In this document: positions 1 to 64,000 of the stretch, piece after piece
Position numbering within the stretch: the stretch's first letter is position 1
Layout of the letters: each line of letters begins with the position of its first letter
DNA from: Streptomyces sp. XY006
GTDB lineage: Bacteria > Actinomycetota > Actinomycetes > Streptomycetales > Streptomycetaceae
Reading direction: 5' to 3'
Length of the DNA stretch: 64,000 nucleotides
Assembly: GCF_002237655.1 (NCBI RefSeq)
Contig: NZ_NOKT01000025.1
Location: 1 to 64,000, forward strand
The notes under the pieces: generated by a model
Seen by the model: the letters and a program-made list of their open reading frames with translations, nothing else
Databases searched by the model: none
Told to the model about the DNA's origin: nothing
Position numbers and translations under genes: made by a program

Positions 1-1533
1 GCCGCCGGTGCCGGCCAGAACGGCGGCGCCCTCGCTGCCGGCGGTGCCTTCGGCGGCGGTGCCCCGGGCGGCGGCCGGCTCGGTGCCGGCCAGGGCCCCC
101 GGGCCGCGCTGCCCGGGCGCGACGGCGACGGTGGCCGTCCGGCAGGTCAGGGCGGAGCGCGCGGACCGCAGGGTCCGGGCAACTCGATGTTCGAGCAGGG
201 TCCGCCCGCGCAGGGCCGTCCCGCTCCCGCCGGTTCCGCGTTCGGCCAGGCGCCTGCCCCGCAGGGGCTGCAGGCCGCGGGCTCCGGCGCAGGGCAGGAC
301 GCCTTCGGTGGCGGCCGGGGCCGGCCGCAGCAGGGCGGCAACGCAGAGCAGGGCAAGGGCCGTCGGCCGCAGCTGCCGCCGCGCGGCGGTGGCCCGCGGG
401 CCGAACTGCCCGGCGGCGACCCGCAGCCGCGCGTGCCGAGCTGGAGCGACGAGAACGCCCAGCCGCAGGTGCCGCGCGCTTCCCTGGACACCCCCCGCGG
501 TCACGAGGAGCCGGACGTCTCCCGCACGTCGGCCCTGCCGCGCGTCGACGACCGCCAGGGCCCCGGCTCGACGGCGGAGATGCCGGCCGTGCCGCGCGGT
601 GAGGACCGCCAGGGTCCGGCCGACTTCGGCAACCCGCAGCACCAGAACCAGAACCAGTACGACCAGAGCTCGGGCCAGTTCGTCCGGCCGGACGTCTTCG
701 GCTCCGCCGGCGGCCGCCGTGACGCGTCCGCCGCGACGGGCCAGTTCCCGGCACCGCAGCAGGCCCCGCAGTCGTACGACAACGGCTCGACGGGTCAGTA
801 CCCGGCGCCGCAGGCTCCGCAGTCCTACGACAACGGCTCGACCGGGCAGTACCCGGCGCCCCGCCAGGACACGACCGGCCAGTATCCCGCGCAGCGGCAG
901 AACAACGGCTCCGGCCGTCCGCCGCTGCCCGGTCCGGCCACCCCGGCCGACCCGGCGGGCACGGGCCAGTACGAGCGTCCGCAGGTCAACGGCGGCCGGG
1001 GCGGCTCCGACTTCGGTGCCCCGCGTCCGCCGGCCCCGCAGCAGCGGCCCGCGCGGCAGGAGCCCGAGGCGCTGCCGCCGGCGACCGGCCCGGGCGACGG
1101 GCGTACGCCGCTGTACGACACGCTCGAGACCAACTGGTTCCACGGGCAGCAGGAACAGCAGCAGCCGCAGGGCAACGGGTCGGCTCCGGCCGCTCCGCAG
1201 CAGCCGCAGAGCCCGGCCGGGCCGCAGCGGTCCGCCCCCGCCGGCTGGCGCACCTCGCCCAACGACGACCTCGTCCGCCAGGCCGAGCGCGTCCGTCAGC
1301 CCGCCGCAGGCGGGGTCACCACCTCCGGCCTGCCTCGCCGGGTGCCCCGGGCGAACCTCGTCCCGGGCACGGCTCAGCAGCAACCGCACCAGAGCGGTCC
1401 GCAGGTCTCGCGCGCCCCCGATGACGTGCGCGGCCGGCTGACCAATCTCCGTCGAGGTATCGCACAGGGTCGTCAGGCCGGTTCCACCCAGACCGGCAGC
1501 TTCCCACGGCCCACTCACCAGCAGGAGCGTTAG
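1..1533 (+). CDS. cvnA1: CvnA1, conservon sensor-kinase-like protein (C-terminal part only)
   Basis: The reading frame is open from the first base, so the N-terminus (sensor, membrane segments, HAMP and ATPase domain) lies outside the window. The visible 510 residues are a low-complexity Gly/Pro/Gln/Ala-rich tail typical of Streptomyces conservon kinases. It holds a tandem 17-residue duplication (nt 760-861), then a conserved C-terminal block around nt 1300-1480 (AGGVTTSGLPRRVP, then QVSRAPDDVRGRL) that recurs at the end of the second CvnA (3398-6703). The stop TAG is directly followed by the TTG start of cvnB1, implying translational coupling. Conservon proteins are proposed to form a membrane-associated complex resembling eukaryotic G-protein-coupled systems. 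Identity rests on the tail plus the cvnB-C-D genes that follow. Confidence 0.85.
   Translation, partial: AAGAGQNGGALAAGGAFGGGAPGGGRLGAGQGPRAALPGRDGDGGRPAGQGGARGPQGPGNSMFEQGPPAQGRPAPAGSAFGQAPAPQGLQAAGSGAGQDAFGGGRGRPQQGGNAEQGKGRRPQLPPRGGGPRAELPGGDPQPRVPSWSDENAQPQVPRASLDTPRGHEEPDVSRTSALPRVDDRQGPGSTAEMPAVPRGEDRQGPADFGNPQHQNQNQYDQSSGQFVRPDVFGSAGGRRDASAATGQFPAPQQAPQSYDNGSTGQYPAPQAPQSYDNGSTGQYPAPRQDTTGQYPAQRQNNGSGRPPLPGPATPADPAGTGQYERPQVNGGRGGSDFGAPRPPAPQQRPARQEPEALPPATGPGDGRTPLYDTLETNWFHGQQEQQQPQGNGSAPAAPQQPQSPAGPQRSAPAGWRTSPNDDLVRQAERVRQPAAGGVTTSGLPRRVPRANLVPGTAQQQPHQSGPQVSRAPDDVRGRLTNLRRGIAQGRQAGSTQTGSFPRPTHQQER
760..861 (+). repeat. 51-bp tandem duplication inside cvnA1
   Basis: Two adjacent 51-bp units, 760-810 and 811-861, differ at only a few bases and encode two copies of QAPQSYDNGSTGQYPAP. 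Related TGQYPA fragments follow to about nt 890. The unit is a multiple of three, so the frame is preserved; it lies in the disordered tail. Confidence 0.85.
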
Positions 1534-1956
1534 TTGAGTCCGATGAGCCAGGCGGCACAGAATCTCAACTGGTTGATCACCAACTTCGTGGACAACACCC
1601 CCGGGGTGTCCCACACCGTCGTCGTGTCCGCCGACGGCCTCCTCCTGGCGATGTCGGAGGGCTTCCCGCGCGACCGCGCGGACCAGCTCGCGGCCGTCGC
1701 CTCGGGGCTGACGTCCCTGACGGCGGGCGCCTCGCGCATCTTCGAGGGCGGCGACGTGGCACAGACGGTCGTGGAGATGGAGCGGGGATTCCTCTTCCTC
1801 ATGTCCGTCTCCGACGGCTCGTCCCTCGCCGTGCTCGCACACCCGGAGTGCGACATCGGCCTCGTGGGCTACGAGATGGCGCTCCTGGTCGACCGCGCGG
1901 GCGCGGTGCTGACCCCCGACCTGCGAGCCGAGCTCCAAGGCAGTCTGCTCCACTGA
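1534..1956 (+). CDS. cvnB1: CvnB1, roadblock/LC7 domain protein
   Basis: A 140-residue roadblock/LC7 protein, the family that in bacteria acts as partner or GTPase-activating-like factor of small Ras-like GTPases (MglB/CvnB group). The TTG start at 1534 touches the cvnA1 stop; a purine-rich stretch just before it (AGGAG, within CACCAGCAGGAGCG) can serve as ribosome binding site. An alternative ATG lies three codons downstream at 1543. It is nearly identical to the second copy at 6705-7127, including LNWLITNFVDNTPGVSH and VVEMERGFLF. Probable role: cytoplasmic bridge between CvnA and the GTPase CvnD. Confidence 0.92.
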   Translation: MSPMSQAAQNLNWLITNFVDNTPGVSHTVVVSADGLLLAMSEGFPRDRADQLAAVASGLTSLTAGASRIFEGGDVAQTVVEMERGFLFLMSVSDGSSLAVLAHPECDIGLVGYEMALLVDRAGAVLTPDLRAELQGSLLH

Positions 1957-2068
1957 TCGGCCCCGGCACCACCCGTCTCACCACATCACCGTCCGGCCGC
2001 CACACACCCCACACAGGCCTCGTCAGACGGCTTGATCTGACCGACTTGCTGTCCCGCCCGGAGGACCC

Positions 2069-2464
2069 ATGACCCCGCCCACCGCCTCTCATGATCCGTA
2101 CGCGGAGCCGTACGAGGACGAGGGCGACCAGCCGCTGGTACGGCCGTACGCCATGACCGGCGGCCGGACCCGGCCGCGCTATCAGCTCGCCATCGAGGCA
2201 CTGATCAGTACGACCGCGGACCCCGCCGCGCTCATGGGTCTGCTCCCGGAGCACCAGCGGATCTGCCACCTGTGCCGTGAGGTCAAGTCGGTGGCAGAGG
2301 TCTCCGCCCTGCTCAACATGCCGCTGGGTGTGGCGCGCATCCTGGTCGCGGACCTCGCCGAGGCCGGTCTCGTCGCGATCCACCAGCCGGGCGGCGACGA
2401 GGCCACCGGTGCGCCGGACGTGACACTGCTCGAAAGGGTGCTCAGTGGACTTCGCAAGCTCTGA
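2069..2464 (+). CDS. cvnC1: CvnC1, DUF742 family protein
   Basis: A 131-residue DUF742 protein, the third gene of every conservon. GGAGGA sits just upstream of the ATG. The core contains RPYAMTGGRTRPRYQLAIEAL, a conserved LPEHQRICHLCREVKSVAEVSALL segment with a paired-cysteine CHLC motif, and a winged-helix-like C-terminus (LGVARILVADLAEAGLVAIHQPG). Its last 20 bp overlap the start of cvnD1, so the two are probably translationally coupled. The biochemical role of DUF742 is not established; a winged-helix fold is suggested by the sequence. It is shorter than its paralogue CvnC2 because it lacks that protein's Pro/Gln-rich N-terminal extension. Confidence 0.9.
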   Translation: MTPPTASHDPYAEPYEDEGDQPLVRPYAMTGGRTRPRYQLAIEALISTTADPAALMGLLPEHQRICHLCREVKSVAEVSALLNMPLGVARILVADLAEAGLVAIHQPGGDEATGAPDVTLLERVLSGLRKL

Positions 2465-3020
2465 CGCGGGTCGTTCCACCACCTCCGCGAAGATCGTGGT
2501 GGCGGGCGGCTTCGGCGTGGGCAAGACCACGTTTGTCGGCGCCGTCTCGGAGATCAACCCGCTGCGCACCGAGGCCGTCATGACCTCGGCCAGCGCGGGG
2601 ATCGACGACCTGACCCACACCGGGGACAAGACCACCACCACGGTGGCCATGGACTTCGGCCGTATCACCCTGGACCAGGACCTGATCCTGTACCTGTTCG
2701 GTACGCCAGGTCAGGACCGCTTCTGGTTCATGTGGGACGACCTGGTGCGCGGCGCCATCGGCGCGGTGGTGCTCGTGGACACCCGGCGCCTGGCGGACTG
2801 CTTCCCGGCGGTCGACTACTTCGAGAACAGCGGCCTGCCGTTCGTCATCGCCCTCAACGGCTTCGACGGCCAGCAGCCCTACACCCCGGACGAGGTGCGC
2901 GAGGCGCTCCAGATCGGTCCGGACACTCCGATCATCACCACCGACGCCCGGCATCGGGCCGATGCGAAGAGTGCCCTGATCACGCTGGTGGAGCACGCGC
3001 TGATGGCCCGGCTGAGGTAG
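2445..3020 (+). CDS. cvnD1: CvnD1, Ras-like GTP-binding protein
   Basis: A 191-residue small GTPase of the conservon CvnD/MglA-like group. Walker A is GGFGVGKTT at residues 21-29. The switch II/G3 region is GTPGQDRFWFMW, where bacterial and Arf-like GTPases have DxxGQ, and the guanine-specificity region reads ALNGFD in place of NKxD, typical of this subfamily. The GTG start lies inside cvnC1 (20-bp overlap). From about residue 15 onward it is almost identical to CvnD2 at 7777-8358. It presumably cycles between GDP and GTP at the membrane with CvnA and CvnB as partners. Confidence 0.92.
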   Translation: MDFASSDAGRSTTSAKIVVAGGFGVGKTTFVGAVSEINPLRTEAVMTSASAGIDDLTHTGDKTTTTVAMDFGRITLDQDLILYLFGTPGQDRFWFMWDDLVRGAIGAVVLVDTRRLADCFPAVDYFENSGLPFVIALNGFDGQQPYTPDEVREALQIGPDTPIITTDARHRADAKSALITLVEHALMARLR

Positions 3021-3080
3021 CACCAATTCTGAGGCGTTGTACGGCAGTTGTCGTAGATACACCGGTGCCGACTGTGTCCT

Positions 3081-3109
3081 TTGACACGGTCGGCCAAGGT
3101 GTTCATAAC
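3081..3109 (+). promoter_or_regulatory. Putative sigma-70-type promoter of conservon 2
   Basis: A perfect TTGACA hexamer at 3081-3086 is followed after 17 bp by CATAAC at 3104-3109 (four of six positions of TATAAT). It lies in the 377-bp gap between cvnD1 and cvnA2 and points at cvnA2, giving an untranslated leader of roughly 280 nt. This suggests conservon 2 can be transcribed independently of conservon 1. Read by eye, not mapped. Confidence 0.55.
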
Positions 3110-3177
3110 GTTTCGGCAGAGAACTGGGGTGGTACGGCCACGCGTCGCGCACATCCGGTCTCGCTGTGCGCACAATC

Positions 3178-3197
3178 GCCCCGCCTTTTGGCGGGGC
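3178..3197 (+). terminator. Perfect 8-bp hairpin between the conservons
   Basis: GCCCCGCC (3178-3185), loop TTTT, and GGCGGGGC (3190-3197) form a perfect stem followed by a moderately T-rich stretch (CTCTTTATGACCGTTTTATC). It lies downstream of both cvnD1 and the TTGACA promoter, so it could terminate cvn1 readthrough or act as a leader element for cvn2. Confidence 0.55.
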
Positions 3198-3397
3198 TCG
3201 CTCTTTATGACCGTTTTATCTGGGGCTTACACCCCCCTGAATCCCTGCCCTCGACTGTTTGGAAGAGCGCAGGTCGTCGTGCTGGAATGCCTGAACTGCC
3301 CAATAGTCAATGACGTACTCGTCCGTCGAGGACGTGATTGGGCTCTGAGACACTGCGGCACATGGTTGGTGCCGACCGCCGAGAGGTTGTTGGTCGA

Positions 3398-6300
3398 GTG
3401 AGGCGAAGCAAGAACAGTCCCGAGCCGTCGGCCCGGGGCAACTTCACCCCGCCGCCGCGCACAGCGGCGCCCGCCCCCGTGCCCGGTCCGGAGCCGACGG
3501 CCACGTCCGAGCGCAGCGGCGGACGTCTCTCCCCGCGCAACTGGCGCGTGGCGACCAGGCTGAACGCGATCCTGCTCATACCCGTGCTGGTCGGCCTCGT
3601 CATGGGCGGCTTCCAGGTCAAGAGCTCGATCGACACCTGGCAGGAGGCCGAGGACGCCGAGAACACCGCGCGTCTGGTCCGCGCCTCGCTGCTGTACGCC
3701 AACGCCCTCTACAACGAGCGTGACGCCTCGGCGGCGCCCCTGCTGAAGGGCAGCGCCCAGACCGCCCAGGACAAGGCGACGGTCACCCAGGTCCGCAAGG
3801 CCACCGACCAGGCCGCCGACGCCTTCGACGCCGCCGCCCAGAACATGCCGGCCAAGCCCGGCCTGGAGCGCCGGCTGAAGCTGTTCCGCGAGGCCGAGCC
3901 GAAGCTGCAGACGCTGCGCCAGGTCGCCTACACCTCCAAGCTCAAGGGCGTCCAGACCGAAGAGGGCTACGTCGAGGTGGCCCACCCGCTGACCGAGTTC
4001 GCCAACGAGCTCGGCCTCGGCACCGGCAACATCACCAGCTACGGCCGGACCGTGTACGCCATCGAGCTCACCAAGGCGGCCCTGTCGCTGCAGCGCTCGA
4101 TCGGCATGCACATCCTGGTCAAGCCGGGCCCCGACGACGGCAACCTGGCCAGCCAGCGCATCGCCCTGTCGTCGTACGCCTACCTCGAGCGCATCGCCAT
4201 GCAGGAGTACATCGGCGGTGGCACCGAGCAGGACGCGGCCAAGCTGGAGGAGGCCGAGGCCAAGCTCAAGACCGACGGCGCCGCGATGGCCCGCGAGGCC
4301 AAGGCCAAGAACCCGGACTACGTGGCCCCGCCGGCCAACCCGACGACGATGGTCTCCGCCGTCGCGACGCTGCAGAGCACGGACCCGAGCGCCCGCGCCG
4401 CCCTCGCCGAGAAGGGCGTCACCGCCGAGAACTGGTGGGCGGTCAACACGCTCAAGTTCAACGCGTACGAGAAGATCGAGACCGACATGGCCGACAAGGC
4501 CGTGAGCGAGGCCTCGGACATCGCCGACGGCGCCCAGCGCGACGCCTACATCACCGGTGCCGCGGTCGTGGTCGCCCTGCTCCTGGCCTTCATCCTGGCC
4601 GGCGCGGTCGCCCGCCAGATGAGCCGCTCGATGCGCCAGCTGCGCAACGCCGCCTTCGGCATCGCCGAGCAGCGCCTGCCGATGCTGGTCGACCAGCTCT
4701 CGCGCACCGACCCGGGCCGCGTCGACACCCGTGTCCAGGCCATCCCGATCACCACCACGGACGAGATCGGCGAAGTCGCCCGCGCCTTCGACCAGGTCCA
4801 CCGCGAGGCGGTGCGGCTCGCCGCCGAGCAGGCCCTGCTGCGGGGCAACATCAACGCGATCTTCACCAACCTGTCGCGCCGCAACCAGTCGCTGATCGAG
4901 GGCCAGCTGACCCTGATCACCGACCTGGAGAACAACGAGGCCGACCCGGACCAGCTGGAGAACCTCTTCCGGCTGGACCACCTCGCGACCCGTATGCGCC
5001 GCAACGGCGAGAACCTCCTCGTCCTCGCCGGTGAGGAGCCCGGCCGCCGCTGGGACCAGCCGGTGCCGCTCATCGACGTGCTGCGCGCCGCCTCCTCCGA
5101 GGTGGAGCAGTACGAGCGCATCGAGCTGTCGGGCGTGCCGGAGGCCGAGATCCACGGCCGGGCCGTGACCGACCTCGTGCACCTGCTCGCCGAGCTGCTG
5201 GAGAACGCCACCACGTTCTCCTCGCCGCAGACCAAGGTCCGCGTCACCGCGACCCGTCTGCCCGACGGCCGCGTGATGATCGAGATCCACGACAAGGGCA
5301 TCGGCCTGACCGCCGAGGACTTCGCGGACATCAACCACAAGCTGGCCAACCCGCCGACCGTGGACGCCGCGATCTCGCAGCGCATGGGCCTGTTCGTGGT
5401 CGGCCGGCTGTCCGACCGGCACGGCATCCGCGTCCAGCTGCGCCCCTCGGGCGAGCAGGCCGGCACCACCTCGCTGGTCATGCTGCCCGACGCCATCACG
5501 CACGGCGGTGGCGGCGAGCAGCACGTGGACCGCGACGAGTTCACCGTCTCGCAGATCATCCCGGAGCAGAACTTCGGCGGCGGCGAGAACTTCGGCCAGC
5601 CGATGCGCACGGCCGCGGAGCTCGGCTTCGACGACAGCCGCTACTCCGACGTCCCCGACGACATACGCGAGCTGGACCCCGTCGGCCGCTCCCTGATGCG
5701 CGAGGAGCGCAGGGCGGCCCTGGAGGCCCAGTCGCACGGCGAGCAGCCCGCGCTGCCCGAGCGGAACGCCCAGGAGCAGGCCGAGACGCCCGCCTACCAG
5801 GACGAGTTCAACGGGCAGCAGGGTTACGGCCAGAACTACGACACCGGCCAGACCGGCTACCCGGAGCAGCCCTCCTCCTACGACGGCCGGCAGGCCTACG
5901 AGGAGCAGCAGGCGGCGTACGAGGAGCAGCGGCAGACGGCGTACGAGGAACAGCAGCGGCCGGCGTACGACGAGCAGTACTACGCGCCGAACGGCGGCCT
6001 GCCGCAGAACGACACCTTCTCGCCGAACGGCGGCTACCCGGACCCCGCCTATGCGGAGCCGGCCCAGGAGGAGTCCGCGGGGCAGGGCGCGGGAGTGCCC
6101 GACAGCTTCCCGGCGTTCGAGCAGCGGCGCTACCAGGACGACTGGCCGCAGCAGGACGGCTACCAGAACGGCTACCCGAACCAGTACCCTGCTGAGGCCC
6201 GGGAAACGGAATCCGCGCAGGCCGCTGACGCGAGTGAGCAGGACCGCGTAGGCTTCGACCGTCCGGGACCGGCCCCCTCCGCCGCCCACGCGCTGACCGA

Positions 6301-6703
6301 CGCCGGCCTTCCCCGCCGCGGAGCCACCGCCGGCGGTGCGAACGGCACGGGCGGCGCACGGCACGTGAGCCAGGAGCCGCCGGCCTCCACGCAGGAGAGC
6401 AACGGCGACGGCGACTGGCGCTCGGCCAACGACGAGCGGTGGCAGCAGGCCTCGCAGCTCCGGAAGCCCAAGGCGGGCGGGGTCACCTCCTCCGGCCTGC
6501 CGAGGCGGGTCCCCAAGGCCAACCTGATCGAGGGGTCCGCCGAGAGCACTCCCCAGGGAGGCCCACAGGTCTCCCGCGCCCCGGAGGACGTCCGGGGCAG
6601 GCTGAGCAACCTGCGCCGGGGCGTCCAACGCGGACGCAGCGCAGGCAGTGAAACGAACGGCCAGGGCTTCGGTCCTGACAGCACCTACAACCAGGAGCGT
6701 TAG
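3398..6703 (+). CDS. cvnA2: CvnA2, conservon sensor-kinase-like membrane protein
   Basis: Conservon histidine-kinase-like protein, 1101 residues from GTG 3398 (VRRSKNSPEPSARGNF, a typical CvnA start); the frame also opens from TTG 3338, less likely. Domains in order: short basic/proline-rich N-terminus; membrane segment about residues 52-70 (LNAILLIPVLVGLVMGGF); extracytoplasmic region resembling the nitrate/nitrite-sensing (NIT) domain; second membrane segment about 385-405 (AAVVVALLLAFILAGAVA); HAMP-like linker; HATPase_c domain about 590-690 with N-box LLENATTF and G-box DKGIGL; then a disordered Gln/Tyr/Glu/Pro-rich tail with AYEEQQ repeats; finally a conserved C-terminal block shared with CvnA1. 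No obvious partner response regulator is adjacent, as usual for conservons. One base separates it from cvnB2. Confidence 0.92.
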   Translation: MRRSKNSPEPSARGNFTPPPRTAAPAPVPGPEPTATSERSGGRLSPRNWRVATRLNAILLIPVLVGLVMGGFQVKSSIDTWQEAEDAENTARLVRASLLYANALYNERDASAAPLLKGSAQTAQDKATVTQVRKATDQAADAFDAAAQNMPAKPGLERRLKLFREAEPKLQTLRQVAYTSKLKGVQTEEGYVEVAHPLTEFANELGLGTGNITSYGRTVYAIELTKAALSLQRSIGMHILVKPGPDDGNLASQRIALSSYAYLERIAMQEYIGGGTEQDAAKLEEAEAKLKTDGAAMAREAKAKNPDYVAPPANPTTMVSAVATLQSTDPSARAALAEKGVTAENWWAVNTLKFNAYEKIETDMADKAVSEASDIADGAQRDAYITGAAVVVALLLAFILAGAVARQMSRSMRQLRNAAFGIAEQRLPMLVDQLSRTDPGRVDTRVQAIPITTTDEIGEVARAFDQVHREAVRLAAEQALLRGNINAIFTNLSRRNQSLIEGQLTLITDLENNEADPDQLENLFRLDHLATRMRRNGENLLVLAGEEPGRRWDQPVPLIDVLRAASSEVEQYERIELSGVPEAEIHGRAVTDLVHLLAELLENATTFSSPQTKVRVTATRLPDGRVMIEIHDKGIGLTAEDFADINHKLANPPTVDAAISQRMGLFVVGRLSDRHGIRVQLRPSGEQAGTTSLVMLPDAITHGGGGEQHVDRDEFTVSQIIPEQNFGGGENFGQPMRTAAELGFDDSRYSDVPDDIRELDPVGRSLMREERRAALEAQSHGEQPALPERNAQEQAETPAYQDEFNGQQGYGQNYDTGQTGYPEQPSSYDGRQAYEEQQAAYEEQRQTAYEEQQRPAYDEQYYAPNGGLPQNDTFSPNGGYPDPAYAEPAQEESAGQGAGVPDSFPAFEQRRYQDDWPQQDGYQNGYPNQYPAEARETESAQAADASEQDRVGFDRPGPAPSAAHALTDAGLPRRGATAGGANGTGGARHVSQEPPASTQESNGDGDWRSANDERWQQASQLRKPKAGGVTSSGLPRRVPKANLIEGSAESTPQGGPQVSRAPEDVRGRLSNLRRGVQRGRSAGSETNGQGFGPDSTYNQER

Positions 6704-6704
6704 T

Positions 6705-7127
6705 GTGAGCCCGATGAGCCAGGCGGCACAGAACCTGAACTGGTTGATCACCAACTTCGTGGACAACACCCCGGGGGTGTCCCACACGGTGGTGGTCTCC
6801 GCCGACGGACTCCTTCTGGCGATGTCCGAAGGCTTCCCCCGCGACCGCGCCGACCAGCTCGCGGCCGTCGCCTCCGGTCTGACGTCTCTGACGGCAGGCG
6901 CGTCCCGGATCTTCGAGGGCGGCAGCGTCAATCAGACGGTTGTGGAGATGGAGCGGGGATTCCTCTTCATCATGTCCATCTCCGACGGATCGTCCCTCGC
7001 GGTTCTCGCACACCCCGAGGCGGACATCGGCCTCATCGGGTACGAGATGGCCCTGCTGGTGGACCGAGCCGGTACGGTCCTGACCCCGGACCTTCGTGCG
7101 GAGCTCCAGGGGAGCCTGCTCAACTAA
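6705..7127 (+). CDS. cvnB2: CvnB2, roadblock/LC7 domain protein
   Basis: A 140-residue roadblock/LC7 protein, the same length as CvnB1 and nearly identical along its whole length. The GTG start at 6705 follows the cvnA2 stop by one base and is preceded by CCAGGAGCG as ribosome binding site. The frame is open further upstream inside cvnA2, but alignment with CvnB1 places the start here. Predicted cytoplasmic partner of CvnA2 and CvnD2. Confidence 0.92.
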   Translation: MSPMSQAAQNLNWLITNFVDNTPGVSHTVVVSADGLLLAMSEGFPRDRADQLAAVASGLTSLTAGASRIFEGGSVNQTVVEMERGFLFIMSISDGSSLAVLAHPEADIGLIGYEMALLVDRAGTVLTPDLRAELQGSLLN

Positions 7128-7220
7128 TCGACGGACGGTGCGTTTTGGCGTCCCGTGGCCGTAAGGTTTCGGGACGCGGCTCCACAGCGATGGTGCCAGG
7201 CACAGTCGGAGGAGGAGAAA

Positions 7221-7796
7221 GTGGCAACACCCCCAGGCGGTTCGTCGGGCAACTGGTCGTACGGCCCTGCCCAGGGTCAGGGCGACGGTGGTCAGAACCC
7301 GAACCGTTACAACTTTCCCTCCGCACCGAGCCACCGGCAGCCGTACGCGCCACAGGGCCCCGGCCCGTCGCCGTACGACCAGCCTCCGGCCCCGCGCATC
7401 CAGCCCGTGCAGCCGCAGCGCCGCACCCCCGAGCCGGCGCCCGCCGGGGCGTCGAACAATCCGTTGGTGCGTCCGTACGCCATGACCGGTGGCCGGACCC
7501 GCCCGCGTTACCAGCTCGCCATCGAGGCGCTGGTGCACACCACCGCGCAGCCGCACCAGATGCAGGGCCAGCTGCCCGAGCATCAGCGGATCTGCAACCT
7601 CTGCCGGGAGATCAAGTCGGTCGCCGAGATCTCGGCGCTCCTCACGATCCCTCTCGGCGTGGCCAGGATCCTCGTCGCCGACTTGGCGGAGGCGGGACTG
7701 GTCGCCATCCATCAGCCCGGCGGCGACGAGAACGCCGGCGGCCAGCCAGACGTGACACTGCTCGAAAGGGTGCTCAGTGGACTTCGCAAGCTCTAG
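7221..7796 (+). CDS. cvnC2: CvnC2, DUF742 family protein with extended N-terminus
   Basis: A DUF742 protein of 191 residues. The GTG start at 7221 has a strong GGAGGAG site eight bases upstream and gives VATPPGGSSGNWSYG. Compared with CvnC1 it has about 60 extra N-terminal residues rich in Pro, Gln, Gly and Tyr. The core repeats RPYAMTGGRTRPRYQLAIEAL, the cysteine pair (CNLC) and the winged-helix-like C-terminus. The last 20 bp overlap cvnD2 exactly as in conservon 1, which shows the operon was duplicated as a unit. Confidence 0.9.
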   Translation: MATPPGGSSGNWSYGPAQGQGDGGQNPNRYNFPSAPSHRQPYAPQGPGPSPYDQPPAPRIQPVQPQRRTPEPAPAGASNNPLVRPYAMTGGRTRPRYQLAIEALVHTTAQPHQMQGQLPEHQRICNLCREIKSVAEISALLTIPLGVARILVADLAEAGLVAIHQPGGDENAGGQPDVTLLERVLSGLRKL

Positions 7797-8358
7797 CGGA
7801 GGGCCTTCCCGCTCCACCACGTCCGCGAAGATCGTGGTGGCTGGCGGCTTCGGCGTGGGCAAGACCACGTTCGTCGGCGCCGTCTCGGAGATCAATCCGC
7901 TGCGCACAGAGGCCGTCATGACGTCCGCTTCGGCGGGGATCGACGACCTGACCCACACCGGGGACAAGACCACCACCACGGTGGCCATGGACTTCGGCCG
8001 TATCACGCTGGACCAGGACCTGATCCTGTACCTGTTCGGTACGCCCGGTCAGGACCGCTTCTGGTTCATGTGGGACGACCTGGTGCGCGGCGCCATCGGC
8101 GCGATCGTGCTGGTCGACACGAGGAGGCTCGCCGACTGCTTCCCCGCCGTCGACTACTTCGAGAACAGCGGCCTGCCGTTCGTCATCGCCCTCAACGGCT
8201 TCGACGGCCAGCAGCCCTACACCCCGGACGAGGTGCGCGAGGCGCTCCAGATCGGTCCGGACACCCCGATCATCACGACGGACGCGCGGCACCGGGCCGA
8301 TGCGAAGTCGGCGTTGATCACGCTGGTGGAGCATGCGCTGATGGCGCGTCTGCGCTGA
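7777..8358 (+). CDS. cvnD2: CvnD2, Ras-like GTP-binding protein
   Basis: A 193-residue small GTPase, almost identical to CvnD1 except for a two-residue insertion near the N-terminus (SSSGGPSRST). Walker A GGFGVGKTT is at residues 23-31; GTPGQDRFWFMW and ALNGFD occupy the switch II and base-recognition positions. The GTG start lies within cvnC2. It ends the second conservon and is followed by a strong hairpin at 8371-8407. Confidence 0.92.
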   Translation: MDFASSSGGPSRSTTSAKIVVAGGFGVGKTTFVGAVSEINPLRTEAVMTSASAGIDDLTHTGDKTTTTVAMDFGRITLDQDLILYLFGTPGQDRFWFMWDDLVRGAIGAIVLVDTRRLADCFPAVDYFENSGLPFVIALNGFDGQQPYTPDEVREALQIGPDTPIITTDARHRADAKSALITLVEHALMARLR

Positions 8359-8370
8359 TACGGACTGTGG

Positions 8371-8407
8371 GACAGCCCCTGGCGGCCTCTGGGCTGCCGG
8401 GGGCTGT
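8371..8407 (+). terminator. Terminator-like hairpin after conservon 2
   Basis: GACAGCCCCTGGC (8371-8383) pairs with GCCGGGGGCTGTC (8395-8407) with one G-U pair, 13 bp in all. No T-tract follows, common for Streptomyces terminators. It lies 12 bases after the cvnD2 stop. Confidence 0.7.
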
Positions 8408-8463
8408 CGCGTTGCCGGGTGCGGTTCGGTGGGGGCTTGCCGCGCAGTTCCCCGCGCCCCCAA

Positions 8464-8496
8464 AAAAGCAGGCCCCTCTGTGAGGGACCTGCTTTT
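8464..8496 (-). terminator. Intrinsic terminator, probably bidirectional, of accE
   Basis: A 15-bp stem (8464-8478 with 8482-8496, one G-U pair) built on GCAGGCCCCTC and GAGGGACCTGC with flanking A and T runs. Read on the minus strand it follows the accE stop by about 10 bases and ends in a T-rich tail, a classic Rho-independent terminator; in the plus direction it can back up the cvn2 terminator. Confidence 0.8.
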
Positions 8497-8506
8497 GGTT
8501 CTGTGC

Positions 8507-8701
8507 TCAGCGCCAGCTGTGGGGGGCGCGGAAGCCGGGCTCGCGTTCCAGGCGGCGCCAGCCTGCCTTGACGCGGCCTCGGTGGGTCGGGGTCGGGTCC
8601 GTGGGGCGGGCGGCGGCGCGGGCCAGGAGGAGGGCCGTGATGGCGGCCACTTCCTCGGGCTCGGCGTGGCCCTTCTCGACGCGGATGTCAGGCGTGTCCA
8701 T
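8507..8701 (-). CDS. accE: Acyl-CoA carboxylase epsilon subunit AccE
   Basis: A 64-residue protein (MDTPDIRVEKGHAEPEEVAAI...) matching the small actinobacterial epsilon subunit that activates the acyl-CoA carboxylase beta subunit. Marks of the family are the KGxAxPEEVAA segment near the N-terminus and a C-terminus with basic and aromatic residues. It starts 57 bp after the end of accB on the same strand, so the two probably form an operon. The biotin carboxylase/BCCP alpha subunit is not encoded here. Confidence 0.85.
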   Translation of the reverse strand: MDTPDIRVEKGHAEPEEVAAITALLLARAAARPTDPTPTHRGRVKAGWRRLEREPGFRAPHSWR

Positions 8702-8758
8702 GGGTGTCAGTCTCCGTGAGAGAGAGGTCCGCGGGGTTGCCGCGGCGGGTCCGCCGGG

Positions 8759-10342
8759 TTACTGCGGCGGGTTGCCGTGCTTGCGGGACGGCAGGTCCGC
8801 GTGCTTGGTCTGGAGCATGGCGAGGGACTTGACGAGGACCTCGCGGGTCTCGGCGGGGTCGATGACGTCGTCGACCAGGCCGCGCTCGGCCGCGTAGTAG
8901 GGGTGCATGAGCTCGGACTTGTACTCCTTGACCATGCGCGAGCGCATGGCCTCGGGGTCCTCGGCGTCGGCGATCTGGCGGCGGAAGATGACGTTGGCGG
9001 CGCCTTCCGCGCCCATGACCGCGATCTCGTTGGTCGGCCAGGCGTACGTGAGGTCGGCACCGATGGACTGGCTGTCCATGACGATGTACGCACCTCCGTA
9101 GGCCTTGCGCAGGATCAGCGAGATCCTCGGCACGGTCGCGTTGCAGTAGGCGTACAGCAGCTTCGCGCCGTGGCGGATGATGCCACCGTGCTCCTGGTCG
9201 ACGCCCGGGAGGAAGCCGGGGACGTCCAGAAGGGTGATGATCGGGATGTTGAAGGCGTCGCACATCTGGACGAAGCGGGCCGCCTTCTCGGAGGCCTCGA
9301 TGTCCAGGACGCCCGCCAGGACCTGCGGCTGGTTGGCGATGATGCCGACGACCTGGCCGTCCATCCGGCCCAGGGCGCAGATGATGTTGCGGGCCCAGCG
9401 CTCGTGGACCTCCAGGTAGTCGCCGTCGTCGACGATCTCCTCGATGACCTTGGTCATGTCGTAGGGCCGGTTGCCGTCCGCCGGGACCAGGTCCAGCAGG
9501 ACGTCCGAGCGGCGGTCGACCGGGTCGGAGGCCTCGGCGCGGGGCGGGTTCTCGCGGTTGTTCTGCGGGAGCAGCGAGAGCAGGTAGCGGACCTCGGCGA
9601 TGCAGGTCTCTTCGTCGTCGTAGGCGAAGTGGCACACGCCGGAGGTCTCGGCGTGGACGTCGGCGCCGCCCAGGCCGTTCTGGGTGATCTCCTCGCCGGT
9701 GACGGCCTTGACCACGTCCGGGCCGGTGATGAACATCTGCGAGGTCTCGCGGACCATGAACACGAAGTCCGTCAGGGCCGGGCTGTAGGCGGCGCCGCCC
9801 GCGCACGGGCCGAGCATGACCGAGATCTGCGGGATCACGCCCGAGGCCTTGGTGTTGCGCTGGAAGATGCCGCCGTAGCCCGCCAGGGCCGAGACGCCTT
9901 CCTGGATGCGGGCGCCGGCGCCGTCGTTGAGGGAGACCAGCGGGGCACCGGCCGCGATGGCCATGTCCATGATCTTGTGGATCTTCGTGGCGTGGGCCTC
10001 GCCCAGCGCGCCGCCGAAGATGCGGAAGTCGTGGGCGTAGACGAAGACCGTGCGGCCTTCCACCGTGCCCCAGCCGGTGATCACACCGTCGGTGTACGGC
10101 TTCTTGGTCTCCAGGCCGAAGCCCGTGGCCCGGTGCCGGCGCAGCTGCTCGACCTCGCGGAAGGAGTCCGGGTCGAGGAGAAGTTCGATGCGCTCGCGCG
10201 CGGTCAGCTTGCCCTTGGCGTGCTGCGCCTCGGTCGCCTTCTCGCTCGGTCCGGCCACCGCCTGCGCACGGATCTCGTGCAGTTCGGCCACGCGTCCACG
10301 CGCGTCGGTCGGCTCACCCGGCGCCTCATCCAAAACGGTCAT
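8759..10342 (-). CDS. accB: Acyl-CoA carboxylase beta subunit (carboxyltransferase) AccB
   Basis: Biotin-dependent acyl-CoA carboxyltransferase of 527 residues, full length. It moves CO2 from biotinylated alpha subunit to acyl-CoA, making malonyl- or methylmalonyl-CoA for fatty acid and polyketide synthesis. Oxyanion-hole motifs are visible at GPCAGGA (G182-G183) and GGAY (G417-A418). Residue 420 is Ile (GGAYI), the position equivalent to Asp422 of propionyl-specific PccB; Ile there is associated with acceptance of acetyl-, propionyl- and butyryl-CoA. The ATG is preceded by AAGGT. It is followed by accE. Gene identity is inferred from this residue and from position next to accE and conservon 2. 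Confidence 0.92.
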   Translation of the reverse strand: MTVLDEAPGEPTDARGRVAELHEIRAQAVAGPSEKATEAQHAKGKLTARERIELLLDPDSFREVEQLRRHRATGFGLETKKPYTDGVITGWGTVEGRTVFVYAHDFRIFGGALGEAHATKIHKIMDMAIAAGAPLVSLNDGAGARIQEGVSALAGYGGIFQRNTKASGVIPQISVMLGPCAGGAAYSPALTDFVFMVRETSQMFITGPDVVKAVTGEEITQNGLGGADVHAETSGVCHFAYDDEETCIAEVRYLLSLLPQNNRENPPRAEASDPVDRRSDVLLDLVPADGNRPYDMTKVIEEIVDDGDYLEVHERWARNIICALGRMDGQVVGIIANQPQVLAGVLDIEASEKAARFVQMCDAFNIPIITLLDVPGFLPGVDQEHGGIIRHGAKLLYAYCNATVPRISLILRKAYGGAYIVMDSQSIGADLTYAWPTNEIAVMGAEGAANVIFRRQIADAEDPEAMRSRMVKEYKSELMHPYYAAERGLVDDVIDPAETREVLVKSLAMLQTKHADLPSRKHGNPPQ

Positions 10343-10496
10343 GTAGTGACCTTACGAAGCCAACCAAGAAAAGCGGGCCGTCGACTCCTCACAGTCTCCG
10401 GCGTGTTTTCCTGGTAGCACTGAACAGAACCATGCCGGGGTGCAGCCCTTTCGACTGCTCAGGGGGCGTTCGCCTTGTAGGGGTCACACAAGCGGC

Positions 10497-12863
10497 TCAG
10501 TCGAGGATCACGTCACATCGATGGCTTGCGCAGGCCGTCCCGGGGGTGACGCGCAGCCGCAGCCGGCGGCCCGTGGCGAGGATGTCGACGGTCTCGTCCG
10601 TGTGGACGACCCCGCGCACGGGGCGGTCCCAGGTGATCTCCAGCGGTTCACCCGTGCGGGGCGGTTCGCTCACGCAGAGGGTAGCGGTACGGCCCCGGCG
10701 GACGGTCAGCACGCTCGCGCCGGCGGAGGCGGTGAGGGGGCCTACTGTGCCCGCTTGCCAGAAGTTCGCGGCCGTCAGACCGAGGGAGGGCACGTCGACC
10801 GCCTGCCGGCCGGGGTCGTTGGCGAGGACCGTCAGCCACCGGCGGTCGGCGGCGCGGCGCGCGACCGCGTGCGGGGAGGCGCCGGGCATCAGGACGTAGG
10901 CGTAGCGGGCATCGGCCGGGTCGGTGCCGTGGTCGAGCCAGAGGGTCTGCCAGCGGCGGGTGCGGCGCTCGGTGGTGGAGCCGGTGTTGATGTCGGACCA
11001 GGCGCCGGTGCGGTCCTCGCGCAGCGTCCGCGGCTCGCCGCCGTCGAGCAGCACCCAGCCTCCGTGGTCCTCCAGGTGGGCCCAGCCCGGGCCACGGACG
11101 AAGCGCTGGGTGCCGTGGGCACCGAGGTTGCGGTTGTCGACGACCGTCTCGACCGGGACCCCGTCGGTGCAGGTGATGCCGGCGCCCAGGCAGATCACCG
11201 CGTCCGCGGCGCAGAACCAGGACTTGCGGGCCTCGAGGGTGGAGCCGAGGCCCTTGAGGTGCTGGCCGAGCGCCGCGTAGGTGCCGTCGGTGGTGCCGCC
11301 GACCCAGCGGGCGTCCGGGCGGGCCGTGCCCCACTCGCCGCCCTCCCGGTCGGCCAGCCGCCGGGTGGAGACGGTGGTGCCGGGCAGCCGGTACCAGTCG
11401 ACGGTCGGCCAGTACCAGTCCGTGTACTGGTCGCTCGCGCCGGACCACCAGCTGACCATGCCCGCGCCGGTGTGCCAGCCGCGCGGGTTCTCGCCGTTGC
11501 CGCACTCGTAGTGGGCGATGCGGTCGCTGGCCATGGCGATGTTCACGGTGAAGCCGGGGCGGCGGTGGACGGCGCGGTCCATGGCGGCGAAGAGGTGGTG
11601 GCCGGTCGGTTCGGGGGCGGCGGGTACGGGCGCGGCGGCGATGGCGTGCAGCCGGGCGAGGGTGGCGACGCCGAACTGGGGCGCCGTCAGGAGTGGTGTC
11701 ACCGTGTCGCGTTCGATCCAGCCCTTGATGCGTGCGTGCCAGCAGTCCCGTTCCGCCGGGCTCGCGGCGTCCGCGAGGAGGGCGATGGCCGCGATGAGCT
11801 GGTGGCCGTGGAAGTGGTCGCTGCGCAGGATGCGTCGGTCGTCGCCGGTGAGGTGGCCGCGGCTGATGGCACGGCCGTTGACGCTGTCCATGACGAGTCC
11901 GTCGTGGATGAGCGGTGCGTAGGCCCGTTCGACGCTGTCGAGGACGGTCTGCCGGTTCGGGTCGGTGACCTCCCAGTCGGAGCCGGCGAGCAGGGCGAAG
12001 AGTCTGGCCAGGCCGTCGAGCATGACCTGCCCGTAGGTGCCCGAGTAGGCGACCCATGTGTGCTGCACGAAGGACCCGTCGGCGTGGAGGCCGTCGCCCG
12101 TCGTGACGTACGGGAAGACCGGGGAGAGCGCGTCGCGGGCGAGGGCGATCCGGTCCGGGGCGCGGCCGAGGATGCCGCGCAGGGCGACGGAGCGGCACAG
12201 GTCGACACGGTTGGCGCCGGTGGAGGTGCCGGAGTAGTCGCCGAGGGCGGAATCGGGGACGAAGTGGTCGACGGCGGCGCAGGCGGCCGCGATCCGGGCG
12301 TCGCCCAGCCGGTCGTGGAGGGCGGCCGTGATGTCCATGAGCAGGCGGGGGCTGCCGATCTGCCACTCCCACCAGTTGCCGTAGCGGGTGGTGCCGGGGT
12401 GGTAGACGGTGACGGAGAGGTGGTCGAGGCCGCGCAGGATGCCGGCGAGGAGGTCCGGGTCGCCGGTCGAGCCGGTGCCCTGCTGGACGTAGGCCTGGGT
12501 CATGGTCCACAGGCGGTTGTAGCTGCGGGTGATGCCGGCTGGCGGGTCGAAGGGGTGCCCGGGCCAGAGGGAGTCAACCGCAGGGGCCAGCTGGGCGAGC
12601 AGTTCCCGGGCGAGGGCGCCGGTGGACGCGAGCCGGGAGGCGTACGGCTCCGCCTGCGGGTCGTAGCCCGTGCCGAGGGCGATGCCGAGCCAGCGCCCGC
12701 GCAGGGTGTCGTACGGGTCGCCGGGAGCTTCCGCGACCCGGGCCGTGGGCGTGGCGCCCCCGGTCGCCGCGAGTGCCACGGCGGCCAGCAGCAGGGCACG
12801 GCGCCGGCTCGGGCCGGCGGCCGTGCCGGTACGACGGAGGGACACACGCCGCTGTGCAGTCAT
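10497..12863 (-). CDS. Secreted polysaccharide lyase family 8 (hyaluronate/chondroitin/xanthan lyase type)
   Basis: A 788-residue protein with a basic N-terminus (SRRRALLLAAVALAAT) that looks like a Tat- or Sec-type signal peptide, so it is probably exported. The alpha/alpha-toroid domain contains the PL8 catalytic set: Asn218 (TGANR), His268 and Tyr277 (QHTWVAYSGTYG). The spacings of 50 and 9 residues equal those of Asn349, His399 and Tyr408 in pneumococcal hyaluronate lyase. An aromatic patch NWWEWQIG at 163-170 and NGRAISRG fit substrate binding. The C-terminal half is the beta-sandwich region. Expected activity is beta-elimination on uronic-acid polysaccharides; the exact substrate cannot be told from sequence. 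It stands alone between accB and an SDR gene. Confidence 0.88.
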   Translation of the reverse strand: MTAQRRVSLRRTGTAAGPSRRRALLLAAVALAATGGATPTARVAEAPGDPYDTLRGRWLGIALGTGYDPQAEPYASRLASTGALARELLAQLAPAVDSLWPGHPFDPPAGITRSYNRLWTMTQAYVQQGTGSTGDPDLLAGILRGLDHLSVTVYHPGTTRYGNWWEWQIGSPRLLMDITAALHDRLGDARIAAACAAVDHFVPDSALGDYSGTSTGANRVDLCRSVALRGILGRAPDRIALARDALSPVFPYVTTGDGLHADGSFVQHTWVAYSGTYGQVMLDGLARLFALLAGSDWEVTDPNRQTVLDSVERAYAPLIHDGLVMDSVNGRAISRGHLTGDDRRILRSDHFHGHQLIAAIALLADAASPAERDCWHARIKGWIERDTVTPLLTAPQFGVATLARLHAIAAAPVPAAPEPTGHHLFAAMDRAVHRRPGFTVNIAMASDRIAHYECGNGENPRGWHTGAGMVSWWSGASDQYTDWYWPTVDWYRLPGTTVSTRRLADREGGEWGTARPDARWVGGTTDGTYAALGQHLKGLGSTLEARKSWFCAADAVICLGAGITCTDGVPVETVVDNRNLGAHGTQRFVRGPGWAHLEDHGGWVLLDGGEPRTLREDRTGAWSDINTGSTTERRTRRWQTLWLDHGTDPADARYAYVLMPGASPHAVARRAADRRWLTVLANDPGRQAVDVPSLGLTAANFWQAGTVGPLTASAGASVLTVRRGRTATLCVSEPPRTGEPLEITWDRPVRGVVHTDETVDILATGRRLRLRVTPGTACASHRCDVILD

Positions 12864-13050
12864 GCCCCTGCCCTACCACGGGAGGCCGCTCACCTGAACG
12901 GAGGATCCGGCCGCAGTGCCCGGGATGGCGGAACGAGGAGACGGCTCCGGTCCGGTGGGGTGCTCGGGCTCGTACCGCAGGGTGACCGGAACGCCTCCCA
13001 GCTCGTCGATCAGTGGACCGCCGCGTCCGTGCGCCACGGGCGCGGGACCC

Positions 13051-13866
13051 TCAGCCGAAGCGGTCCCGCAGGCGGCGGTAGAGACCCGGGCCCAGCGCGC
13101 GGGCGCGGGACTCGGCCGGCGGCGCCACGTGCGCCTCGTCCCGGTGGCGGCGGACCGCGTCGAAGATCGTGGCGGCGACCTCGCCGGGGGTGAGGAGGCC
13201 GGCCCGGTGGGTGCGGGACGCCGTGTCGACGGGTCCGGGGACGACGAAGGTCACGCCGACGCCCGTGCCGCGCAGTTCCTCGCGGAGCGCCCCGGCGAAG
13301 GCGGCGAGGCCGGCCTGGGCGGCGCGGTACACCGCTTCCTCCCCGGCGCCCGCGCGCGCGCCGAGCAGCACCACCCGGCCCCGACCGGCCGCGATCATCG
13401 TCGGCAGGACCTCGCGCACGAGGTGGAGCGTGGCGTTGAGGTCCAGGGTCAGCACGCGGTCGATGTCGGTGTGCGGCATGGCGGCGAAGGGGCCCGTCCA
13501 GCGGATCCCCGCCCCGGCGACCAGGACGTCGACCCGGCCGGTCGTGTGCAGCGCGGACCGGGCCAGCAGGCGCGGACCGTCCGGGGCGGCGAGGTCGGCG
13601 GGCAGCACGACGGCCGACGTGCCGGCGGCGGTCCGCTCCAGGCGGTACCGGTCGCGTCCGTTGAGCAGGAGCTGCCAGCCGTCCATGGCGAAGCGCCGGG
13701 CCGTGGCCGCCCCGATGCCCGAGGAGGCGCCGGTGACCAGGGCCACGCGCCGGTCGAGACGCCGTTCCGGCCCGTAGACGCGCGTGCGGGCGGGCACGGG
13801 GGCGCCGGCACGGCGTGGGGTGTGGGCCGGTGGGTCGTGGGCCGGGCCGGAGCCGGTGAGTGTCAC
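13051..13866 (-). CDS. Short-chain dehydrogenase/reductase family protein with altered active site
   Basis: A 271-residue protein with an SDR core after an N-terminal extension of about 38 residues. The nucleotide-binding TGASSGIG is intact and the structural NAG motif reads AGAG. Where classical SDRs have the catalytic Ser and YxxxK, this protein reads LLGARAGAGEEAVYRAAQAG: Tyr is kept, Ser is replaced in the GARAG stretch, and Lys is Gln. It may be a non-catalytic or redox-altered family member. Alternative downstream starts are possible because the N-terminal extension is low complexity. Neighbours give no pathway clue. Confidence 0.8.
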   Translation of the reverse strand: MTLTGSGPAHDPPAHTPRRAGAPVPARTRVYGPERRLDRRVALVTGASSGIGAATARRFAMDGWQLLLNGRDRYRLERTAAGTSAVVLPADLAAPDGPRLLARSALHTTGRVDVLVAGAGIRWTGPFAAMPHTDIDRVLTLDLNATLHLVREVLPTMIAAGRGRVVLLGARAGAGEEAVYRAAQAGLAAFAGALREELRGTGVGVTFVVPGPVDTASRTHRAGLLTPGEVAATIFDAVRRHRDEAHVAPPAESRARALGPGLYRRLRDRFG

Positions 13867-14138
13867 GAGTCGTCTCCCCTGCGCTGTGCCTCGTCTGTCT
13901 CCCTACCGTCCTTTGCTACGGAACCTCCTCCCGCGGTGCACCGCCACCGCACCCCCTCGCCCCGGTGGTCCCGCTCAACGGCCGGCGGGCCCCACCGCCC
14001 AGGTGAACCGCGGGTCGCGGCGTCGTGCACCCGATCGGCGCGGAACCACCCGTCCGGGGACGGCCGGTGCCGCCAGGCGGCGGTACGGACACCCCGGGCA
14101 GCGGGCCGCGGAAACCCGATGCCGACACACCCGCCGAA
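13867..14138. other. Intergenic stretch without recognisable gene
   Basis: Between the SDR gene (leftward) and the YceI operator region. Frames are open on both strands, as expected at this GC content, but none shows a plausible ribosome site or protein-like composition. No strong hairpin was seen. Confidence 0.5.
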
Positions 14139-14203
14139 GATGTTGAAGATTGAACGGAATAGGCCTACGGTGGATCCCGTTGAGTAGTTCAACATTCAAC
14201 ATC
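14139..14203 (+). promoter_or_regulatory. Promoter with flanking inverted-repeat operator upstream of the yceI-like gene
   Basis: Two 17-bp arms, GATGTTGAAGATTGAAC (14139-14155) and GTTCAACATTCAACATC (14187-14203), are inverted repeats with only two mismatches, and each arm holds a direct repeat of TTGAA/TTCAA. A promoter fits between them: TTGAAG 14143-14148, 17-bp spacer, TACGGT 14166-14171. The left arm covers the -35 and the right arm lies just downstream of the expected start point. This resembles a repressor operator, perhaps of the MarR type, but no regulator is adjacent. Confidence 0.65.
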
Positions 14204-14221
14204 AGGCCCAGGAGGCACCCC

Positions 14222-14827
14222 ATGAGCATCTTCAGCCGCACCGACACCGAGACCGCGACCTTCACGGGCACCGCCGTGACCCCGGAGCTCGCCGCCCTGA
14301 CCGGCGACTACACGATCGACCCCGCGCACTCGACGATCGGGTTCGTCGCCCGCCACGCCATGGTCACGAACGTCAAGGGCAGCTTCCAGGACTTCACCGG
14401 CACGCTCCACCTCGACGGCGCGGACCCCTCGCGCTCCACGGCCTCGCTGGACGTCGTGATGGACAGCATCGAGACGGGCAACGCCGACCGCGACAGGCAC
14501 CTCAAGAGCGCGGACTTCTTCAAGGCGGACGAGTTCCCGACCATGACGTTCCGCTCCACCAAGGCTGAGGCGCTCGGCGGTGACGACTACCGGATCACCG
14601 GCGATCTGACGATCCTCGGCACCACCCGCCCCCTGACGATCGACCTGGAGTTCAACGGCGCCGCGAAGGACCCCTTCGGCAACGAGCGCGTCGGCTTCGA
14701 GGGCAAGGCGCAGATCCTGCGCTCCGAGTGGGGCCTGACCTGGAACGCCGCGCTGGAGACCGGTGGCGTGCTGGTCTCCGACAAGATCAAGCTCAGCTTC
14801 GACATCTCGGCGATCCGCAACGCGTGA
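14222..14827 (+). CDS. YceI family protein (lipocalin-like isoprenoid-binding fold)
   Basis: A 201-residue YceI-like protein. The domain begins at about residue 28 (GDYTIDPAHSTIGFVARH) and includes the conserved VKGSFQDFTG, ADFFKADEFPTMTFRS and ITGDLTILGTTRPLTIDLEF blocks. Family members bind polyisoprenoid or quinone-like lipids in a beta barrel. No signal peptide is apparent, so it is likely cytoplasmic or surface-associated by other means. The ATG at 14222 has AGGAGG a few bases upstream; the longer open frame starting upstream would run through the operator and is rejected. It is preceded by the inverted-repeat operator and followed by two hairpins. Confidence 0.9.
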   Translation: MSIFSRTDTETATFTGTAVTPELAALTGDYTIDPAHSTIGFVARHAMVTNVKGSFQDFTGTLHLDGADPSRSTASLDVVMDSIETGNADRDRHLKSADFFKADEFPTMTFRSTKAEALGGDDYRITGDLTILGTTRPLTIDLEFNGAAKDPFGNERVGFEGKAQILRSEWGLTWNAALETGGVLVSDKIKLSFDISAIRNA

Positions 14828-14837
14828 ACCGGCGGCA

Positions 14838-14865
14838 CCGGCCCGGCGAACCCCCGCCGGGCCGG
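14838..14865 (+). terminator. Hairpin just after the yceI-like gene
   Basis: CCGGCCCGGC (14838-14847) pairs perfectly with GCCGGGCCGG (14856-14865); there is no T-tract. Confidence 0.55.
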
Positions 14866-14913
14866 CCTGGCCGGATCTCGCCCCTTGTGCGAGAACCGTC
14901 GGCGTTCCCATAA

Positions 14914-15831
<918 letters not shown>

Positions 15832-15845
15832 CCAGCAGTTCACGA

Positions 15846-15872
15846 GGCCCGGCGCCGGGGCGGCGCCGGGCC
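15846..15872 (+). terminator. Hairpin after sprT
   Basis: GGCCCGGCGCC (15846-15856) pairs perfectly with GGCGCCGGGCC (15862-15872) around a 5-base loop, 15 bases after the sprT stop. No T-tract. Confidence 0.7.
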
Positions 15873-15980
15873 GTCGGTGTGTGTGGGAGGCGCCGGGGAG
15901 TCCGGTGTGCGAAGAGGGCTGGGGCGCGGCGTCCCGGCGCGGAGGTGGTGCGGGGCCGAGCGACGGATCGGTCGGGATAC

Positions 15981-16260
15981 GGCGTGGCCGGAAGGGGTCG
16001 GGCGACGGCATGGCCGGACCGCGGTGGGCGACGGCGTAGCCGGACCGTGGCGGGCGGCGTAGCCGGACCGTGGCGGGCGGCGGCGCGGCCGGACGACTGC
16101 ACGTGGCGGCGTAGCCGGACCACCGCGCGCGGCGGCGTAGCCGGACGACTGCGCGTGGCGGCATAGCCGGACCACCGCGCGTGGCGGCGTAGCCGGACCA
16201 CCGCGGCGGGCGACGGCGTGGCCGGACCGCCGGCGCCGACGGCGTGGCCGGACCGGCGCC
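15981..16260. repeat. Array of about eleven 26-bp tandem repeats
   Basis: The core GCCGGA begins at 15987, 16013, 16039, 16062, 16088, 16114, 16140, 16166, 16192, 16221 and 16247. Ten intervals are 26, 26, 23, 26, 26, 26, 26, 26, 29 and 26 bp. Units share GTAGCCGGACC (or GTGGCCGGACC) followed by a GC-rich variable part and GGCGGC. A 26-bp period is not a multiple of three, so this is not a protein repeat. It lies between the convergent 3' ends of sprT and the YdeI-type gene. Confidence 0.9.
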
Positions 16261-16305
16261 GGTGGCGGAGCTGCGGCGGGGTGTCGGCGACGTTGCGGAG
16301 GGGGC

Positions 16306-16887
16306 TCAGGGGGGCGGCTCGGCCCGGGACTCCAAGTCTGCCATGGCCGCCGCCACTCTGGCCTGCCGGAGGCTCGCCGTCCTGGCGCGGAGCACGCCGA
16401 GCATCGTCAGGTAGCGGTCCGTGCGGCCGAGCGCCTGGAAGGCCGCCGCGGCCCGGGGGTTGCGCTCCAGTGCCGCCGCCAGGTCGTCGGGGACCCCGGC
16501 CTCCTTCTGCGACGCGTACGCCGCGTCCCACCGTCCGTCCGCCCGCGCGGCCGCCACCTCCGCGAGCCCGCCCGGACGCATCCGGCCCTCGGCGGTCAGT
16601 TCGCCGACCCGGCGGACGTTGACCATGGACCAGAGGCTGCCGGGCCGCCGCGGGGTGATCCGCTGGAGGTAGCGCGAGGCGTCGAGTGCCTTGCGCTGCC
16701 CGGTGATCCAGCCGTGGCACAGCGCCACGTCGTTGACGTCGGCGGCGCTGACGGAGGGGATGCCCGATCCCTTCTTCGCGACCTCCACCCACAACCCGGG
16801 GTGCGGAGCCGGATGGGCGGTCAGCCAGGAGTCCAGCTCGGCCACGGTCGCGAAGGCGAGGGGGCCGGTGTCGTCGGAGGCGTTCAT
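16306..16887 (-). CDS. YdeI/OmpD-associated family protein
   Basis: A 193-residue protein of the YdeI/OmpD-associated (OmdA-like) family. The N-terminal half includes LWVEVAKKGSGIPSV, ALCHGWITGQRKALD and YLQRITPRRPGSLWS(M)VN, all hallmarks; the C-terminal part, VPDDLAAALERNPRAAAAFQAL, is the conserved helical OmdA domain. The function of the family is not settled; some members are linked to antimicrobial peptide tolerance. It is a single gene, convergent with sprT and separated from it by the 26-bp repeat array. Confidence 0.85.
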   Translation of the reverse strand: MNASDDTGPLAFATVAELDSWLTAHPAPHPGLWVEVAKKGSGIPSVSAADVNDVALCHGWITGQRKALDASRYLQRITPRRPGSLWSMVNVRRVGELTAEGRMRPGGLAEVAAARADGRWDAAYASQKEAGVPDDLAAALERNPRAAAAFQALGRTDRYLTMLGVLRARTASLRQARVAAAMADLESRAEPPP

Positions 16888-16926
16888 GGCACCACCGTAG
16901 GCAGGCAGTAGGACGGGTGCCGGCCG

Positions 16927-17511
16927 CTACGCGAGCAGGGCGCGGGCCTGTTCGCGGGCGGAGGCGGCGGCGTCGGGGAAGATGCCGAGGCCGTGCGCGA
17001 CCAGGGCGCCCTCGTGGAGCAGCATCAGCGTCCGGGCCAGTGCGCCGGCCCGGTCCGGGGCGATGTCCTCGGCGAGCCGGGTGAACAGGTCGAGCATCCA
17101 CCGCTTCTGGCCTGTGATGACCGGGTGGGCCGGATGGGCCGGGTCGCTGATCTCCGCGTGGGCGTTGACCATGCTGCACCCCTTGGGGCTGAGGTCCGCG
17201 GCCCAGGCGCCCGTGGCGTCGAAGACGGCCAGGACCCGTGCGCGGGGATCGGGTCCGGCCGCGTCCAGGTGCCGGGCGAGGAACTCACGCCAGCGCTCGT
17301 CCCGGTCGGCCAGGTACTCCACGACGATCTGCTCCTTGGAGCCGAACCGGTCGTAGAGGGTCTTCTTCGTCACCCCGGCCTCGGCGGCGATGAGGTCGAC
17401 CCCGACGGCATGGATGCCGCGCTCGTAGAACAGCCGGGCGGCGGCGTCGAGGGCGCGGCGGGCGGCGGGGGTCATCACGATCCGGTGCGGGGTCTCGGCA
17501 GGGGTACCCAT
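16927..17511 (-). CDS. TetR family transcriptional regulator
   Basis: A 194-residue TetR regulator. Its N-terminal helix-turn-helix reads ALDAAARLFYERGIHAVGVDLIAAEAGVTKKTLYDRFGSKEQ, with the family's TLYDRFGSKE recognition-helix end. The remainder is the ligand-binding domain, containing CSMVNAHAEI and a helical C-terminus. The ATG at 17511 is only about 10 bases from a TATACT hexamer, so the transcript may be leaderless. It is divergent from an EamA transporter gene, and the 73-bp gap holds two identical operator copies, so it most likely represses both genes. Confidence 0.9.
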   Translation of the reverse strand: MGTPAETPHRIVMTPAARRALDAAARLFYERGIHAVGVDLIAAEAGVTKKTLYDRFGSKEQIVVEYLADRDERWREFLARHLDAAGPDPRARVLAVFDATGAWAADLSPKGCSMVNAHAEISDPAHPAHPVITGQKRWMLDLFTRLAEDIAPDRAGALARTLMLLHEGALVAHGLGIFPDAAASAREQARALLA

Positions 17512-17520
17512 GGCAGTCGA

Positions 17521-17573
17521 GTATACCGATCTGTATAGTGGACTGGGAACGGGTATACCGATCTGTATAGTGG
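17521..17573. promoter_or_regulatory. Duplicated TetR operators in a divergent promoter
   Basis: GTATACCGATCTGTATAG occurs at 17521-17538 and again at 17553-17570, and both copies continue identically with TGG, 32 bp apart (three helical turns). Each contains the inverted repeat TATAC-CGATCT-GTATA. The rightward copy carries TATAGT (17566-17571) as likely -10 of the transporter gene and the leftward copy carries TATACT on the minus strand as likely -10 of the TetR gene, so repressor binding would block both. Confidence 0.8.
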
Positions 17574-17583
17574 TTGTGATGTC

Positions 17584-18522
17584 GTGAACATCCTCCTGTC
17601 CCTCGCCTTCGTCCTGTGCTGGAGTTCCGGCTTCATCGGCGCCAAGCTCGGCGCGGGCAGCGCGTCCGCGCCGACCATCCTGATGTGGCGCTTCCTGCCG
17701 CTGGCCGTCGTCCTCGTGGCCGTCGCCGTCCTGCTGCGCCCGGCCTGGCGGGGGCTCACCGCCCGGGACGTCACCCGGCAGGCCGTGATCGGCGTGCTGT
17801 CGCAGAGCGGCTACCTGCTCAGCGTCTACTACGCGATCCAGCTCGGCGTCTCCAGCGGCACCACCGCCCTGATCGACGGGGTGCAGCCGCTGGTCGCCGG
17901 AGCCCTGGCGGGGCCACTGCTCGGGCAGTACGTCTCGGGCCGGCAGTGGGCGGGCCTCGCCCTGGGGCTGAGCGGTGTCGCCGTGGTCACCCTGGCCGAC
18001 GCGGCCTCCGGCACCGGCGTGGCCTGGTGGGCGTACGCCATCCCGCTGCTCGGCATGCTGTCCCTGGTCGCGGCGACGTTCCTGGAGAGCCGGTCCCGCT
18101 CGCGGGTCGCGCCCTCGGTGTCGCTGACCGTCCACTGCGCCACCAGCGCCGTCCTCTTCAGCGTGCTCGCGCTGGGCGCCGGGGCCGCCACGCCGCCCGC
18201 CGAGCCCGGGTTCTGGATCGCGGTGGCCTGGCTGGTGGGACTGTCCACATTCGGCGGGTACGGGCTGTACTGGCTCATCCTCAAGCGCTCCGGGGTCACC
18301 AAGGTCAACACCCTGATGTTCCTCATGGCGCCGGTGACGGCCGTCTGGGGGGCGCTGATGTTCGGGGAGCCGTTCGGCGTCCAGACCACACTCGGGCTGG
18401 CCGTCTGCCTCACGGCCGTCGTCGTGGTGCACCGCGGCGGCGGACGCGGGGACCAGGCCGTGACCGCGAGCGGGGGCGAACCGTCGGAGCACCGGCCGGC
18501 CCGCTCCCCCGGCCGCGCCTAG
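17584..18522 (+). CDS. EamA/DMT family transporter
   Basis: A 312-residue integral membrane protein of the drug/metabolite transporter superfamily with about ten hydrophobic segments and two EamA repeats, the first beginning LSLAFVLCWSSGFIGAKL and the second around AYAIPLLGMLSLVAATFLES. The GTG at 17584 lies about 12 bases from the predicted -10, so the transcript has almost no leader. It is divergently paired with the TetR gene and is therefore probably a ligand-induced exporter. The hydrophilic C-terminus (about 35 residues) is cytoplasmic. Substrate unknown. Confidence 0.9.
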   Translation: MNILLSLAFVLCWSSGFIGAKLGAGSASAPTILMWRFLPLAVVLVAVAVLLRPAWRGLTARDVTRQAVIGVLSQSGYLLSVYYAIQLGVSSGTTALIDGVQPLVAGALAGPLLGQYVSGRQWAGLALGLSGVAVVTLADAASGTGVAWWAYAIPLLGMLSLVAATFLESRSRSRVAPSVSLTVHCATSAVLFSVLALGAGAATPPAEPGFWIAVAWLVGLSTFGGYGLYWLILKRSGVTKVNTLMFLMAPVTAVWGALMFGEPFGVQTTLGLAVCLTAVVVVHRGGGRGDQAVTASGGEPSEHRPARSPGRA

Positions 18523-18558
18523 CCCGCCGCGCCTTCCGGCCCCGGGATCGACGCGGTG

Positions 18559-19908
18559 TCAGAAGCCGCCGCCGAAGTCCCCTCCCCCGCCGAAGTCGCC
18601 GCCCCCGAAGCCTCCTCCGAAGTCACCGCCGAAGTCGCCGGAGCTGAAGTCGGCACCCGAGACGTCGCCGCCCTCGTAGCCGCCGAAGTCGCCGTAGCCG
18701 GAGCCGTAGTCGGCCCCGTAGGCCGGGGCGGCCATCATGCTGCCGAGCATGGTGCCCACCAGCAGGCCGGGCAGCAGCCCGCCGCCGAAGTAGCCACCGG
18801 CCCAGGGGCCGTAGGCCGGGCCGGCCTCCCAGTAGGGGCGGCGGCCGTCAGCGGTGTCGACCTCGCGGATCACCGGGTCGCGGCCCTCGGCGAGCCGCGT
18901 CCGGTCGGCCGCGCAGACCGGCACCTCACGCGCGGCGCCACCCGGCGGCGTCCAGCTCGCGTCGGTGACCGACGGGCCGTGCCGCGGGTCGAAGAAGCAG
19001 GGCGGGCGGCGCTCCGGCAGCGGCTCGCCCGCACGGCGCGCGGCGAGTCGCGCCAGGGAGAACCGGCCGTCCTCCACGGCCTCGGTGACGGCCTTCACGT
19101 CCTCCGGCCGCACCGCCGCGGCCATCAGGGACTTGGCCTGCTCGTAGGCGTCCAGCGCGCGTTCGTAGTCGCCGCGCATGGCGTCGTCGGCGCCGGGTTC
19201 CCCGGGGTGGAAGTCGAGGCGGTCGAGCTCCTCGCCGAACGCGGTGATGTCCTCGTCGACGACCACCCGCAGCTTCTCCAGCGCGGCCCGCTGCTCCTCC
19301 TCGTGGCGGCGCCGGTTGCGCCGCACCACGGCGTAGGCGCCCGCACCGCCGGCCGCGACCAGGGCACCGACCGTGATCAGCCCGCCGACCGGCACGTCGC
19401 CGCGCGAGCCGTCGCTCCAGCTGCTCGGGGCGGTGCCGCCCACGTTGCGCAGGGCGTCGTCGACGAAGTCGTTCAGCTGGGCCTTGGCGTCGCCCGCGCC
19501 GCGCACGGCCGTGACCAGGTTGGACACCGACTGGCGGCTCATCACGGAGCTGTCCGCGCGGGCGTCGAACCGGTCACCGAGGCGGATGCCGTACAGGCCG
19601 GTCACGCCGGTCTCGGTGCGCAGGTTCCGGAAGAGGTCCTGGGTGGGGTACCCGGCGGGGAGGACGGCCACGAAGACGGGCTTGTCCGCGTCCCGGATCT
19701 TGTCGGCGAGCGCCTGCGCGTCCGACTCCGCCAGCTGGCCGGCGGCGGCCGGATCGACGTACACGGGGTTCTCGCGCAGTTCCCGGGCGACCTCCGTCAG
19801 GTCGGTGGCCGCGTGCGCACCGGGCGCACCGGCCAGCAGTACCGCCAGTACGGCGGCGACCGGCACGATCAGCAGGCGTACGACAGTGCGCACCAGTGCG
19901 GCCCTCAT
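18559..19908 (-). CDS. TPM-domain-like membrane protein with Gly-rich C-terminus
   Basis: A 449-residue protein. A signal peptide (VVRLLIVPVAAVLAVLLAGAPGAHA) is followed by an extracytoplasmic region to about residue 165 resembling the TPM/YgcG-type domain in layout (NPVYVDPAAAGQL, ADKPVFVAVLPAGY). One membrane segment, about 175-200, precedes a cytoplasmic coiled-coil-prone part (RRNRRRHEEEQRAALEKL). A further hydrophobic stretch (GLLPGLLVGTMLGSMMAAP) leads to a tail of about 25 residues made of GGDFGGG repeats. Function unknown. It is divergent from the SLATT-like gene 156 bp away. A very similar architecture is common in Streptomyces. Confidence 0.75.
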   Translation of the reverse strand: MRAALVRTVVRLLIVPVAAVLAVLLAGAPGAHAATDLTEVARELRENPVYVDPAAAGQLAESDAQALADKIRDADKPVFVAVLPAGYPTQDLFRNLRTETGVTGLYGIRLGDRFDARADSSVMSRQSVSNLVTAVRGAGDAKAQLNDFVDDALRNVGGTAPSSWSDGSRGDVPVGGLITVGALVAAGGAGAYAVVRRNRRRHEEEQRAALEKLRVVVDEDITAFGEELDRLDFHPGEPGADDAMRGDYERALDAYEQAKSLMAAAVRPEDVKAVTEAVEDGRFSLARLAARRAGEPLPERRPPCFFDPRHGPSVTDASWTPPGGAAREVPVCAADRTRLAEGRDPVIREVDTADGRRPYWEAGPAYGPWAGGYFGGGLLPGLLVGTMLGSMMAAPAYGADYGSGYGDFGGYEGGDVSGADFSSGDFGGDFGGGFGGGDFGGGGDFGGGF

Positions 19909-20064
19909 ATGTTCGAAGCTACCTGAACCGGTACAGAAACGGATATCCGTGAGGGCAGGGATTTCGGGAGGCGGCTGCGCCTACGATGCCTCCTGGCCCA
20001 CCGCCGTGGGCCGGTCCGGCCGGTCCGGCCGAGCGGTCGCAGCAGAAGGGGCGGGAAGAGGGGC

Positions 20065-20751
20065 ATGTTCGGAAGACGCAGAGCCGCGGACATGACGGTG
20101 TCCGCACTCGCCGAGCTGGACCGGTCGCGGACGCGGGCCGACCTGTTGTGGGAGCTGTTCCGGCACGCCGAGGCCGAGGTGACGTCGGCGATCGACTGGT
20201 ACCTGGCCCGGCGCCAGGGCCCGGCGATGTGGTCGCGGTCGCTGCGGGCGCTGGCCGCGCTGCTCGGCGTCGCCGGCACGATCACGCCGCTGGTGCACGC
20301 CGCCGCGCCCACGGCCGTGCAGCCCGAGTGGGGCTTCGTGTTCCTGGCCGGCGGGGCGGGCTGCGTCCTGTTCGACCGGATCTTCGGCTTCTCCGCGTCC
20401 TGGACCCGCTACATCCGCACCCAGCTGGCGCTGCAGCAGCTTCTGAAGAGGGCGCAGTCCGACTGGGCGCAGGCGTACCTGCGCACCACCGACTCCCCCA
20501 GCGACAAGGAGCAGGCCGCGCTGCTCGCGGTGATCGAGCGGCTGCGCACGGACGCGCAGCGGATCATCGAGGACGAGGGCACGGCGTGGGTCGGCTACCT
20601 GGCCGACGGCGTCGAGGAACTCACCCGCTCCACGTCCCACGCCGAAGGCCGGCGTCCGCACGCGGCGGGCCTCTTCCGCCTCGACCGCACCCCGGGCCGG
20701 GACAGGAACGGCGACCTCCCCGGCCCCCGCTCCCGCGACACGGCGATGTGA
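20065..20751 (+). CDS. SLATT/DUF4231-like two-helix membrane protein
   Basis: A 228-residue protein with a cytoplasmic N-terminus, a hairpin of two membrane segments (about 58-80, SLRALAALLGVAGTITPLV, and 93-112, WGFVFLAGGAGCVLFDRIFG), and a long helical cytoplasmic region. The motif AIDWYLARRQGPAMWSR before the first helix and the spacing of the hairpin fit the SLATT domain, proposed to act as a pore-forming effector in nucleotide-signalling conflict systems. No nucleotide-sensor or cyclase gene is next to it. The ATG at 20065 follows GAAGAGGGGC. The divergent neighbour is the TPM-like membrane protein. Confidence 0.65.
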   Translation: MFGRRRAADMTVSALAELDRSRTRADLLWELFRHAEAEVTSAIDWYLARRQGPAMWSRSLRALAALLGVAGTITPLVHAAAPTAVQPEWGFVFLAGGAGCVLFDRIFGFSASWTRYIRTQLALQQLLKRAQSDWAQAYLRTTDSPSDKEQAALLAVIERLRTDAQRIIEDEGTAWVGYLADGVEELTRSTSHAEGRRPHAAGLFRLDRTPGRDRNGDLPGPRSRDTAM

Positions 20752-20800
20752 GGTCCGCGGGTCCCGGCCCGGGCAGCCGGGACCCGCGGCCCGCCCGCGG

Positions 20801-22405
20801 CTACTGCGCCGGCTCGACTCCCGCGCGCAGCAGGCCGTACGTGTACGCGTCCTCCAGGGCCTGCCAGCTCGCGGCGATGACGTTGTCGGCGACGCCCACC
20901 GTCGACCACTCGCCCGAGCCGTCGGAGGTGGAGATCAGCACCCGGGTCGTCGAGTTGGTGCCGTGCTTGCCTTCGAGGATGCGGACCTTGTAGTCCACCA
21001 GCTCCAGCTTGGCGAGCTGCGGGTAGATCTTCTCCAGCCCGACGCGCAGGGCCCGGTCCAGTGCGTTGACCGGGCCGTTGCCCTCGGCCGTGGCGACGAT
21101 GCGCTCGCCCTTGGCCCACAGCTTGACGGTCGCCTCGTTCGCGTGGGACCCGTCGGGCCGGTCCTCGACGATGGCCCGCCAGGACTCGACCTCGAAGTAG
21201 CGCGGCGGCTTGCCCTGCACCTCGGTGCGCAGCAGGATCTCGAAGCTCGCGTCGGCGGCCTCGTAGGTGTAGCCCCTGAGTTCGCGCTCCTTGACCCGCT
21301 CGACGACCCGGCCGACCAGCTCGCGGTCGTCGCCGAGGTCGATGCCGAGTTCCTTGCCCTTGAGCTCGATGGAGGCGCGCCCGGCCATGTCGGAGACCAG
21401 CATCCGCATGGTGTTGCCGACCTGCTCGGGGTCGATGTGCTGGTACAGGTCCGGGTCGACCTTGATGGCCGAGGCGTGCAGTCCCGCCTTGTGGGCGAAG
21501 GCGGACAGGCCCACGTACGGCTGGTGCGTGGAGGGCGTGAGGTTGACGACCTCGGCGATGGCGTGCGAGATGCGGGTCATCTCGCACAGGTGCCCCTCGG
21601 GCAGGACCCGCTTGCCGTACTTCAGTTCCAGGGCCGCCACGACCGGGAAGAGGTTGGCGTTGCCGACGCGCTCGCCGTAGCCGTTGGCCGTGCACTGCAC
21701 GTGCGTGGCGCCCGCGTCGACCGCCGCGAGGGTGTTGGCCACCGCGCAGCCCGTGTCGTCCTGGGCGTGGATGCCGAGCCGGGCGCCGGTGTCGGCCAGG
21801 ACCGTGGCGACGACCGCCTGGATCTGCGCCGGGAGCATGCCGCCGTTGGTGTCGCACAGGACCACGACGTCCGCGCCGGCCTCGGAGGCCGTGCGGACGA
21901 CCGACTTCGCGTACTCCGGGTTGGCGCGGTAGCCGTCGAAGAAGTGCTCGCAGTCCACGAAGACCCGGCGGCCCTGCTCCTTCAGGAAGGAGACCGTGTC
22001 GCGGACCATCTCCAGGTTCTCGTCGAGGGTCGTGCGCAGGGCGAGTTCGACATGGCGGTCGTGCGACTTGGCGACCAGGGTGATCACCGGGGCGCCGGAC
22101 TCCAGCAGGGCCCTGACCTGAGGGTCCTCCGCGGCCCTTGCGCCGGCGCGGCGGGTGGAGCCGAACGCGACCAGCTGAGCGTGACGGAAGCGGATCTCCT
22201 CCCGGGCGCGGGCGAAGAACTCGGTGTCCCGGGGGTTCGCGCCGGGCCAGCCGCCCTCGATGAAGCCCACGCCGAAGTCGTCCAGGTGCCGTGCGATGGC
22301 GAGCTTGTCCGCGACGGTGAGGTTGATGCCCTCCCGCTGCGCGCCGTCGCGCAGGGTGGTGTCGAAGACGTGGAACGAATCGTCGAGCTCGCTGGTAGCG
22401 GTCAT
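20801..22405 (-). CDS. cimA: Citramalate synthase
   Basis: A 534-residue enzyme of the DRE-TIM metallolyase superfamily that condenses pyruvate with acetyl-CoA to (R)-citramalate, the first step of a threonine-independent route to 2-oxobutyrate and isoleucine. Features: metal-binding start FDTTLRDGAQREG at 14-26, KSHDRHVE, the active-site segment GIHAQDDTGCAVANTLAAV, and NGYGERVGNANL; the C-terminal third is the leucine/isoleucine-binding LeuA-type allosteric domain. Length and the C-terminal domain distinguish it from isopropylmalate synthase. The upstream 300 bp hold a terminator-like hairpin and a short Ile-containing open frame, so attenuation is possible. Confidence 0.92.
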   Translation of the reverse strand: MTATSELDDSFHVFDTTLRDGAQREGINLTVADKLAIARHLDDFGVGFIEGGWPGANPRDTEFFARAREEIRFRHAQLVAFGSTRRAGARAAEDPQVRALLESGAPVITLVAKSHDRHVELALRTTLDENLEMVRDTVSFLKEQGRRVFVDCEHFFDGYRANPEYAKSVVRTASEAGADVVVLCDTNGGMLPAQIQAVVATVLADTGARLGIHAQDDTGCAVANTLAAVDAGATHVQCTANGYGERVGNANLFPVVAALELKYGKRVLPEGHLCEMTRISHAIAEVVNLTPSTHQPYVGLSAFAHKAGLHASAIKVDPDLYQHIDPEQVGNTMRMLVSDMAGRASIELKGKELGIDLGDDRELVGRVVERVKERELRGYTYEAADASFEILLRTEVQGKPPRYFEVESWRAIVEDRPDGSHANEATVKLWAKGERIVATAEGNGPVNALDRALRVGLEKIYPQLAKLELVDYKVRILEGKHGTNSTTRVLISTSDGSGEWSTVGVADNVIAASWQALEDAYTYGLLRAGVEPAQ

Positions 22406-22517
22406 GGTGTCAAGGCTCCTGAGGATGGGATCTCGGTCGTACCGGAATGACCGGCTCCACCGCCCTCACATACTCCCTCGCGCTCTCGCCTCCGGCTGCG
22501 GGTGGGCCAGAAATGCG

Positions 22518-22543
22518 AAAAACCTCTCGCGGGTGCGAGAGGT
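22518..22543 (-). terminator. Intrinsic terminator or attenuator upstream of cimA
   Basis: On the minus strand ACCTCTCGC, loop ACCC, GCGAGAGGT is a perfect 9-bp stem followed by five T. It is about 110 bases before the cimA start and about 165 bases after the stop of the upstream gene. It could terminate that gene or attenuate cimA. Confidence 0.75.
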
Positions 22544-22597
22544 CTGCGCGCGGGTCGAGGACGACGGTGTCCGCCCGTACCTGGTCGTACGTGACGG

Positions 22598-22633
22598 TCA
22601 CTGCGGACCGGCGCGCCTGCTGCCAATAATCAT
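22598..22633 (-). CDS. Possible 11-residue leader peptide upstream of cimA
   Basis: An open frame ATG ATT ATT ... TGA encodes MIIGSRRAGPQ. Two adjacent ATT isoleucine codons are unusual in DNA of this composition and stand about 55 bases before the terminator-like hairpin at 22518-22543, an arrangement expected for attenuation by charged tRNA-Ile. No good ribosome binding site is visible, and the alternative is chance. Confidence 0.3.
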   Translation of the reverse strand: MIIGSRRAGPQ

Positions 22634-22706
22634 GGCGAACGAGAGCACGGGGGCAGTCTGGCACAACCCCCGCGCCCCGCTCACGGTTGTCTCAGGATGC
22701 GGTCGG

Positions 22707-23945
22707 TCACTTCAGGTGACGGACGTAGACGTGCGAGGTGTCGTACGTGTCGCCGGGCACGAGGTCGGGTGAGGCACTGGCGAAGGCGACCGTGCGTCCG
22801 TGCCGGTCGAGGACGGGCGGGGACACGCTCTGGTCGTTGGGACCGCCCCGGGCGTCCGCGCTGACGAGGGTCGTGCGCCCGGTGCGCAGGTCGCGGACGT
22901 AGGCGCGGTGGGTGTGGCCGGTGTCGCCCGGGTCGGCCGAGACGAAGGCCAGGTACCGGTTGTGGGCGCTGAGCTGCCCGAAGGCGGTGAAGGCGGCCGG
23001 GCCGGCGTCGATCCGGCGCAGCTCGCCGGTCCGCAGCTCGCGGACGAAGACGTTGTGGCCCTGGTTGGTGTCCCCGGGCGTGAGCTGCGTGTCGAGGGAG
23101 CCGAAGACGGCGTACCGTCCGTCGGCGCTGATCCGCGGGAACTCGGTCTGCCCGTCGGAGGTCCGGCCGTCCGGGGCCCGGTCGGCCTGGATCAGCTCGC
23201 CGCTCGGCACGTCCCGGACCCAGGCGTCGCTCCAGTCGCCCGAGGCGGGGTGCGGCACGAGGAACCGGTAGGCGACGCGCCGGCCGTCGGCGCTGATGGA
23301 CGGGTTCGTGGCGGCGGTCTTGCGGTCCCCCGCGGCGGGGACCTGGCTGACGCGGACGGCCTCGCCGCTGGTGCGGTCGACGCGGTAGACGCGGCCCCAG
23401 CGGTCCTCGCCCTCCGGGAGTCCGGACTGCTGGGCGACGAACGCGACGTAGCGGCCGTCGGCGCTGAGGGCCGGCTGCCGGCCGGTGTCGTAGCCGGGGG
23501 CGACGGTGTCCTCGATGCGCTGCAGGGCGCCGGCCTGCAGGTCCTCGACCCAGACGTGACTGCGGCCGTCGGCGGGATCGGTGGCGCTGAAGGCCAGGTG
23601 CCGGCCGTCGCCGCTGAGCGCGACGTCGTCGACGGAGCCCTCGACCGCGCGGCCGGCCATCCTGGTCGTGCCGGTCCGCAGGTCGCGGACGAAGGCGTCG
23701 GCGGTGCCGTCGGTGTCGCCGGCGACGAGGTTGCCGGCGCTGGAGACGAAGGCCAGATGACGGCCGTCGGCGCTCAGACCGGGGCCGCCGGAGGGGCCGT
23801 TGCCCTCGGTGCCGTCCGGGGCGAGGCTCGCCTTCTCGGTCCGCGGCGGCGCGGGTGCGGCGGTCGCGGGCAGTGCGGCGGCGCCGAGCGTGACGGCCAG
23901 GGCCACGCCGAGCGCGACGGACGTGGCCCTCCTGGTGCTGGTCAT
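22707..23945 (-). CDS. Secreted TolB/PD40-type beta-propeller protein
   Basis: A 412-residue protein with a signal peptide (ATSVALGVALAVTLGAAALPATA) followed by about six repeats of the form LSADGRHLAFVSSAGNLVAGDTDGTADAFVRDLRTG, the pattern of PD40/TolB-like propeller blades. It is probably exported and may bind protein or ligand; no catalytic signature is visible. The ATG at 23945 follows AGGGGGAACAGC; an upstream in-frame extension of 31 residues lacks a signal-like start and is rejected. It stands between cimA and a TetR gene on the same strand. Confidence 0.8.
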   Translation of the reverse strand: MTSTRRATSVALGVALAVTLGAAALPATAAPAPPRTEKASLAPDGTEGNGPSGGPGLSADGRHLAFVSSAGNLVAGDTDGTADAFVRDLRTGTTRMAGRAVEGSVDDVALSGDGRHLAFSATDPADGRSHVWVEDLQAGALQRIEDTVAPGYDTGRQPALSADGRYVAFVAQQSGLPEGEDRWGRVYRVDRTSGEAVRVSQVPAAGDRKTAATNPSISADGRRVAYRFLVPHPASGDWSDAWVRDVPSGELIQADRAPDGRTSDGQTEFPRISADGRYAVFGSLDTQLTPGDTNQGHNVFVRELRTGELRRIDAGPAAFTAFGQLSAHNRYLAFVSADPGDTGHTHRAYVRDLRTGRTTLVSADARGGPNDQSVSPPVLDRHGRTVAFASASPDLVPGDTYDTSHVYVRHLK

Positions 23946-24070
23946 GTGCTGTTCCCCCTGTGTTCCCCGTGGACGCTGCTCCCCCGGCCCCGCGCCGAGG
24001 GCTCCCCAGAGCCAACAGCACACTCGGTCACGGGTCAATCCGTCGTAATGAGTACGACCCGGGCGTGCGT

Positions 24071-24685
24071 TCAGGCGTCCGCGAGGAGGCCGTCGGCGAG
24101 GAACTCGCGCACGTGGCCGAGGACTTGGGCCCGGTCAGTGCCGCGCAGGCCGATCGCCACATGGATGGACAGGCCGTCCAGCAGGGCGCGCAGCCGGGCG
24201 GCGAAGCGGTCCGGGTCGACGCGGCGGAACTCGCCGCGCGAGATGCCCTCGGCAAGCAGGGCGACCAGGTCGCGGTGCCAGGCGCCCTCGATGGCGGCCT
24301 GCCGGTCACGGGCGTTCTCGTCGGCGCCCTGCGAGCGGTTCCAGACCTCCAGCCACAGGGTCCAGTGCGGGTCGCGGTGGCCGTCGGGGACGTACAGGTC
24401 GACGTAGGCGTCGAGCCGCTCGCGTGCCGGGGCGGCCCGGGTCAGCAGCAGGGCACGCTCGGCCCCGAGCCGGCCCTCGCTCCACTCCAGGGTGCGCAGC
24501 AGCAGTTCGTCCTTGGAGCCGAAGTAGTAGAGCAGATGACCGCTGCTCATCCCGACCTCGCGGCCGAGCGCGGCCATGGTGAGCTTCTCCAGCCCACGCT
24601 CGGCGATCATCGCCATGGCGGCGGCGAGCACGTCCTCACGGGGCGGAGCCGGGGTACGACGACGGGGCGCGGCAGCGGAACTCAC
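24071..24685 (-). CDS. TetR family transcriptional regulator of the urease-like locus (likely)
   Basis: A 204-residue TetR-type regulator. The helix-turn-helix is VLAAAMAMIAERGLEKLTMAALGREVGMSSGHLLYYFGSKDELL. The GTG at 24685 (VSSAAAPRRRTPAPPRED) is chosen because the frame upstream is a degenerate repeat; an internal ATG about 23 codons later would remove part of the first helix. It lies downstream of the agmatine deiminase gene on the same strand, about 290 bp away. Its position suggests it controls the urease-like operon through the inverted repeat at 28460-28480, which is inference. Confidence 0.85.
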   Translation of the reverse strand: MSSAAAPRRRTPAPPREDVLAAAMAMIAERGLEKLTMAALGREVGMSSGHLLYYFGSKDELLLRTLEWSEGRLGAERALLLTRAAPARERLDAYVDLYVPDGHRDPHWTLWLEVWNRSQGADENARDRQAAIEGAWHRDLVALLAEGISRGEFRRVDPDRFAARLRALLDGLSIHVAIGLRGTDRAQVLGHVREFLADGLLADA

Positions 24686-24978
24686 GGGTTCGCCACCGCG
24701 CAGGGCACCGCCGGGGTCCTTCCCACCGGGTGGGGCACCACCAGGATCGCGTGAACCGCACAGGGCGCCGCCGGGATCGCGCCCGCACGGGGACCCGGGC
24801 CCTGCGTCGCGTGGTGCCCGGATCGCGGTTTGTGCGTCGCGGGCCGGCCCGCGCGGGTGGGTCGCGCGGGGGCCGGGTGTTCGTGCGGGGCCGCGTCGGG
24901 GGCTGTCCGGGGGCCCGGCGGCTTGGTGCGGTCGTGGTCGCGGGACGCGCGGCGCAGCGTTTCGTTCACCCGTACGTT
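24686..24978. other. Intergenic stretch with degenerate GC-rich repeats
   Basis: Between the agmatine deiminase and TetR genes. Imperfect copies of CCGCGCAGGGCACCGCCGGG appear around 24697, 24752 and, partly, 24735 (CACCACCAGGATCGCG). Frames on both strands are open but low complexity, with no convincing ribosome site. No gene is called. Confidence 0.5.
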
Positions 24979-26025
24979 CTACCTGACGGCCGTCCTCGGC
25001 TGCTGCTGCGTGATGCAGTGGATGCCCCCGCCGCCGGCGAAGATCGTCCGGGCGTCGACCAGGGTCACGGTCCGCTCGGGGAAGAGGCGGCGGAAGATGC
25101 CCGCGGCGATCTCGTCGCGCGGGTCGTCGAAGCCGCACAGCACCACGCCGCCGTTGCAGAGGTAGTGGTTGATGTACGAGTAGTCGGCCCAGTGGCCGTC
25201 GGCCTCCAGCACGGTCGGGGCGGGGACCTCCACGACCTCCAGACGCCGGCCGCGCGCGTCCGTCTGCGCCTTCAGCAGACCGATGACCTCCCGGGTCACC
25301 TCGTGGTCGGGGTGGGCGGGGTCCGGCTGGGAGTGCGCCACCACGACGCCCGGGCGGGCGAACGCCGCGACGATGTCGACGTGGCCGAGGGTGCCGAAGC
25401 CGTGGGGAGGGTAGTCGCCGGTCAGGCCGCGCGGCAGCCAGATCGCCTTGCGCGTGCCGAGCTGCGCGTGGATCTCGGCCTCGGCCTGCTCCCGGGTCCA
25501 CCCGGGGTTGCGCTCGGGGCCGAGCTGGACCGTCTCGGTGAGCAGGACCGTGCCCTCGCCGTCGACGTGGATCGCCCCGCCCTCGTTGACCAGCGCAGAG
25601 GCGTACGTCCGGGCACCGGCGAGGTCCGCGACGTACCCGGCGATCTTCGCGTCGTGGTCCCAGCGGGCCCACTCCTGGGCGCCCCAGCCGTTGAACGTCC
25701 AGTCGACGGCGGCCAGTTCACCGCGTCCGTCGATGAGGAAGGTCGGGCCGATGTCACGCATCCAGGCGTCGTCGAGGTCCCGTTCGACGGTGTCGACGTC
25801 CGGCCCGAGCAGGGCCGCGGCCTCGGCGGCCTGTCCCGGACCGCACACCACCGTCACCGGCTCGAAGCGGCGCACCGCGCGGGCGACCGACGCCCAGGCC
25901 GCGCGGGCGGCGGCGAGTTCGCCGGGGTCGTCGAAGGTGGGGTTGGGGGACGGCCAGGCCATCCAGGTGCGCTCGTGCGGAGCCCATTCGGCGGGCATGC
26001 GGAAGCCGTCGGCGGCTGCGGGCAT
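24979..26025 (-). CDS. Agmatine deiminase family protein
   Basis: A 348-residue guanidine-modifying hydrolase of the agmatine deiminase/peptidyl-arginine deiminase family, converting agmatine to N-carbamoylputrescine and ammonia. Family blocks include RTWMAWP, DDAWMRDIGPTFL, WTFNGWG, NEGGAIHVDGEGT, HVDIVAAFARPG, and the C-terminal catalytic GGGGIHCITQQQP with the nucleophilic Cys. The ATG at 26025 is eight bases after the ureC stop, with GAGGT as ribosome site, so it is the third cistron of the urease-like operon. Combination with a urease-like enzyme suggests a pathway releasing nitrogen from guanidino or ureido compounds. Confidence 0.88.
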   Translation of the reverse strand: MPAAADGFRMPAEWAPHERTWMAWPSPNPTFDDPGELAAARAAWASVARAVRRFEPVTVVCGPGQAAEAAALLGPDVDTVERDLDDAWMRDIGPTFLIDGRGELAAVDWTFNGWGAQEWARWDHDAKIAGYVADLAGARTYASALVNEGGAIHVDGEGTVLLTETVQLGPERNPGWTREQAEAEIHAQLGTRKAIWLPRGLTGDYPPHGFGTLGHVDIVAAFARPGVVVAHSQPDPAHPDHEVTREVIGLLKAQTDARGRRLEVVEVPAPTVLEADGHWADYSYINHYLCNGGVVLCGFDDPRDEIAAGIFRRLFPERTVTLVDARTIFAGGGGIHCITQQQPRTAVR

Positions 26026-26033
26026 CGTTGACC

Positions 26034-27746
26034 TCAGAGGAAGTAGAGACGGTTGAGGGAGACGGACTCGGCCGGCCGGGAGCGCAGCGGCTCGCCGTCG
26101 AGGGTGACCAGACCGGTGCGCTGGTCGACGTCCACGGACCCGGTGCGGGAGTTGAGGCGCAGGTCGGCGGGGCCGATGCCGCGCGTGCCGCGCACCGCGA
26201 CCCTGCGCCGGCGGGTGGGCAGCAGGTCGTGCCCCTGGTCGACGGCGGCCTGCGCGACGAAGGCCACCGAGATCTCGGCCGGCGTCGCCCCGTGCGCACC
26301 GAACTGCGGTCCCAGCACGAGGGGTTCGCAGGTGTCGGTCGCCGCGTTCGGGTCGCCGGTCACGCCGTAGGCCGGGAAGCCGGCCTTGAGCACGAGCTGC
26401 GGCTTGGCGCCGAAGTACTCCGGGCGCCACAGCACGATGTCGGCGAGCTTGCCCACCTCCAGCGACCCGACCTCGTGCGCCAGGCCGTGGGCGATGGCCG
26501 GGTTGATGGTCAGCTTGGCGATGTAGCGCAGGACGCGCTCGTTGTCGTGGCCGACGCCGGGGTCGCCGAGCTCGGCCTTCATCTTCCCGGCCATGGCGAA
26601 GGTGCGGCGGACCGTCTCGCCGGCGCGGCCCATGCCCTGCGCGTCCGAGGAGGTGATGCCGATGGCGCCCAGGTCGTGCAGGACGTCCTCGGCGCCCATG
26701 GTCCCGGCGCGGATGCGGTCGCGGGCCATGGCGGCGTCGCCGGGCAGGTCGGTCTTGAGGTCGTGGACGGAGACGATCATGCCGTAGTGCTCGGCGACGG
26801 CGTCCCGGCCGAAGGGCAGGGTCGGGTTGGTGGAGGAGCCGATGACGTTCGGGACGCCCGCCATCTTCAGGACGTTGGGGACGTGCCCGCCGCCGCAGCC
26901 CTCGATGTGGAAGGCGTGGATGGTCCGGCCCTCCAGCACGCACAGGGTGTCCTCCACGGAGAGGCACTCGTTCAGGCCGTCGCTGTGCAGGGCGACCTGG
27001 ACGTCGTGCTCCTCGGCGACGCGCAGGGCGGTGTCCAGGGCGCGGGTGTGGGCGCCCATGTCCTCGTGCACCTTGAAGCCCGAGGCGCCGCCCTCGGCGA
27101 GGGCCTCCACCAGGGGTGCCTCGTGCGAGGAGGAACCCCGGCCGAGGAAGCCGATGTTGACGGGCCAGGCGTCGAAGGCGCCGAACGCGTGCCGCAGCGC
27201 CCAGGGGGAGTTGACGCCCACACCCCACACGGGCCCGAACTCCTGCCCGATGATCGTGGTCACGCCGGAGGCGAGCGAGGCCTCCATGATGCGCGGCGAC
27301 AGCAGGTGGACGTGGGTGTCGACGGCTCCGGCGGTGGCGATGAGCCCCTCACCGGAGACGATCGAGGTGCCCGTGCCGACGACGACGTCGACCCCGTCGA
27401 GCGTGTCGGGGTTCCCGGCCCGCCCGATCGCGTGGATGCGGCCCTCACGGATGCCGAGGGAGACCTTGCGGATGCCCTGTGCGGCGTCGATCACCACGAC
27501 GTTGCTGATCACGACGTCACAGGTGTCCCGGACGGCGGCGGCCTTGAGGTGCAGTCCGTCGCGGGCGGTCTTGCCGAACCCGGCGAGGAACTCGTCCCCG
27601 TGCCGCTGGGAGTCCGACTCGACGCGGACGGTCAGCCCGGAGTCGCCGAGGCGGACGCGGTCCCCGGCGCGGGGGCCGTGGGTGGCGGCGTACTCGTACG
27701 GGGTGAGCCGGCGGGCCTGTGCCGGGTGTCCTCCTGGGCGGCTCAT
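26034..27746 (-). CDS. ureC: Urease alpha subunit homologue, divergent active-site flap
   Basis: A 570-residue urease alpha homologue. Metal ligands are all present: His145 and His147 (DTHVHL), carbamylated Lys225 (GFKVHED), His254 (ALHSD), His280 (AFHIEG) and Asp368 (TSSDAQ); His227 matches substrate-binding His219 of Klebsiella. The mobile flap, MVCHHL in classical ureases, reads IVSVHDL: the flap Cys is Val327, His320 is kept as His328 and the next His is Asp329. The start overlaps the ureAB stop by four bases. No ureD, E, F or G genes are in the window. It may still be a urease or act on another ureido compound. Confidence 0.9.
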   Translation of the reverse strand: MSRPGGHPAQARRLTPYEYAATHGPRAGDRVRLGDSGLTVRVESDSQRHGDEFLAGFGKTARDGLHLKAAAVRDTCDVVISNVVVIDAAQGIRKVSLGIREGRIHAIGRAGNPDTLDGVDVVVGTGTSIVSGEGLIATAGAVDTHVHLLSPRIMEASLASGVTTIIGQEFGPVWGVGVNSPWALRHAFGAFDAWPVNIGFLGRGSSSHEAPLVEALAEGGASGFKVHEDMGAHTRALDTALRVAEEHDVQVALHSDGLNECLSVEDTLCVLEGRTIHAFHIEGCGGGHVPNVLKMAGVPNVIGSSTNPTLPFGRDAVAEHYGMIVSVHDLKTDLPGDAAMARDRIRAGTMGAEDVLHDLGAIGITSSDAQGMGRAGETVRRTFAMAGKMKAELGDPGVGHDNERVLRYIAKLTINPAIAHGLAHEVGSLEVGKLADIVLWRPEYFGAKPQLVLKAGFPAYGVTGDPNAATDTCEPLVLGPQFGAHGATPAEISVAFVAQAAVDQGHDLLPTRRRRVAVRGTRGIGPADLRLNSRTGSVDVDQRTGLVTLDGEPLRSRPAESVSLNRLYFL

Positions 27747-28447
27747 CGCCCGACCTCCTGCTCGGGTGTGTCCGGTACGCCGAGATAGCCGCAGGCGGCG
27801 GCGCGGCGCAGTGCCTCCTCGCGGGCGCCCGGGGCGTCCAGCGGTCCGTCGACCAGCCCGGCGAAGCCGATCGCGATCCGGTCGCCGCCGATCGGCACCA
27901 GCCCGACCTCGGCGCTCTGTCCCGGTCCGAACCGCACCGAGGACCCGGCGGGCACGGCGAGCCGCATGCCGTAGGCCCGCTCGCGGGCGAAGTCCAGGCG
28001 CGGGTTGGCCTCGAAGAAGTGGAAGTGGGAGGTGACGGAGACCGGCACAGTGGCGGTGTTCAGCACCGTCAGCCGCACCTGCGGCTCCGGCTCGGCGTGC
28101 TCCGGCCCGGGCAGCAGCGCGCCCGGCGCCTCGGGTCCGCTGCCGCCGCCGATGGGGTCGGAGACGACCGCGAGCCGCGAGCCGTCGTCGAAGACCGCCT
28201 CGACGTGGACCTCGGTGACGACGTCGGCCACACCGGGCAGCACGTCGTCGGGCCCCAGGACGGACCGGGCGGCCTCGACGGCCTCCGCGAGCCGTCGGCC
28301 GTCCCGGGCGGCCTCGCACACCGTGTCGGCGATGAGCGCGGTCGCCTCGGGGACGTTCAGCCTGAGCCCTCTGGCCCTGCGGGCGCGGGCCAGCTCGGCG
28401 GCGCCGAAGAGCAGCAGCCGGTCGCGTTCGGTCGGGGTCAGCCGCAT
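27743..28447 (-). CDS. ureAB: Fused urease gamma and beta subunit
   Basis: A 234-residue fusion. Residues 1-100 are the gamma subunit (MRLTPTERDRLLLFGAAELA ... GLRLNVPEATALIAD ... LPGVADVV). Residues about 120-215 are the beta subunit (VRLTVLNTATVPVSVTSHFHFFEANPRLDFARERAYGMRLAVPAGSSVRFGPGQ). Fused gamma-beta chains occur in several urease families, including Helicobacter. It is the first cistron, overlapping ureC by ATGA. The first 8-bp operator-like palindrome begins 13 bases upstream of its start. Confidence 0.92.
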   Translation of the reverse strand: MRLTPTERDRLLLFGAAELARARRARGLRLNVPEATALIADTVCEAARDGRRLAEAVEAARSVLGPDDVLPGVADVVTEVHVEAVFDDGSRLAVVSDPIGGGSGPEAPGALLPGPEHAEPEPQVRLTVLNTATVPVSVTSHFHFFEANPRLDFARERAYGMRLAVPAGSSVRFGPGQSAEVGLVPIGGDRIAIGFAGLVDGPLDAPGAREEALRRAAACGYLGVPDTPEQEVGR

Positions 28448-28459
28448 GTCACTCCCTCC

Positions 28460-28547
28460 GTTTAGAGCATCACTCTAAACATGAAATTCCTGTCACCGGA
28501 AGGTTGACGGAGGACCATCGTGCACATCACATTGAACGTCGTTCTAA
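28460..28547. promoter_or_regulatory. Operator-like palindromes between ureAB and the NCS1 permease
   Basis: GTTTAGAG (28460-28467), five bases, CTCTAAAC (28473-28480) is a perfect inverted repeat. A related site TTGAACGTCGTTCTAA lies at 28532-28547, with GAACG-T-CGTTC perfect at its core. Both are AT-rich in a GC-rich setting and lie in the 115-bp divergent gap. The nearby TetR protein is a candidate binder. Confidence 0.65.
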
Positions 28548-28562
28548 CCGAGGGAGACCAGC

Positions 28563-30023
28563 ATGCCGATCGAACAGCGCGGAGTCGACACCATCCCCGA
28601 GGAGGAACGCACCAGCGGGCCACGCGACCTCGTCTCGATCCTGCTGGGCTCCAACCTCTGCCTGGGCGTGATCGTCTTCGGCTGGCTGCCGCCGTCCTTC
28701 GGTCTCGACTGGTGGTCGTCGGTCGGCGCCGTGCTGGCGGGCACGGTGGTGGGCGTGGTGTTCACCGCCCCGCTGGCGCTGGTCTCCCTGCGCACCGGCA
28801 CCAACCTCTCGACGTCCTCCGGCGCCCAGTTCGGGGTCCGGGGCCGCCTGGTCGGTTCGGTGGTCGGGCTGCTGCTGGCCCTCGGCTACACCGCGCTGAC
28901 CGTGTGGATCGGCGGGGACGTGATGGTGGGCGTACTGGGCCGGCTGGCCGGGCTGCCGCAGGGCGACACGGCCTACGCGCTCGTCTACGGGCTGCTCGCC
29001 GCGGCCACCGTCGCGGGCGCGGTCCACGGCTACCGGGTGCTGCTCGCGATGTCCCGCGCCCTGGCGTTCGGCATGACGGCCCTGCTGGCGCTCGGGGTGA
29101 TCGCCTACGCCCCCGGCTTCACGACGGCCGCGCTGCCGGAGGCCGGCGGCTACCTGCTGGGCGGGTTCTGGCCGACGTGGCTGCTCGCGGCCGTGGCGGC
29201 CGGACTGTCCGGCCCGGTCGCCTTCATCACCCTGCTCGGCGACTACACCCGCTACATCTCACCGGCCCGCCACTCCTCGCGCCGGGTGCTGCACGCGACC
29301 TGGCTGGGGCTGATGCTGGGGCTGCTGGTGCCGCAGCTGTTCGGCACGTTCACGGCCTACGCGGCCCGGGCCGCCCTCGACTACGCGGGCCCGCTGGTCG
29401 ACGCGGCCCCCGGCTGGTACCTGGTCCCGCTGCTGCTCGCGGCCTCGGCGGGCTCGGTCGGCAACGCGGGTCTGATGCTGTACTCGATGGGCCTGGACCT
29501 GGACGCGATCCTGCCGCGCGCCTCCCGGGCGCGGGCGACGTACACGGTCGCGGTGGTGGCCACGGCCGCCGTCTTCGCCGGGCACTACCACTCGACCGCG
29601 CAGGACGCGATGACGTCGTTCGTGCTGCTCCTGACGGCGATCGGCACGCCGTGGGCGGTCATCACCCTCATCGGCTTCGCCCGCTGCGGCGGGGTCTACG
29701 ACGCGGACGCCCTCCAGGTCTTCAACCGCCGCGCGCGGGGCGGCGTCTACTGGTACCGCGGCGGCTGGCACGTCCCGGCGACCCTCTCCTGGGCGGCCGG
29801 CGCGACGGTGGGCGTCCTGGCGGTGTCCCTGCCGACGTACCAGGGCCCGCTGCTGGCCCTGACGGGCGGGGTGGACGTGAGCTTCCTGCTGTCGGGCCTG
29901 GTGGGAGGGGCGGCGTACCTGCTGTCGACCCCGGGGTCCGGGTCGGCGGGAAGGGACCGTCGGGTGGACGGAACGCCCGCACACGGGGCCGACACGGAGG
30001 ACGCGCCGCACGCGACGCGGTGA
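28563..30023 (+). CDS. NCS1 family nucleobase/allantoin-type permease
   Basis: A 486-residue membrane protein with about 12 hydrophobic segments, matching the nucleobase:cation symporter-1 (CodB/PurP-like) family; motifs include LLGSNLCLGVIVFG in the first helix, GAQFGVRGR and LLGDYTRYISP. The ATG follows GGGAG. It is divergent from the urease-like operon with shared operator-like sites, so it probably imports the nitrogen compound that the operon degrades: cytosine, purine, allantoin or hydantoin by homology, substrate not determinable. The hydrophilic C-terminus is about 40 residues. Confidence 0.88.
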   Translation: MPIEQRGVDTIPEEERTSGPRDLVSILLGSNLCLGVIVFGWLPPSFGLDWWSSVGAVLAGTVVGVVFTAPLALVSLRTGTNLSTSSGAQFGVRGRLVGSVVGLLLALGYTALTVWIGGDVMVGVLGRLAGLPQGDTAYALVYGLLAAATVAGAVHGYRVLLAMSRALAFGMTALLALGVIAYAPGFTTAALPEAGGYLLGGFWPTWLLAAVAAGLSGPVAFITLLGDYTRYISPARHSSRRVLHATWLGLMLGLLVPQLFGTFTAYAARAALDYAGPLVDAAPGWYLVPLLLAASAGSVGNAGLMLYSMGLDLDAILPRASRARATYTVAVVATAAVFAGHYHSTAQDAMTSFVLLLTAIGTPWAVITLIGFARCGGVYDADALQVFNRRARGGVYWYRGGWHVPATLSWAAGATVGVLAVSLPTYQGPLLALTGGVDVSFLLSGLVGGAAYLLSTPGSGSAGRDRRVDGTPAHGADTEDAPHATR

Positions 30024-30162
30024 TGCATCGCGAGGGCGGCGGCCGGGGCCGAAGGCCAAAGGACCCGGTCGGAGGCCGAGAGCCGGGTGTCCGCGAGGCG
30101 GGTCCGGCTTCCTGTCCGGCCGATTCGGGTGGTGGGTGGGTGAAGACCGGGAGGCCGGCGGT

Positions 30163-30181
30163 CCGGGGGCGGAGCCCCCGG
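30163..30181. terminator. Hairpin between convergent permease and ilvE
   Basis: CCGGGGGC (30163-30170), loop GGA, GCCCCCGG (30174-30181) is a perfect stem shared by the two convergent transcripts. Confidence 0.7.
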
Positions 30182-30195
30182 GGCCAGGAGGGCGC

Positions 30196-31284
30196 CTAGC
30201 CCAGCTGGTGCATCCAGCCGTGCTTGTCCTCGGCCGTGCCCCGCTGGATGTCCAGCAGCGCCTGCCGCAGCCTCAGCGTGACCTCGCCCGGCTCTCCCCC
30301 GCTCTGCTTCCACTCGGCCCCGGCCCGCTTCACCGTCCCGACCGGCGTGATGACCGCGGCCGTACCGCAGGCGAACACCTCGGTCAGCGACCCGTTCTCC
30401 GAGTCCCGCTGCCACTGGTCGGCCGAGATCCGGCCCTCCTCGGCCTCGTACCCGAGGTCACGGGCGACGGTGAGCAGGGAGTCGCGCGTGACACCTTCCA
30501 GGATCGAACCGGTCAGGGACGGCGTGACGATCTTGTTCCCGTACACGAAGTACAGGTTCATGCCGCCGAGCTCCTCGACCCAGGTGTGCTCCACCGCGTC
30601 GAGGTAGCAGACCTGGTCGCAGCCCTTCGTCGCGGCCTCGGCCTGCGCCAGCAGGGACGCCGCGTAGTTGCCGCCGGTCTTCGCGTCGCCCATGCCGCCG
30701 GGGACCGCGCGGACCCGGTCCTCGGAGACCCAGATGGAGACCGGCTTCACCCCGCCCGGGAAGTAGGCGCCGGCCGGCGAGGCGATCACCAGGAACAGGT
30801 ACTCGTTGGCCGGCTTCACGCCCAGCCCGACCTCGGTCGCGATCATGAACGGGCGCAGGTACAGGGACTCCTCGCCGCCGTGGGCCGGCACCCACGCCTT
30901 GTCCTGCGCGACCAGCGCGTCGCACGCCTCGATGAACGTCTCCACGGGCAGCTCGGGCATCGCGAGGCGGCGCGCGGAGCGCTGGAACCGCTCGGCGTTC
31001 TTCTCCGGACGGAACGTGGCGACCGAGCCGTCGGGGCGGCGGTAGGCCTTCAGGCCCTCGAAGATCTCCTGCGCGTAGTGCAGGACCGTGGTGGCCGGGT
31101 CGAGGGAGATCGGCGCGTACGGCACGAGCTGGCCGTCGTGCCAGCCGCGGCCCTCCGTCCACTTGATCGTCACCATGTGGTCGGTGAAGTGGCGGCCGAA
31201 CCCGGGGTTGGCCAGGATCGCCTCCCGCTCGGCGGCGGAGAGCGGGTTGGCGGAGGGCTTGAGCTCGATCGTGGGCGTCGTCAT
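30196..31284 (-). CDS. ilvE: Branched-chain amino acid aminotransferase
   Basis: A 362-residue PLP fold-type IV aminotransferase that makes the last step of Ile, Leu and Val synthesis and the first of their degradation. Lys202 ([12 protein letters not shown]) binds PLP, with the same position and context as mammalian mitochondrial BCAT. Further marks are [25 protein letters not shown] and [12 protein letters not shown]. It follows leuB on the minus strand after a 240-bp gap, so has its own or a shared promoter. Length is normal. Confidence 0.95.
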
Positions 31285-31526
31285 GGGTTGATGTCCTTCA
31301 CCGGTTGTAGTGACGGGCCGCGCTCGGTACCGCGCTGATGGTGACCAGTGCTAGGACGTCCGAGCATTCCCTCATTCCGCGGCCTTGCGTTCGATTATCG
31401 CCCGGGGGCGGCGGCGGAAGGAACGGGGTGAATCCGGCCCGGTGGTCGATGGTGGCACCCGGCGGGAACACACGGAAGCCGCCGGACGCGGATGCGACCC
31501 GGCGGCTTGCGGAAAGCGGCGGCGGG

Positions 31527-32570
31527 TCAGCCGGCTACGCGTACGGCGAGGGCGTCGCCGATCTCCGAGGTGGAACGCGCGGGCTTGCCGGCCCGCTCGC
31601 CGAGGTCGGCGGCGACCGCCTCGTCGATGCGGGCGGCCTCGGCCTCCAGGCCGAGGTGGCGCAGCAGCAGGGCGACGGACAGCACGGTGGCGGTCGGGTC
31701 GGCCTTGCCCTGGCCGGCGATGTCCGGGGCCGAGCCGTGCACGGGCTCGAACATCGAGGGGAACTCGCCGGACGGGTTGATGTTGCCGCTGGCGGCGACG
31801 CCGATGCCGCCGGAGACGGCCGCGGCGAGGTCGGTGACGATGTCGCCGAAGAGGTTGTCCGTGACGATCACGTCGAAGCGCTCGGGCTGCGTGACCAGGA
31901 AGATGGTCGCCGCGTCCACGTGCATGTACTCGGTGGTGACCTCGGGGTACTCCTCGGCCACCTTGTTGAAGATGTTCGTCCACAGGTGGCCGGCGAAGGT
32001 CAGCACGTTGTTCTTGTGGATCAGCGCCAGCTTCTTGCGGGGGCGGGCCTGGGCGCGGGCGAAGGCGTCCCGGACCACGCGCTCGACACCGAAGGCCGTG
32101 TTCACGGAGACCTCGGTGGCGACCTCGTGCTCGGTGCCCTTGCGGATCGTGCCGCCGTTGCCGGTGTACGGGCCCTCGGTGCCCTCGCGGACCACGACGA
32201 AGTCGATGGCCGGCTCACCCTTGAGGGGCGTCTCCACGCCCGGCAGGAGCTTGGACGGGCGCAGGTTGACGTGGTGGTCGAAGGCGAAGCGGAGCTTGAG
32301 CAGGAAGCCGCGCTCCAGGACGCCGGACGGCACGGAGGGGTCGCCGATCGCGCCGAGCAGGATGGCGTCGTGCTGCTTCAGGGCGTCGAGGTCGGCGTCG
32401 GTGAGGGTCTCACCGGTGGCGTGGTAGCGCCGGGCGCCGAAGTCGTACTCCTTGGTCTCCAGCTTCACATCCTGCGGAAGGACGGCGGAGAGGACCTTCA
32501 GGCCTTCGGCCACGACCTCCTGGCCGATGCCGTCACCGGGGATCACTGCGAGATTGATGCTGCGAGACAT
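31527..32570 (-). CDS. leuB: 3-Isopropylmalate dehydrogenase
   Basis: A 347-residue NAD-dependent beta-decarboxylating dehydrogenase of leucine synthesis. Visible motifs are the start [45 protein letters not shown], and the substrate and Mg-binding [30 protein letters not shown]. The GTG-free ATG start is clear and the length typical for the actinobacterial short form. Upstream of ilvE on the same strand, consistent with branched-chain amino acid supply. Confidence 0.95.
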
Positions 32571-32713
32571 GCGGGCACCCTACTCCTCGTCCCATGGGAT
32601 GACACGAGGTGTCCGAGATGCGGACACCCGCCCGGGTGACCGCACGCGGCCGTCGACCGCCGTTCACCCGTATGTGTTGCGGCCGTTGGCCTCCGCTGGG
32701 AAGTTCACTGGCC

Positions 32714-34294
32714 ATGGAGATCCCCCACTTCGGCATCCCGCCCGAGCTCGCCCGCCGGATGAGCATGGCGGAGCAGCACGAGTACCTGCGCACGCGCCTG
32801 TCGCGGCGGCGCACGCTGGTGACCGCGGGCGCGGTGGCGAGCGGACTGCTGACCGGCTGCGGCTCGGGCTCGGACGCCGGCCGCGGCGGCCCCACGGCGG
32901 CGACGCGGAGCCCCGCGCCCGGCACGTCCGCGACGCCCGGGTCCTTCGTCACGCCCTTCGGCCGTCATCTCGCCTTCGGCGCCGACCCGAAGACGCAGAT
33001 GCGGATCTCCTGGCAGGTGCCGCTCGCGGTGCGGAAGCCGTACGTCCGGGTGGGCCTGCGCCCCGACGACCTCGGCCGCAGGGTCGAGGCCGAGCTGCGC
33101 GACCTGCGCACCCCGGAGCTGAAGGGCGTCCGGCCTGCGGTCGAGCAGTACTACCTGCACGCGGCGCTGGACGGCCTGCGCCCGGGCACGACGTACTACT
33201 ACGGCGTCGGCCACGAGGGCTTCGACCCCGCCTCGCCGCGGCACCGGTCGACCGTCACGTCCTTCCGCACGGCGCCGGCGAGTCCGCCCGAGCGGTTCGT
33301 GTTCACCGCGTTCGGCGACCAGGGCGTCGGTGAGGAGGCGGCGCTCAACGACCGTACGCTGCTGCGGCGCCGGCCCGCCTTCCACCTCCACGCGGGCGAC
33401 ATCTGCTACGCCGACCCGACCGGCAAGGGCAAGGAGTCGGACGTGTTCGACGCGGGCCAGTGGGACCGGTTCCTGAAGCAGACCGAACCGGTGGCCAGGT
33501 CGGTGCCGTGGATGGTGACGACCGGCAACCACGACATGGAGGCCTGGTACTCCCCCGACGGCTACGGCGGCCAACTCGCCCGTTTCTCCCTGCCGGAGAG
33601 CGGCTTCGACCCGCGCACGGCCCCGGGCGTCTACTCCTTCACGTACGGCAACGTCGGCGTGGTCGCGCTCGACGCCAACGACGTGTCGTACGAGATCCCC
33701 GCCAACTACGGCTACACGGAGGGGAGGCAGACGCGGTGGCTGGACCGCACGCTCGGCGAGCTGCGGTCCGCGAAGGACGTCGACTTCATCGTCGTCTTCT
33801 TCCACCACTGCGCGTACTCGACGTCCACGCACGCCTCCGACGGCGGGGTGCGCGCCGCGTGGCTGCCGCTGTTCGCCCGGCACGAGGTCGACCTGGTCGT
33901 CAACGGCCACAACCACGTCTACGAGCGGACCGACGCCATCCGCGGCGGCGAGGTGGGCAGGCCGGTACCCGTCGGCGGCACGACCGATCCGCGGCGGGAC
34001 GGCATCGTCTACGTCACCGCGGGCGGCGGCGGCAAGGAGCTGTACGGCTTCCCGGGCGGGGTGAAGGAGAGCTACGAGGGCAACACCGCCGACCACGAGG
34101 CGGTGGACTCGTTCCACTGGACCAGGTCGCGGGAGACGCGGGCGGAGTCGGTGCAGTGGTCACGGGTGCGCTACCGCGGCTTCTCGTTCCTCTCGGTGGA
34201 GGCGGTGAGCGGTGCCGCGCCGAGGCTGGAGGTGTCTGCGCTCACCTCGCGCGGTGAACGGATCGACCATTTCGAGGTGCGGCGCGGGGCGTGA
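32714..34294 (+). CDS. Purple-acid-phosphatase-like metallophosphoesterase, Tat lipoprotein
   Basis: A 526-residue exported phosphatase. The N-terminus holds RLSRRRTLVTAGAVASG followed by LLTGC, a twin-arginine signal with lipobox, so it is probably anchored outside the membrane. A fibronectin-like N-terminal purple-acid-phosphatase domain (about 85-195) precedes the metallophosphatase domain with AFGDQG, HAGDICYADP, TTGNHDME, VVFFHHCAYST and VNGHNHVYER, the metal-binding set. The ATG at 32714 has GGGAAG upstream. Likely role is phosphate scavenging from organic esters. A hairpin overlaps the stop codon. Confidence 0.9.
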   Translation: MEIPHFGIPPELARRMSMAEQHEYLRTRLSRRRTLVTAGAVASGLLTGCGSGSDAGRGGPTAATRSPAPGTSATPGSFVTPFGRHLAFGADPKTQMRISWQVPLAVRKPYVRVGLRPDDLGRRVEAELRDLRTPELKGVRPAVEQYYLHAALDGLRPGTTYYYGVGHEGFDPASPRHRSTVTSFRTAPASPPERFVFTAFGDQGVGEEAALNDRTLLRRRPAFHLHAGDICYADPTGKGKESDVFDAGQWDRFLKQTEPVARSVPWMVTTGNHDMEAWYSPDGYGGQLARFSLPESGFDPRTAPGVYSFTYGNVGVVALDANDVSYEIPANYGYTEGRQTRWLDRTLGELRSAKDVDFIVVFFHHCAYSTSTHASDGGVRAAWLPLFARHEVDLVVNGHNHVYERTDAIRGGEVGRPVPVGGTTDPRRDGIVYVTAGGGGKELYGFPGGVKESYEGNTADHEAVDSFHWTRSRETRAESVQWSRVRYRGFSFLSVEAVSGAAPRLEVSALTSRGERIDHFEVRRGA

Positions 34295-34309
34295 GGCCCC
34301 GCACCGCAC
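34277..34309 (+). terminator. Hairpin overlapping the phosphatase stop codon
   Basis: GTGCGGCGCGGGGC (34277-34290) and GCCCCGCACCGCAC (34296-34309) form a 14-bp stem with one mismatch; the TGA stop lies in its loop. Confidence 0.65.
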
Positions 34310-34356
34310 CCCGTCGGGCGCGGCTCCCGGTCGGGGTGGTGCGGCTGTGGTGCGGC

Positions 34357-34488
34357 TCAGTGGCCGGTGGATCCGCCGTTGTCCCTGCGGTCGAGGGCGC
34401 GCTGCAGCGCGGCGGCGGCGTTCTTCCGGTCGGACTCGGTCGTACGGGAAACGTGACGGACTCGGCGGCGGACGGTCGTCTCGGCCAT
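34357..34488 (-). CDS. Small basic protein, 43 residues, unknown
   Basis: A short open frame, MAETTVRRRVRHVSRTTESD..., highly basic in its first third and with a helical-looking middle (RKNAAAALQRALDRRD). Ribosome site is only moderate (GGAG about 11 bases upstream). Small basic proteins of this look recur in Streptomyces annotations. No function can be proposed. It is on the opposite strand to the upstream phosphatase. Confidence 0.45.
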   Translation of the reverse strand: MAETTVRRRVRHVSRTTESDRKNAAAALQRALDRRDNGGSTGH

Positions 34489-34737
34489 GGGACATCGACT
34501 CCTTCGACAGCACGGAGTGCAAGGGGAGGGTGGTTTCGAGACGCCGGAAGGGGCGGGGAGCGGTGCCGCAGGGATTGCCTGCACGGGGCCCGGCTCACGA
34601 CCGCCATTCGCTTGGTCGAGCGAGACGTTCGGCTCCTACAAACCTAAGGGAGGCCGGAGCGTCTGTCTCCACAATTACTCGGACTTCCTACTATCTGAGA
34701 CGGTGGACCGGGTCACACCCCGCTGACCTGCGGATCC

Positions 34738-35271
34738 TCAGAGCACATCCCCGTCGCGCCAGTCGAAGAGGAGTTCCTCCCCGGGGTCGGCCGCGAGAGC
34801 GGGCCACAGGTAGGTGCTGCCCTCCTCGTCCGGCAGGCGGACGTCGCCGTCCGGGCCGAGCGCGTGGATCCGCCCGGGCCAGGCGCGCCAGCCGCGGGCC
34901 GTGTACAGCGCCGCGCCGTCGTCGCTCGCGGACAGCGCACCGACGTCGTAGGCGCGTACGACGATCTCCTCCAGGGCGCCCATGACCGCGCCGCCGAGCC
35001 CGCGCCGCCGCACGTCACGGCGGACGGCGACGCCCTCGACGTAGCCGACGCGCAGCCAGCGCCGCCGGTAGCGCACGCGGCGCATGACCACCGCCCCGTG
35101 CGCCGCGAGCCCGTGCCCGTCGTGCACCAGGGCGTGCATGCCGCCGAGGGTGTGGTCCCAGTCGTCGTCGCCGAAGTCGCCGTCGAACGCGTCGTGCAGC
35201 AGGCCGCGTACGGCGGAGAGTTCCGCGGGGGTGAGCCGGGCGGTGTGGGCGGTGCGCACGTCGGTGGTCAT
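34738..35271 (-). CDS. AAC(2')-type GNAT acetyltransferase
   Basis: A 177-residue GNAT N-acetyltransferase resembling the aminoglycoside 2'-N-acetyltransferase AAC(2')-I family along its full length: DWDHTLGGMHALV, RVGYVEGVAVRRDVRRRGLGGAVM (acetyl-CoA-binding region), YTARGWRAWPGRIHALGPDG and the C-terminal FDWRDGDVL. The ATG at 35271 removes a 17-residue upstream extension. AAC(2')-I enzymes of mycobacteria and Providencia acetylate the 2'-amino group of aminoglycosides and may also have housekeeping substrates. Whether this one confers resistance cannot be told from sequence. It is divergent from the quinone oxidoreductase gene. Confidence 0.85.
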   Translation of the reverse strand: MTTDVRTAHTARLTPAELSAVRGLLHDAFDGDFGDDDWDHTLGGMHALVHDGHGLAAHGAVVMRRVRYRRRWLRVGYVEGVAVRRDVRRRGLGGAVMGALEEIVVRAYDVGALSASDDGAALYTARGWRAWPGRIHALGPDGDVRLPDEEGSTYLWPALAADPGEELLFDWRDGDVL

Positions 35272-35354
35272 CGCCCCAGTATGCGGACGGGCCGGGTGGC
35301 TGCCGACCGGTTCGCCGCGCACGATGGAAGGGTCCGGCCCGGGAGGGAGGCCCG

Positions 35355-36299
35355 ATGACCACGGCGGAGCCGCGCGCGCAGGTGATCACCCAGCACCGCT
35401 TCGGCGGACCGGAGGTCCTGGAGGTCGAGGAACGGCCGCGGCCCGCGCCCGGACCCGGGGAAGTCCTGCTGCGGGTACACGCGAGCGCGGTCGACCCGGC
35501 GGACCGCCTGGCCCGGTCCGGTGCCGCCCCGCTGTTCGGGGAGCCGCCGTTCACGCCGGGGCGGGACGTGTCCGGGGAGATCGAGGAGGTGGGGGCGGGG
35601 GTCACGCGGTTCGGGCCCGGGGACGAGGTGTTCGGCCGGATCGACGGCGGCGGGCACGCCACGCACGTGACCGCGCCGGCCGGCCACTTCGCCGCCAAGC
35701 CCGCCGGGCTCGACCACGTGCACGCGGCCGCCGCCCCGACCCCGGTGCTCACCGCCTGGCGCGCCCTGATCGACCTGGCCCGCGCCGGCCCGGACAGCAG
35801 GGTGCTGATCCGCGCGGCGGCCGGCGGGACGGGGCACGTCGCGGTGCAACTGGCCGCAGCCGAGGGCGCGTACGTCGTCGGCGTCGCCCGCGCCGAGGAC
35901 GACGGCTTCGTGCGCGACCTGGGCGCCGGCGAGGTCGTCGACGAGTCGGCCGGCGAGCTCGCCGAGGCCGTCCACGGCATCGACGCGGTCCTCGATCCGG
36001 TCGGCGGCGACCACGCGCCGGGCGTCCTCGGCACGCTGCGCCCGGACGGCATCCTGCTCTCCACCGTCCCGGCCGACCTGGGGCTCGCCCCCGAGGAGGT
36101 GGAGGCCCGGGGCCTGCGCTTCACCCTGGTCCCCGACGCCCCGTCGGGCGAGCTGCTGGAGCGGGCCGTCCCGCTGCTGGCCGACCGGCGCGTGCGGGTC
36201 CACGTGTCGGCGACCTTGCCGCTGTCGGAGGCCGCGGCGGCCCATGAACGGGCCGAGGAGGGCCCCCGGGGCGGGATCGTCCTGGTGCCGCACCCCTGA
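35355..36299 (+). CDS. NADP-dependent quinone oxidoreductase-type (MDR, zinc-free) protein
   Basis: A 314-residue member of the zinc-independent quinone oxidoreductase branch of the medium-chain dehydrogenase superfamily. The catalytic fold reads HRFGGPEVLEVEERPRPAPGPGEVLLRVHASAVDPAD; cofactor binding is at AAAGGTGHVAVQLAAAEGAYVVG with the AxxGxxG-type turn. Zinc ligands (Cys and Glu of alcohol dehydrogenases) are absent. The C-terminus ends with LSEAAAAHERAEEG..., typical of the family. Probably reduces quinones or enones with NADPH; substrate unknown. A perfect 15-bp hairpin follows. Confidence 0.9.
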   Translation: MTTAEPRAQVITQHRFGGPEVLEVEERPRPAPGPGEVLLRVHASAVDPADRLARSGAAPLFGEPPFTPGRDVSGEIEEVGAGVTRFGPGDEVFGRIDGGGHATHVTAPAGHFAAKPAGLDHVHAAAAPTPVLTAWRALIDLARAGPDSRVLIRAAAGGTGHVAVQLAAAEGAYVVGVARAEDDGFVRDLGAGEVVDESAGELAEAVHGIDAVLDPVGGDHAPGVLGTLRPDGILLSTVPADLGLAPEEVEARGLRFTLVPDAPSGELLERAVPLLADRRVRVHVSATLPLSEAAAAHERAEEGPRGGIVLVPHP

Positions 36300-36339
36300 G
36301 CTCCGGGCCCCCGGGTCCCGGGTTCCGGCGCCGGGTATG

Positions 36340-36372
36340 CCGACGGGCCGGGTCGCCGACCCGGCCCGTCGG
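36340..36372. terminator. Bidirectional hairpin between quinone oxidoreductase and pruA
   Basis: CCGACGGGCCGGGTC (36340-36354), loop GCC, GACCCGGCCCGTCGG (36358-36372) is a perfect 15-bp stem between convergent genes. Confidence 0.85.
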
Positions 36373-36385
36373 TGTGCAACGGGGC

Positions 36386-38017
36386 TCAGCCCATGTGCGG
36401 GTAGGTGTAGTCCGTCGGCGGGACCAGCGTCTCCTTGATGGCGCGGGTCAGGGTCCAGCGCATCAGGTTCTGCGGGGCGCCGGCCTTGTCGTTGGTGCCG
36501 GAGGCGCGGCCGCCGCCGAAGGGCTGCTGGCCGACGACGGCGCCGGTGGACTTGTCGTTGATGTAGAAGTTGCCGGCGGCGTAGCGGAGCTTGTTCGCCG
36601 TGTACGCGGCGGCCGCACGGTCGTTGGCGATGACCGAGCCGGTGAGGGCGTAGTCGGAGACGGCCTCCATCTGGGTCAGCATCGCGTCGTACTGGTCGTC
36701 CTCGTAGACGTGCACCGCGAGGATCGGGCCGAAGTACTCGGTGCGGAACACCTCGTTGTCCGGGTCGGTGCACTCGATGACGGTCGGGCGGACGAAGTAG
36801 CCCTCGGAGTCGTCGTAGGTGCCGCCCGCGACGATCGTGCAGGAGGCGTCCTCCCTGGCGCGGTCGATGGCGGCCTTGTTCTTGGCGAAGGCACGCTCGT
36901 CGATGACGGCGCCGATGAAGTTCGACAGATCGGTGACGTCACCCATCCTGATGCCGTCGACCTCGGCCGCGAACTCCTCCTTGAAGCCGGAGTTCCAGAT
37001 CGAGGCGGGGATGTACGCACGGGAGGTGGCGCTGCACTTCTGGCCCTGGTACTCGAAGGCACCGCGGGTCAGGGCGGTCTTGAGGATCGCCGGGTCGGCC
37101 GAGGGGTGGGCGACGAGGAAGTCCTTGCCGCCGGTCTCGCCGACCAGGCGCGGGTAGGTGCGGTACTTCTCGATGTTGTTGCCGACCGTCTTCCACAGGT
37201 ACTGGAAGGTCTTGGTCGAGCCGGTGAAGTGGATGCCGGCGAGGTCGCGGTGCTCGAGGGCGACCTTGGAGACCTCGATGCCGTCGCCGGTGACGAGGTT
37301 GATGACACCCTTGGGCAGGCCGGCCTCCTCCAGCAGCTGCATCAGCAGCACCGCGGCGTGGGTCTGCGTCGGGGACGGCTTCCACACGACGACGTTGCCC
37401 ATCAGGGCGGGGGCCGTCGGCAGGTTGCCCGCGATGGCGGTGAAGTTGAAGGGCGTGATCGCGTAGACGAAGCCCTCCAGCGGGCGGTGGTCCAGACGGT
37501 TCCACACGCCCGGGGCGTTGGCCGGGGGCTGCTCGGCCAGCAGCTTGCGGGCGTAGGAGACGTTGAAGCGCCAGAAGTCGACCAGCTCGCAGGGCGTGTC
37601 GATCTCGGCCTGCTGGGCGGTCTTGGACTGGCCGAGCATGGTGGAGGCGGCGAGCGTCTCGCGCCAGGGGCCGGCCAGCAGCTCGGCGGCGCGCAGGATG
37701 ATCGCCGCGCGGTCGTCGAACGACATGGCACGCCAGGCGGGCGCGGCGGCCAGGGCCGCGTCGATGGCGTCCTGGGCGTCGGCCTGCGTGGCGTTGCGGT
37801 ACGTGCCGAGCACGGCCTTGTGGTTGTGCGGCTGGACGACCTGGAAGGCCTCGCCGCCGCCCATCCGCTTCTCGCCGCCGATGGTGCAGGGCAGGTCGAT
37901 CGGGTTGTCGGCCAGCTCCTTCAGCTTGGCCTCCAGCCGGGCCCGCTCGGGCGAGCCGGGGGCGTAGCCGTGCACCGGCTCGTTGACGGGGGTGGGGACC
38001 TGGGTCACAGCGTCCAT
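36386..38017 (-). CDS. pruA: L-glutamate gamma-semialdehyde (1-pyrroline-5-carboxylate) dehydrogenase
   Basis: A 543-residue NAD-dependent aldehyde dehydrogenase of the ALDH4 type, oxidising pyrroline-5-carboxylate/glutamate semialdehyde to glutamate, second step of proline degradation. Marks: ITPFNFTAIAGNLP, FTGSTKTFQYLW, catalytic Glu in VGETGGKDF, catalytic Cys in YQGQKCSATSR, and C-terminal GAVVGQQPFGGGRASGTNDKAG. Length is that of the group with the long N-terminal region. It begins 55 bp after the proline dehydrogenase gene, so the two form a catabolic operon transcribed away from the PucR-type regulator. Confidence 0.95.
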   Translation of the reverse strand: MDAVTQVPTPVNEPVHGYAPGSPERARLEAKLKELADNPIDLPCTIGGEKRMGGGEAFQVVQPHNHKAVLGTYRNATQADAQDAIDAALAAAPAWRAMSFDDRAAIILRAAELLAGPWRETLAASTMLGQSKTAQQAEIDTPCELVDFWRFNVSYARKLLAEQPPANAPGVWNRLDHRPLEGFVYAITPFNFTAIAGNLPTAPALMGNVVVWKPSPTQTHAAVLLMQLLEEAGLPKGVINLVTGDGIEVSKVALEHRDLAGIHFTGSTKTFQYLWKTVGNNIEKYRTYPRLVGETGGKDFLVAHPSADPAILKTALTRGAFEYQGQKCSATSRAYIPASIWNSGFKEEFAAEVDGIRMGDVTDLSNFIGAVIDERAFAKNKAAIDRAREDASCTIVAGGTYDDSEGYFVRPTVIECTDPDNEVFRTEYFGPILAVHVYEDDQYDAMLTQMEAVSDYALTGSVIANDRAAAAYTANKLRYAAGNFYINDKSTGAVVGQQPFGGGRASGTNDKAGAPQNLMRWTLTRAIKETLVPPTDYTYPHMG

Positions 38018-38072
38018 GTTTTCCGTAACTCCTTAACTGAGCGGTGGTTCGGTCTCAGCCCTGGGCAGGCTG

Positions 38073-38999
38073 TCAGCCCTTGGTGAGCATCGAGCGGGCG
38101 AAGAAGCGCAGGTTGGCCGGCTTCTCCGCGAGGCGCCTCATGAAGTAGCCGTACCAGTCGGTGCCGTACGCGGTGTAGACGCGCATCCGGTGGCCCTCGG
38201 CGGCCAGCCGCAGGTGCTCCTCGGCGCGGATGCCGTAGAGCATCTGGAACTCGTAGTCGCCGGGCTTGCGTCCGGCGCGGTGGGCCAGCTCCTGGGCGAT
38301 CGCGATGAGGCGCGGGTCGTGGGAGCCGATCATCGGGTACCCCTCGCCCTCCATCAGCGTCCGCAGGATCCGCACGTACGCCCGGTCGATCTCGTGCTTG
38401 TCCTGGTACGCGACCGAGGCGGGCTCCTTGTACGCGCCCTTGACCAGGCGGACCCGGCTGCCGCTCGCGGCGAGGCGGCGGGCGTCGTCCTCGGTGCGGA
38501 AGAGGTAGGCCTGGATGACGCAGCCGGTCTGCGGGAAGTCCTTCCGCAGCTCCTCGTGGATGGCGAACATCGAGTCGAGGGTGGTGTGGTCCTCGGCGTC
38601 GAGCGTGACCGTGGTGCCGATCTCGGCGGCGGCCTCGACGACCGGGCGGACGTTCTTCAGGGCCAGCTCGTGGCCGCCCTCGAGGGCTTGCCCGAACATC
38701 GACAGCTTCACCGACATCTCGGCGCGGGTGCCGAGCTCCAGCGGCTTGAGGCGGTCGATCAGCTCCAGGTAGGCGTCCCGGGCGGCGGCGGCCTGCGCCG
38801 GGTTGGTGATGTCCTCGCCGACGACGTCCATTGTGAGTTCCAGGCCCTGCCCGGAGAGGTCCCGGATGACGGGGACGATGTCGTCGACGTCCTCACCCGG
38901 GATGAAACGGTCGACGACCTGCTTGGTCACCGGAGCCGCCGAGATCAGACGTCGCATCCGGTCGCTGCGAGACGCGGCGAGAATCACGGGACCCAGCAC
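38073..38999 (-). CDS. Proline dehydrogenase (monofunctional)
   Basis: A 308-residue FAD-dependent proline dehydrogenase catalysing proline to pyrroline-5-carboxylate. The beta8alpha8 barrel has motifs AEMSVKLSMFGQ, VTLDAEDHTTLDSMF, CVIQAYLFRTEDDARRL, RLVKGAYKEP and the C-terminal YGIRAEEHLRLA and YFMRRLAEKPAN, typical of the short monofunctional ProDH of Gram-positives. The GTG at 38999 (VLGPVILAASRSD) has GGAGGT five bases upstream; the upstream open frame contains no good start. It heads an operon with pruA. Confidence 0.93.
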   Translation of the reverse strand: MLGPVILAASRSDRMRRLISAAPVTKQVVDRFIPGEDVDDIVPVIRDLSGQGLELTMDVVGEDITNPAQAAAARDAYLELIDRLKPLELGTRAEMSVKLSMFGQALEGGHELALKNVRPVVEAAAEIGTTVTLDAEDHTTLDSMFAIHEELRKDFPQTGCVIQAYLFRTEDDARRLAASGSRVRLVKGAYKEPASVAYQDKHEIDRAYVRILRTLMEGEGYPMIGSHDPRLIAIAQELAHRAGRKPGDYEFQMLYGIRAEEHLRLAAEGHRMRVYTAYGTDWYGYFMRRLAEKPANLRFFARSMLTKG

Positions 39000-39151
39000 G
39001 GGGCACCTCCAGAGCACAAGCAACGTGAGGGCCGTATCCCAGGCGGATGATGCCTCGGGTACGGCACGGAGAACCACCGTGAAACCTAAGGATCCCTCCG
39101 ATCGTCGGCCATCGACAGCTGTCACGCATTCGTGCCGCAGATCTCAGACAG

Positions 39152-40654
39152 ATGTATGAAGGCGCCTCTGCGGTGGGGGACAATGCCCGGGTGACGCCGG
39201 AACACAGGGGTGACTACCAGGAGCTGGTCGACGAGATCTCGGAGCTGCTCGGCGCGCCCGCGACGCTGGAGAACCGCGATTTCGAGCTGATCGCCTTCGG
39301 GGCGTACGACAGCGAGGGCGACCTCGATCCGTCGGCCCTGGACCCGGTGCGCACCCGCTCGATCCTCACCCGCCGCTCCACCGCGGCGGTCCGGGCCTGG
39401 TTCGAGGGCTTCGGCATCACCCGCGCGACGGGCCCGGTGCGCATCCCGCCCACCCCGGAGGCCGGCGTCTACCGAGGCCGGATCTGTCTGCCCGTCCGCC
39501 ACCGGGGCGTGGTCCACGGCTACGTCTGGCTGCTGGACGACGATCCCGGCCCGAGCGAGCGGCAGCTGTCGGCCGCCATGGCGGTGACGGCCCGGATCGG
39601 TGCCCTGCTCGCCGACGAGGCCCAGCACGGCGCCGACCTCAGCCGCGAACTGCGCGCGGTCCTCACCGCGGAGCGGGACTGGCAGCGGGACATGGCCGTC
39701 GCCGAGCTGCGCACGGCTCTCGGTCCCCGGGCCGACGCCCCGCACACCGTCGTGTGCGTCGCGCCCTGGCCCTCGGCCGACCCCGACGACGCGCCGTCGG
39801 TCCGCACGATGCCGGGCGCGGCGGCGCTGTGCACGCTGCCGTGGGGCGCGACGGACCAGTGTGTGGCGGTCCTGGTCCGGCTGCGCTCGGCGGACGTCCT
39901 GACCCCGGCGACGACGGCGGCGAACCGCCTGCTGGAACGCGCCCGCGGCACGACCGCCCCGGGCACCCCCGGGCACCCCGCCGGCGGCGGCGCGGGGGGT
40001 GGGACGACGGGTTCCGGGGCGGCTTCCGGCGCACGCGGGGCGGGCGGGCCGGTCACCGGGCCAGGCACGCCGGTCGCCGGGGCAGGCACGCCGGTCACCG
40101 GGGCAGGCACGCCGGTCACCGGGGCAGGCGGGCCGGTCACCGGGGCAGGCAGGCCGGTCACCGGGGCAGGCAGGCCGGTCGCCGGGATGGGCAGGCCGGT
40201 CGCCGGGATGGGCGGAACCGTCGCCGGGGTCGCCACGGCCGGGGCCGGGCTCGCCGGGCTGGGGGCCGCCTGGCGGGAGGCGTCCGCGGCGGCCCGTGCC
40301 GCGCTCGCGGAACCCCGGCTGGGGCCGGTCGCCGAGTGGGCGGCGATCGGGCCGTTCCGGCTGCTCACCGCGCTGCCCGCGGAGGTGGCCCGCGACCCCG
40401 CCGTACAGACGCTTCTCGTCCCCGCCCACCGGGAACTGGCCCGTACCGCCGAGGTCTACCTCGACTGCGCCGGGCAGGCCGCCCGGGCCGCGGCCGAGCT
40501 GGGCATCCACCGCCAGACCCTCTACTACCGCCTGTCCCGCATCGAGAAGCTCACCGGGCTCGACCTGGACGACGGCGAGGACCGGCTGCTGCTGCACATG
40601 GCGCTGAAGGGAGCCCGGCTCTCCACCGGTGGGGCCACTGGGCCGTCCGGGTGA
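39152..40654 (+). CDS. PucR-type helix-turn-helix regulator of proline catabolism
   Basis: A 500-residue regulator. The N-terminal part ([28 protein letters not shown]...) is the ligand-sensing domain found in PucR-like proteins; the C-terminal [30 protein letters not shown] is the PucR helix-turn-helix. The long middle linker holds tandem heptapeptides (GTPVTGA type, 21-bp units around 40049-40216). Starts: ATG 39152 or GTG 39191 (VTPEHRGD); the latter is closer to a purine-rich site. It is divergent from the proline dehydrogenase-pruA operon, as mycobacterial PruC is next to its proline genes, so it probably activates the operon. Confidence 0.85.
40049..40216 (+). repeat. Eight 21-bp tandem repeats in the PucR-type gene
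   Basis: About eight copies of a 21-bp unit (CCGGTCACCGGGGCAGGCA-type) encode GTPVTGA-like heptapeptides in the linker between sensor and DNA-binding parts. The last copies diverge (GRPVAGM). The unit is a multiple of three. Confidence 0.85.
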
Positions 40655-40756
40655 GACCCCTCGCCCGGACGGGCGGTTTGCGGGACCGGCCCGTGCCGTC
40701 GCACCCTCCGCGCGGACACGGTTCTCCCGGTGTGCCATCGGCTGGGAGGAGCTGAC

Positions 40757-42058
40757 GTGCGGAACCGACGTGCCTGGTCCGCCACCCGAACGGCGGTGGC
40801 CGGGCTGGCCTGCGGAGTGCTGGCCCTCGCGCTGCCGGCCCCCCACGCGAGCGCCCGGCCCGGCGTTGAGGACCCGGACACCCGCCGGGCCGGGCGGAGC
40901 GCCGCCGTCGTGCTCGACTGGATGCGCACGGCGGACGCCGTCATCGACGCCGAGGCCCGCCCGGGCCCGGCCGAGACCTTCGTCTGGCAGGCGTACGTCT
41001 CCACCGCCGTCTACAACGCGGTCGTCGGCGTGGAGGGCCGCTTCGCGCCCTACAAGTGGGATGCGCGGGCCCCGCGTACGGCCTCCTCGGCGGCGGCCGC
41101 CGCCGCGGCGGCGCACCGGATGCTGCGCCACCACTTCCCCGCCGCCGCGTCCCGGCTGGACGCCGCCCTGGCCGGCAGCCTCGCGACGATCCCCGACGGC
41201 AGGGCCGAGGACGAGGGCGTGGCGTTCGGCCGGCGCGCCGCCGCCCACGTCATCGAGCTGCGCCGCGACGACGGCCGCGGCGCGCCGGTCTCCTTCACGG
41301 CCCGGCCGCGTCCCGGTGTCTGGCGGCCCACCCCGCCCGGTCACGAGCCGTTCGCCGCCGCCTGGCTCGGCAGGATGCGGCCCCTGCTGCTGGACTCCCC
41401 CCACCGGTTCCGCCCCGGCCCCCCGCCCCCGCTCAGCTCGGCCCGCTACGCCCGGGACCTGCACGAACTGGCGGTCTACGGAGGGCGGACCGGCTCGCAC
41501 CGCACCCCGCGGCAGACGGACACCGCCCGGTTCTTCGTCGCCCTGGACCTCCAGGGGGCCCTGGGCGACCACGCCACCCGCCACGGCTTCGGCATCGCCG
41601 AGACGGCCCGCCTGTACGCGGCGGCCAACACGGCCCAGGCGGACGCCGTCATCGCGGCCTGGGACGCCAAGCTCCACTACGGCACCTGGCGGCCCGTCAC
41701 CGCCCTGCGCGAGGCGGACACCGACGGCAACCCGGCGACCCGGCCGGTCCGCGACTGGGAGCCGCTGCTCACCACCCCGGCGCACCCCGACTACCTCAGC
41801 GGCCACGCCACCATGGGCGGCGCGCTGATGCGCATGCTGACCGGAATCCTCGGCACCTCCCGCGTCGACCTGCGCATCCGCTCGGCCACCACCGGCACGA
41901 CCCGCCACTACCGCCACGCCCGTGACTACGAGCGGGACGTCAGCGACGCCCGGGTCTGGGGCGGCATCCACACCCGGACGGCCGACGAGGTGGGCATCAC
42001 CACCGGCCACCGGCTGGCCGACTGGGCGCTGCGGACGTACTTCCGCCCGGTCGGCTGA
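40757..42058 (+). CDS. Exported vanadium haloperoxidase/PAP2-like phosphatase
   Basis: A 433-residue protein with a signal peptide (TRTAVAGLACGVLALALPAPHASA) from the GTG at 40757, preceded by GGAGGA. The C-terminal half has the acid-phosphatase/vanadium-haloperoxidase catalytic set: Lys and Arg in KLHYGTWRPVTAL, the HPDYLSGHATMGG motif (SGH), and RxxxGVHxxxD-like DARVWGGIHTRTADEVG. Family members are vanadium-dependent chloroperoxidases or phosphatases; sequence alone does not decide. It stands alone and follows the PucR gene, with no halogenated-product genes nearby. Confidence 0.85.
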   Translation: MRNRRAWSATRTAVAGLACGVLALALPAPHASARPGVEDPDTRRAGRSAAVVLDWMRTADAVIDAEARPGPAETFVWQAYVSTAVYNAVVGVEGRFAPYKWDARAPRTASSAAAAAAAAHRMLRHHFPAAASRLDAALAGSLATIPDGRAEDEGVAFGRRAAAHVIELRRDDGRGAPVSFTARPRPGVWRPTPPGHEPFAAAWLGRMRPLLLDSPHRFRPGPPPPLSSARYARDLHELAVYGGRTGSHRTPRQTDTARFFVALDLQGALGDHATRHGFGIAETARLYAAANTAQADAVIAAWDAKLHYGTWRPVTALREADTDGNPATRPVRDWEPLLTTPAHPDYLSGHATMGGALMRMLTGILGTSRVDLRIRSATTGTTRHYRHARDYERDVSDARVWGGIHTRTADEVGITTGHRLADWALRTYFRPVG

Positions 42059-42097
42059 CCTCCGTACCCGGGCACACCGGTCCGCGCGGGCGGCGGA

Positions 42098-42676
42098 TCA
42101 TGCCCGGCCGGCCGCCTCGATGACCTGGCGCAGCCCCTCGGCGAGCTGGCCGGCCTCGGGCGCGCTCTTCGGGTCGAAGGTCCACTGGGCCATCAGGCCC
42201 ATCATCAGCGTCAGGTAGAAGTACCCGAGGGTGTCCACCTGTTCCTCCGGCACGTCGTCCTCGTGCCCGCCGTGGAAGAGGGTGACGATGCCGCGCGCCC
42301 CCTCCCGCTGGGCCCGCGCGAGATGTTCCCGCACCTCCGGCAGCTGGTCCCCCATGGCCACGATCTCCATGCTGAGCCGCCACAGCGAGCCCGGTTCCCG
42401 CATGGTGGCGATGATGTTGGCCCACACCTCGGCGAACCGTTCCGGCGAGCCCGGCGCGCCCCGCAGTTCGCCCCCGCCCTCGAAGGCCGCCGACATCCCC
42501 TCCACCATCTCGATGTAGGCCTGCGCGAGCAGCGCGTCCTTCGAACCGTAGTGGTAGCCGATGGACGCCAGGTTGGTCCCCGACTCCTTGACGATGTCGC
42601 GCGCGGTGGTGCGCAGGAAGCCCTTGGCCAGCAGGCAGCGCTGGGCGCCTTCCAGCAGATCCTCACGGTGTCCCAT
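42098..42676 (-). CDS. TetR family repressor of the divergent MFS gene
   Basis: A 192-residue TetR protein: helix-turn-helix LLEGAQRCLLAKGFLRTTARDIVKESGTNLASIGYHYGSKDALL, then the helical ligand-binding domain with IVAMGDQLPEVREHLARAQ and QVDTLGYFYLTLMMGLMAQW. It is divergent from the MFS exporter gene, with palindromes CGTCT/AGACG in the 86-bp gap, and most likely represses it. Confidence 0.92.
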   Translation of the reverse strand: MGHREDLLEGAQRCLLAKGFLRTTARDIVKESGTNLASIGYHYGSKDALLAQAYIEMVEGMSAAFEGGGELRGAPGSPERFAEVWANIIATMREPGSLWRLSMEIVAMGDQLPEVREHLARAQREGARGIVTLFHGGHEDDVPEEQVDTLGYFYLTLMMGLMAQWTFDPKSAPEAGQLAEGLRQVIEAAGRA

Positions 42677-42709
42677 GGTCCGCCACCCTACTCCCGCATC
42701 CAGACAGCC

Positions 42710-42746
42710 GTCTCATACAGACGTACTATACAACCGTCTAAGACGC
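42710..42746. promoter_or_regulatory. Operator-like palindromes in the TetR/MFS gap
   Basis: CGTCT-CATAC-AGACG (42710-42724) and CGTCT-A-AGACG (42736-42746) are inverted repeats sharing the same half-site, separated by TACTATACAAC, which may hold -10 elements (TACTAT at 42725-42730). Confidence 0.65.
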
Positions 42747-42762
42747 TCGTACAGTCCTGCCC

Positions 42763-44319
42763 ATGACGACGAACCCGCCCCCTGACGCCCTCGCCGGCCG
42801 CCGCGAGTGGACCGCGCTGGGCGTGCTGATGCTCCCGCTGCTGCTGGTCTCCATGGACGTCTCCGTCCTGTACTTCGCGGTCCCGGAGATCAGCGCCGAC
42901 CTGGCGCCCTCCGGCACCCAGCAGCTGTGGATCTTCGACATCTACGCCTTCGTCCTGGCCGGCCTGCTGATGACGATGGGCGCGGTCGGCGACCGGATCG
43001 GCCGCCGCAGGCTCCTGCTGATCGGCGCGGCAGCCTTCGGAGCCGCCTCCCTGGCGGCGGCGTACGCGCACAGCGCCGAGGCCCTGATCGCCGCCCGCGC
43101 GGTGCTCGGCATCGGCGGCGCCACCCTGATGCCGTCCACCCTGGCGCTGGTGCGCACGATGTTCACCGACCCCGCGCAGCGCGCGAAGGCGATCGCCCTG
43201 TGGTCCGGCGTGATGACCGGCGGCGTCGCGCTCGGCTCGGTGCTGAGCGGCGTGCTCGTCGAGTGGTTCTGGTGGGGTTCGGTCTTCCTGGTCAACCTGC
43301 CCGCCATGGCCCTGCTGCTGGTCCTCGGCCCGCTGCTGCTCCCCGAGTCGCGCGACCCCGCCCCGGGCCGCTTCGACCTGTGGAGCGTGCCGCTGTCGAT
43401 GGCGTCGGTGCTCCCGGTGATCTACGGCCTGAAGGAGATCACCACCGAGGGCTGGAACGTCCGGTACGTCGTCTCGGTCACCGTCGGTCTGCTCTTCGCG
43501 GCCCTCTTCGTGCACCGCCAGCGCACCTCGGCCTCCCCCATGATCCCGCCGGCCCTCTTCCGCGGCCGGGGCTTCGGCCCCGCCGTCGTGCTGAACCTGC
43601 TCTCGCTGTTCGCGATGATGGGCTCGGCGTTCTTCACCACCCAGTACATCCAGTCGGTGCTCGGCAAGAGCGCCCTGGAAGCCTCGCTGTGGGCGCTGCT
43701 CCCGTCCGTGCCGATCGGTCTGGCGGCCCCGGTCGCCGCCCAGGTGGTGCGCAAGGGGGTGTCCCGTGTCGCGGTCGTCACGGCCGGCTTCCTGATCTCG
43801 GCCGCCGGTTACGCCCTGCTGGCCCTGGCCGGGCCGGAGTCCATGGCGGTGGTGCTGACCGCGTGCGGCGTGCTGGCCTTCGGCATCGTGATGGTGACGA
43901 CCCAGATCATGGACCTGGCCATGGGCGCGGCTCCGGTGGAGCGGGCGGCCACGGCCTCGTCCCTGATGGAGACCGGCGCGGAGTTCGGCGGCGCCCTGGG
44001 CATGGCGGTCCTGGGCTCGATCGGCACGGCGGTCTACCGGCACGAGATGCCCGGCACCGCCCCGGCCCCCGCCCACGAGACACTCGGCGGTGCGCTGGCC
44101 GTGGCCGGGCGACTGCCGGGGCGCGCGGGGGACGCCCTGGCGGCGACGGCCCGGGAGGCCTTCACCAGCGGGATGAACGCGGCGGCCCTCGCGGGCGCGG
44201 CGGTACTGCTGGGCGCGGCGGTGTTCGCGGCGCTGACGCTCCGGCGGATCCCCGGCTTCCAGGGCCCGGACACACAGAACGCCGGACCGGCTGAGCGACT
44301 CAGCCGGTCCGGCGTCTGA
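42763..44319 (+). CDS. MFS (DHA2-type) multidrug exporter
   Basis: A 518-residue, 14-helix major facilitator of the DHA2 family. Features: LVSMDVSVLYFAVPEI in helix 1, motif A-like DRIGRRRLLLIGA, ARAVLGIGGATLMPSTLAL with motif C-like ALGSVLSGVLVEWFWWGSVFLVNLP. It is close in sequence to SmvA-like exporters of quaternary cations and dyes. The divergent TetR repressor points to ligand induction. The 3' end codes for a perfect hairpin. Confidence 0.92.
   Translation: MTTNPPPDALAGRREWTALGVLMLPLLLVSMDVSVLYFAVPEISADLAPSGTQQLWIFDIYAFVLAGLLMTMGAVGDRIGRRRLLLIGAAAFGAASLAAAYAHSAEALIAARAVLGIGGATLMPSTLALVRTMFTDPAQRAKAIALWSGVMTGGVALGSVLSGVLVEWFWWGSVFLVNLPAMALLLVLGPLLLPESRDPAPGRFDLWSVPLSMASVLPVIYGLKEITTEGWNVRYVVSVTVGLLFAALFVHRQRTSASPMIPPALFRGRGFGPAVVLNLLSLFAMMGSAFFTTQYIQSVLGKSALEASLWALLPSVPIGLAAPVAAQVVRKGVSRVAVVTAGFLISAAGYALLALAGPESMAVVLTACGVLAFGIVMVTTQIMDLAMGAAPVERAATASSLMETGAEFGGALGMAVLGSIGTAVYRHEMPGTAPAPAHETLGGALAVAGRLPGRAGDALAATAREAFTSGMNAAALAGAAVLLGAAVFAALTLRRIPGFQGPDTQNAGPAERLSRSGV
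44279..44315. terminator. 17-bp perfect hairpin inside the end of the MFS gene
   Basis: ACGCCGGACCGGCTGAG (44279-44295), loop CGA, CTCAGCCGGTCCGGCGT (44299-44315) pairs perfectly, ending two bases before the MFS stop. It lies 42 bp from the serA stop on the other strand, so it can terminate both. Confidence 0.9.
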
Positions 44320-44357
44320 AGGACGAACGGCGCCCCGGGGGCACGGCCCCGGGAGGG

Positions 44358-45947
44358 TCAGGCCAGGTTCACCGAACGGGCGGACGTGGCACCGATCTCC
44401 GCGGCCACCTCGGCCAGCACCGACGGGGTCACCGTGTCGTCGACGGTGAGGACGGCCAGCGCCTCGCCGCCGGCGACGGCGCGCGAGACCTGCATACCGG
44501 CGATGTTGATGCCCGCCTCGCCCAGGATGCGGCCGACCGTGCCGACGACACCCGGCCGGTCCTCGTAGCGCAGCACCGCCATGTGGTCGGCGAGCGCGAG
44601 GTCCACGTCGTAGTCCCCGACGGCGACGATCTTCTGGAGGTGCTTCGGGCCGGCCAGCGTGCCGGAGACCGACACCTCCTCGCCGTCGGCGAGGGTGCCG
44701 CGCACCGTGACGACGTTGCGGTGCTCGGTCGCCTCGGAGCTGGTGGTCAGCCGCACCTCGACACCGCGCTCCTGCGCGAACAGCGGGGCGTTGACGTACG
44801 ACACCGTCTCGTCGACGACGTCCTCGAAGACACCCTTGAGGGCGGACAGCTCCAGCACCTTCACGTCGTGCTGGGTGATCTCACCGTAGACCTCGACGTC
44901 GAGGCGGACCGCGACCTCGCCGGCGAGCGCGGTGAAGATCCGGCCCAGGCGCTCGGCCAGCGGCAGCCCCGGCTTGACGTCCTCGGCGATGACACCGCCC
45001 TGCACGTTCACCGCGTCCGGCACGAGCTCGCCGGCCAGGGCGAGACGCACCGAGCGGGCGACGGCGATACCGGCCTTCTCCTGCGCCTCGTCCGTGGAGG
45101 CGCCGAGGTGCGGGGTGGCGACGACCTGGTCGAACTCGAACAGCGGGGAGTCCGTGCAGGGCTCCTTCGCGTAGACGTCGAGACCGGCGCCGGCGACCCG
45201 GCCCTCCTTCAGCGCCGAGTACAGCGCCTCCTCGTCGACGATCCCGCCGCGCGCTGCGTTGACGATGCGCACGCTGGGCTTGACCTTGCGCAGCGCCTCG
45301 TCGCCGATCAGGCCGAGGGTCTCGGGCGTCTTGGGGAGGTGGACGGTGATGAAGTCGGAGACCTCCAGCAGCTCGTCCAGCGACAGCACCTTCACGCCCA
45401 TCTGCGCGGCCCGGGCGGGCTGCACGTACGGGTCGTAGGCGACGACCTTCATGCCGAAGGCGGACATGCGCTGGGCGACGAGCGCGCCGATGCGCCCGAG
45501 GCCCACGACGCCGAGGGTCTTCTCGGCCAGCTCGACACCGGTGTACTTGCTGCGCTTCCACTCGCCGTTCTTCAGCGCGGCGTTGGCCTGCGGGATGTTG
45601 CGGGCGGTGGCGAGGAGGAGACCGCAGGCCAGCTCGGCGGCGGTCACGATGTTCGAGGTGGGGGCGTTGACGACCATCACGCCGGCCTTGGTGGCGGCGG
45701 AGACGTCCACGTTGTCCAGGCCGACGCCGGCTCGTGCGACGACCTTGAGCTTCTTCGCGGCGGCGATCGCCTCGGCGTCGACCTTGGTGGCCGAACGGAT
45801 CAGGATCGCGTCCACGTCGGCGATGGCGGGGAGCAGTTCGGCTCGGTCCGCGCCATTGCAGTGCCGGATCTCGAAGTCCGGGCCCAGTGCGTCGACGGTG
45901 GCGGGCGACAGCTCTTCAGCGATGAGTACGACGGGTTTCGAGCTCAC
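44358..45947 (-). CDS. serA: D-3-phosphoglycerate dehydrogenase
   Basis: A 529-residue long-form serine-pathway enzyme oxidising 3-phosphoglycerate. GTG start 45947 (VSSKPVVLIAEELSPATV) has GAGG upstream and agrees with other actinobacterial SerA; the frame extends four codons further. Domains: NAD-binding GLGRIGALVAQRM, catalytic RGG (NAARGGIVDEEAL) and HLGASTDEAQ; then the intervening domain (ASB) and a C-terminal ACT domain (DRPGVVGTVGRILGEAGINIAGM) binding serine. It lies downstream of ilvC after a 220-bp gap with a hairpin, so is probably separately transcribed. Confidence 0.95.
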   Translation of the reverse strand: MSSKPVVLIAEELSPATVDALGPDFEIRHCNGADRAELLPAIADVDAILIRSATKVDAEAIAAAKKLKVVARAGVGLDNVDVSAATKAGVMVVNAPTSNIVTAAELACGLLLATARNIPQANAALKNGEWKRSKYTGVELAEKTLGVVGLGRIGALVAQRMSAFGMKVVAYDPYVQPARAAQMGVKVLSLDELLEVSDFITVHLPKTPETLGLIGDEALRKVKPSVRIVNAARGGIVDEEALYSALKEGRVAGAGLDVYAKEPCTDSPLFEFDQVVATPHLGASTDEAQEKAGIAVARSVRLALAGELVPDAVNVQGGVIAEDVKPGLPLAERLGRIFTALAGEVAVRLDVEVYGEITQHDVKVLELSALKGVFEDVVDETVSYVNAPLFAQERGVEVRLTTSSEATEHRNVVTVRGTLADGEEVSVSGTLAGPKHLQKIVAVGDYDVDLALADHMAVLRYEDRPGVVGTVGRILGEAGINIAGMQVSRAVAGGEALAVLTVDDTVTPSVLAEVAAEIGATSARSVNLA

Positions 45948-45976
45948 GTGAGTCCTCACAAGTCCAGTGCTGCGGA

Positions 45977-45994
45977 CGGCCGTCCCGACGGCCG
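45977..45994 (-). other. Inverted repeat in the serA leader
   Basis: CGGCCGTC (45977-45984) and GACGGCCG (45987-45994) form a short perfect hairpin 30 bases before the serA start. An AT-rich CATATATACG (minus strand, 46051-46060) further upstream is a possible -10 region. Either could affect serA expression. Confidence 0.4.
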
Positions 45995-46124
45995 CAGGCG
46001 GTGGAGGGGTGCTTGCCGCGTGGAAGACGCACGACGCTGTGGGCCTGACGCGTATATATGCAGCAGTGTAGTGGTGCGGCAGGGGGCGTCCCGCGCGTTG
46101 GCGGAAGGATCACCCGGACGGGAA

Positions 46125-46162
46125 GGGGCCCGGCCGCGGCGTCGGTGCCGTGGCCGGGCCCC
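46125..46162 (-). terminator. Hairpin after ilvC
   Basis: GGGGCCCGGCC (46125-46135) and GGCCGGGCCCC (46152-46162) form an 11-bp perfect stem just beyond the ilvC stop, separating it from serA. Confidence 0.75.
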
Positions 46163-46168
46163 GGGGGC

Positions 46169-47813
<1,645 letters not shown>

Positions 47814-47845
47814 GATCTGCTTCCTCTGCTTGAGTCCGACGGCTC

Positions 47846-49690
47846 TCAGTCGTCTTCGTTGTCGCCGAAGTCGGGGCGGACGTCCCGGGCGGCCATGATC
47901 TCGTCGTTGGAGGTGCCGGCGGCGACCATCGGCCAGACCATGGCGTCCTCGTGGACGATGAAGTCGACGACGACGGGACGGTCGTTGATGGCGTTCGCCT
48001 CCTCGATCACCTTGTCGAGGTCGTCCGGGGACTCGCAGCGGATGGCGTGGCAGCCCATGGCCTCCGACAGCTTCACGAAGTCCGGGACGCGGGTGCCGCG
48101 GGCCTCCGGGTTCACGTCGTCCGGGCCGGAGTGCAGGACGGTGTTGGAGTACCGCTGGTTGTAGAAGAGGGTCTGCCACTGGCGGACCATCCCGAGGGCG
48201 CCGTTGTTGATGACCGCGACCTTGATCGGGATGTTGTTCAGGGCGCAGGTGGTGAGCTCCTGGTTGGTCATCTGGAAGCAGCCGTCGCCGTCGATGGCCC
48301 AGACGGCCCGCTCGGGGGCGCCGGCCTTGGCGCCCATGGCGGCCGGGACGGCGTAGCCCATCGTTCCGGCGCCGCCGGAGTTGAGCCAGGTGCCGGGCTT
48401 GTCGTACTCGATGAAGTGGGCGGCCCACATCTGGTGCTGGCCGACGCCCGCCGCGAAGATCGTTCCCTCGGGGGCGAGCTGCCCGATGCGCTGGATGACC
48501 GCTTGCGGGGAGAGCGAGCCGTCGCCGGGCTGGTCGTAGCCGAGCGGGTAGGTCTCGCGCCAGCGGTTCAGGTCGTTCCACCACATGCTGTAGTCGCCCT
48601 GGTGGCCCTCGCCGTGCTCCTTCTGCACGGCCTGGATCAGGTCGGCGATGACCTCGCGGGCGTCGCCGACGATCGGCACGTCGGCGGCGCGGTTCTTGCC
48701 GATCTCCGCCGGGTCGATGTCCGCGTGGACGATCTTGGCGAACGGGGCGAAGCTGTCCAGCTTGCCGGTGACGCGGTCGTCGAAGCGGGCGCCGAGGGCG
48801 ACGATCAGGTCGGCCTTCTGCAGGGCGGTGACGGCGGCGACGGAGCCGTGCATGCCGGGCATGCCCAGGTGCTGCGGGTGCTGGTCGGGGAACGCGCCGA
48901 GCGCCATCAGGGTGGTGGTGACGGGCGCGCCGGTCAGCTCGGCGAGGACCTTCAGCTCGGCGGTGGCCCGGGCCTTGAGCACACCGCCGCCGACGTACAG
49001 CACGGGCCGGCGGGCCTGGGTGATCAGCTTGGCGGCCTCGCGGATCTGCTTGGCGTGCGGCTTGGTCACCGGGCGGTAGCCGGGCAGGTCCATGGTGGGC
49101 GGCCAGGAGAAGGTCGTCTTCGCCTGGAGGGCGTCCTTGGCGATGTCGACCAGGACCGGGCCGGGGCGGCCGGTGGAGGCGATGTGGAACGCCTGGGCGA
49201 TGATCCGCGGGATGTCCTCGGCCTTGGTGACGAGGAAGTTGTGCTTGGTGATCGGCATGGTGATGCCGACGATGTCCGCCTCCTGGAAGGCGTCCGTGCC
49301 GATGGCCTTGGACGCCACCTGGCCGGTGATCGCGACCAGCGGCACGGAGTCCATGTGCGCGTCGGCGATCGGGGTGACCAGGTTGGTGGCGCCGGGGCCC
49401 GAAGTGGCCATGCACACGCCGACCTTGCCGGTGGCCTGCGCGTAGCCGGTGGCGGCGTGTCCGGCGCCCTGCTCGTGGCGGACCAGGACGTGGCGCACCC
49501 TGGTGGAGTCCATCAGCGGGTCGTAGGCCGGGAGGATCGCACCGCCGGGAATGCCGAATACCGTGTCGGCGCCGACCTCCTCGAGAGAGCGGATGAGGGA
49601 CTGCGCGCCCGTCACCTGCTCGGGGGCGGAGTGTCCTCCGGATCGGGGCCGGGGCTGCGGGTGGTGGGCCCCGGTGGCCTGCTCGGTCAT
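47846..49690 (-). CDS. ilvB: Acetolactate synthase large (catalytic) subunit
   Basis: A thiamine-diphosphate enzyme of about 614 residues making acetolactate and acetohydroxybutyrate. Marks: [19 protein letters not shown], the catalytic Glu in [45 protein letters not shown] domain residues, and ThDP/Mg-binding [39 protein letters not shown]. The start is ATG 49690 (MTEQATG) or 49696 (MPMTEQ). It lies downstream of a leader peptide and attenuator and heads the ilvBNC operon. Confidence 0.95.
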
Positions 49691-49771
49691 CGGCATTCTC
49701 TTCTCAGATGCTGAGGGTTTTTGCGAGATTCGTGCGGTTTTCGGCTGCTGCACGGAAGGTGCCTGTGCAAC

Positions 49772-49805
49772 AAAAAACCCCTCGTGCCGTAAGGCAAGCG
49801 AGGGG
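49772..49805 (-). terminator. ilvB attenuator terminator
   Basis: On the minus strand CCCCTCG, CT bulge, TGCC, loop TTAC, GGCA and CGAGGGG (49805-49778) end in six T (49777-49772). It lies between the leader peptide and ilvB. The adjacent hairpin at 49824-49844 (GCTGAGC/GCTCAGC) is a possible pausing or alternative structure. Confidence 0.85.
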
Positions 49806-49845
49806 AGCGCGCCGGGTGGGGTCGCTGAGCGGTCGAGGCTCAGCG

Positions 49846-49887
49846 TCAGCCGACGCGCTTTCCAAGTACGAGAATTCGGGTGCGCAT
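49846..49887 (-). CDS. ilvB leader peptide
   Basis: A 13-residue open frame coding [13 protein letters not shown], containing Ile, Leu, Val, Leu and Val codons. It is preceded by a strong ribosome site (GGGGGGAGGG) about 8 bases from the ATG and followed by a pausing hairpin and then a terminator with T-tract. This is the standard attenuation arrangement of branched-chain amino acid operons. Confidence 0.9.
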
Positions 49888-49920
49888 GGCACAGACCCTC
49901 CCCCCGGCACGCACTCACTG

Positions 49921-52900
49921 TCAAGTGGGTGGGACGGGAGTCTCATTATGTGAACGGAGGGCCGTGCCGCCTCCGATGACGGCGGACACGTTCGCGCTGT
50001 ACACCCGCTGCGCGCCGCCCGCCAGCGCCGGTTCGGCCGGTGCGTGCGGCACCGCGTACCGGCCGCCCGCGAGCGCCCGGCGCAGCCGGTACTCGTCCAG
50101 CGGTCCGGAGAAGGCCATGCCCTGCCCGTGGGTGCAGCCCATCGCCCGCAGGGCGACCACCTGCTCGGGCAGATCGACCCCTTCGGCCACGGACTGCAGG
50201 CCGAGGTCGCCGGCGATGCGCAGCAGCCCGCCGGTGATCTTGTGCAGCCGGGCGGACTCGACGACGCCCTCGACCAGACCGCGGTCGAGCTTGAGGATGT
50301 CGACGGGCAGCCTCCGGAGCGCCGTGATCGCCGCACAGCCGCTGCCGAAGCCGTCGAGCGCGATCCGTACGCCGACCCGCCGCAGGGCGCCCAGACGCCG
50401 CTCCAGCTCGTCCAGCGGGACCCTCGGGTCCGCGTCGGACAGCTCGATGACCAGCGAGCCGGAGGGCAGGCCGTGCCGGGTGAGCAGCGCCTCGATCGTG
50501 CCGAGCGGCATGGACTTGTCCAGCAGCCGGCGGGCGCTCATCCGGACGACGACTGGTACGGACAGCCCGGTCGCGTGCCGTTCGGCGGCCTGCTCGACGG
50601 CCTCCTCGATCATCCAGCGGCCCAGCTCGGCGGTCTTGTCGCTGTCCTCCGCCACGCGCAGGAACTCCGCCGGGGTGAAGAGCACCCCCTGGGAGGAGCG
50701 CCAGCGCGCCTGCGCGGACACCGACGTGATCCGGCCGTCCTCCAGACAGACCACCGGCTGGTGCAGCAGGGCGAACTCGCCGTCGTGCAGCGCGGCGCGC
50801 AGCCGGGTGGCCAGCTCCGCCTTGCGGACGACGTCCTGCTGCATCTGCGGCTTGTACAGCTCGACGCGGCCCTTGCCGCCGGCCTTGGCCCGGTACATCG
50901 CCAGGTCCGCGTTGCGCAGCAGCTCGCCCGCGCCGAGGCCCGGTTCCGCGAAGGCCACGCCGATGGAGGCGTTGACACGGACATCGTTGCCGTCGATGAG
51001 GTAGGGCTGGGACAGCGTCGTCCTGAGGCGGTCGGCGAGCTCCAGGATGTGCCGTTCCCTGGCCTGACGGTCGCGGGTGTTGTCGCCGACGATCAGGGCC
51101 GCGAACTCGTCCCCGCCGAGCCGTGCCGCGGTGTCGCCCTGGCGGACCGAGTCCTGCAGTCTGCGGGCGGCCTGGACGAGCAGCTCGTCCCCGGCCTGGT
51201 GCCCGATGGTGTCGTTGACGGCCTTGAAGCCGTCGAGGTCGATGAAGAGCACGGCCGTGTTGCGCAGGGCCACGCCCCGGTCGGAAGCGCGGCGGCCGGA
51301 CAGCGCGTGCTGGACGCGCCGGGTGAACAGGGCGCGGTTGGGCAGGTCGGTGAGCGGGTCGTGCTCGGCGTTGTGCTGCAACTGGGCCTGCAGCCGGACC
51401 CGTTCGGTCACGTCTCTGCTGTTGAAGATGAGGCCGCCGTGATGGCGGTTGACGGTCGACTCGACGTTCAGCCAGCCTCCGTCACCGGACCGGAAGCGGC
51501 ACTCGATGCGCGTGGTGGGTTCCTCGACGGGGTTGGCGGCGAGGAATCTGCGCACCTCGTGCACGACGCAGCCGAGGTCCTCGGGGTGGATGAGATGGGC
51601 CAGTTCCGTCCCCACGAGTTCCTCCGCCGGGCGGCCGTAGACGCCGGCGGCGGCCGGGGAGACGTACCTCAGGACACCGGTGGGGGCGGCGATCATGATG
51701 ACGTCGCTGGAGCCCTGGACCAGGGAGCGGAAGTGGTTCTCCTTCTGGGCCAGTTCCTGGGTGAGGGTGATGTTGTCGAGGAGCATGATGCCCTGGCGCA
51801 CCACCAGCGCGAGCACGACCGTGCCCCCGGTCAGCAGGACCACGCGGTCCACGCTGCGGCCGTTGAGGACGTTGTAGAGGATCCCCAGGGTGCACACGGC
51901 GGCCGCCAGGTACGGCGTGAGCGCGGCGAGGGAGCCGGCGATGGGCCGGGCGGCCGGGTAACGGCTGTGCTCCCCTCCGGGCAGGACCGGGGTGGGGTGG
52001 GGTCCGCTGCGCTGCCCGGGCACGTGCTCGTGCACGACGCGGGTGTGCCCCGCTCCGCCGTGCCGGTCCGGGCCGTGCCGGTCGCCGTCCCCCGCGCGGG
52101 GCGCGGCCCACGGGGCGTAGGCCAGGAGCAGCGAGCCCGCGAACCAGCCCGCGTCGAGCAACTGGCCCGAGCGGTAGTCGTGGTGCATCAGCGGCGAGGT
52201 GAACAGGGCGTCGCACATCACGGTCAGCGCGAGGGCGCCGATGGCGGTGTTGACCGCGGAGCGGTTGACCGCGGAGCGCCGGAAGTGCAGCGCGAGCACC
52301 ATGCTGACCAGAGCGATGTCCAGCAGCGGGTAGGCCAGCGACAGCGCCGTGTGCGCCACGTCGGGGCCTTCGGACTTGGCGGCCTGGGCGAGGGCGAGGC
52401 TCCAGGCCAGGGTGAGCAGCGAGCCGCCGATCAGCCAGGCGTCGAGCCCCAGGCAGACCCAGCCGGCCTTGGTCACCGGCCGCTTGGCGAGGACCAGCAG
52501 CCCGACGATCGCGGGCGGCGCGAAGCACAGGAAGAACAGGTCGGCGTAGCTGGGGCTGGGCACGGGCAGGCCCAGGACCACCTCGTACCAGCCCCAGACG
52601 AGGTTGCCCAGGGAGGCCATCGCCGAGGAGAGGCCGAACAGCAGCCAGGCGGATCGAAAGCGGGTGCGGCGGCTGCGGGCGTAGAGGAAGCACGACACGG
52701 AGGCGGTGGCCGCCGCGGCGCTGAGCCCGAAGTCGCCCATGATCAGGGCCGTCTGGCGCGAGCCCCAGCCGAACGTGGCTCCCAGAGCGTATCCGGCGCA
52801 GGCAAGGGCCAGGGCGAGTTGGAGGGCCAGACCCGGCCGGCGGCCGCGGGCCGGCATGCGGGGCAGCAGCGCGCTCTGGGGGGCCGGAGACTGGGCCCGC

Positions 52901-53163
52901 AGCGCTCCGTCCAGCGTGGAGGTCGGGGGCGCGCTCACCGGACCCTCCCGGTCCGCGTCGCTCCCGGGTCCCGCGGGCGCCGGTGGACCGGCTGGGCCTG
53001 CCTCCTGCGGCTGCCGGGCCTGCGGCGGTGATGGCTGTGGTCGGTGTGGTGGTCGCTGTGATGGGCGCGGTGGCCGCCGTGATCGGCGTACCGGTCGCGT
53101 CTGCCCGCGGCCGTCCGCCAGGGTCGCCGCCGGCAGCCCCGCCCCGTCGGATCGCTCGTCCAT
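49921..53163 (-). CDS. cdgC: GGDEF/degenerate-EAL membrane protein (CdgC-like)
   Basis: About 1080 residues. A Pro/Arg-rich N-terminus and several membrane segments (from [17 protein letters not shown] to [13 protein letters not shown]) are followed by a PAS-like domain ([16 protein letters not shown]...). The GGDEF domain has the intact catalytic RLGGDEF around residue 684, so it can act as diguanylate cyclase. The EAL-like domain is degenerate: EAL reads SAQ in SVSAQARW, the catalytic NLSARQ is RMSARR, and DDFGTG is DGFGSG. It therefore probably lacks phosphodiesterase activity. Start: ATG 53163, GTG 53193 or GTG 52938; ribosome sites favour 52938 or are weak. Its position beside ilvB matches CdgC of Streptomyces. 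Confidence 0.85.
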
Positions 53164-53361
53164 AGGCCGTGCATCGCCTGTCGCCCCCCTCACAGTCCTG
53201 AAGTGTCCGTCCCCGGCGCCGATCGTGCCCGGCGCAGCCCCTGTCGGGACGATACACCAGTCTCGTCACTCAGGGACATAGGTTCTCTACTCTCCGTGAC
53301 GATCAACAGATATATGAGTACCCGCCGCGCCCGGAGGATTGCGGACGGTACTCGAAGTCGG

Positions 53362-54312
53362 TCAGCCGGTGGGTGCACCCGTCGTCAGGATCACGTTGCG
53401 GAGCGGCTCCCGGTTCACATGACGGCGCAGCTGGTCCACCAGGAGCCGCTTGGCGCGCGGCAGGAACGCGGAGGTGGGACCGCCGGCATGAGGGCTGATC
53501 AGTACCCCCGGCGCACGCCACAGGGGGTGTGCGCGCGGCAGGGGCTCGGGGTCGGTGACGTCCAGGGCGGCGGTGAGGCGGCCGCTCTCCAGTTCGGCGA
53601 GCAGGGCCTTGGTGTCCACCACGGGCCCCCGGGCCACGTTGACCAGCAGCGCACCGTCCTTCATCCGGCACAGGAAGTCGGCTCCGGCCAGGCCACGGGT
53701 GGTTTCCGTGAGCGGCGTGGACAAGATCACGACGTCCGCTTCGGGCAGCAGCGCGGGCAGTTCGGTGAGCGGATGCACCGGCCCGCGCGCCGTGGTGCGC
53801 TCGGAGCGCGCGACGCGCGCCACCCGCGCCGGCTCGAACGGAACGAGCCGGTCCTCGATGGCGGAACCGATCGATCCGTATCCGACGATGAGCACGTTCT
53901 TGTCGGCGAGCGCGGGCCGGAAGCCGCCGAGCCACTCCCCCCGCTCCTGGGCGCGCACGAAATCGGGGATCCCGCGCAGCGAGGAGAGGATCAGCGCGAG
54001 GGTGAGCTCGGCCGTGCTGGCCTCGTGGACACCGCGCGCGTTGCACAGCCGCACGCCCGGACGCAGCCGCCCCAGGCCCGGCTCGACGTGGTCGATCCCC
54101 GCGGAGAGGGTCTGGACGACCTCGACGCGGCTCATCCGCGCCAGGGGGCGTACGCACAGCGGACTGGGCTTCATATAGGGGACGACGTAGAAGGCACAGT
54201 CGGCCGGGTCTGCGGGGAAGTCCTCCGCGCCGTTCCAGAAGCGGTACTCCGGCCCCTCGGGGAGTCCCTCGATCTCGTCCGGCGGGATGGGCAGCCACAC
54301 GTCAGCAGTCAT
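53362..54312 (-). CDS. D-2-hydroxyacid dehydrogenase family protein
   Basis: A 316-residue NAD-dependent 2-hydroxyacid dehydrogenase. Features: LVQTLSAGIDH-like VEVVQTLSAGIDHVEP, NAD-binding VLIVGYGSIGSAIEDRL, catalytic Arg region (LVNVARGPVVDTKAL), Glu in VTDPEPLP and His in ISPHAGGPTS. It resembles phosphoglycerate- and formate-type dehydrogenases but with short C-terminus; the substrate is not determinable. It is divergent from the aldo/keto reductase gene. Confidence 0.88.
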   Translation of the reverse strand: MTADVWLPIPPDEIEGLPEGPEYRFWNGAEDFPADPADCAFYVVPYMKPSPLCVRPLARMSRVEVVQTLSAGIDHVEPGLGRLRPGVRLCNARGVHEASTAELTLALILSSLRGIPDFVRAQERGEWLGGFRPALADKNVLIVGYGSIGSAIEDRLVPFEPARVARVARSERTTARGPVHPLTELPALLPEADVVILSTPLTETTRGLAGADFLCRMKDGALLVNVARGPVVDTKALLAELESGRLTAALDVTDPEPLPRAHPLWRAPGVLISPHAGGPTSAFLPRAKRLLVDQLRRHVNREPLRNVILTTGAPTG

Positions 54313-54389
54313 GCTCCGGAGGCTATGTCAGGAGCGCGCCACGGCAGAGGTTAGGTTGGGGTGGCCGGAACAGGGAGGGTCACGACCAG

Positions 54390-55388
54390 GTGGAGCGCAG
54401 GACGATCGGCGCGGGCGCACTCGCGGTGGGGGCCGTCGGACTCGGGTGCATGCCGATGAGCTGGGCCTACAGCACCTCGCGGCAGCGCGGCGAGGAGTCG
54501 CTCAGGGCGGTGCACCGGGCGCTGGACCTGGGCGCGTCCCTGCTGGACACGGCCGACATGTACGGCCCCTTCACCAACGAGCTGCTGGTGGGGCGGGCGT
54601 TGAAGGAGCGGCGCTCGGACGCCTTCGTGTCGACGAAGGTCGGGCTGCTCGTGGGCGACCAGCACATCGTCGCCAACGGCCGCCCCGGGTACGTGAAACG
54701 GGCGTGCGACGCCTCGCTGCGGCGGCTGCAGACGGACGTCATCGATCTCTACCAGCTGCACCGGGCCGACCCCGAGGTGCCCGTCGAGGAGACCTGGGGC
54801 GCGATGGCGGAGCTCGTCCAGGCCGGGAAGGTACGGGCGTTGGGGCTGTGCGCGGTGGGCGCCCGGTCCTCGCGCCGGGGCGGCAGCGGGCCGCACGACG
54901 CGACGATCCGGCAACTGGAGCGGGTGCAGCAGGTCTTCCCGGTGAGCGCGGTGGAGGCGGAGCTGTCGGTGTGGTCGCCGGAGGCGCTGGAGACCCTGCT
55001 GCCGTGGTGCGCGACCCGGGGCGTCGGCTTCCTCGCCGCGATGCCGCTGGGCAACGGCTTCCTGACCGGGCGGCTGCGGCCCGGCGCGGGCTTCGAGGCG
55101 GACGACCCGCGCGCCCGGCACCCCCGTTTCACGGCCGAGATGATGGCCGCGAACCAGCCGATCGTCGCGGGCCTGCGCCGGGTGGCCCGCCGGCACGGCG
55201 GTGGCGTCTCGCCCGGGCAGGTCGCCCTGGCGTGGGTGCTCGCCCAGGGCCGGCACGTGATCCCGGTCCCGGGGACGAAGCAGGAGCGCTGGGTCACCGA
55301 GAACGCGGCCGCCGCGGGCTTGCGGCTGGAACCCGAGGACCTCTGGGAGATCGCCGAGCTGCCCCCGGCCCAGGGCTCGTGGGACTGA
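54390..55388 (+). CDS. Aldo/keto reductase
   Basis: A 332-residue TIM-barrel aldo/keto reductase. GTG start 54390 has AGGGAGGG upstream. Catalytic tetrad: Asp and Tyr in LDTADMYGPFTNE, Lys in VSTKVGLL, His in LYQLHRADPEVPVEE; cofactor-binding is at the C-terminus (IPVPGTKQERWVTENAAA). The start resembles the group of AKRs similar to L-glyceraldehyde 3-phosphate reductases and PLP-reductase-like proteins. Physiological substrate unknown. Confidence 0.9.
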   Translation: MERRTIGAGALAVGAVGLGCMPMSWAYSTSRQRGEESLRAVHRALDLGASLLDTADMYGPFTNELLVGRALKERRSDAFVSTKVGLLVGDQHIVANGRPGYVKRACDASLRRLQTDVIDLYQLHRADPEVPVEETWGAMAELVQAGKVRALGLCAVGARSSRRGGSGPHDATIRQLERVQQVFPVSAVEAELSVWSPEALETLLPWCATRGVGFLAAMPLGNGFLTGRLRPGAGFEADDPRARHPRFTAEMMAANQPIVAGLRRVARRHGGGVSPGQVALAWVLAQGRHVIPVPGTKQERWVTENAAAAGLRLEPEDLWEIAELPPAQGSWD

Positions 55389-55529
55389 GCGGACCGGGCC
55401 GCCGGGGCCTGCGCCGGGCCCCGGGCGTAAGGGGCAAACCCCCTGTTCACGGTTGGACGTTCCGTGATCGGGAACCTGGGAGGCGCGAGCGGTGTATGAC
55501 AGGGAGAACCCCGCCGCGTCGAAGGGACC

Positions 55530-56696
55530 ATGATCGTGCAACGTCGAGCCGTCCCGGCCGTGTTGGCCACCGCAGCGCTCCTGCTGACCGCCGGCTGTTC
55601 CTCCGACGACGGAGGGCCCGCCGGCGCGAGCGCCTCCCCGAGCCGCACGGCACCCGGCTCGTCCGCGCCGCCGCGCCAGGCCGGCGAGGAGACACCCCCC
55701 GCGAAGGGCTCGGTCACGGTGGTCCGCACCGTCGCCGAGGGCCTGGAGTCCCCCTGGGGCCTCGCCCCGCTGCCGGGCGGCGGCCTGCTCGTCTCCTCCC
55801 GCGACGAGGGGACGATCGTCCGGGTCGACGAGAAGACCGGCAGGAAGACCGAGCTCGGCGAGGTGCCCGGGGTCGCGGCGGAGGGCGAGGGCGGCCTCCT
55901 CGGGATCGCCCTCTCCCCCGACTTCGCCTCCGACCACATGGTCTACGCGTACTTCACCTCGGCCGGCGACAACCGCGTCGTCCGGATGCTCTACGACGCC
56001 GGCAAGCCCGCCGGCGAGCAGCTCGGCGCGCCCGACACCGTCTTCAGGGGCATCCCCAAGGGCTTCATCCACAACGGCGGCCGGATCGCCTTCGGCCCGG
56101 ACAGGATGCTGTACGTCGGCACGGGCGAGAGCGGCGACACCGGGCTGTCCCAGGACCGGGACTCCACGGGCGGCAAGATCCTGCGGCTGACCCCGGAGGG
56201 CGAGCCGGCCCCGGGCAACCCGTTCTCCGGCTCGCCGGTGTACTCGTACGGCCACCGCAATGTGCAGGGTCTGGCCTGGGACGCCAAGCAGCGGCTGTTC
56301 GCCTCGGAGTTCGGGCAGGACACCTGGGACGAGCTCAACGCGATCAAGCCGGGCGACAACTACGGCTGGCCCGAGGCGGAGGGCGAGTCCGACGACGCGC
56401 AGTTCCGCAACCCCGTGGACCAGTGGACCACGGCCGAGGCCTCCCCCAGCGGCATCGCCTACGCCGAGGGCTCGGTCTGGATGGCGGGCCTGCGCGGCAA
56501 GCGGCTGTGGCGCATCCCGCTGAACGGCACGGCGGCCTCGGCCGAGCCGCAGGCGTTCCTGGAGGGCGAGTACGGCCGGCTGCGCACGGTCGTCCCGGCG
56601 GGCGGCGACCGGCTGTGGCTGGTGACCAGCAACACGGACGGCCGGGGCGTCCCGAAGGACGGCGACGACCGGATCCTGGAGCTGCGGGTGAAGTAG
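55530..56696 (+). CDS. PQQ-dependent sugar dehydrogenase-type lipoprotein
   Basis: A 388-residue lipoprotein: signal LATAALLLTAGC with lipobox, then a Ser/Pro-rich linker, then a glucose/sorbosone dehydrogenase (GSDH) beta propeller: LESPWGLAPLPGGGLLVSSRD, GEGGLLGIALSPDF, FIHNGGRIAFGPDRMLYVGTGE, SYGHRNVQGLAWD, ASEFGQDTWDELNAIKPGDNYGWPEAEG. Family members oxidise aldoses with PQQ as cofactor, outside the cell membrane; the His of HNGGRI and HRN fits catalysis and binding. The downstream end abuts a MITE. Confidence 0.9.
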   Translation: MIVQRRAVPAVLATAALLLTAGCSSDDGGPAGASASPSRTAPGSSAPPRQAGEETPPAKGSVTVVRTVAEGLESPWGLAPLPGGGLLVSSRDEGTIVRVDEKTGRKTELGEVPGVAAEGEGGLLGIALSPDFASDHMVYAYFTSAGDNRVVRMLYDAGKPAGEQLGAPDTVFRGIPKGFIHNGGRIAFGPDRMLYVGTGESGDTGLSQDRDSTGGKILRLTPEGEPAPGNPFSGSPVYSYGHRNVQGLAWDAKQRLFASEFGQDTWDELNAIKPGDNYGWPEAEGESDDAQFRNPVDQWTTAEASPSGIAYAEGSVWMAGLRGKRLWRIPLNGTAASAEPQAFLEGEYGRLRTVVPAGGDRLWLVTSNTDGRGVPKDGDDRILELRVK

Positions 56697-56721
56697 GCGG
56701 GGGACGGCGAGGGCTCCGGTG

Positions 56722-56912
56722 CTAGGGCCTGTCGTTTGGATCACGGCGCAGGGCATCGGCAGCACCTGTCGAACGCCGGTGAGCGGGGCCTGGTGCGTGC
56801 AGCTGCAAGGCGGAGGAGGGAGTCGATGCGGAGCATCGGCGAGTGACGACAACGCGGCAGATGTGCGTGCCAGGCCCCGCGTCTGCGCCGTGATCCAAAC
56901 GACAGGGCCTAG
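56722..56912. mobile_element. 191-bp MITE with perfect 30-bp terminal inverted repeats
   Basis: Its ends (56722-56751 and 56883-56912) are perfect 30-bp inverted repeats starting CTAGGGCCTGTCGTTTGG. CTAG at each outer end may be a 4-bp target duplication (YTAR, as IS5-group elements make) or part of the repeat. It holds a nested inverted repeat (CGGGGCCTGG 56784-56793 with CCAGGCCCCG 56870-56879) and no open frame, so it depends on a transposase elsewhere. Confidence 0.93.
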
Positions 56913-57094
56913 TCCTCCCCGGCGTCCTCGGATTCCGCCGACGGGCGGACGACGACCTTGCCGGACGCCAGGTCTATCGGCCCGCGTCCGGGATCGTTGT
57001 CGCCGACGTCCTCGCGGGTCAGCTCCAGGCGGTTCTGCTCGTCACGGGTGTGCTTGCGGCCGGGTGCGAACAGTTCCTCGAACATGTTGAACAC
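56909..57094 (-). CDS. DUF6191-type small protein
   Basis: A 61-residue protein, MFNMFEELFAPGRKHTRDEQ..., with the conserved LELTREDVGDNDPGRGPIDLASGKVVVRP core of small actinobacterial DUF6191 proteins. The stop TAG (56911-56909) lies inside the CTAG of the MITE end, so the element may have fixed the present C-terminus (ESEDAGED). Function unknown. Confidence 0.8.
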   Translation of the reverse strand: MFNMFEELFAPGRKHTRDEQNRLELTREDVGDNDPGRGPIDLASGKVVVRPSAESEDAGED

Positions 57095-57143
57095 GGAGCC
57101 TCCCTCGGCTCTGACACCCCCGACGTCTCTTACAGCGTAGACC

Positions 57144-60100
57144 TCAGCCCGCCGGCCGGGACGTGAGCGATTCGGCCGGGAACAGACCCAGCCGGTGCGC
57201 CACCGCGGCCGCCTCGCCCCGGCCCGAGACGCCGAGCTTCGCGAGGATGTTGGAGACGTGGACGCTCGCGGTCTTCGGGGAGATGAACAGCTCCTGCGCG
57301 ATCCGGCGGTTGGTGTGGCCGGCGGCCACCAGGCGCAGCACGTCCCGTTCCCGGCTGGTCAGGCCGAGGGCCTCGGCGGGGTCGGCGGCGGCCCGGTCCG
57401 GTGCGGGGACGGGGGCGAGGACGAGACGGGCACGCCGGGCCAGGGTGCCGGCGGCGTCGGCGAGGGGCCGGGCGCCCAGGTGGCGGCCGACGGTGTGGGC
57501 GAGGCGGAGCAGTTCCGTGGCCCGGTCGCGCTCGTCCTCGCCTCCGCCCGTGAGCAGGGCCTCGGCCAGGCGCAGGCGCACGCGGGCGAGGTCGTAGGGG
57601 CGGCCCAGGGGTTCGAAGGCGGTGACCACGTCCGACCAGGCCTCCGTGGCACAGCGGCCGGCGGCGCGGTGCAGCTCCGCGCGGACCCACAGCTCGTGGG
57701 CGAGCCACACGGGGGCGTTGGTGGTCAGGCGCTTGACCGTGGCGAGGATCCGGTCCAGGACCTCCTCGCGGCCCTCGCGCGCGGCGGGCAGCTCGCGGGT
57801 GTCGGCCTCGGCCGTGGCGGCCTGGAGCAGCAGCGGCCAGGCGTAGCGCTGGGTGCCGGGCGGGAAGCCGGGGCGCAGGGTGCGGATCAGTTCGGCGCGG
57901 GCGTCGGGCAGGCGGCCCTCGGCCACGGCGACCCCGATGGTCAGGCCGGCGATCGGCAGGTCGTGCTGCGGCATCGGGTCGTGCGGGCCGTAGGAGGCGC
58001 GGCCCTCGGCGAGATGCCGGGCCGCCTCGGCCACCCGGCCGCGGGCCAGGGCGAGGAACGCCAGGATGTTGGCGCCGGCGCCGTGCGGCCCGGCCGTCTG
58101 CCCGCGCCGCTGGGCGTTGGCGGCGGCCTCGGCGGCCTCGTCCCAGCGGCCCAGGGAGACGAGCGACTCGGCGAGGTTCCCCCACACCCAGCCCTCGGGG
58201 TCCCGCAGCCCCAGCTCCGAGGTGAGCCGCAGGCCCTCGCGCAGGATGGCCACGGCCTCCTCGGAGCGGCCGACGCCTTCGAGGGCGGAGGGCAGGTTCA
58301 CATGGCTGCGGCCCACGATGGGGGCCAGGCCGCGGACCACCACCTCGTCCTTGACCTCGTACATGTGCGCCAGCCCGGCCTCGATCTGCCCGGCGTCCAC
58401 CATGAGCCCGCCGAGGGTGAGGCGGGCGTTGGACTCGATGGCGTCGGCGCCCACCATGCGCGCGTACTCCACGGCCCGCTCGGCGGCCGTCAGGGCGTCG
58501 GGGCCGGGTTCGTGCAGCATCGACCAGTGGGCGGCGGTGGCGAGCACCTCGGCGTGCACGGCGGACGGCGGCAGCCCGCGCACCAGGTCCTGCGCGGTGG
58601 CGATCTCCTTCCAGCCGTCGCCGCGGGCGAGCCCCTGCACCAGCCGGGAGCGCTGGATCCAGAACCAGGCGGCGCGCTGGGGGTCCCTGCCGTTCGCACG
58701 CGGTGGGGAGCCCGTGGCGGGGCCGCTGTCCTCGTCGAGGAGGCGCAGCGCCCGCTTGGTGATCTTCAGGGCGCGCTCGCGCTCCCCGCAGAGCCGTCCG
58801 GCCACGGCCGCCTCGGCCAGCAGGTCGAGGTGGCTCAGCGCGGTGGTGGCCGGGTCGCAGCCGCTGGGGGTCCCCCCACGCCGTTCAGGCAGTGAGGGAG
58901 GGTAGACCTCGGCGTGGTCGGCCGGGCGCAGGGTCGCGCGCACGGCCTCGGGAGCGGAGTCCCACAGCTCCATCGCGCGTTCCAGCAGGCGCAGTTGCTC
59001 CGAGTAGGCGTGCCGGCGGCGGGCCTCGACGGCGGCGTCCAGGACGGCGGGCAGGGCCTTGGCGGCGTCGTGGGCGTGGTACCAGTAGCTGGCCAGGCGG
59101 GTGGCCCGCTGGTCGGCGGGCACGAGGCCCGGGTCGGTCTCCAGGGCTTCGGCGTAGCGGCGGTTGAGGCGGGAGCGCTCGCCGGGGAGCAGGTCGTCGC
59201 TGACGGCCTCGCGGACCAGGGAGTGGCGGAAGCGGTAGCCGTCGCCGCCGGGCGCGGGGGTGAGGATGCCGGCGTTCACGGCGGCCCGCAGCGCCTCGAT
59301 GAGGTCGTCCTCGGCGAACCGGGCGACGGCGGCGAGCAGCCGGTACTCGACGGTGGAGCCGCCCTCGGCGACGATCCGGGCGACCTGCTGGGCGGACTCG
59401 GGCAGTCCCTCGACGCGGACGAGCAGCAGATCGCGCAGGGAGTCCGGCAGGCCCGTGGAGCAGCCCTCGTGGGCGGCGACGGCGAGCTCCTCGACGAAGA
59501 AGGCGTTGCCGTCGGAGCGGGCGAAGATCGCGTCGACCTGGTCCGGGTCGGGTTCGTGGGCGAGGATGCCGGCGACCTGCAGGCACACCTCGTCGCGGGT
59601 GAAGCGGGCGAGTTCGAGGCGGCGGACGGTGCGGAGCCGGTCGAGTTCGGCGAGCAGGGGGCGCAGCGGGTGGCGGCGGTGGATGTCGTCGGAGCGGTAG
59701 GTGGCCAGGACGACGAGGCGGCCGGTGCGCAGGGTGCGGAACAGGTAGGAGAGCAGGTGGCGGGTGGAGGCGTCCGACCAGTGCAGGTCCTCCAGCGCGA
59801 GGACGACGGTGTGCTCGGCGGCGACGCGTTCCAGCAGGCGTGCGGTGAGCTCGAACAGGCGGGCCATGCCGTCCTCGTCGTGCCGGCCGGAGCCGGCTTC
59901 GCCCAGCTCGGGCAGGAGCCGGGCCAGCTGCTCCTCCTGGCCGGCGGCCGCGGCGGCCAGCTCGGCGGGCAGGGCGCGGCGCAGGGCGCGCAGGGCGGTG
60001 GAGAAGGGGGCGAAGGGCAGTCCGTCGGCGCCGATCTCGACGCAGCCGCCGAGCGCGACGACCGCGCCGTGGCGGCGGGCGGCGGCGGTGAACTCCTCGA

Positions 60101-60317
60101 CCAGCCGGGTCTTGCCGACGCCGGCCTCCCCGCCGATGAGCAGGGCCTGCGGCTCTCCCTCCCGGGAACGGACGAGCGCGTCGTGCAGCGCGCCCAACTC
60201 CTCGGCACGGCCGACGAACACGGGGCTGACGGACCTGGTCTCCACGGCCCCGAGCATCGCACGCGAGTCCGACACCCCGGCACCGGTTTTCGTCCCCGCG
60301 GCACCGTCACGGCTCAC
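57144..60317 (-). CDS. LAL-family LuxR regulator with AAA ATPase domain
   Basis: About 1057 residues from GTG 60317, which follows GGAGGGGAGG; an ATG at 60257 is an alternative, and the frame is open further upstream. The N-terminal ATPase has Walker A IGGEAGVGKTRLVEEF and Walker B VVLALEDLHWSD; a long TPR-like helical middle follows; the C-terminal LTSRERDVLRLVAAGHTNRRIAQELFISPKTASVHVSNILAKLGVSGRGE is the LuxR helix-turn-helix. LAL proteins often control secondary metabolism or carbohydrate use; no target is visible here. Confidence 0.9.
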   Translation of the reverse strand: MSRDGAAGTKTGAGVSDSRAMLGAVETRSVSPVFVGRAEELGALHDALVRSREGEPQALLIGGEAGVGKTRLVEEFTAAARRHGAVVALGGCVEIGADGLPFAPFSTALRALRRALPAELAAAAAGQEEQLARLLPELGEAGSGRHDEDGMARLFELTARLLERVAAEHTVVLALEDLHWSDASTRHLLSYLFRTLRTGRLVVLATYRSDDIHRRHPLRPLLAELDRLRTVRRLELARFTRDEVCLQVAGILAHEPDPDQVDAIFARSDGNAFFVEELAVAAHEGCSTGLPDSLRDLLLVRVEGLPESAQQVARIVAEGGSTVEYRLLAAVARFAEDDLIEALRAAVNAGILTPAPGGDGYRFRHSLVREAVSDDLLPGERSRLNRRYAEALETDPGLVPADQRATRLASYWYHAHDAAKALPAVLDAAVEARRRHAYSEQLRLLERAMELWDSAPEAVRATLRPADHAEVYPPSLPERRGGTPSGCDPATTALSHLDLLAEAAVAGRLCGERERALKITKRALRLLDEDSGPATGSPPRANGRDPQRAAWFWIQRSRLVQGLARGDGWKEIATAQDLVRGLPPSAVHAEVLATAAHWSMLHEPGPDALTAAERAVEYARMVGADAIESNARLTLGGLMVDAGQIEAGLAHMYEVKDEVVVRGLAPIVGRSHVNLPSALEGVGRSEEAVAILREGLRLTSELGLRDPEGWVWGNLAESLVSLGRWDEAAEAAANAQRRGQTAGPHGAGANILAFLALARGRVAEAARHLAEGRASYGPHDPMPQHDLPIAGLTIGVAVAEGRLPDARAELIRTLRPGFPPGTQRYAWPLLLQAATAEADTRELPAAREGREEVLDRILATVKRLTTNAPVWLAHELWVRAELHRAAGRCATEAWSDVVTAFEPLGRPYDLARVRLRLAEALLTGGGEDERDRATELLRLAHTVGRHLGARPLADAAGTLARRARLVLAPVPAPDRAAADPAEALGLTSRERDVLRLVAAGHTNRRIAQELFISPKTASVHVSNILAKLGVSGRGEAAAVAHRLGLFPAESLTSRPAG

Positions 60318-60547
60318 ACCGGCCTCCCCTCCTCCGGCTCCGCGACGCCCGGCCGCGACCTCGGCAGGCCCCGCGCCCCGCACGGGCCCCGCCATGTCCC
60401 GCACCGGCCCGGGCGCCGGTGCCGTACGGGTGGGCGGGGGGCTCACGCGAGCGGCCGCGGCCACCGTGGTGGTGGTCGCGGCCGCTGTGTTCCCCCGCGC
60501 GATGCCGGCCGTCGGCCCGTCGGCGGCGGCCGTTCCCGCTTCCGCGT

Positions 60548-60733
60548 TCACGCGGCCCGGGCCCAGCGGAGCCGCCGGAAGTGGCGGCTATGGCTCTCGT
60601 GCTCCGCGGCCCCGTGGCCGGCTGCGCGGCGGGCCTCGCGGCGGGCGCGGGTCGCCTCGCGGACGCGGCGCTCGTGGTCGGCCCGGCGGATGAGGGCGGC
60701 GGTGCGCAGCTGCTGGAGTTCGTACTCGTACAT
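60548..60733 (-). CDS. Small basic protein of 61 residues, unknown
   Basis: MYEYELQQLRTAALIRRADHERRVREATRARREARRAAGHG...: a highly charged helix-forming protein with a likely coiled coil at residues 5-45. AAGGA precedes the ATG. Very similar small proteins are familiar in Streptomyces genomes, function unknown. It is upstream of the LAL gene on the same strand. Confidence 0.65.
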   Translation of the reverse strand: MYEYELQQLRTAALIRRADHERRVREATRARREARRAAGHGAAEHESHSRHFRRLRWARAA

Positions 60734-60929
60734 GGCGTGTCCTTGGTGAGAGGCCGTCCCGGAGGGGTTCCTCCGTGATGTCTCCACCTTCGTCTCCCAG
60801 GCGGGGCCGCCACATCGGGAGAGTTCCGCATCTTGGGAGGCCGGCGGGGCCTTAGACACGCGTGAGGGGTCTTAGTCCGTCCGTAAGGTGCTTACGAACG
60901 GACCAAGACCCCTCGGGAGCCGCGAGGGC

Positions 60930-61454
60930 TCAGCTCGCGGACGGCAGGCCGAGCAGCACGCCGGTGTACTTGAGGACGGCCAGGAACAGGCCGATGACGC
61001 CGAGCGCGACACCCGCCCAGGCGACCGACTTGATCCACGGCGCCTGGACGCGGCCGGGCGTGCCGAACGCGGGCCGGGCGAGCACCACGACGCCGACGAC
61101 CAGCGCGGTCAGCGCGAACAGGCCGGCCCACAGGGCGGTCGTCTGCCAGGCGTCGCCGTAGACGGCCTGGATCTGCTTGGCCACGCTCGCGTTCTGCGCG
61201 GTCTCCAGCTGGCCGATCAGGTTGCGGCGGGCGGCCGCCACCGTGCCGACCCAGCTGCCGGTGAGCGAGACGACACCCAGCGCGGCGGAGACCACGGCAC
61301 CGGCGCCCTGGCCGACTCCCTGGGAGCCGTCCTCCTTGGTCACGGGGGCCGGGGCCTCGGACCCGGTCACCTCGTCGGACTCGGTGATGTCCACCGCCTT
61401 CTCGTCGGTCGTGGCCTCGGTGGCCTCGGTCTCGTCCACTGCGTTCGTTGCCAT
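60930..61454 (-). CDS. Hypothetical membrane protein
   Basis: A 174-residue protein. The first 55 residues are acidic (Thr, Glu, Asp); three hydrophobic segments follow (about 52-68 weak; TALWAGLFALTALVVGVVVLARP; SVAWAGVALGVIGLFLAVLKYTGVLLG). A conserved-looking VAAARRNLIGQLETAQNASVAKQIQAVYGDAWQT is predicted to face the exterior or cytoplasm. No family recognised; common in Streptomyces. Confidence 0.7.
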   Translation of the reverse strand: MATNAVDETEATEATTDEKAVDITESDEVTGSEAPAPVTKEDGSQGVGQGAGAVVSAALGVVSLTGSWVGTVAAARRNLIGQLETAQNASVAKQIQAVYGDAWQTTALWAGLFALTALVVGVVVLARPAFGTPGRVQAPWIKSVAWAGVALGVIGLFLAVLKYTGVLLGLPSAS

Positions 61455-61489
61455 GTCTCGCACCGTAGGGTCGCTGTCTGAGAAGTCTC

Positions 61490-62062
61490 TTAATGATCGC
61501 TGTGACCGGCACGCGCGCGTGCCTCACGCCACTCCGGCGCCAGCACCGACCAGACTTCGAGATCGTGCCGTACGCCACCGTAGTGGTGCGCCGCGCGGCG
61601 CACGCCGTCGCGGGTCATGCCGAGTCGCCGCGCCACGTTCAGGCTCGGCTGGTTGCCCGAGGCGGCGACCCATTCGACGCGGTGGATGCCGCGCTGCTCG
61701 ACGGCCCAGTCGATCAGCACCCGCATCGCGCGTGTGACGAGACCCCGGCCGGTCCCGGCGGGCTCCAGCCAGCAGCCGACCTCGCAGGTGCCGTTGGCCG
61801 CGTCGAAGTTGAGGAACAGCACACCGCCGACGAGTGTCCCGTCCAGCCACAGTCCGTGCAGGGAGCCGGTGTCGGCGGCCCGCATGTCGGCGTAGACCTG
61901 GAGCTTCGCCCGGGCGGAGAGCAGGTCCGTCTCGGTCGTCCCGAACGGGATGTACCGGCCGATGAAGTCCCGCCCGCGCTCCAGGTGGGCCAGGAACTCG
62001 GCGGCGTGCCAGGGCTCCAGGGGCCTCAGCTCGGCGTCGTCACCCAGGGATATCGCGTACAT
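61490..62062 (-). CDS. GNAT family N-acetyltransferase (RimJ/RimL type)
   Basis: A 190-residue GNAT protein resembling ribosomal-protein-serine acetyltransferases RimJ/RimL: LRPLEPWHAAEFLAHLERGRDFIGRYIPFG, VGGVLFLNFDAANGTCEVGCWLEPAGTGRGLVTRAMRVLIDWA (acetyl-CoA region), RVEWVAASGNQPSLNVARRLGM. The ATG at 62062 overlaps the end of the MMPL gene by 23 bp. Substrate unknown. Confidence 0.9.
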   Translation of the reverse strand: MYAISLGDDAELRPLEPWHAAEFLAHLERGRDFIGRYIPFGTTETDLLSARAKLQVYADMRAADTGSLHGLWLDGTLVGGVLFLNFDAANGTCEVGCWLEPAGTGRGLVTRAMRVLIDWAVEQRGIHRVEWVAASGNQPSLNVARRLGMTRDGVRRAAHHYGGVRHDLEVWSVLAPEWREARARAGHSDH

Positions 62063-64000
62063 CCCGCTGCCGCTCCTCCTCCGCCAGGACGTCCGCCACC
62101 TCGGCGTCCGTCGCGGCGGCCAGCCTCTCATGGGAGGCCCGCGTCTCGGGCGGCTCGATGCTGATGCGCGGCATGCGCTTGTCGAGCCACCGGGGCAGCC
62201 ACCAGTTGGCGCCGCCGAGCAGGTGCATCAGGGCGGGCACCAGCAGCGTGCGCAGGACGAAGGCGTCCAGGGCGACGGCGGCCGCGAGGGCGATGCCGAA
62301 CATGGCGATCACCCGGTCGCCGCTGAGCACGAAGGCCAGGAAGACGGAGATCATGATGACCGCCGCCGAGTTGATCACGCGGCTGGTCTCGGCGAGGCCG
62401 ACGCGGACGGCCCGCCGGTTGTCGCCGGTCTCCAGCCACTCCTCGTACATCCGGCTCACCAGGAAGACCTGGTAGTCCATGGAGAGGCCGAAGAGCACCG
62501 ACACCATGATCACGGGCAGGAAGGGCTCGATGGGCCCGGCGCTGCCCAGGCCGAGCAGTTCGCTGCCCCAGCCCCACTGGAAGATCGCGACGACGACACC
62601 GAAGGCGGAGGCCACCGCGGCGACGTTCATCGCGGCGGCCTTCAGCGGGATGCCGATCGACCGGAAGGCCAGCAGGAGCAGCAGACAGCCCAGGCCGATC
62701 ACCACCCCGACGAAGACGGGCAGCTTGGAGACGATGACGTCGGCGAAGTCGTCGTAGCCGGCCGTCATGCCGCCGACCTGCACGTCGAGCGAGGTGCCTG
62801 ACTCGGCGCGCGGCAGCACCTCGTCGCGCAGCCGGTCCACCAGGTCGCTGGTCTGCTTCGACTGCGGCGAGGACTCGGGGACGACGGTGAGGTACGCGCT
62901 GTGGCCGCCGGAGCCGAAGGTCACCGGGGTGACCGAGGCGACGCCGTCGGTGGCGCGCAGGGTGGCGTCCAGGTTGTCCAGGGCGAGCTTGTCGCCGGCC
63001 CCGTCGACCTCGGTGACGAGGGTGAGCGGGCCGTTCACGCCGGGGCCGAAGCCGTCGGCGAGCAGGTCGTAGGCCTGCCGGGTGGTGGCGGTGCGCGGGT
63101 CGTTGCCCTGGTCGGAGGTGCCCAGGTGCAGGGAGAAGGTGGGCAGCGCGAGGACGGCCATGACGACCAGGGCGACCGCCCCGAGCAGCTTGGGGTGGCG
63201 CTCCACGAACGCCGACCAGCGGGCGGCGAACCCGGTGGGCAGTTCGGGCTGGGGCCCGTGCTCGGCGAGGCGGCGGCGTTCGCGGCGGCTGAGCGCGCGC
63301 ATGCCGATGAGGGAGAGCAGGGCGGGCAGCAGCGTCACGGAGGCCGCGACGGTGAGGACCACGGTCAGGCCGGCCGCTATCGCGACGCCGTTGAGGAAGC
63401 CGAGCCGCAGGATGAGCATGCCCAGCAGGGCGATGCAAACGGTGGCACCCGCGAACACCACGGCCCGTCCCGTGGTCTGCACGGCGTTCGTGGCGGCCTC
63501 GGTGACGGACAGCCCCCGATTCAGGCCGCGCCGGTGCCGGGTCACGATGAACAGCGCGTAGTCGATGCCCACGCCGAGCCCGATCAGCATGCCGAGCATG
63601 GGGGCGAAGTCGGCGACGGTCATGGCGTGCCCGAGCAGCACGATCCCGGCGTAGGCGGTGCCGACGCCGACCAGGGCCGTGGCGATGGGCAGCAGGGAGG
63701 CGGCGAGCGAGCCGAAGGCGAGGAACAGCACCACCGCGGCGACGAGCACGCCGACGATCTCCGCGAGGTGCCCGCCGGAGGACTGGGTCAGCGCGATGGC
63801 GCTGCCGCCCAGCTCCACCTGGAGCCCGTCGCTCTCGGCGCTCTCGGCGGTGTCGACGACGGCCCGTGCCTCGCCCTCGGCGATGTCCTCGGCCTGCGCC
63901 TCGAAGGTGACCGTGGCGTAGGCCGTGCGGCCGTCCGCGCTGATCCGGCCCGTGCCGGGCCCGTCGTAGGGGCTGGTGACCGAGGCGACGCCGGGGAGGT
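62040..64000 (-). CDS. MMPL family RND-type transporter (partial, N-terminus beyond the window)
   Basis: The frame stays open to the right edge, so the first part is missing; about 653 residues are visible. It has two clusters of membrane segments with MMPL signatures: VGIDYALFIVTRHRRGL, AVQTTGRAVVFAGATVCIALLGMLIL in the first; GLSMDYQVFLVSRMYEEWLETGD and INSAAVIMISVFLAFVLSGDRVIAMFGIALAAAVALDAFVLRTLLVPALMHLLG in the second; a large extracytoplasmic loop between. Such proteins export lipids or hydrophobic compounds. The last visible gene in this direction overlaps the GNAT gene. Confidence 0.93.
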   Translation of the reverse strand, partial: LPGVASVTSPYDGPGTGRISADGRTAYATVTFEAQAEDIAEGEARAVVDTAESAESDGLQVELGGSAIALTQSSGGHLAEIVGVLVAAVVLFLAFGSLAASLLPIATALVGVGTAYAGIVLLGHAMTVADFAPMLGMLIGLGVGIDYALFIVTRHRRGLNRGLSVTEAATNAVQTTGRAVVFAGATVCIALLGMLILRLGFLNGVAIAAGLTVVLTVAASVTLLPALLSLIGMRALSRRERRRLAEHGPQPELPTGFAARWSAFVERHPKLLGAVALVVMAVLALPTFSLHLGTSDQGNDPRTATTRQAYDLLADGFGPGVNGPLTLVTEVDGAGDKLALDNLDATLRATDGVASVTPVTFGSGGHSAYLTVVPESSPQSKQTSDLVDRLRDEVLPRAESGTSLDVQVGGMTAGYDDFADVIVSKLPVFVGVVIGLGCLLLLLAFRSIGIPLKAAAMNVAAVASAFGVVVAIFQWGWGSELLGLGSAGPIEPFLPVIMVSVLFGLSMDYQVFLVSRMYEEWLETGDNRRAVRVGLAETSRVINSAAVIMISVFLAFVLSGDRVIAMFGIALAAAVALDAFVLRTLLVPALMHLLGGANWWLPRWLDKRMPRISIEPPETRASHERLAAATDAEVADVLAEEERQRDVRDIPG

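Follow-up and report, generated by a model that had tools for sequence, protein, structure and literature searches.

REP/BIME elements are dispersed families of intergenic sequences with a short dyad core, found at the 3' flanks of genes, and iteron and operator arrays carry a conserved core at regular spacing with variable spacer between the cores. Bacterial minisatellites and VNTR loci, for example those of the MIRU-VNTR type in mycobacteria, are built from head-to-tail non-coding copies. Prokaryotic satellites have been defined as units of 10-200 nt present in at least four copies, and S. coelicolor has 38 satellite arrays, or 4.2 per Mb (PMC6749651). The array described here lies in a stretch of 64,000 nucleotides from contig NZ_NOKT01000025.1 of Streptomyces sp. 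XY006 (hereafter the window) and fits this definition, with a unit of 26 bp and 10.9 tandem copies, and by comparison with shuffled sequence it exceeds what base composition gives by chance. Like the VNTR loci it consists of non-coding head-to-tail copies, but it is a single and strongly degenerate locus, with a pairwise difference of 24% among the copies. It shares with REP/BIME elements the intergenic position at gene 3' flanks and the short dyad core, whereas REPs are dispersed in many genomic copies and the XY006 unit is arrayed at one locus only. The conserved, regularly spaced core and variable spacer also recall iteron and operator arrays; however, neither a replication gene nor a regulator adjoins the array among the genes examined, the rest of the genome shows no enrichment of the core, and the array is not conserved in relatives. 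We consider it quite probable that we are dealing with a minisatellite, degenerate and specific to one lineage, which sits in a permissive gap between convergent genes and most likely has no dedicated function.

Table 1. Positions in the window of the array, its parts and the flanking features.
Feature	Position	Strand	Evidence or remark
S. griseus-type trypsin gene (sprT)	15061..15831	+	Pfam Trypsin PF00089, E=2.1e-51 on ORF 14929-15831; start codon position approximate; 3' end faces array
Terminator-like 11-bp hairpin	15846..15872	+	Directly 3' of trypsin stop, upstream of and outside array
26-bp tandem array, 11 degenerate copies	15980..16265	.	Core positions, TRF, copy alignment, shuffles
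GCCGGA core starts	15987, 16013, 16039, 16062, 16088, 16114, 16140, 16166, 16192, 16221, 16247		Cores span 15987-16252
52-bp higher-order block	16081..16184	.	Copies 5-6 (GACTGC/CACCGC spacers) and 7-8 repeat pairwise
OmdA/YdeI-type gene	16306..16887	-	Pfam OmdA PF13376, E=3.5e-13; 3' end faces array

The unit of the array is CGGC-NNN-GCCGGAC followed by a variable part of 12 bp. A recount of the eleven GCCGGA cores gave core-to-core steps of 26, 26, 23, 26, 26, 26, 26, 26, 29 and 26 bp, that is eight steps of 26 bp and one each of 23 and 29 bp, exactly as in the original prediction, and the independent call by TRF (15969-16253, period 26) is in agreement. The 23- and 29-bp steps are the loss and the gain of one triplet within the G/C-rich spacer. 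TRF found an even stronger period of 52 bp at 16006-16253 (score 257), and the pairwise repetition of copies 5-6 in copies 7-8 is close (copy 5 and copy 7 are 88% identical, copy 6 and copy 8 92%). Gain and loss of copies is thus seen both as duplication of a 52-bp block within the array and as presence or absence of the array between species. Order-2 Markov shuffles of the array region (n=5000) contained on average 1.3 cores and at most 6, compared to the 11 observed, and a 26-bp step occurred at most once per shuffled sequence, compared to 8 in the real array. The array is non-coding, and since 26 is not divisible by 3 it yields no simple protein repeat, as had been proposed. At another place in the window (40036-40228) a 21-bp unit is repeated 8 times in frame inside ORF 39152-40654 (+), encoding a 7-residue TGAGxPV repeat, which precedes a C-terminal helix-turn-helix-like segment. 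This segment presumably resembles those of PucR-type regulators.

The two genes on each side of the array converge (Table 1), which agrees with the gene pair named in the original prediction; sprT at this locus is the S. griseus trypsin gene and not the SprT metalloprotease. The hairpin behind the trypsin gene is present in 13 of 13 aligned sequences from the XY006 species and its relatives, with 98.6% of the pair cells standard and 7 of the 11 pairs invariant. One pair is altered on both sides, and covariation as such was not above that of shuffles in these 13 sequences.

The unit is confined to a single locus in the genome of 8.25 Mb. Other matches to the array in this genome are weak and short (at most 77 bp), and the best secondary match (on contig C19) contains no array; the search for the unit elsewhere that had been proposed as a check therefore gave no dispersed copies and rules out a dispersed genomic repeat family. 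When 393 Streptomyces species genomes were scanned with up to 3 mismatches allowed, serial matches to the unit occurred only in the XY006 genome and the array was not found in the 392 other species sampled, and a plasmid collection gave no match. One of the Streptomyces genomes (G380) has a 26-bp array of six copies (L156:1648-1813), the reverse complement of which has 12 of 14 core bases in common with the XY006 core. Given the number of genomes and arrays scanned, this is most simply a coincidence, and we do not regard the G380 array as a homologue.

The orthologous gap between the trypsin and OmdA genes carries no array in 14 of 14 named relatives, whose trypsin is 95-99% identical to that of XY006. 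The gap measures 44-302 bp in these relatives (S. massasporeus 76 bp, S. iakyrus 110, S. paradoxus 110, S. lomondensis 83, S. viridochromogenes 58, S. coeruleorubidus 57, S. indiaensis 69, NRRL B-1140 58, S. tibetensis 56, S. afghaniensis 59, S. africanus 60, S. djakartensis 44, MAG RH52 101 and D2-8 302). A similarity of 25 bp at 16246-16270 to the nearest relative, MAG RH52, was considered as a single-copy seed of the unit and was not significant (P=0.285). Its complete absence from the relatives marks the array as lineage-specific and does not call its reality into question. In S. olindensis (L091) the gap is 293 bp long and holds at gap positions 57-289 about 12 copies of a unit of about 19/20 bp, without similarity to the 26-bp array, so the same spacer has gained two different arrays in two lineages. 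The gap of S. violaceus is interrupted by an assembly break; in strain NRRL B-2867 (L078, KL569253) the sequence CTGTCTCTTATACACATCT stands just ahead of the N run and resembles a Nextera sequencing adapter, which is probably assembly contamination. Of the roles first suggested for the array, that of a minisatellite is the one borne out by its local, lineage-specific and non-coding nature and its presence or absence between species.

Arrays of this kind are not rare in gaps between genes. A survey with a simple GC3-based gene caller, counting arrays with a minimum of 80 bp and 3 copies, covered 1.26 of the 8.25 Mb of the XY006 genome (C11, C19, C21, C26, C44 and the window). Arrays were present in 12 of the 172 convergent gaps and 11 of the 351 tandem ones, and in none of the 170 divergent ones. 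When three further Streptomyces genomes were included, at 400 kb each, the pooled counts were 20 of 297, 16 of 728 and 3 of 303, respectively, and the excess in convergent gaps was significant against both tandem (Fisher P=0.001) and divergent gaps (P=0.0002). The three added genomes vary widely, from no arrays in 400 kb in G009 to 12 in G380, which indicates that the background rate of arrays differs between species. The units differ from one gap array to the next, their periods have no bias to multiples of 3, and Markov shuffles of the convergent gaps produced no arrays. Convergent gaps have a GC content of 0.77, compared to 0.71 in tandem and 0.68 in divergent gaps, and this higher GC may be part of the cause of the excess. 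The frequency in this survey, together with the satellites of S. coelicolor (PMC6749651), places the XY006 array in a common class. We found no report of a concentration of tandem arrays in convergent Streptomyces gaps in the open-access literature, the coverage of which was incomplete.

The best hint of a function comes from the arms CGGC and GCCG, which do not vary in any of the 11 copies, in contrast to the three bases that separate them. Eleven of the 26 unit columns are invariant, nearly all within CGGC-NNN-GCCGGA, which exceeds a uniform model (P=7e-5). In a neutral simulation that takes the duplications into account, neither the dispersion (P=0.10) nor the number of invariant columns (P=0.075) was significant; the run of six invariant columns was (P=0.006), being a feature picked after inspection of the data. 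Column conservation is uneven in other, unrelated arrays as well, and selection on the core was set aside, as the pattern is mostly explained by common ancestry of the copies. Four-fold sites differ by 11-31% between the XY006 species and its relatives, and in the nearest sampled relative, RH52, by 11% in the trypsin gene and 17% in OmdA, values that understate neutral change because of the codon-usage bias of Streptomyces at these sites. The difference between the copies is larger than the divergence from RH52, which argues that the array was not freshly made; it would be either older than the RH52 split and lost there, or changing faster than coding DNA.

The alternatives to a minisatellite without function give the array a task or another origin. 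The array could act as a transcription-collision barrier or bidirectional terminator that folds when transcribed, or stalls RNA polymerase, and thereby insulates the two convergent genes. Its place between convergent 3' ends, the roughly threefold higher frequency of arrays per convergent than per tandem gap and the strong folding of both strands in absolute terms are in line with such a role. The folding is, however, no better than that of dinucleotide shuffles on either strand (z -1.26 and -0.07), Rfam gave no matching family and a terminator scan found no terminator-like site, so that neither a better fold nor a known family marks it as structured RNA. The trypsin gene is also followed, ahead of the array, by a conserved hairpin of its own, the relatives manage without any array, and about 93% of convergent gaps contain none. 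The suggestion of a transcription-blocking structure is not supported by these results, and we consider it unlikely. The other functional role put forward, binding of a protein that recognises the putative dyad CGGC-NNN-GCCG and would serve in titration, the nucleoid or chromosome architecture, could account for the invariant arms with variable centre and for the spacing, which hardly departs from about 2.5 helical turns. It fares no better, since the core is not over-represented in the rest of the genome (20 occurrences beyond the array compared to 27 for a reversed-pattern control), the orthologous gaps of relatives lack the array, and the uneven conservation recurs in unrelated arrays and is only marginal under the duplication-aware null; we find this role highly improbable.

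The long open frames that high-GC DNA leaves across the array on both strands would fit an array left behind by a repeat-containing gene or a satellite-carrying mobile element. These frames run antisense through the flanking genes, the period does not keep a reading frame, and the single locus without dispersed copies and without an Rfam match also speaks against such an origin, which is already largely refuted and extremely improbable. It is tempting to speculate that unrelated GC-rich arrays have arisen time and again in the convergent gaps of Streptomyces because they are of use there, for instance as transcript roadblocks, with the dyad core as the working element at this locus, but we regard this as very unlikely.

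The array is most readily seen as ordinary repetitive spacer, since it is absent in close relatives, another repeat occupies the gap in one of them, and unrelated repeats occur in other convergent gaps of the genome. As a minisatellite it would have been founded by a local tandem duplication of GC-rich sequence in the convergent spacer, through replication slippage or unequal recombination, at a site where neither promoters nor coding sequence would be disturbed. Point mutation, slippage by 3 bp, which would account for the 23- and 29-bp steps, and the further duplication of a 52-bp block may then have diversified it, and a lack of selection would explain its persistence.

As a single locus the array has little importance, except as a possible marker for strain typing. 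The wider pattern is more useful: in XY006, unrelated non-coding minisatellites are concentrated in convergent gaps, and the divergent gaps sampled have none, which lets one ask whether convergent gaps are merely tolerant or whether the arrays serve convergent transcription.
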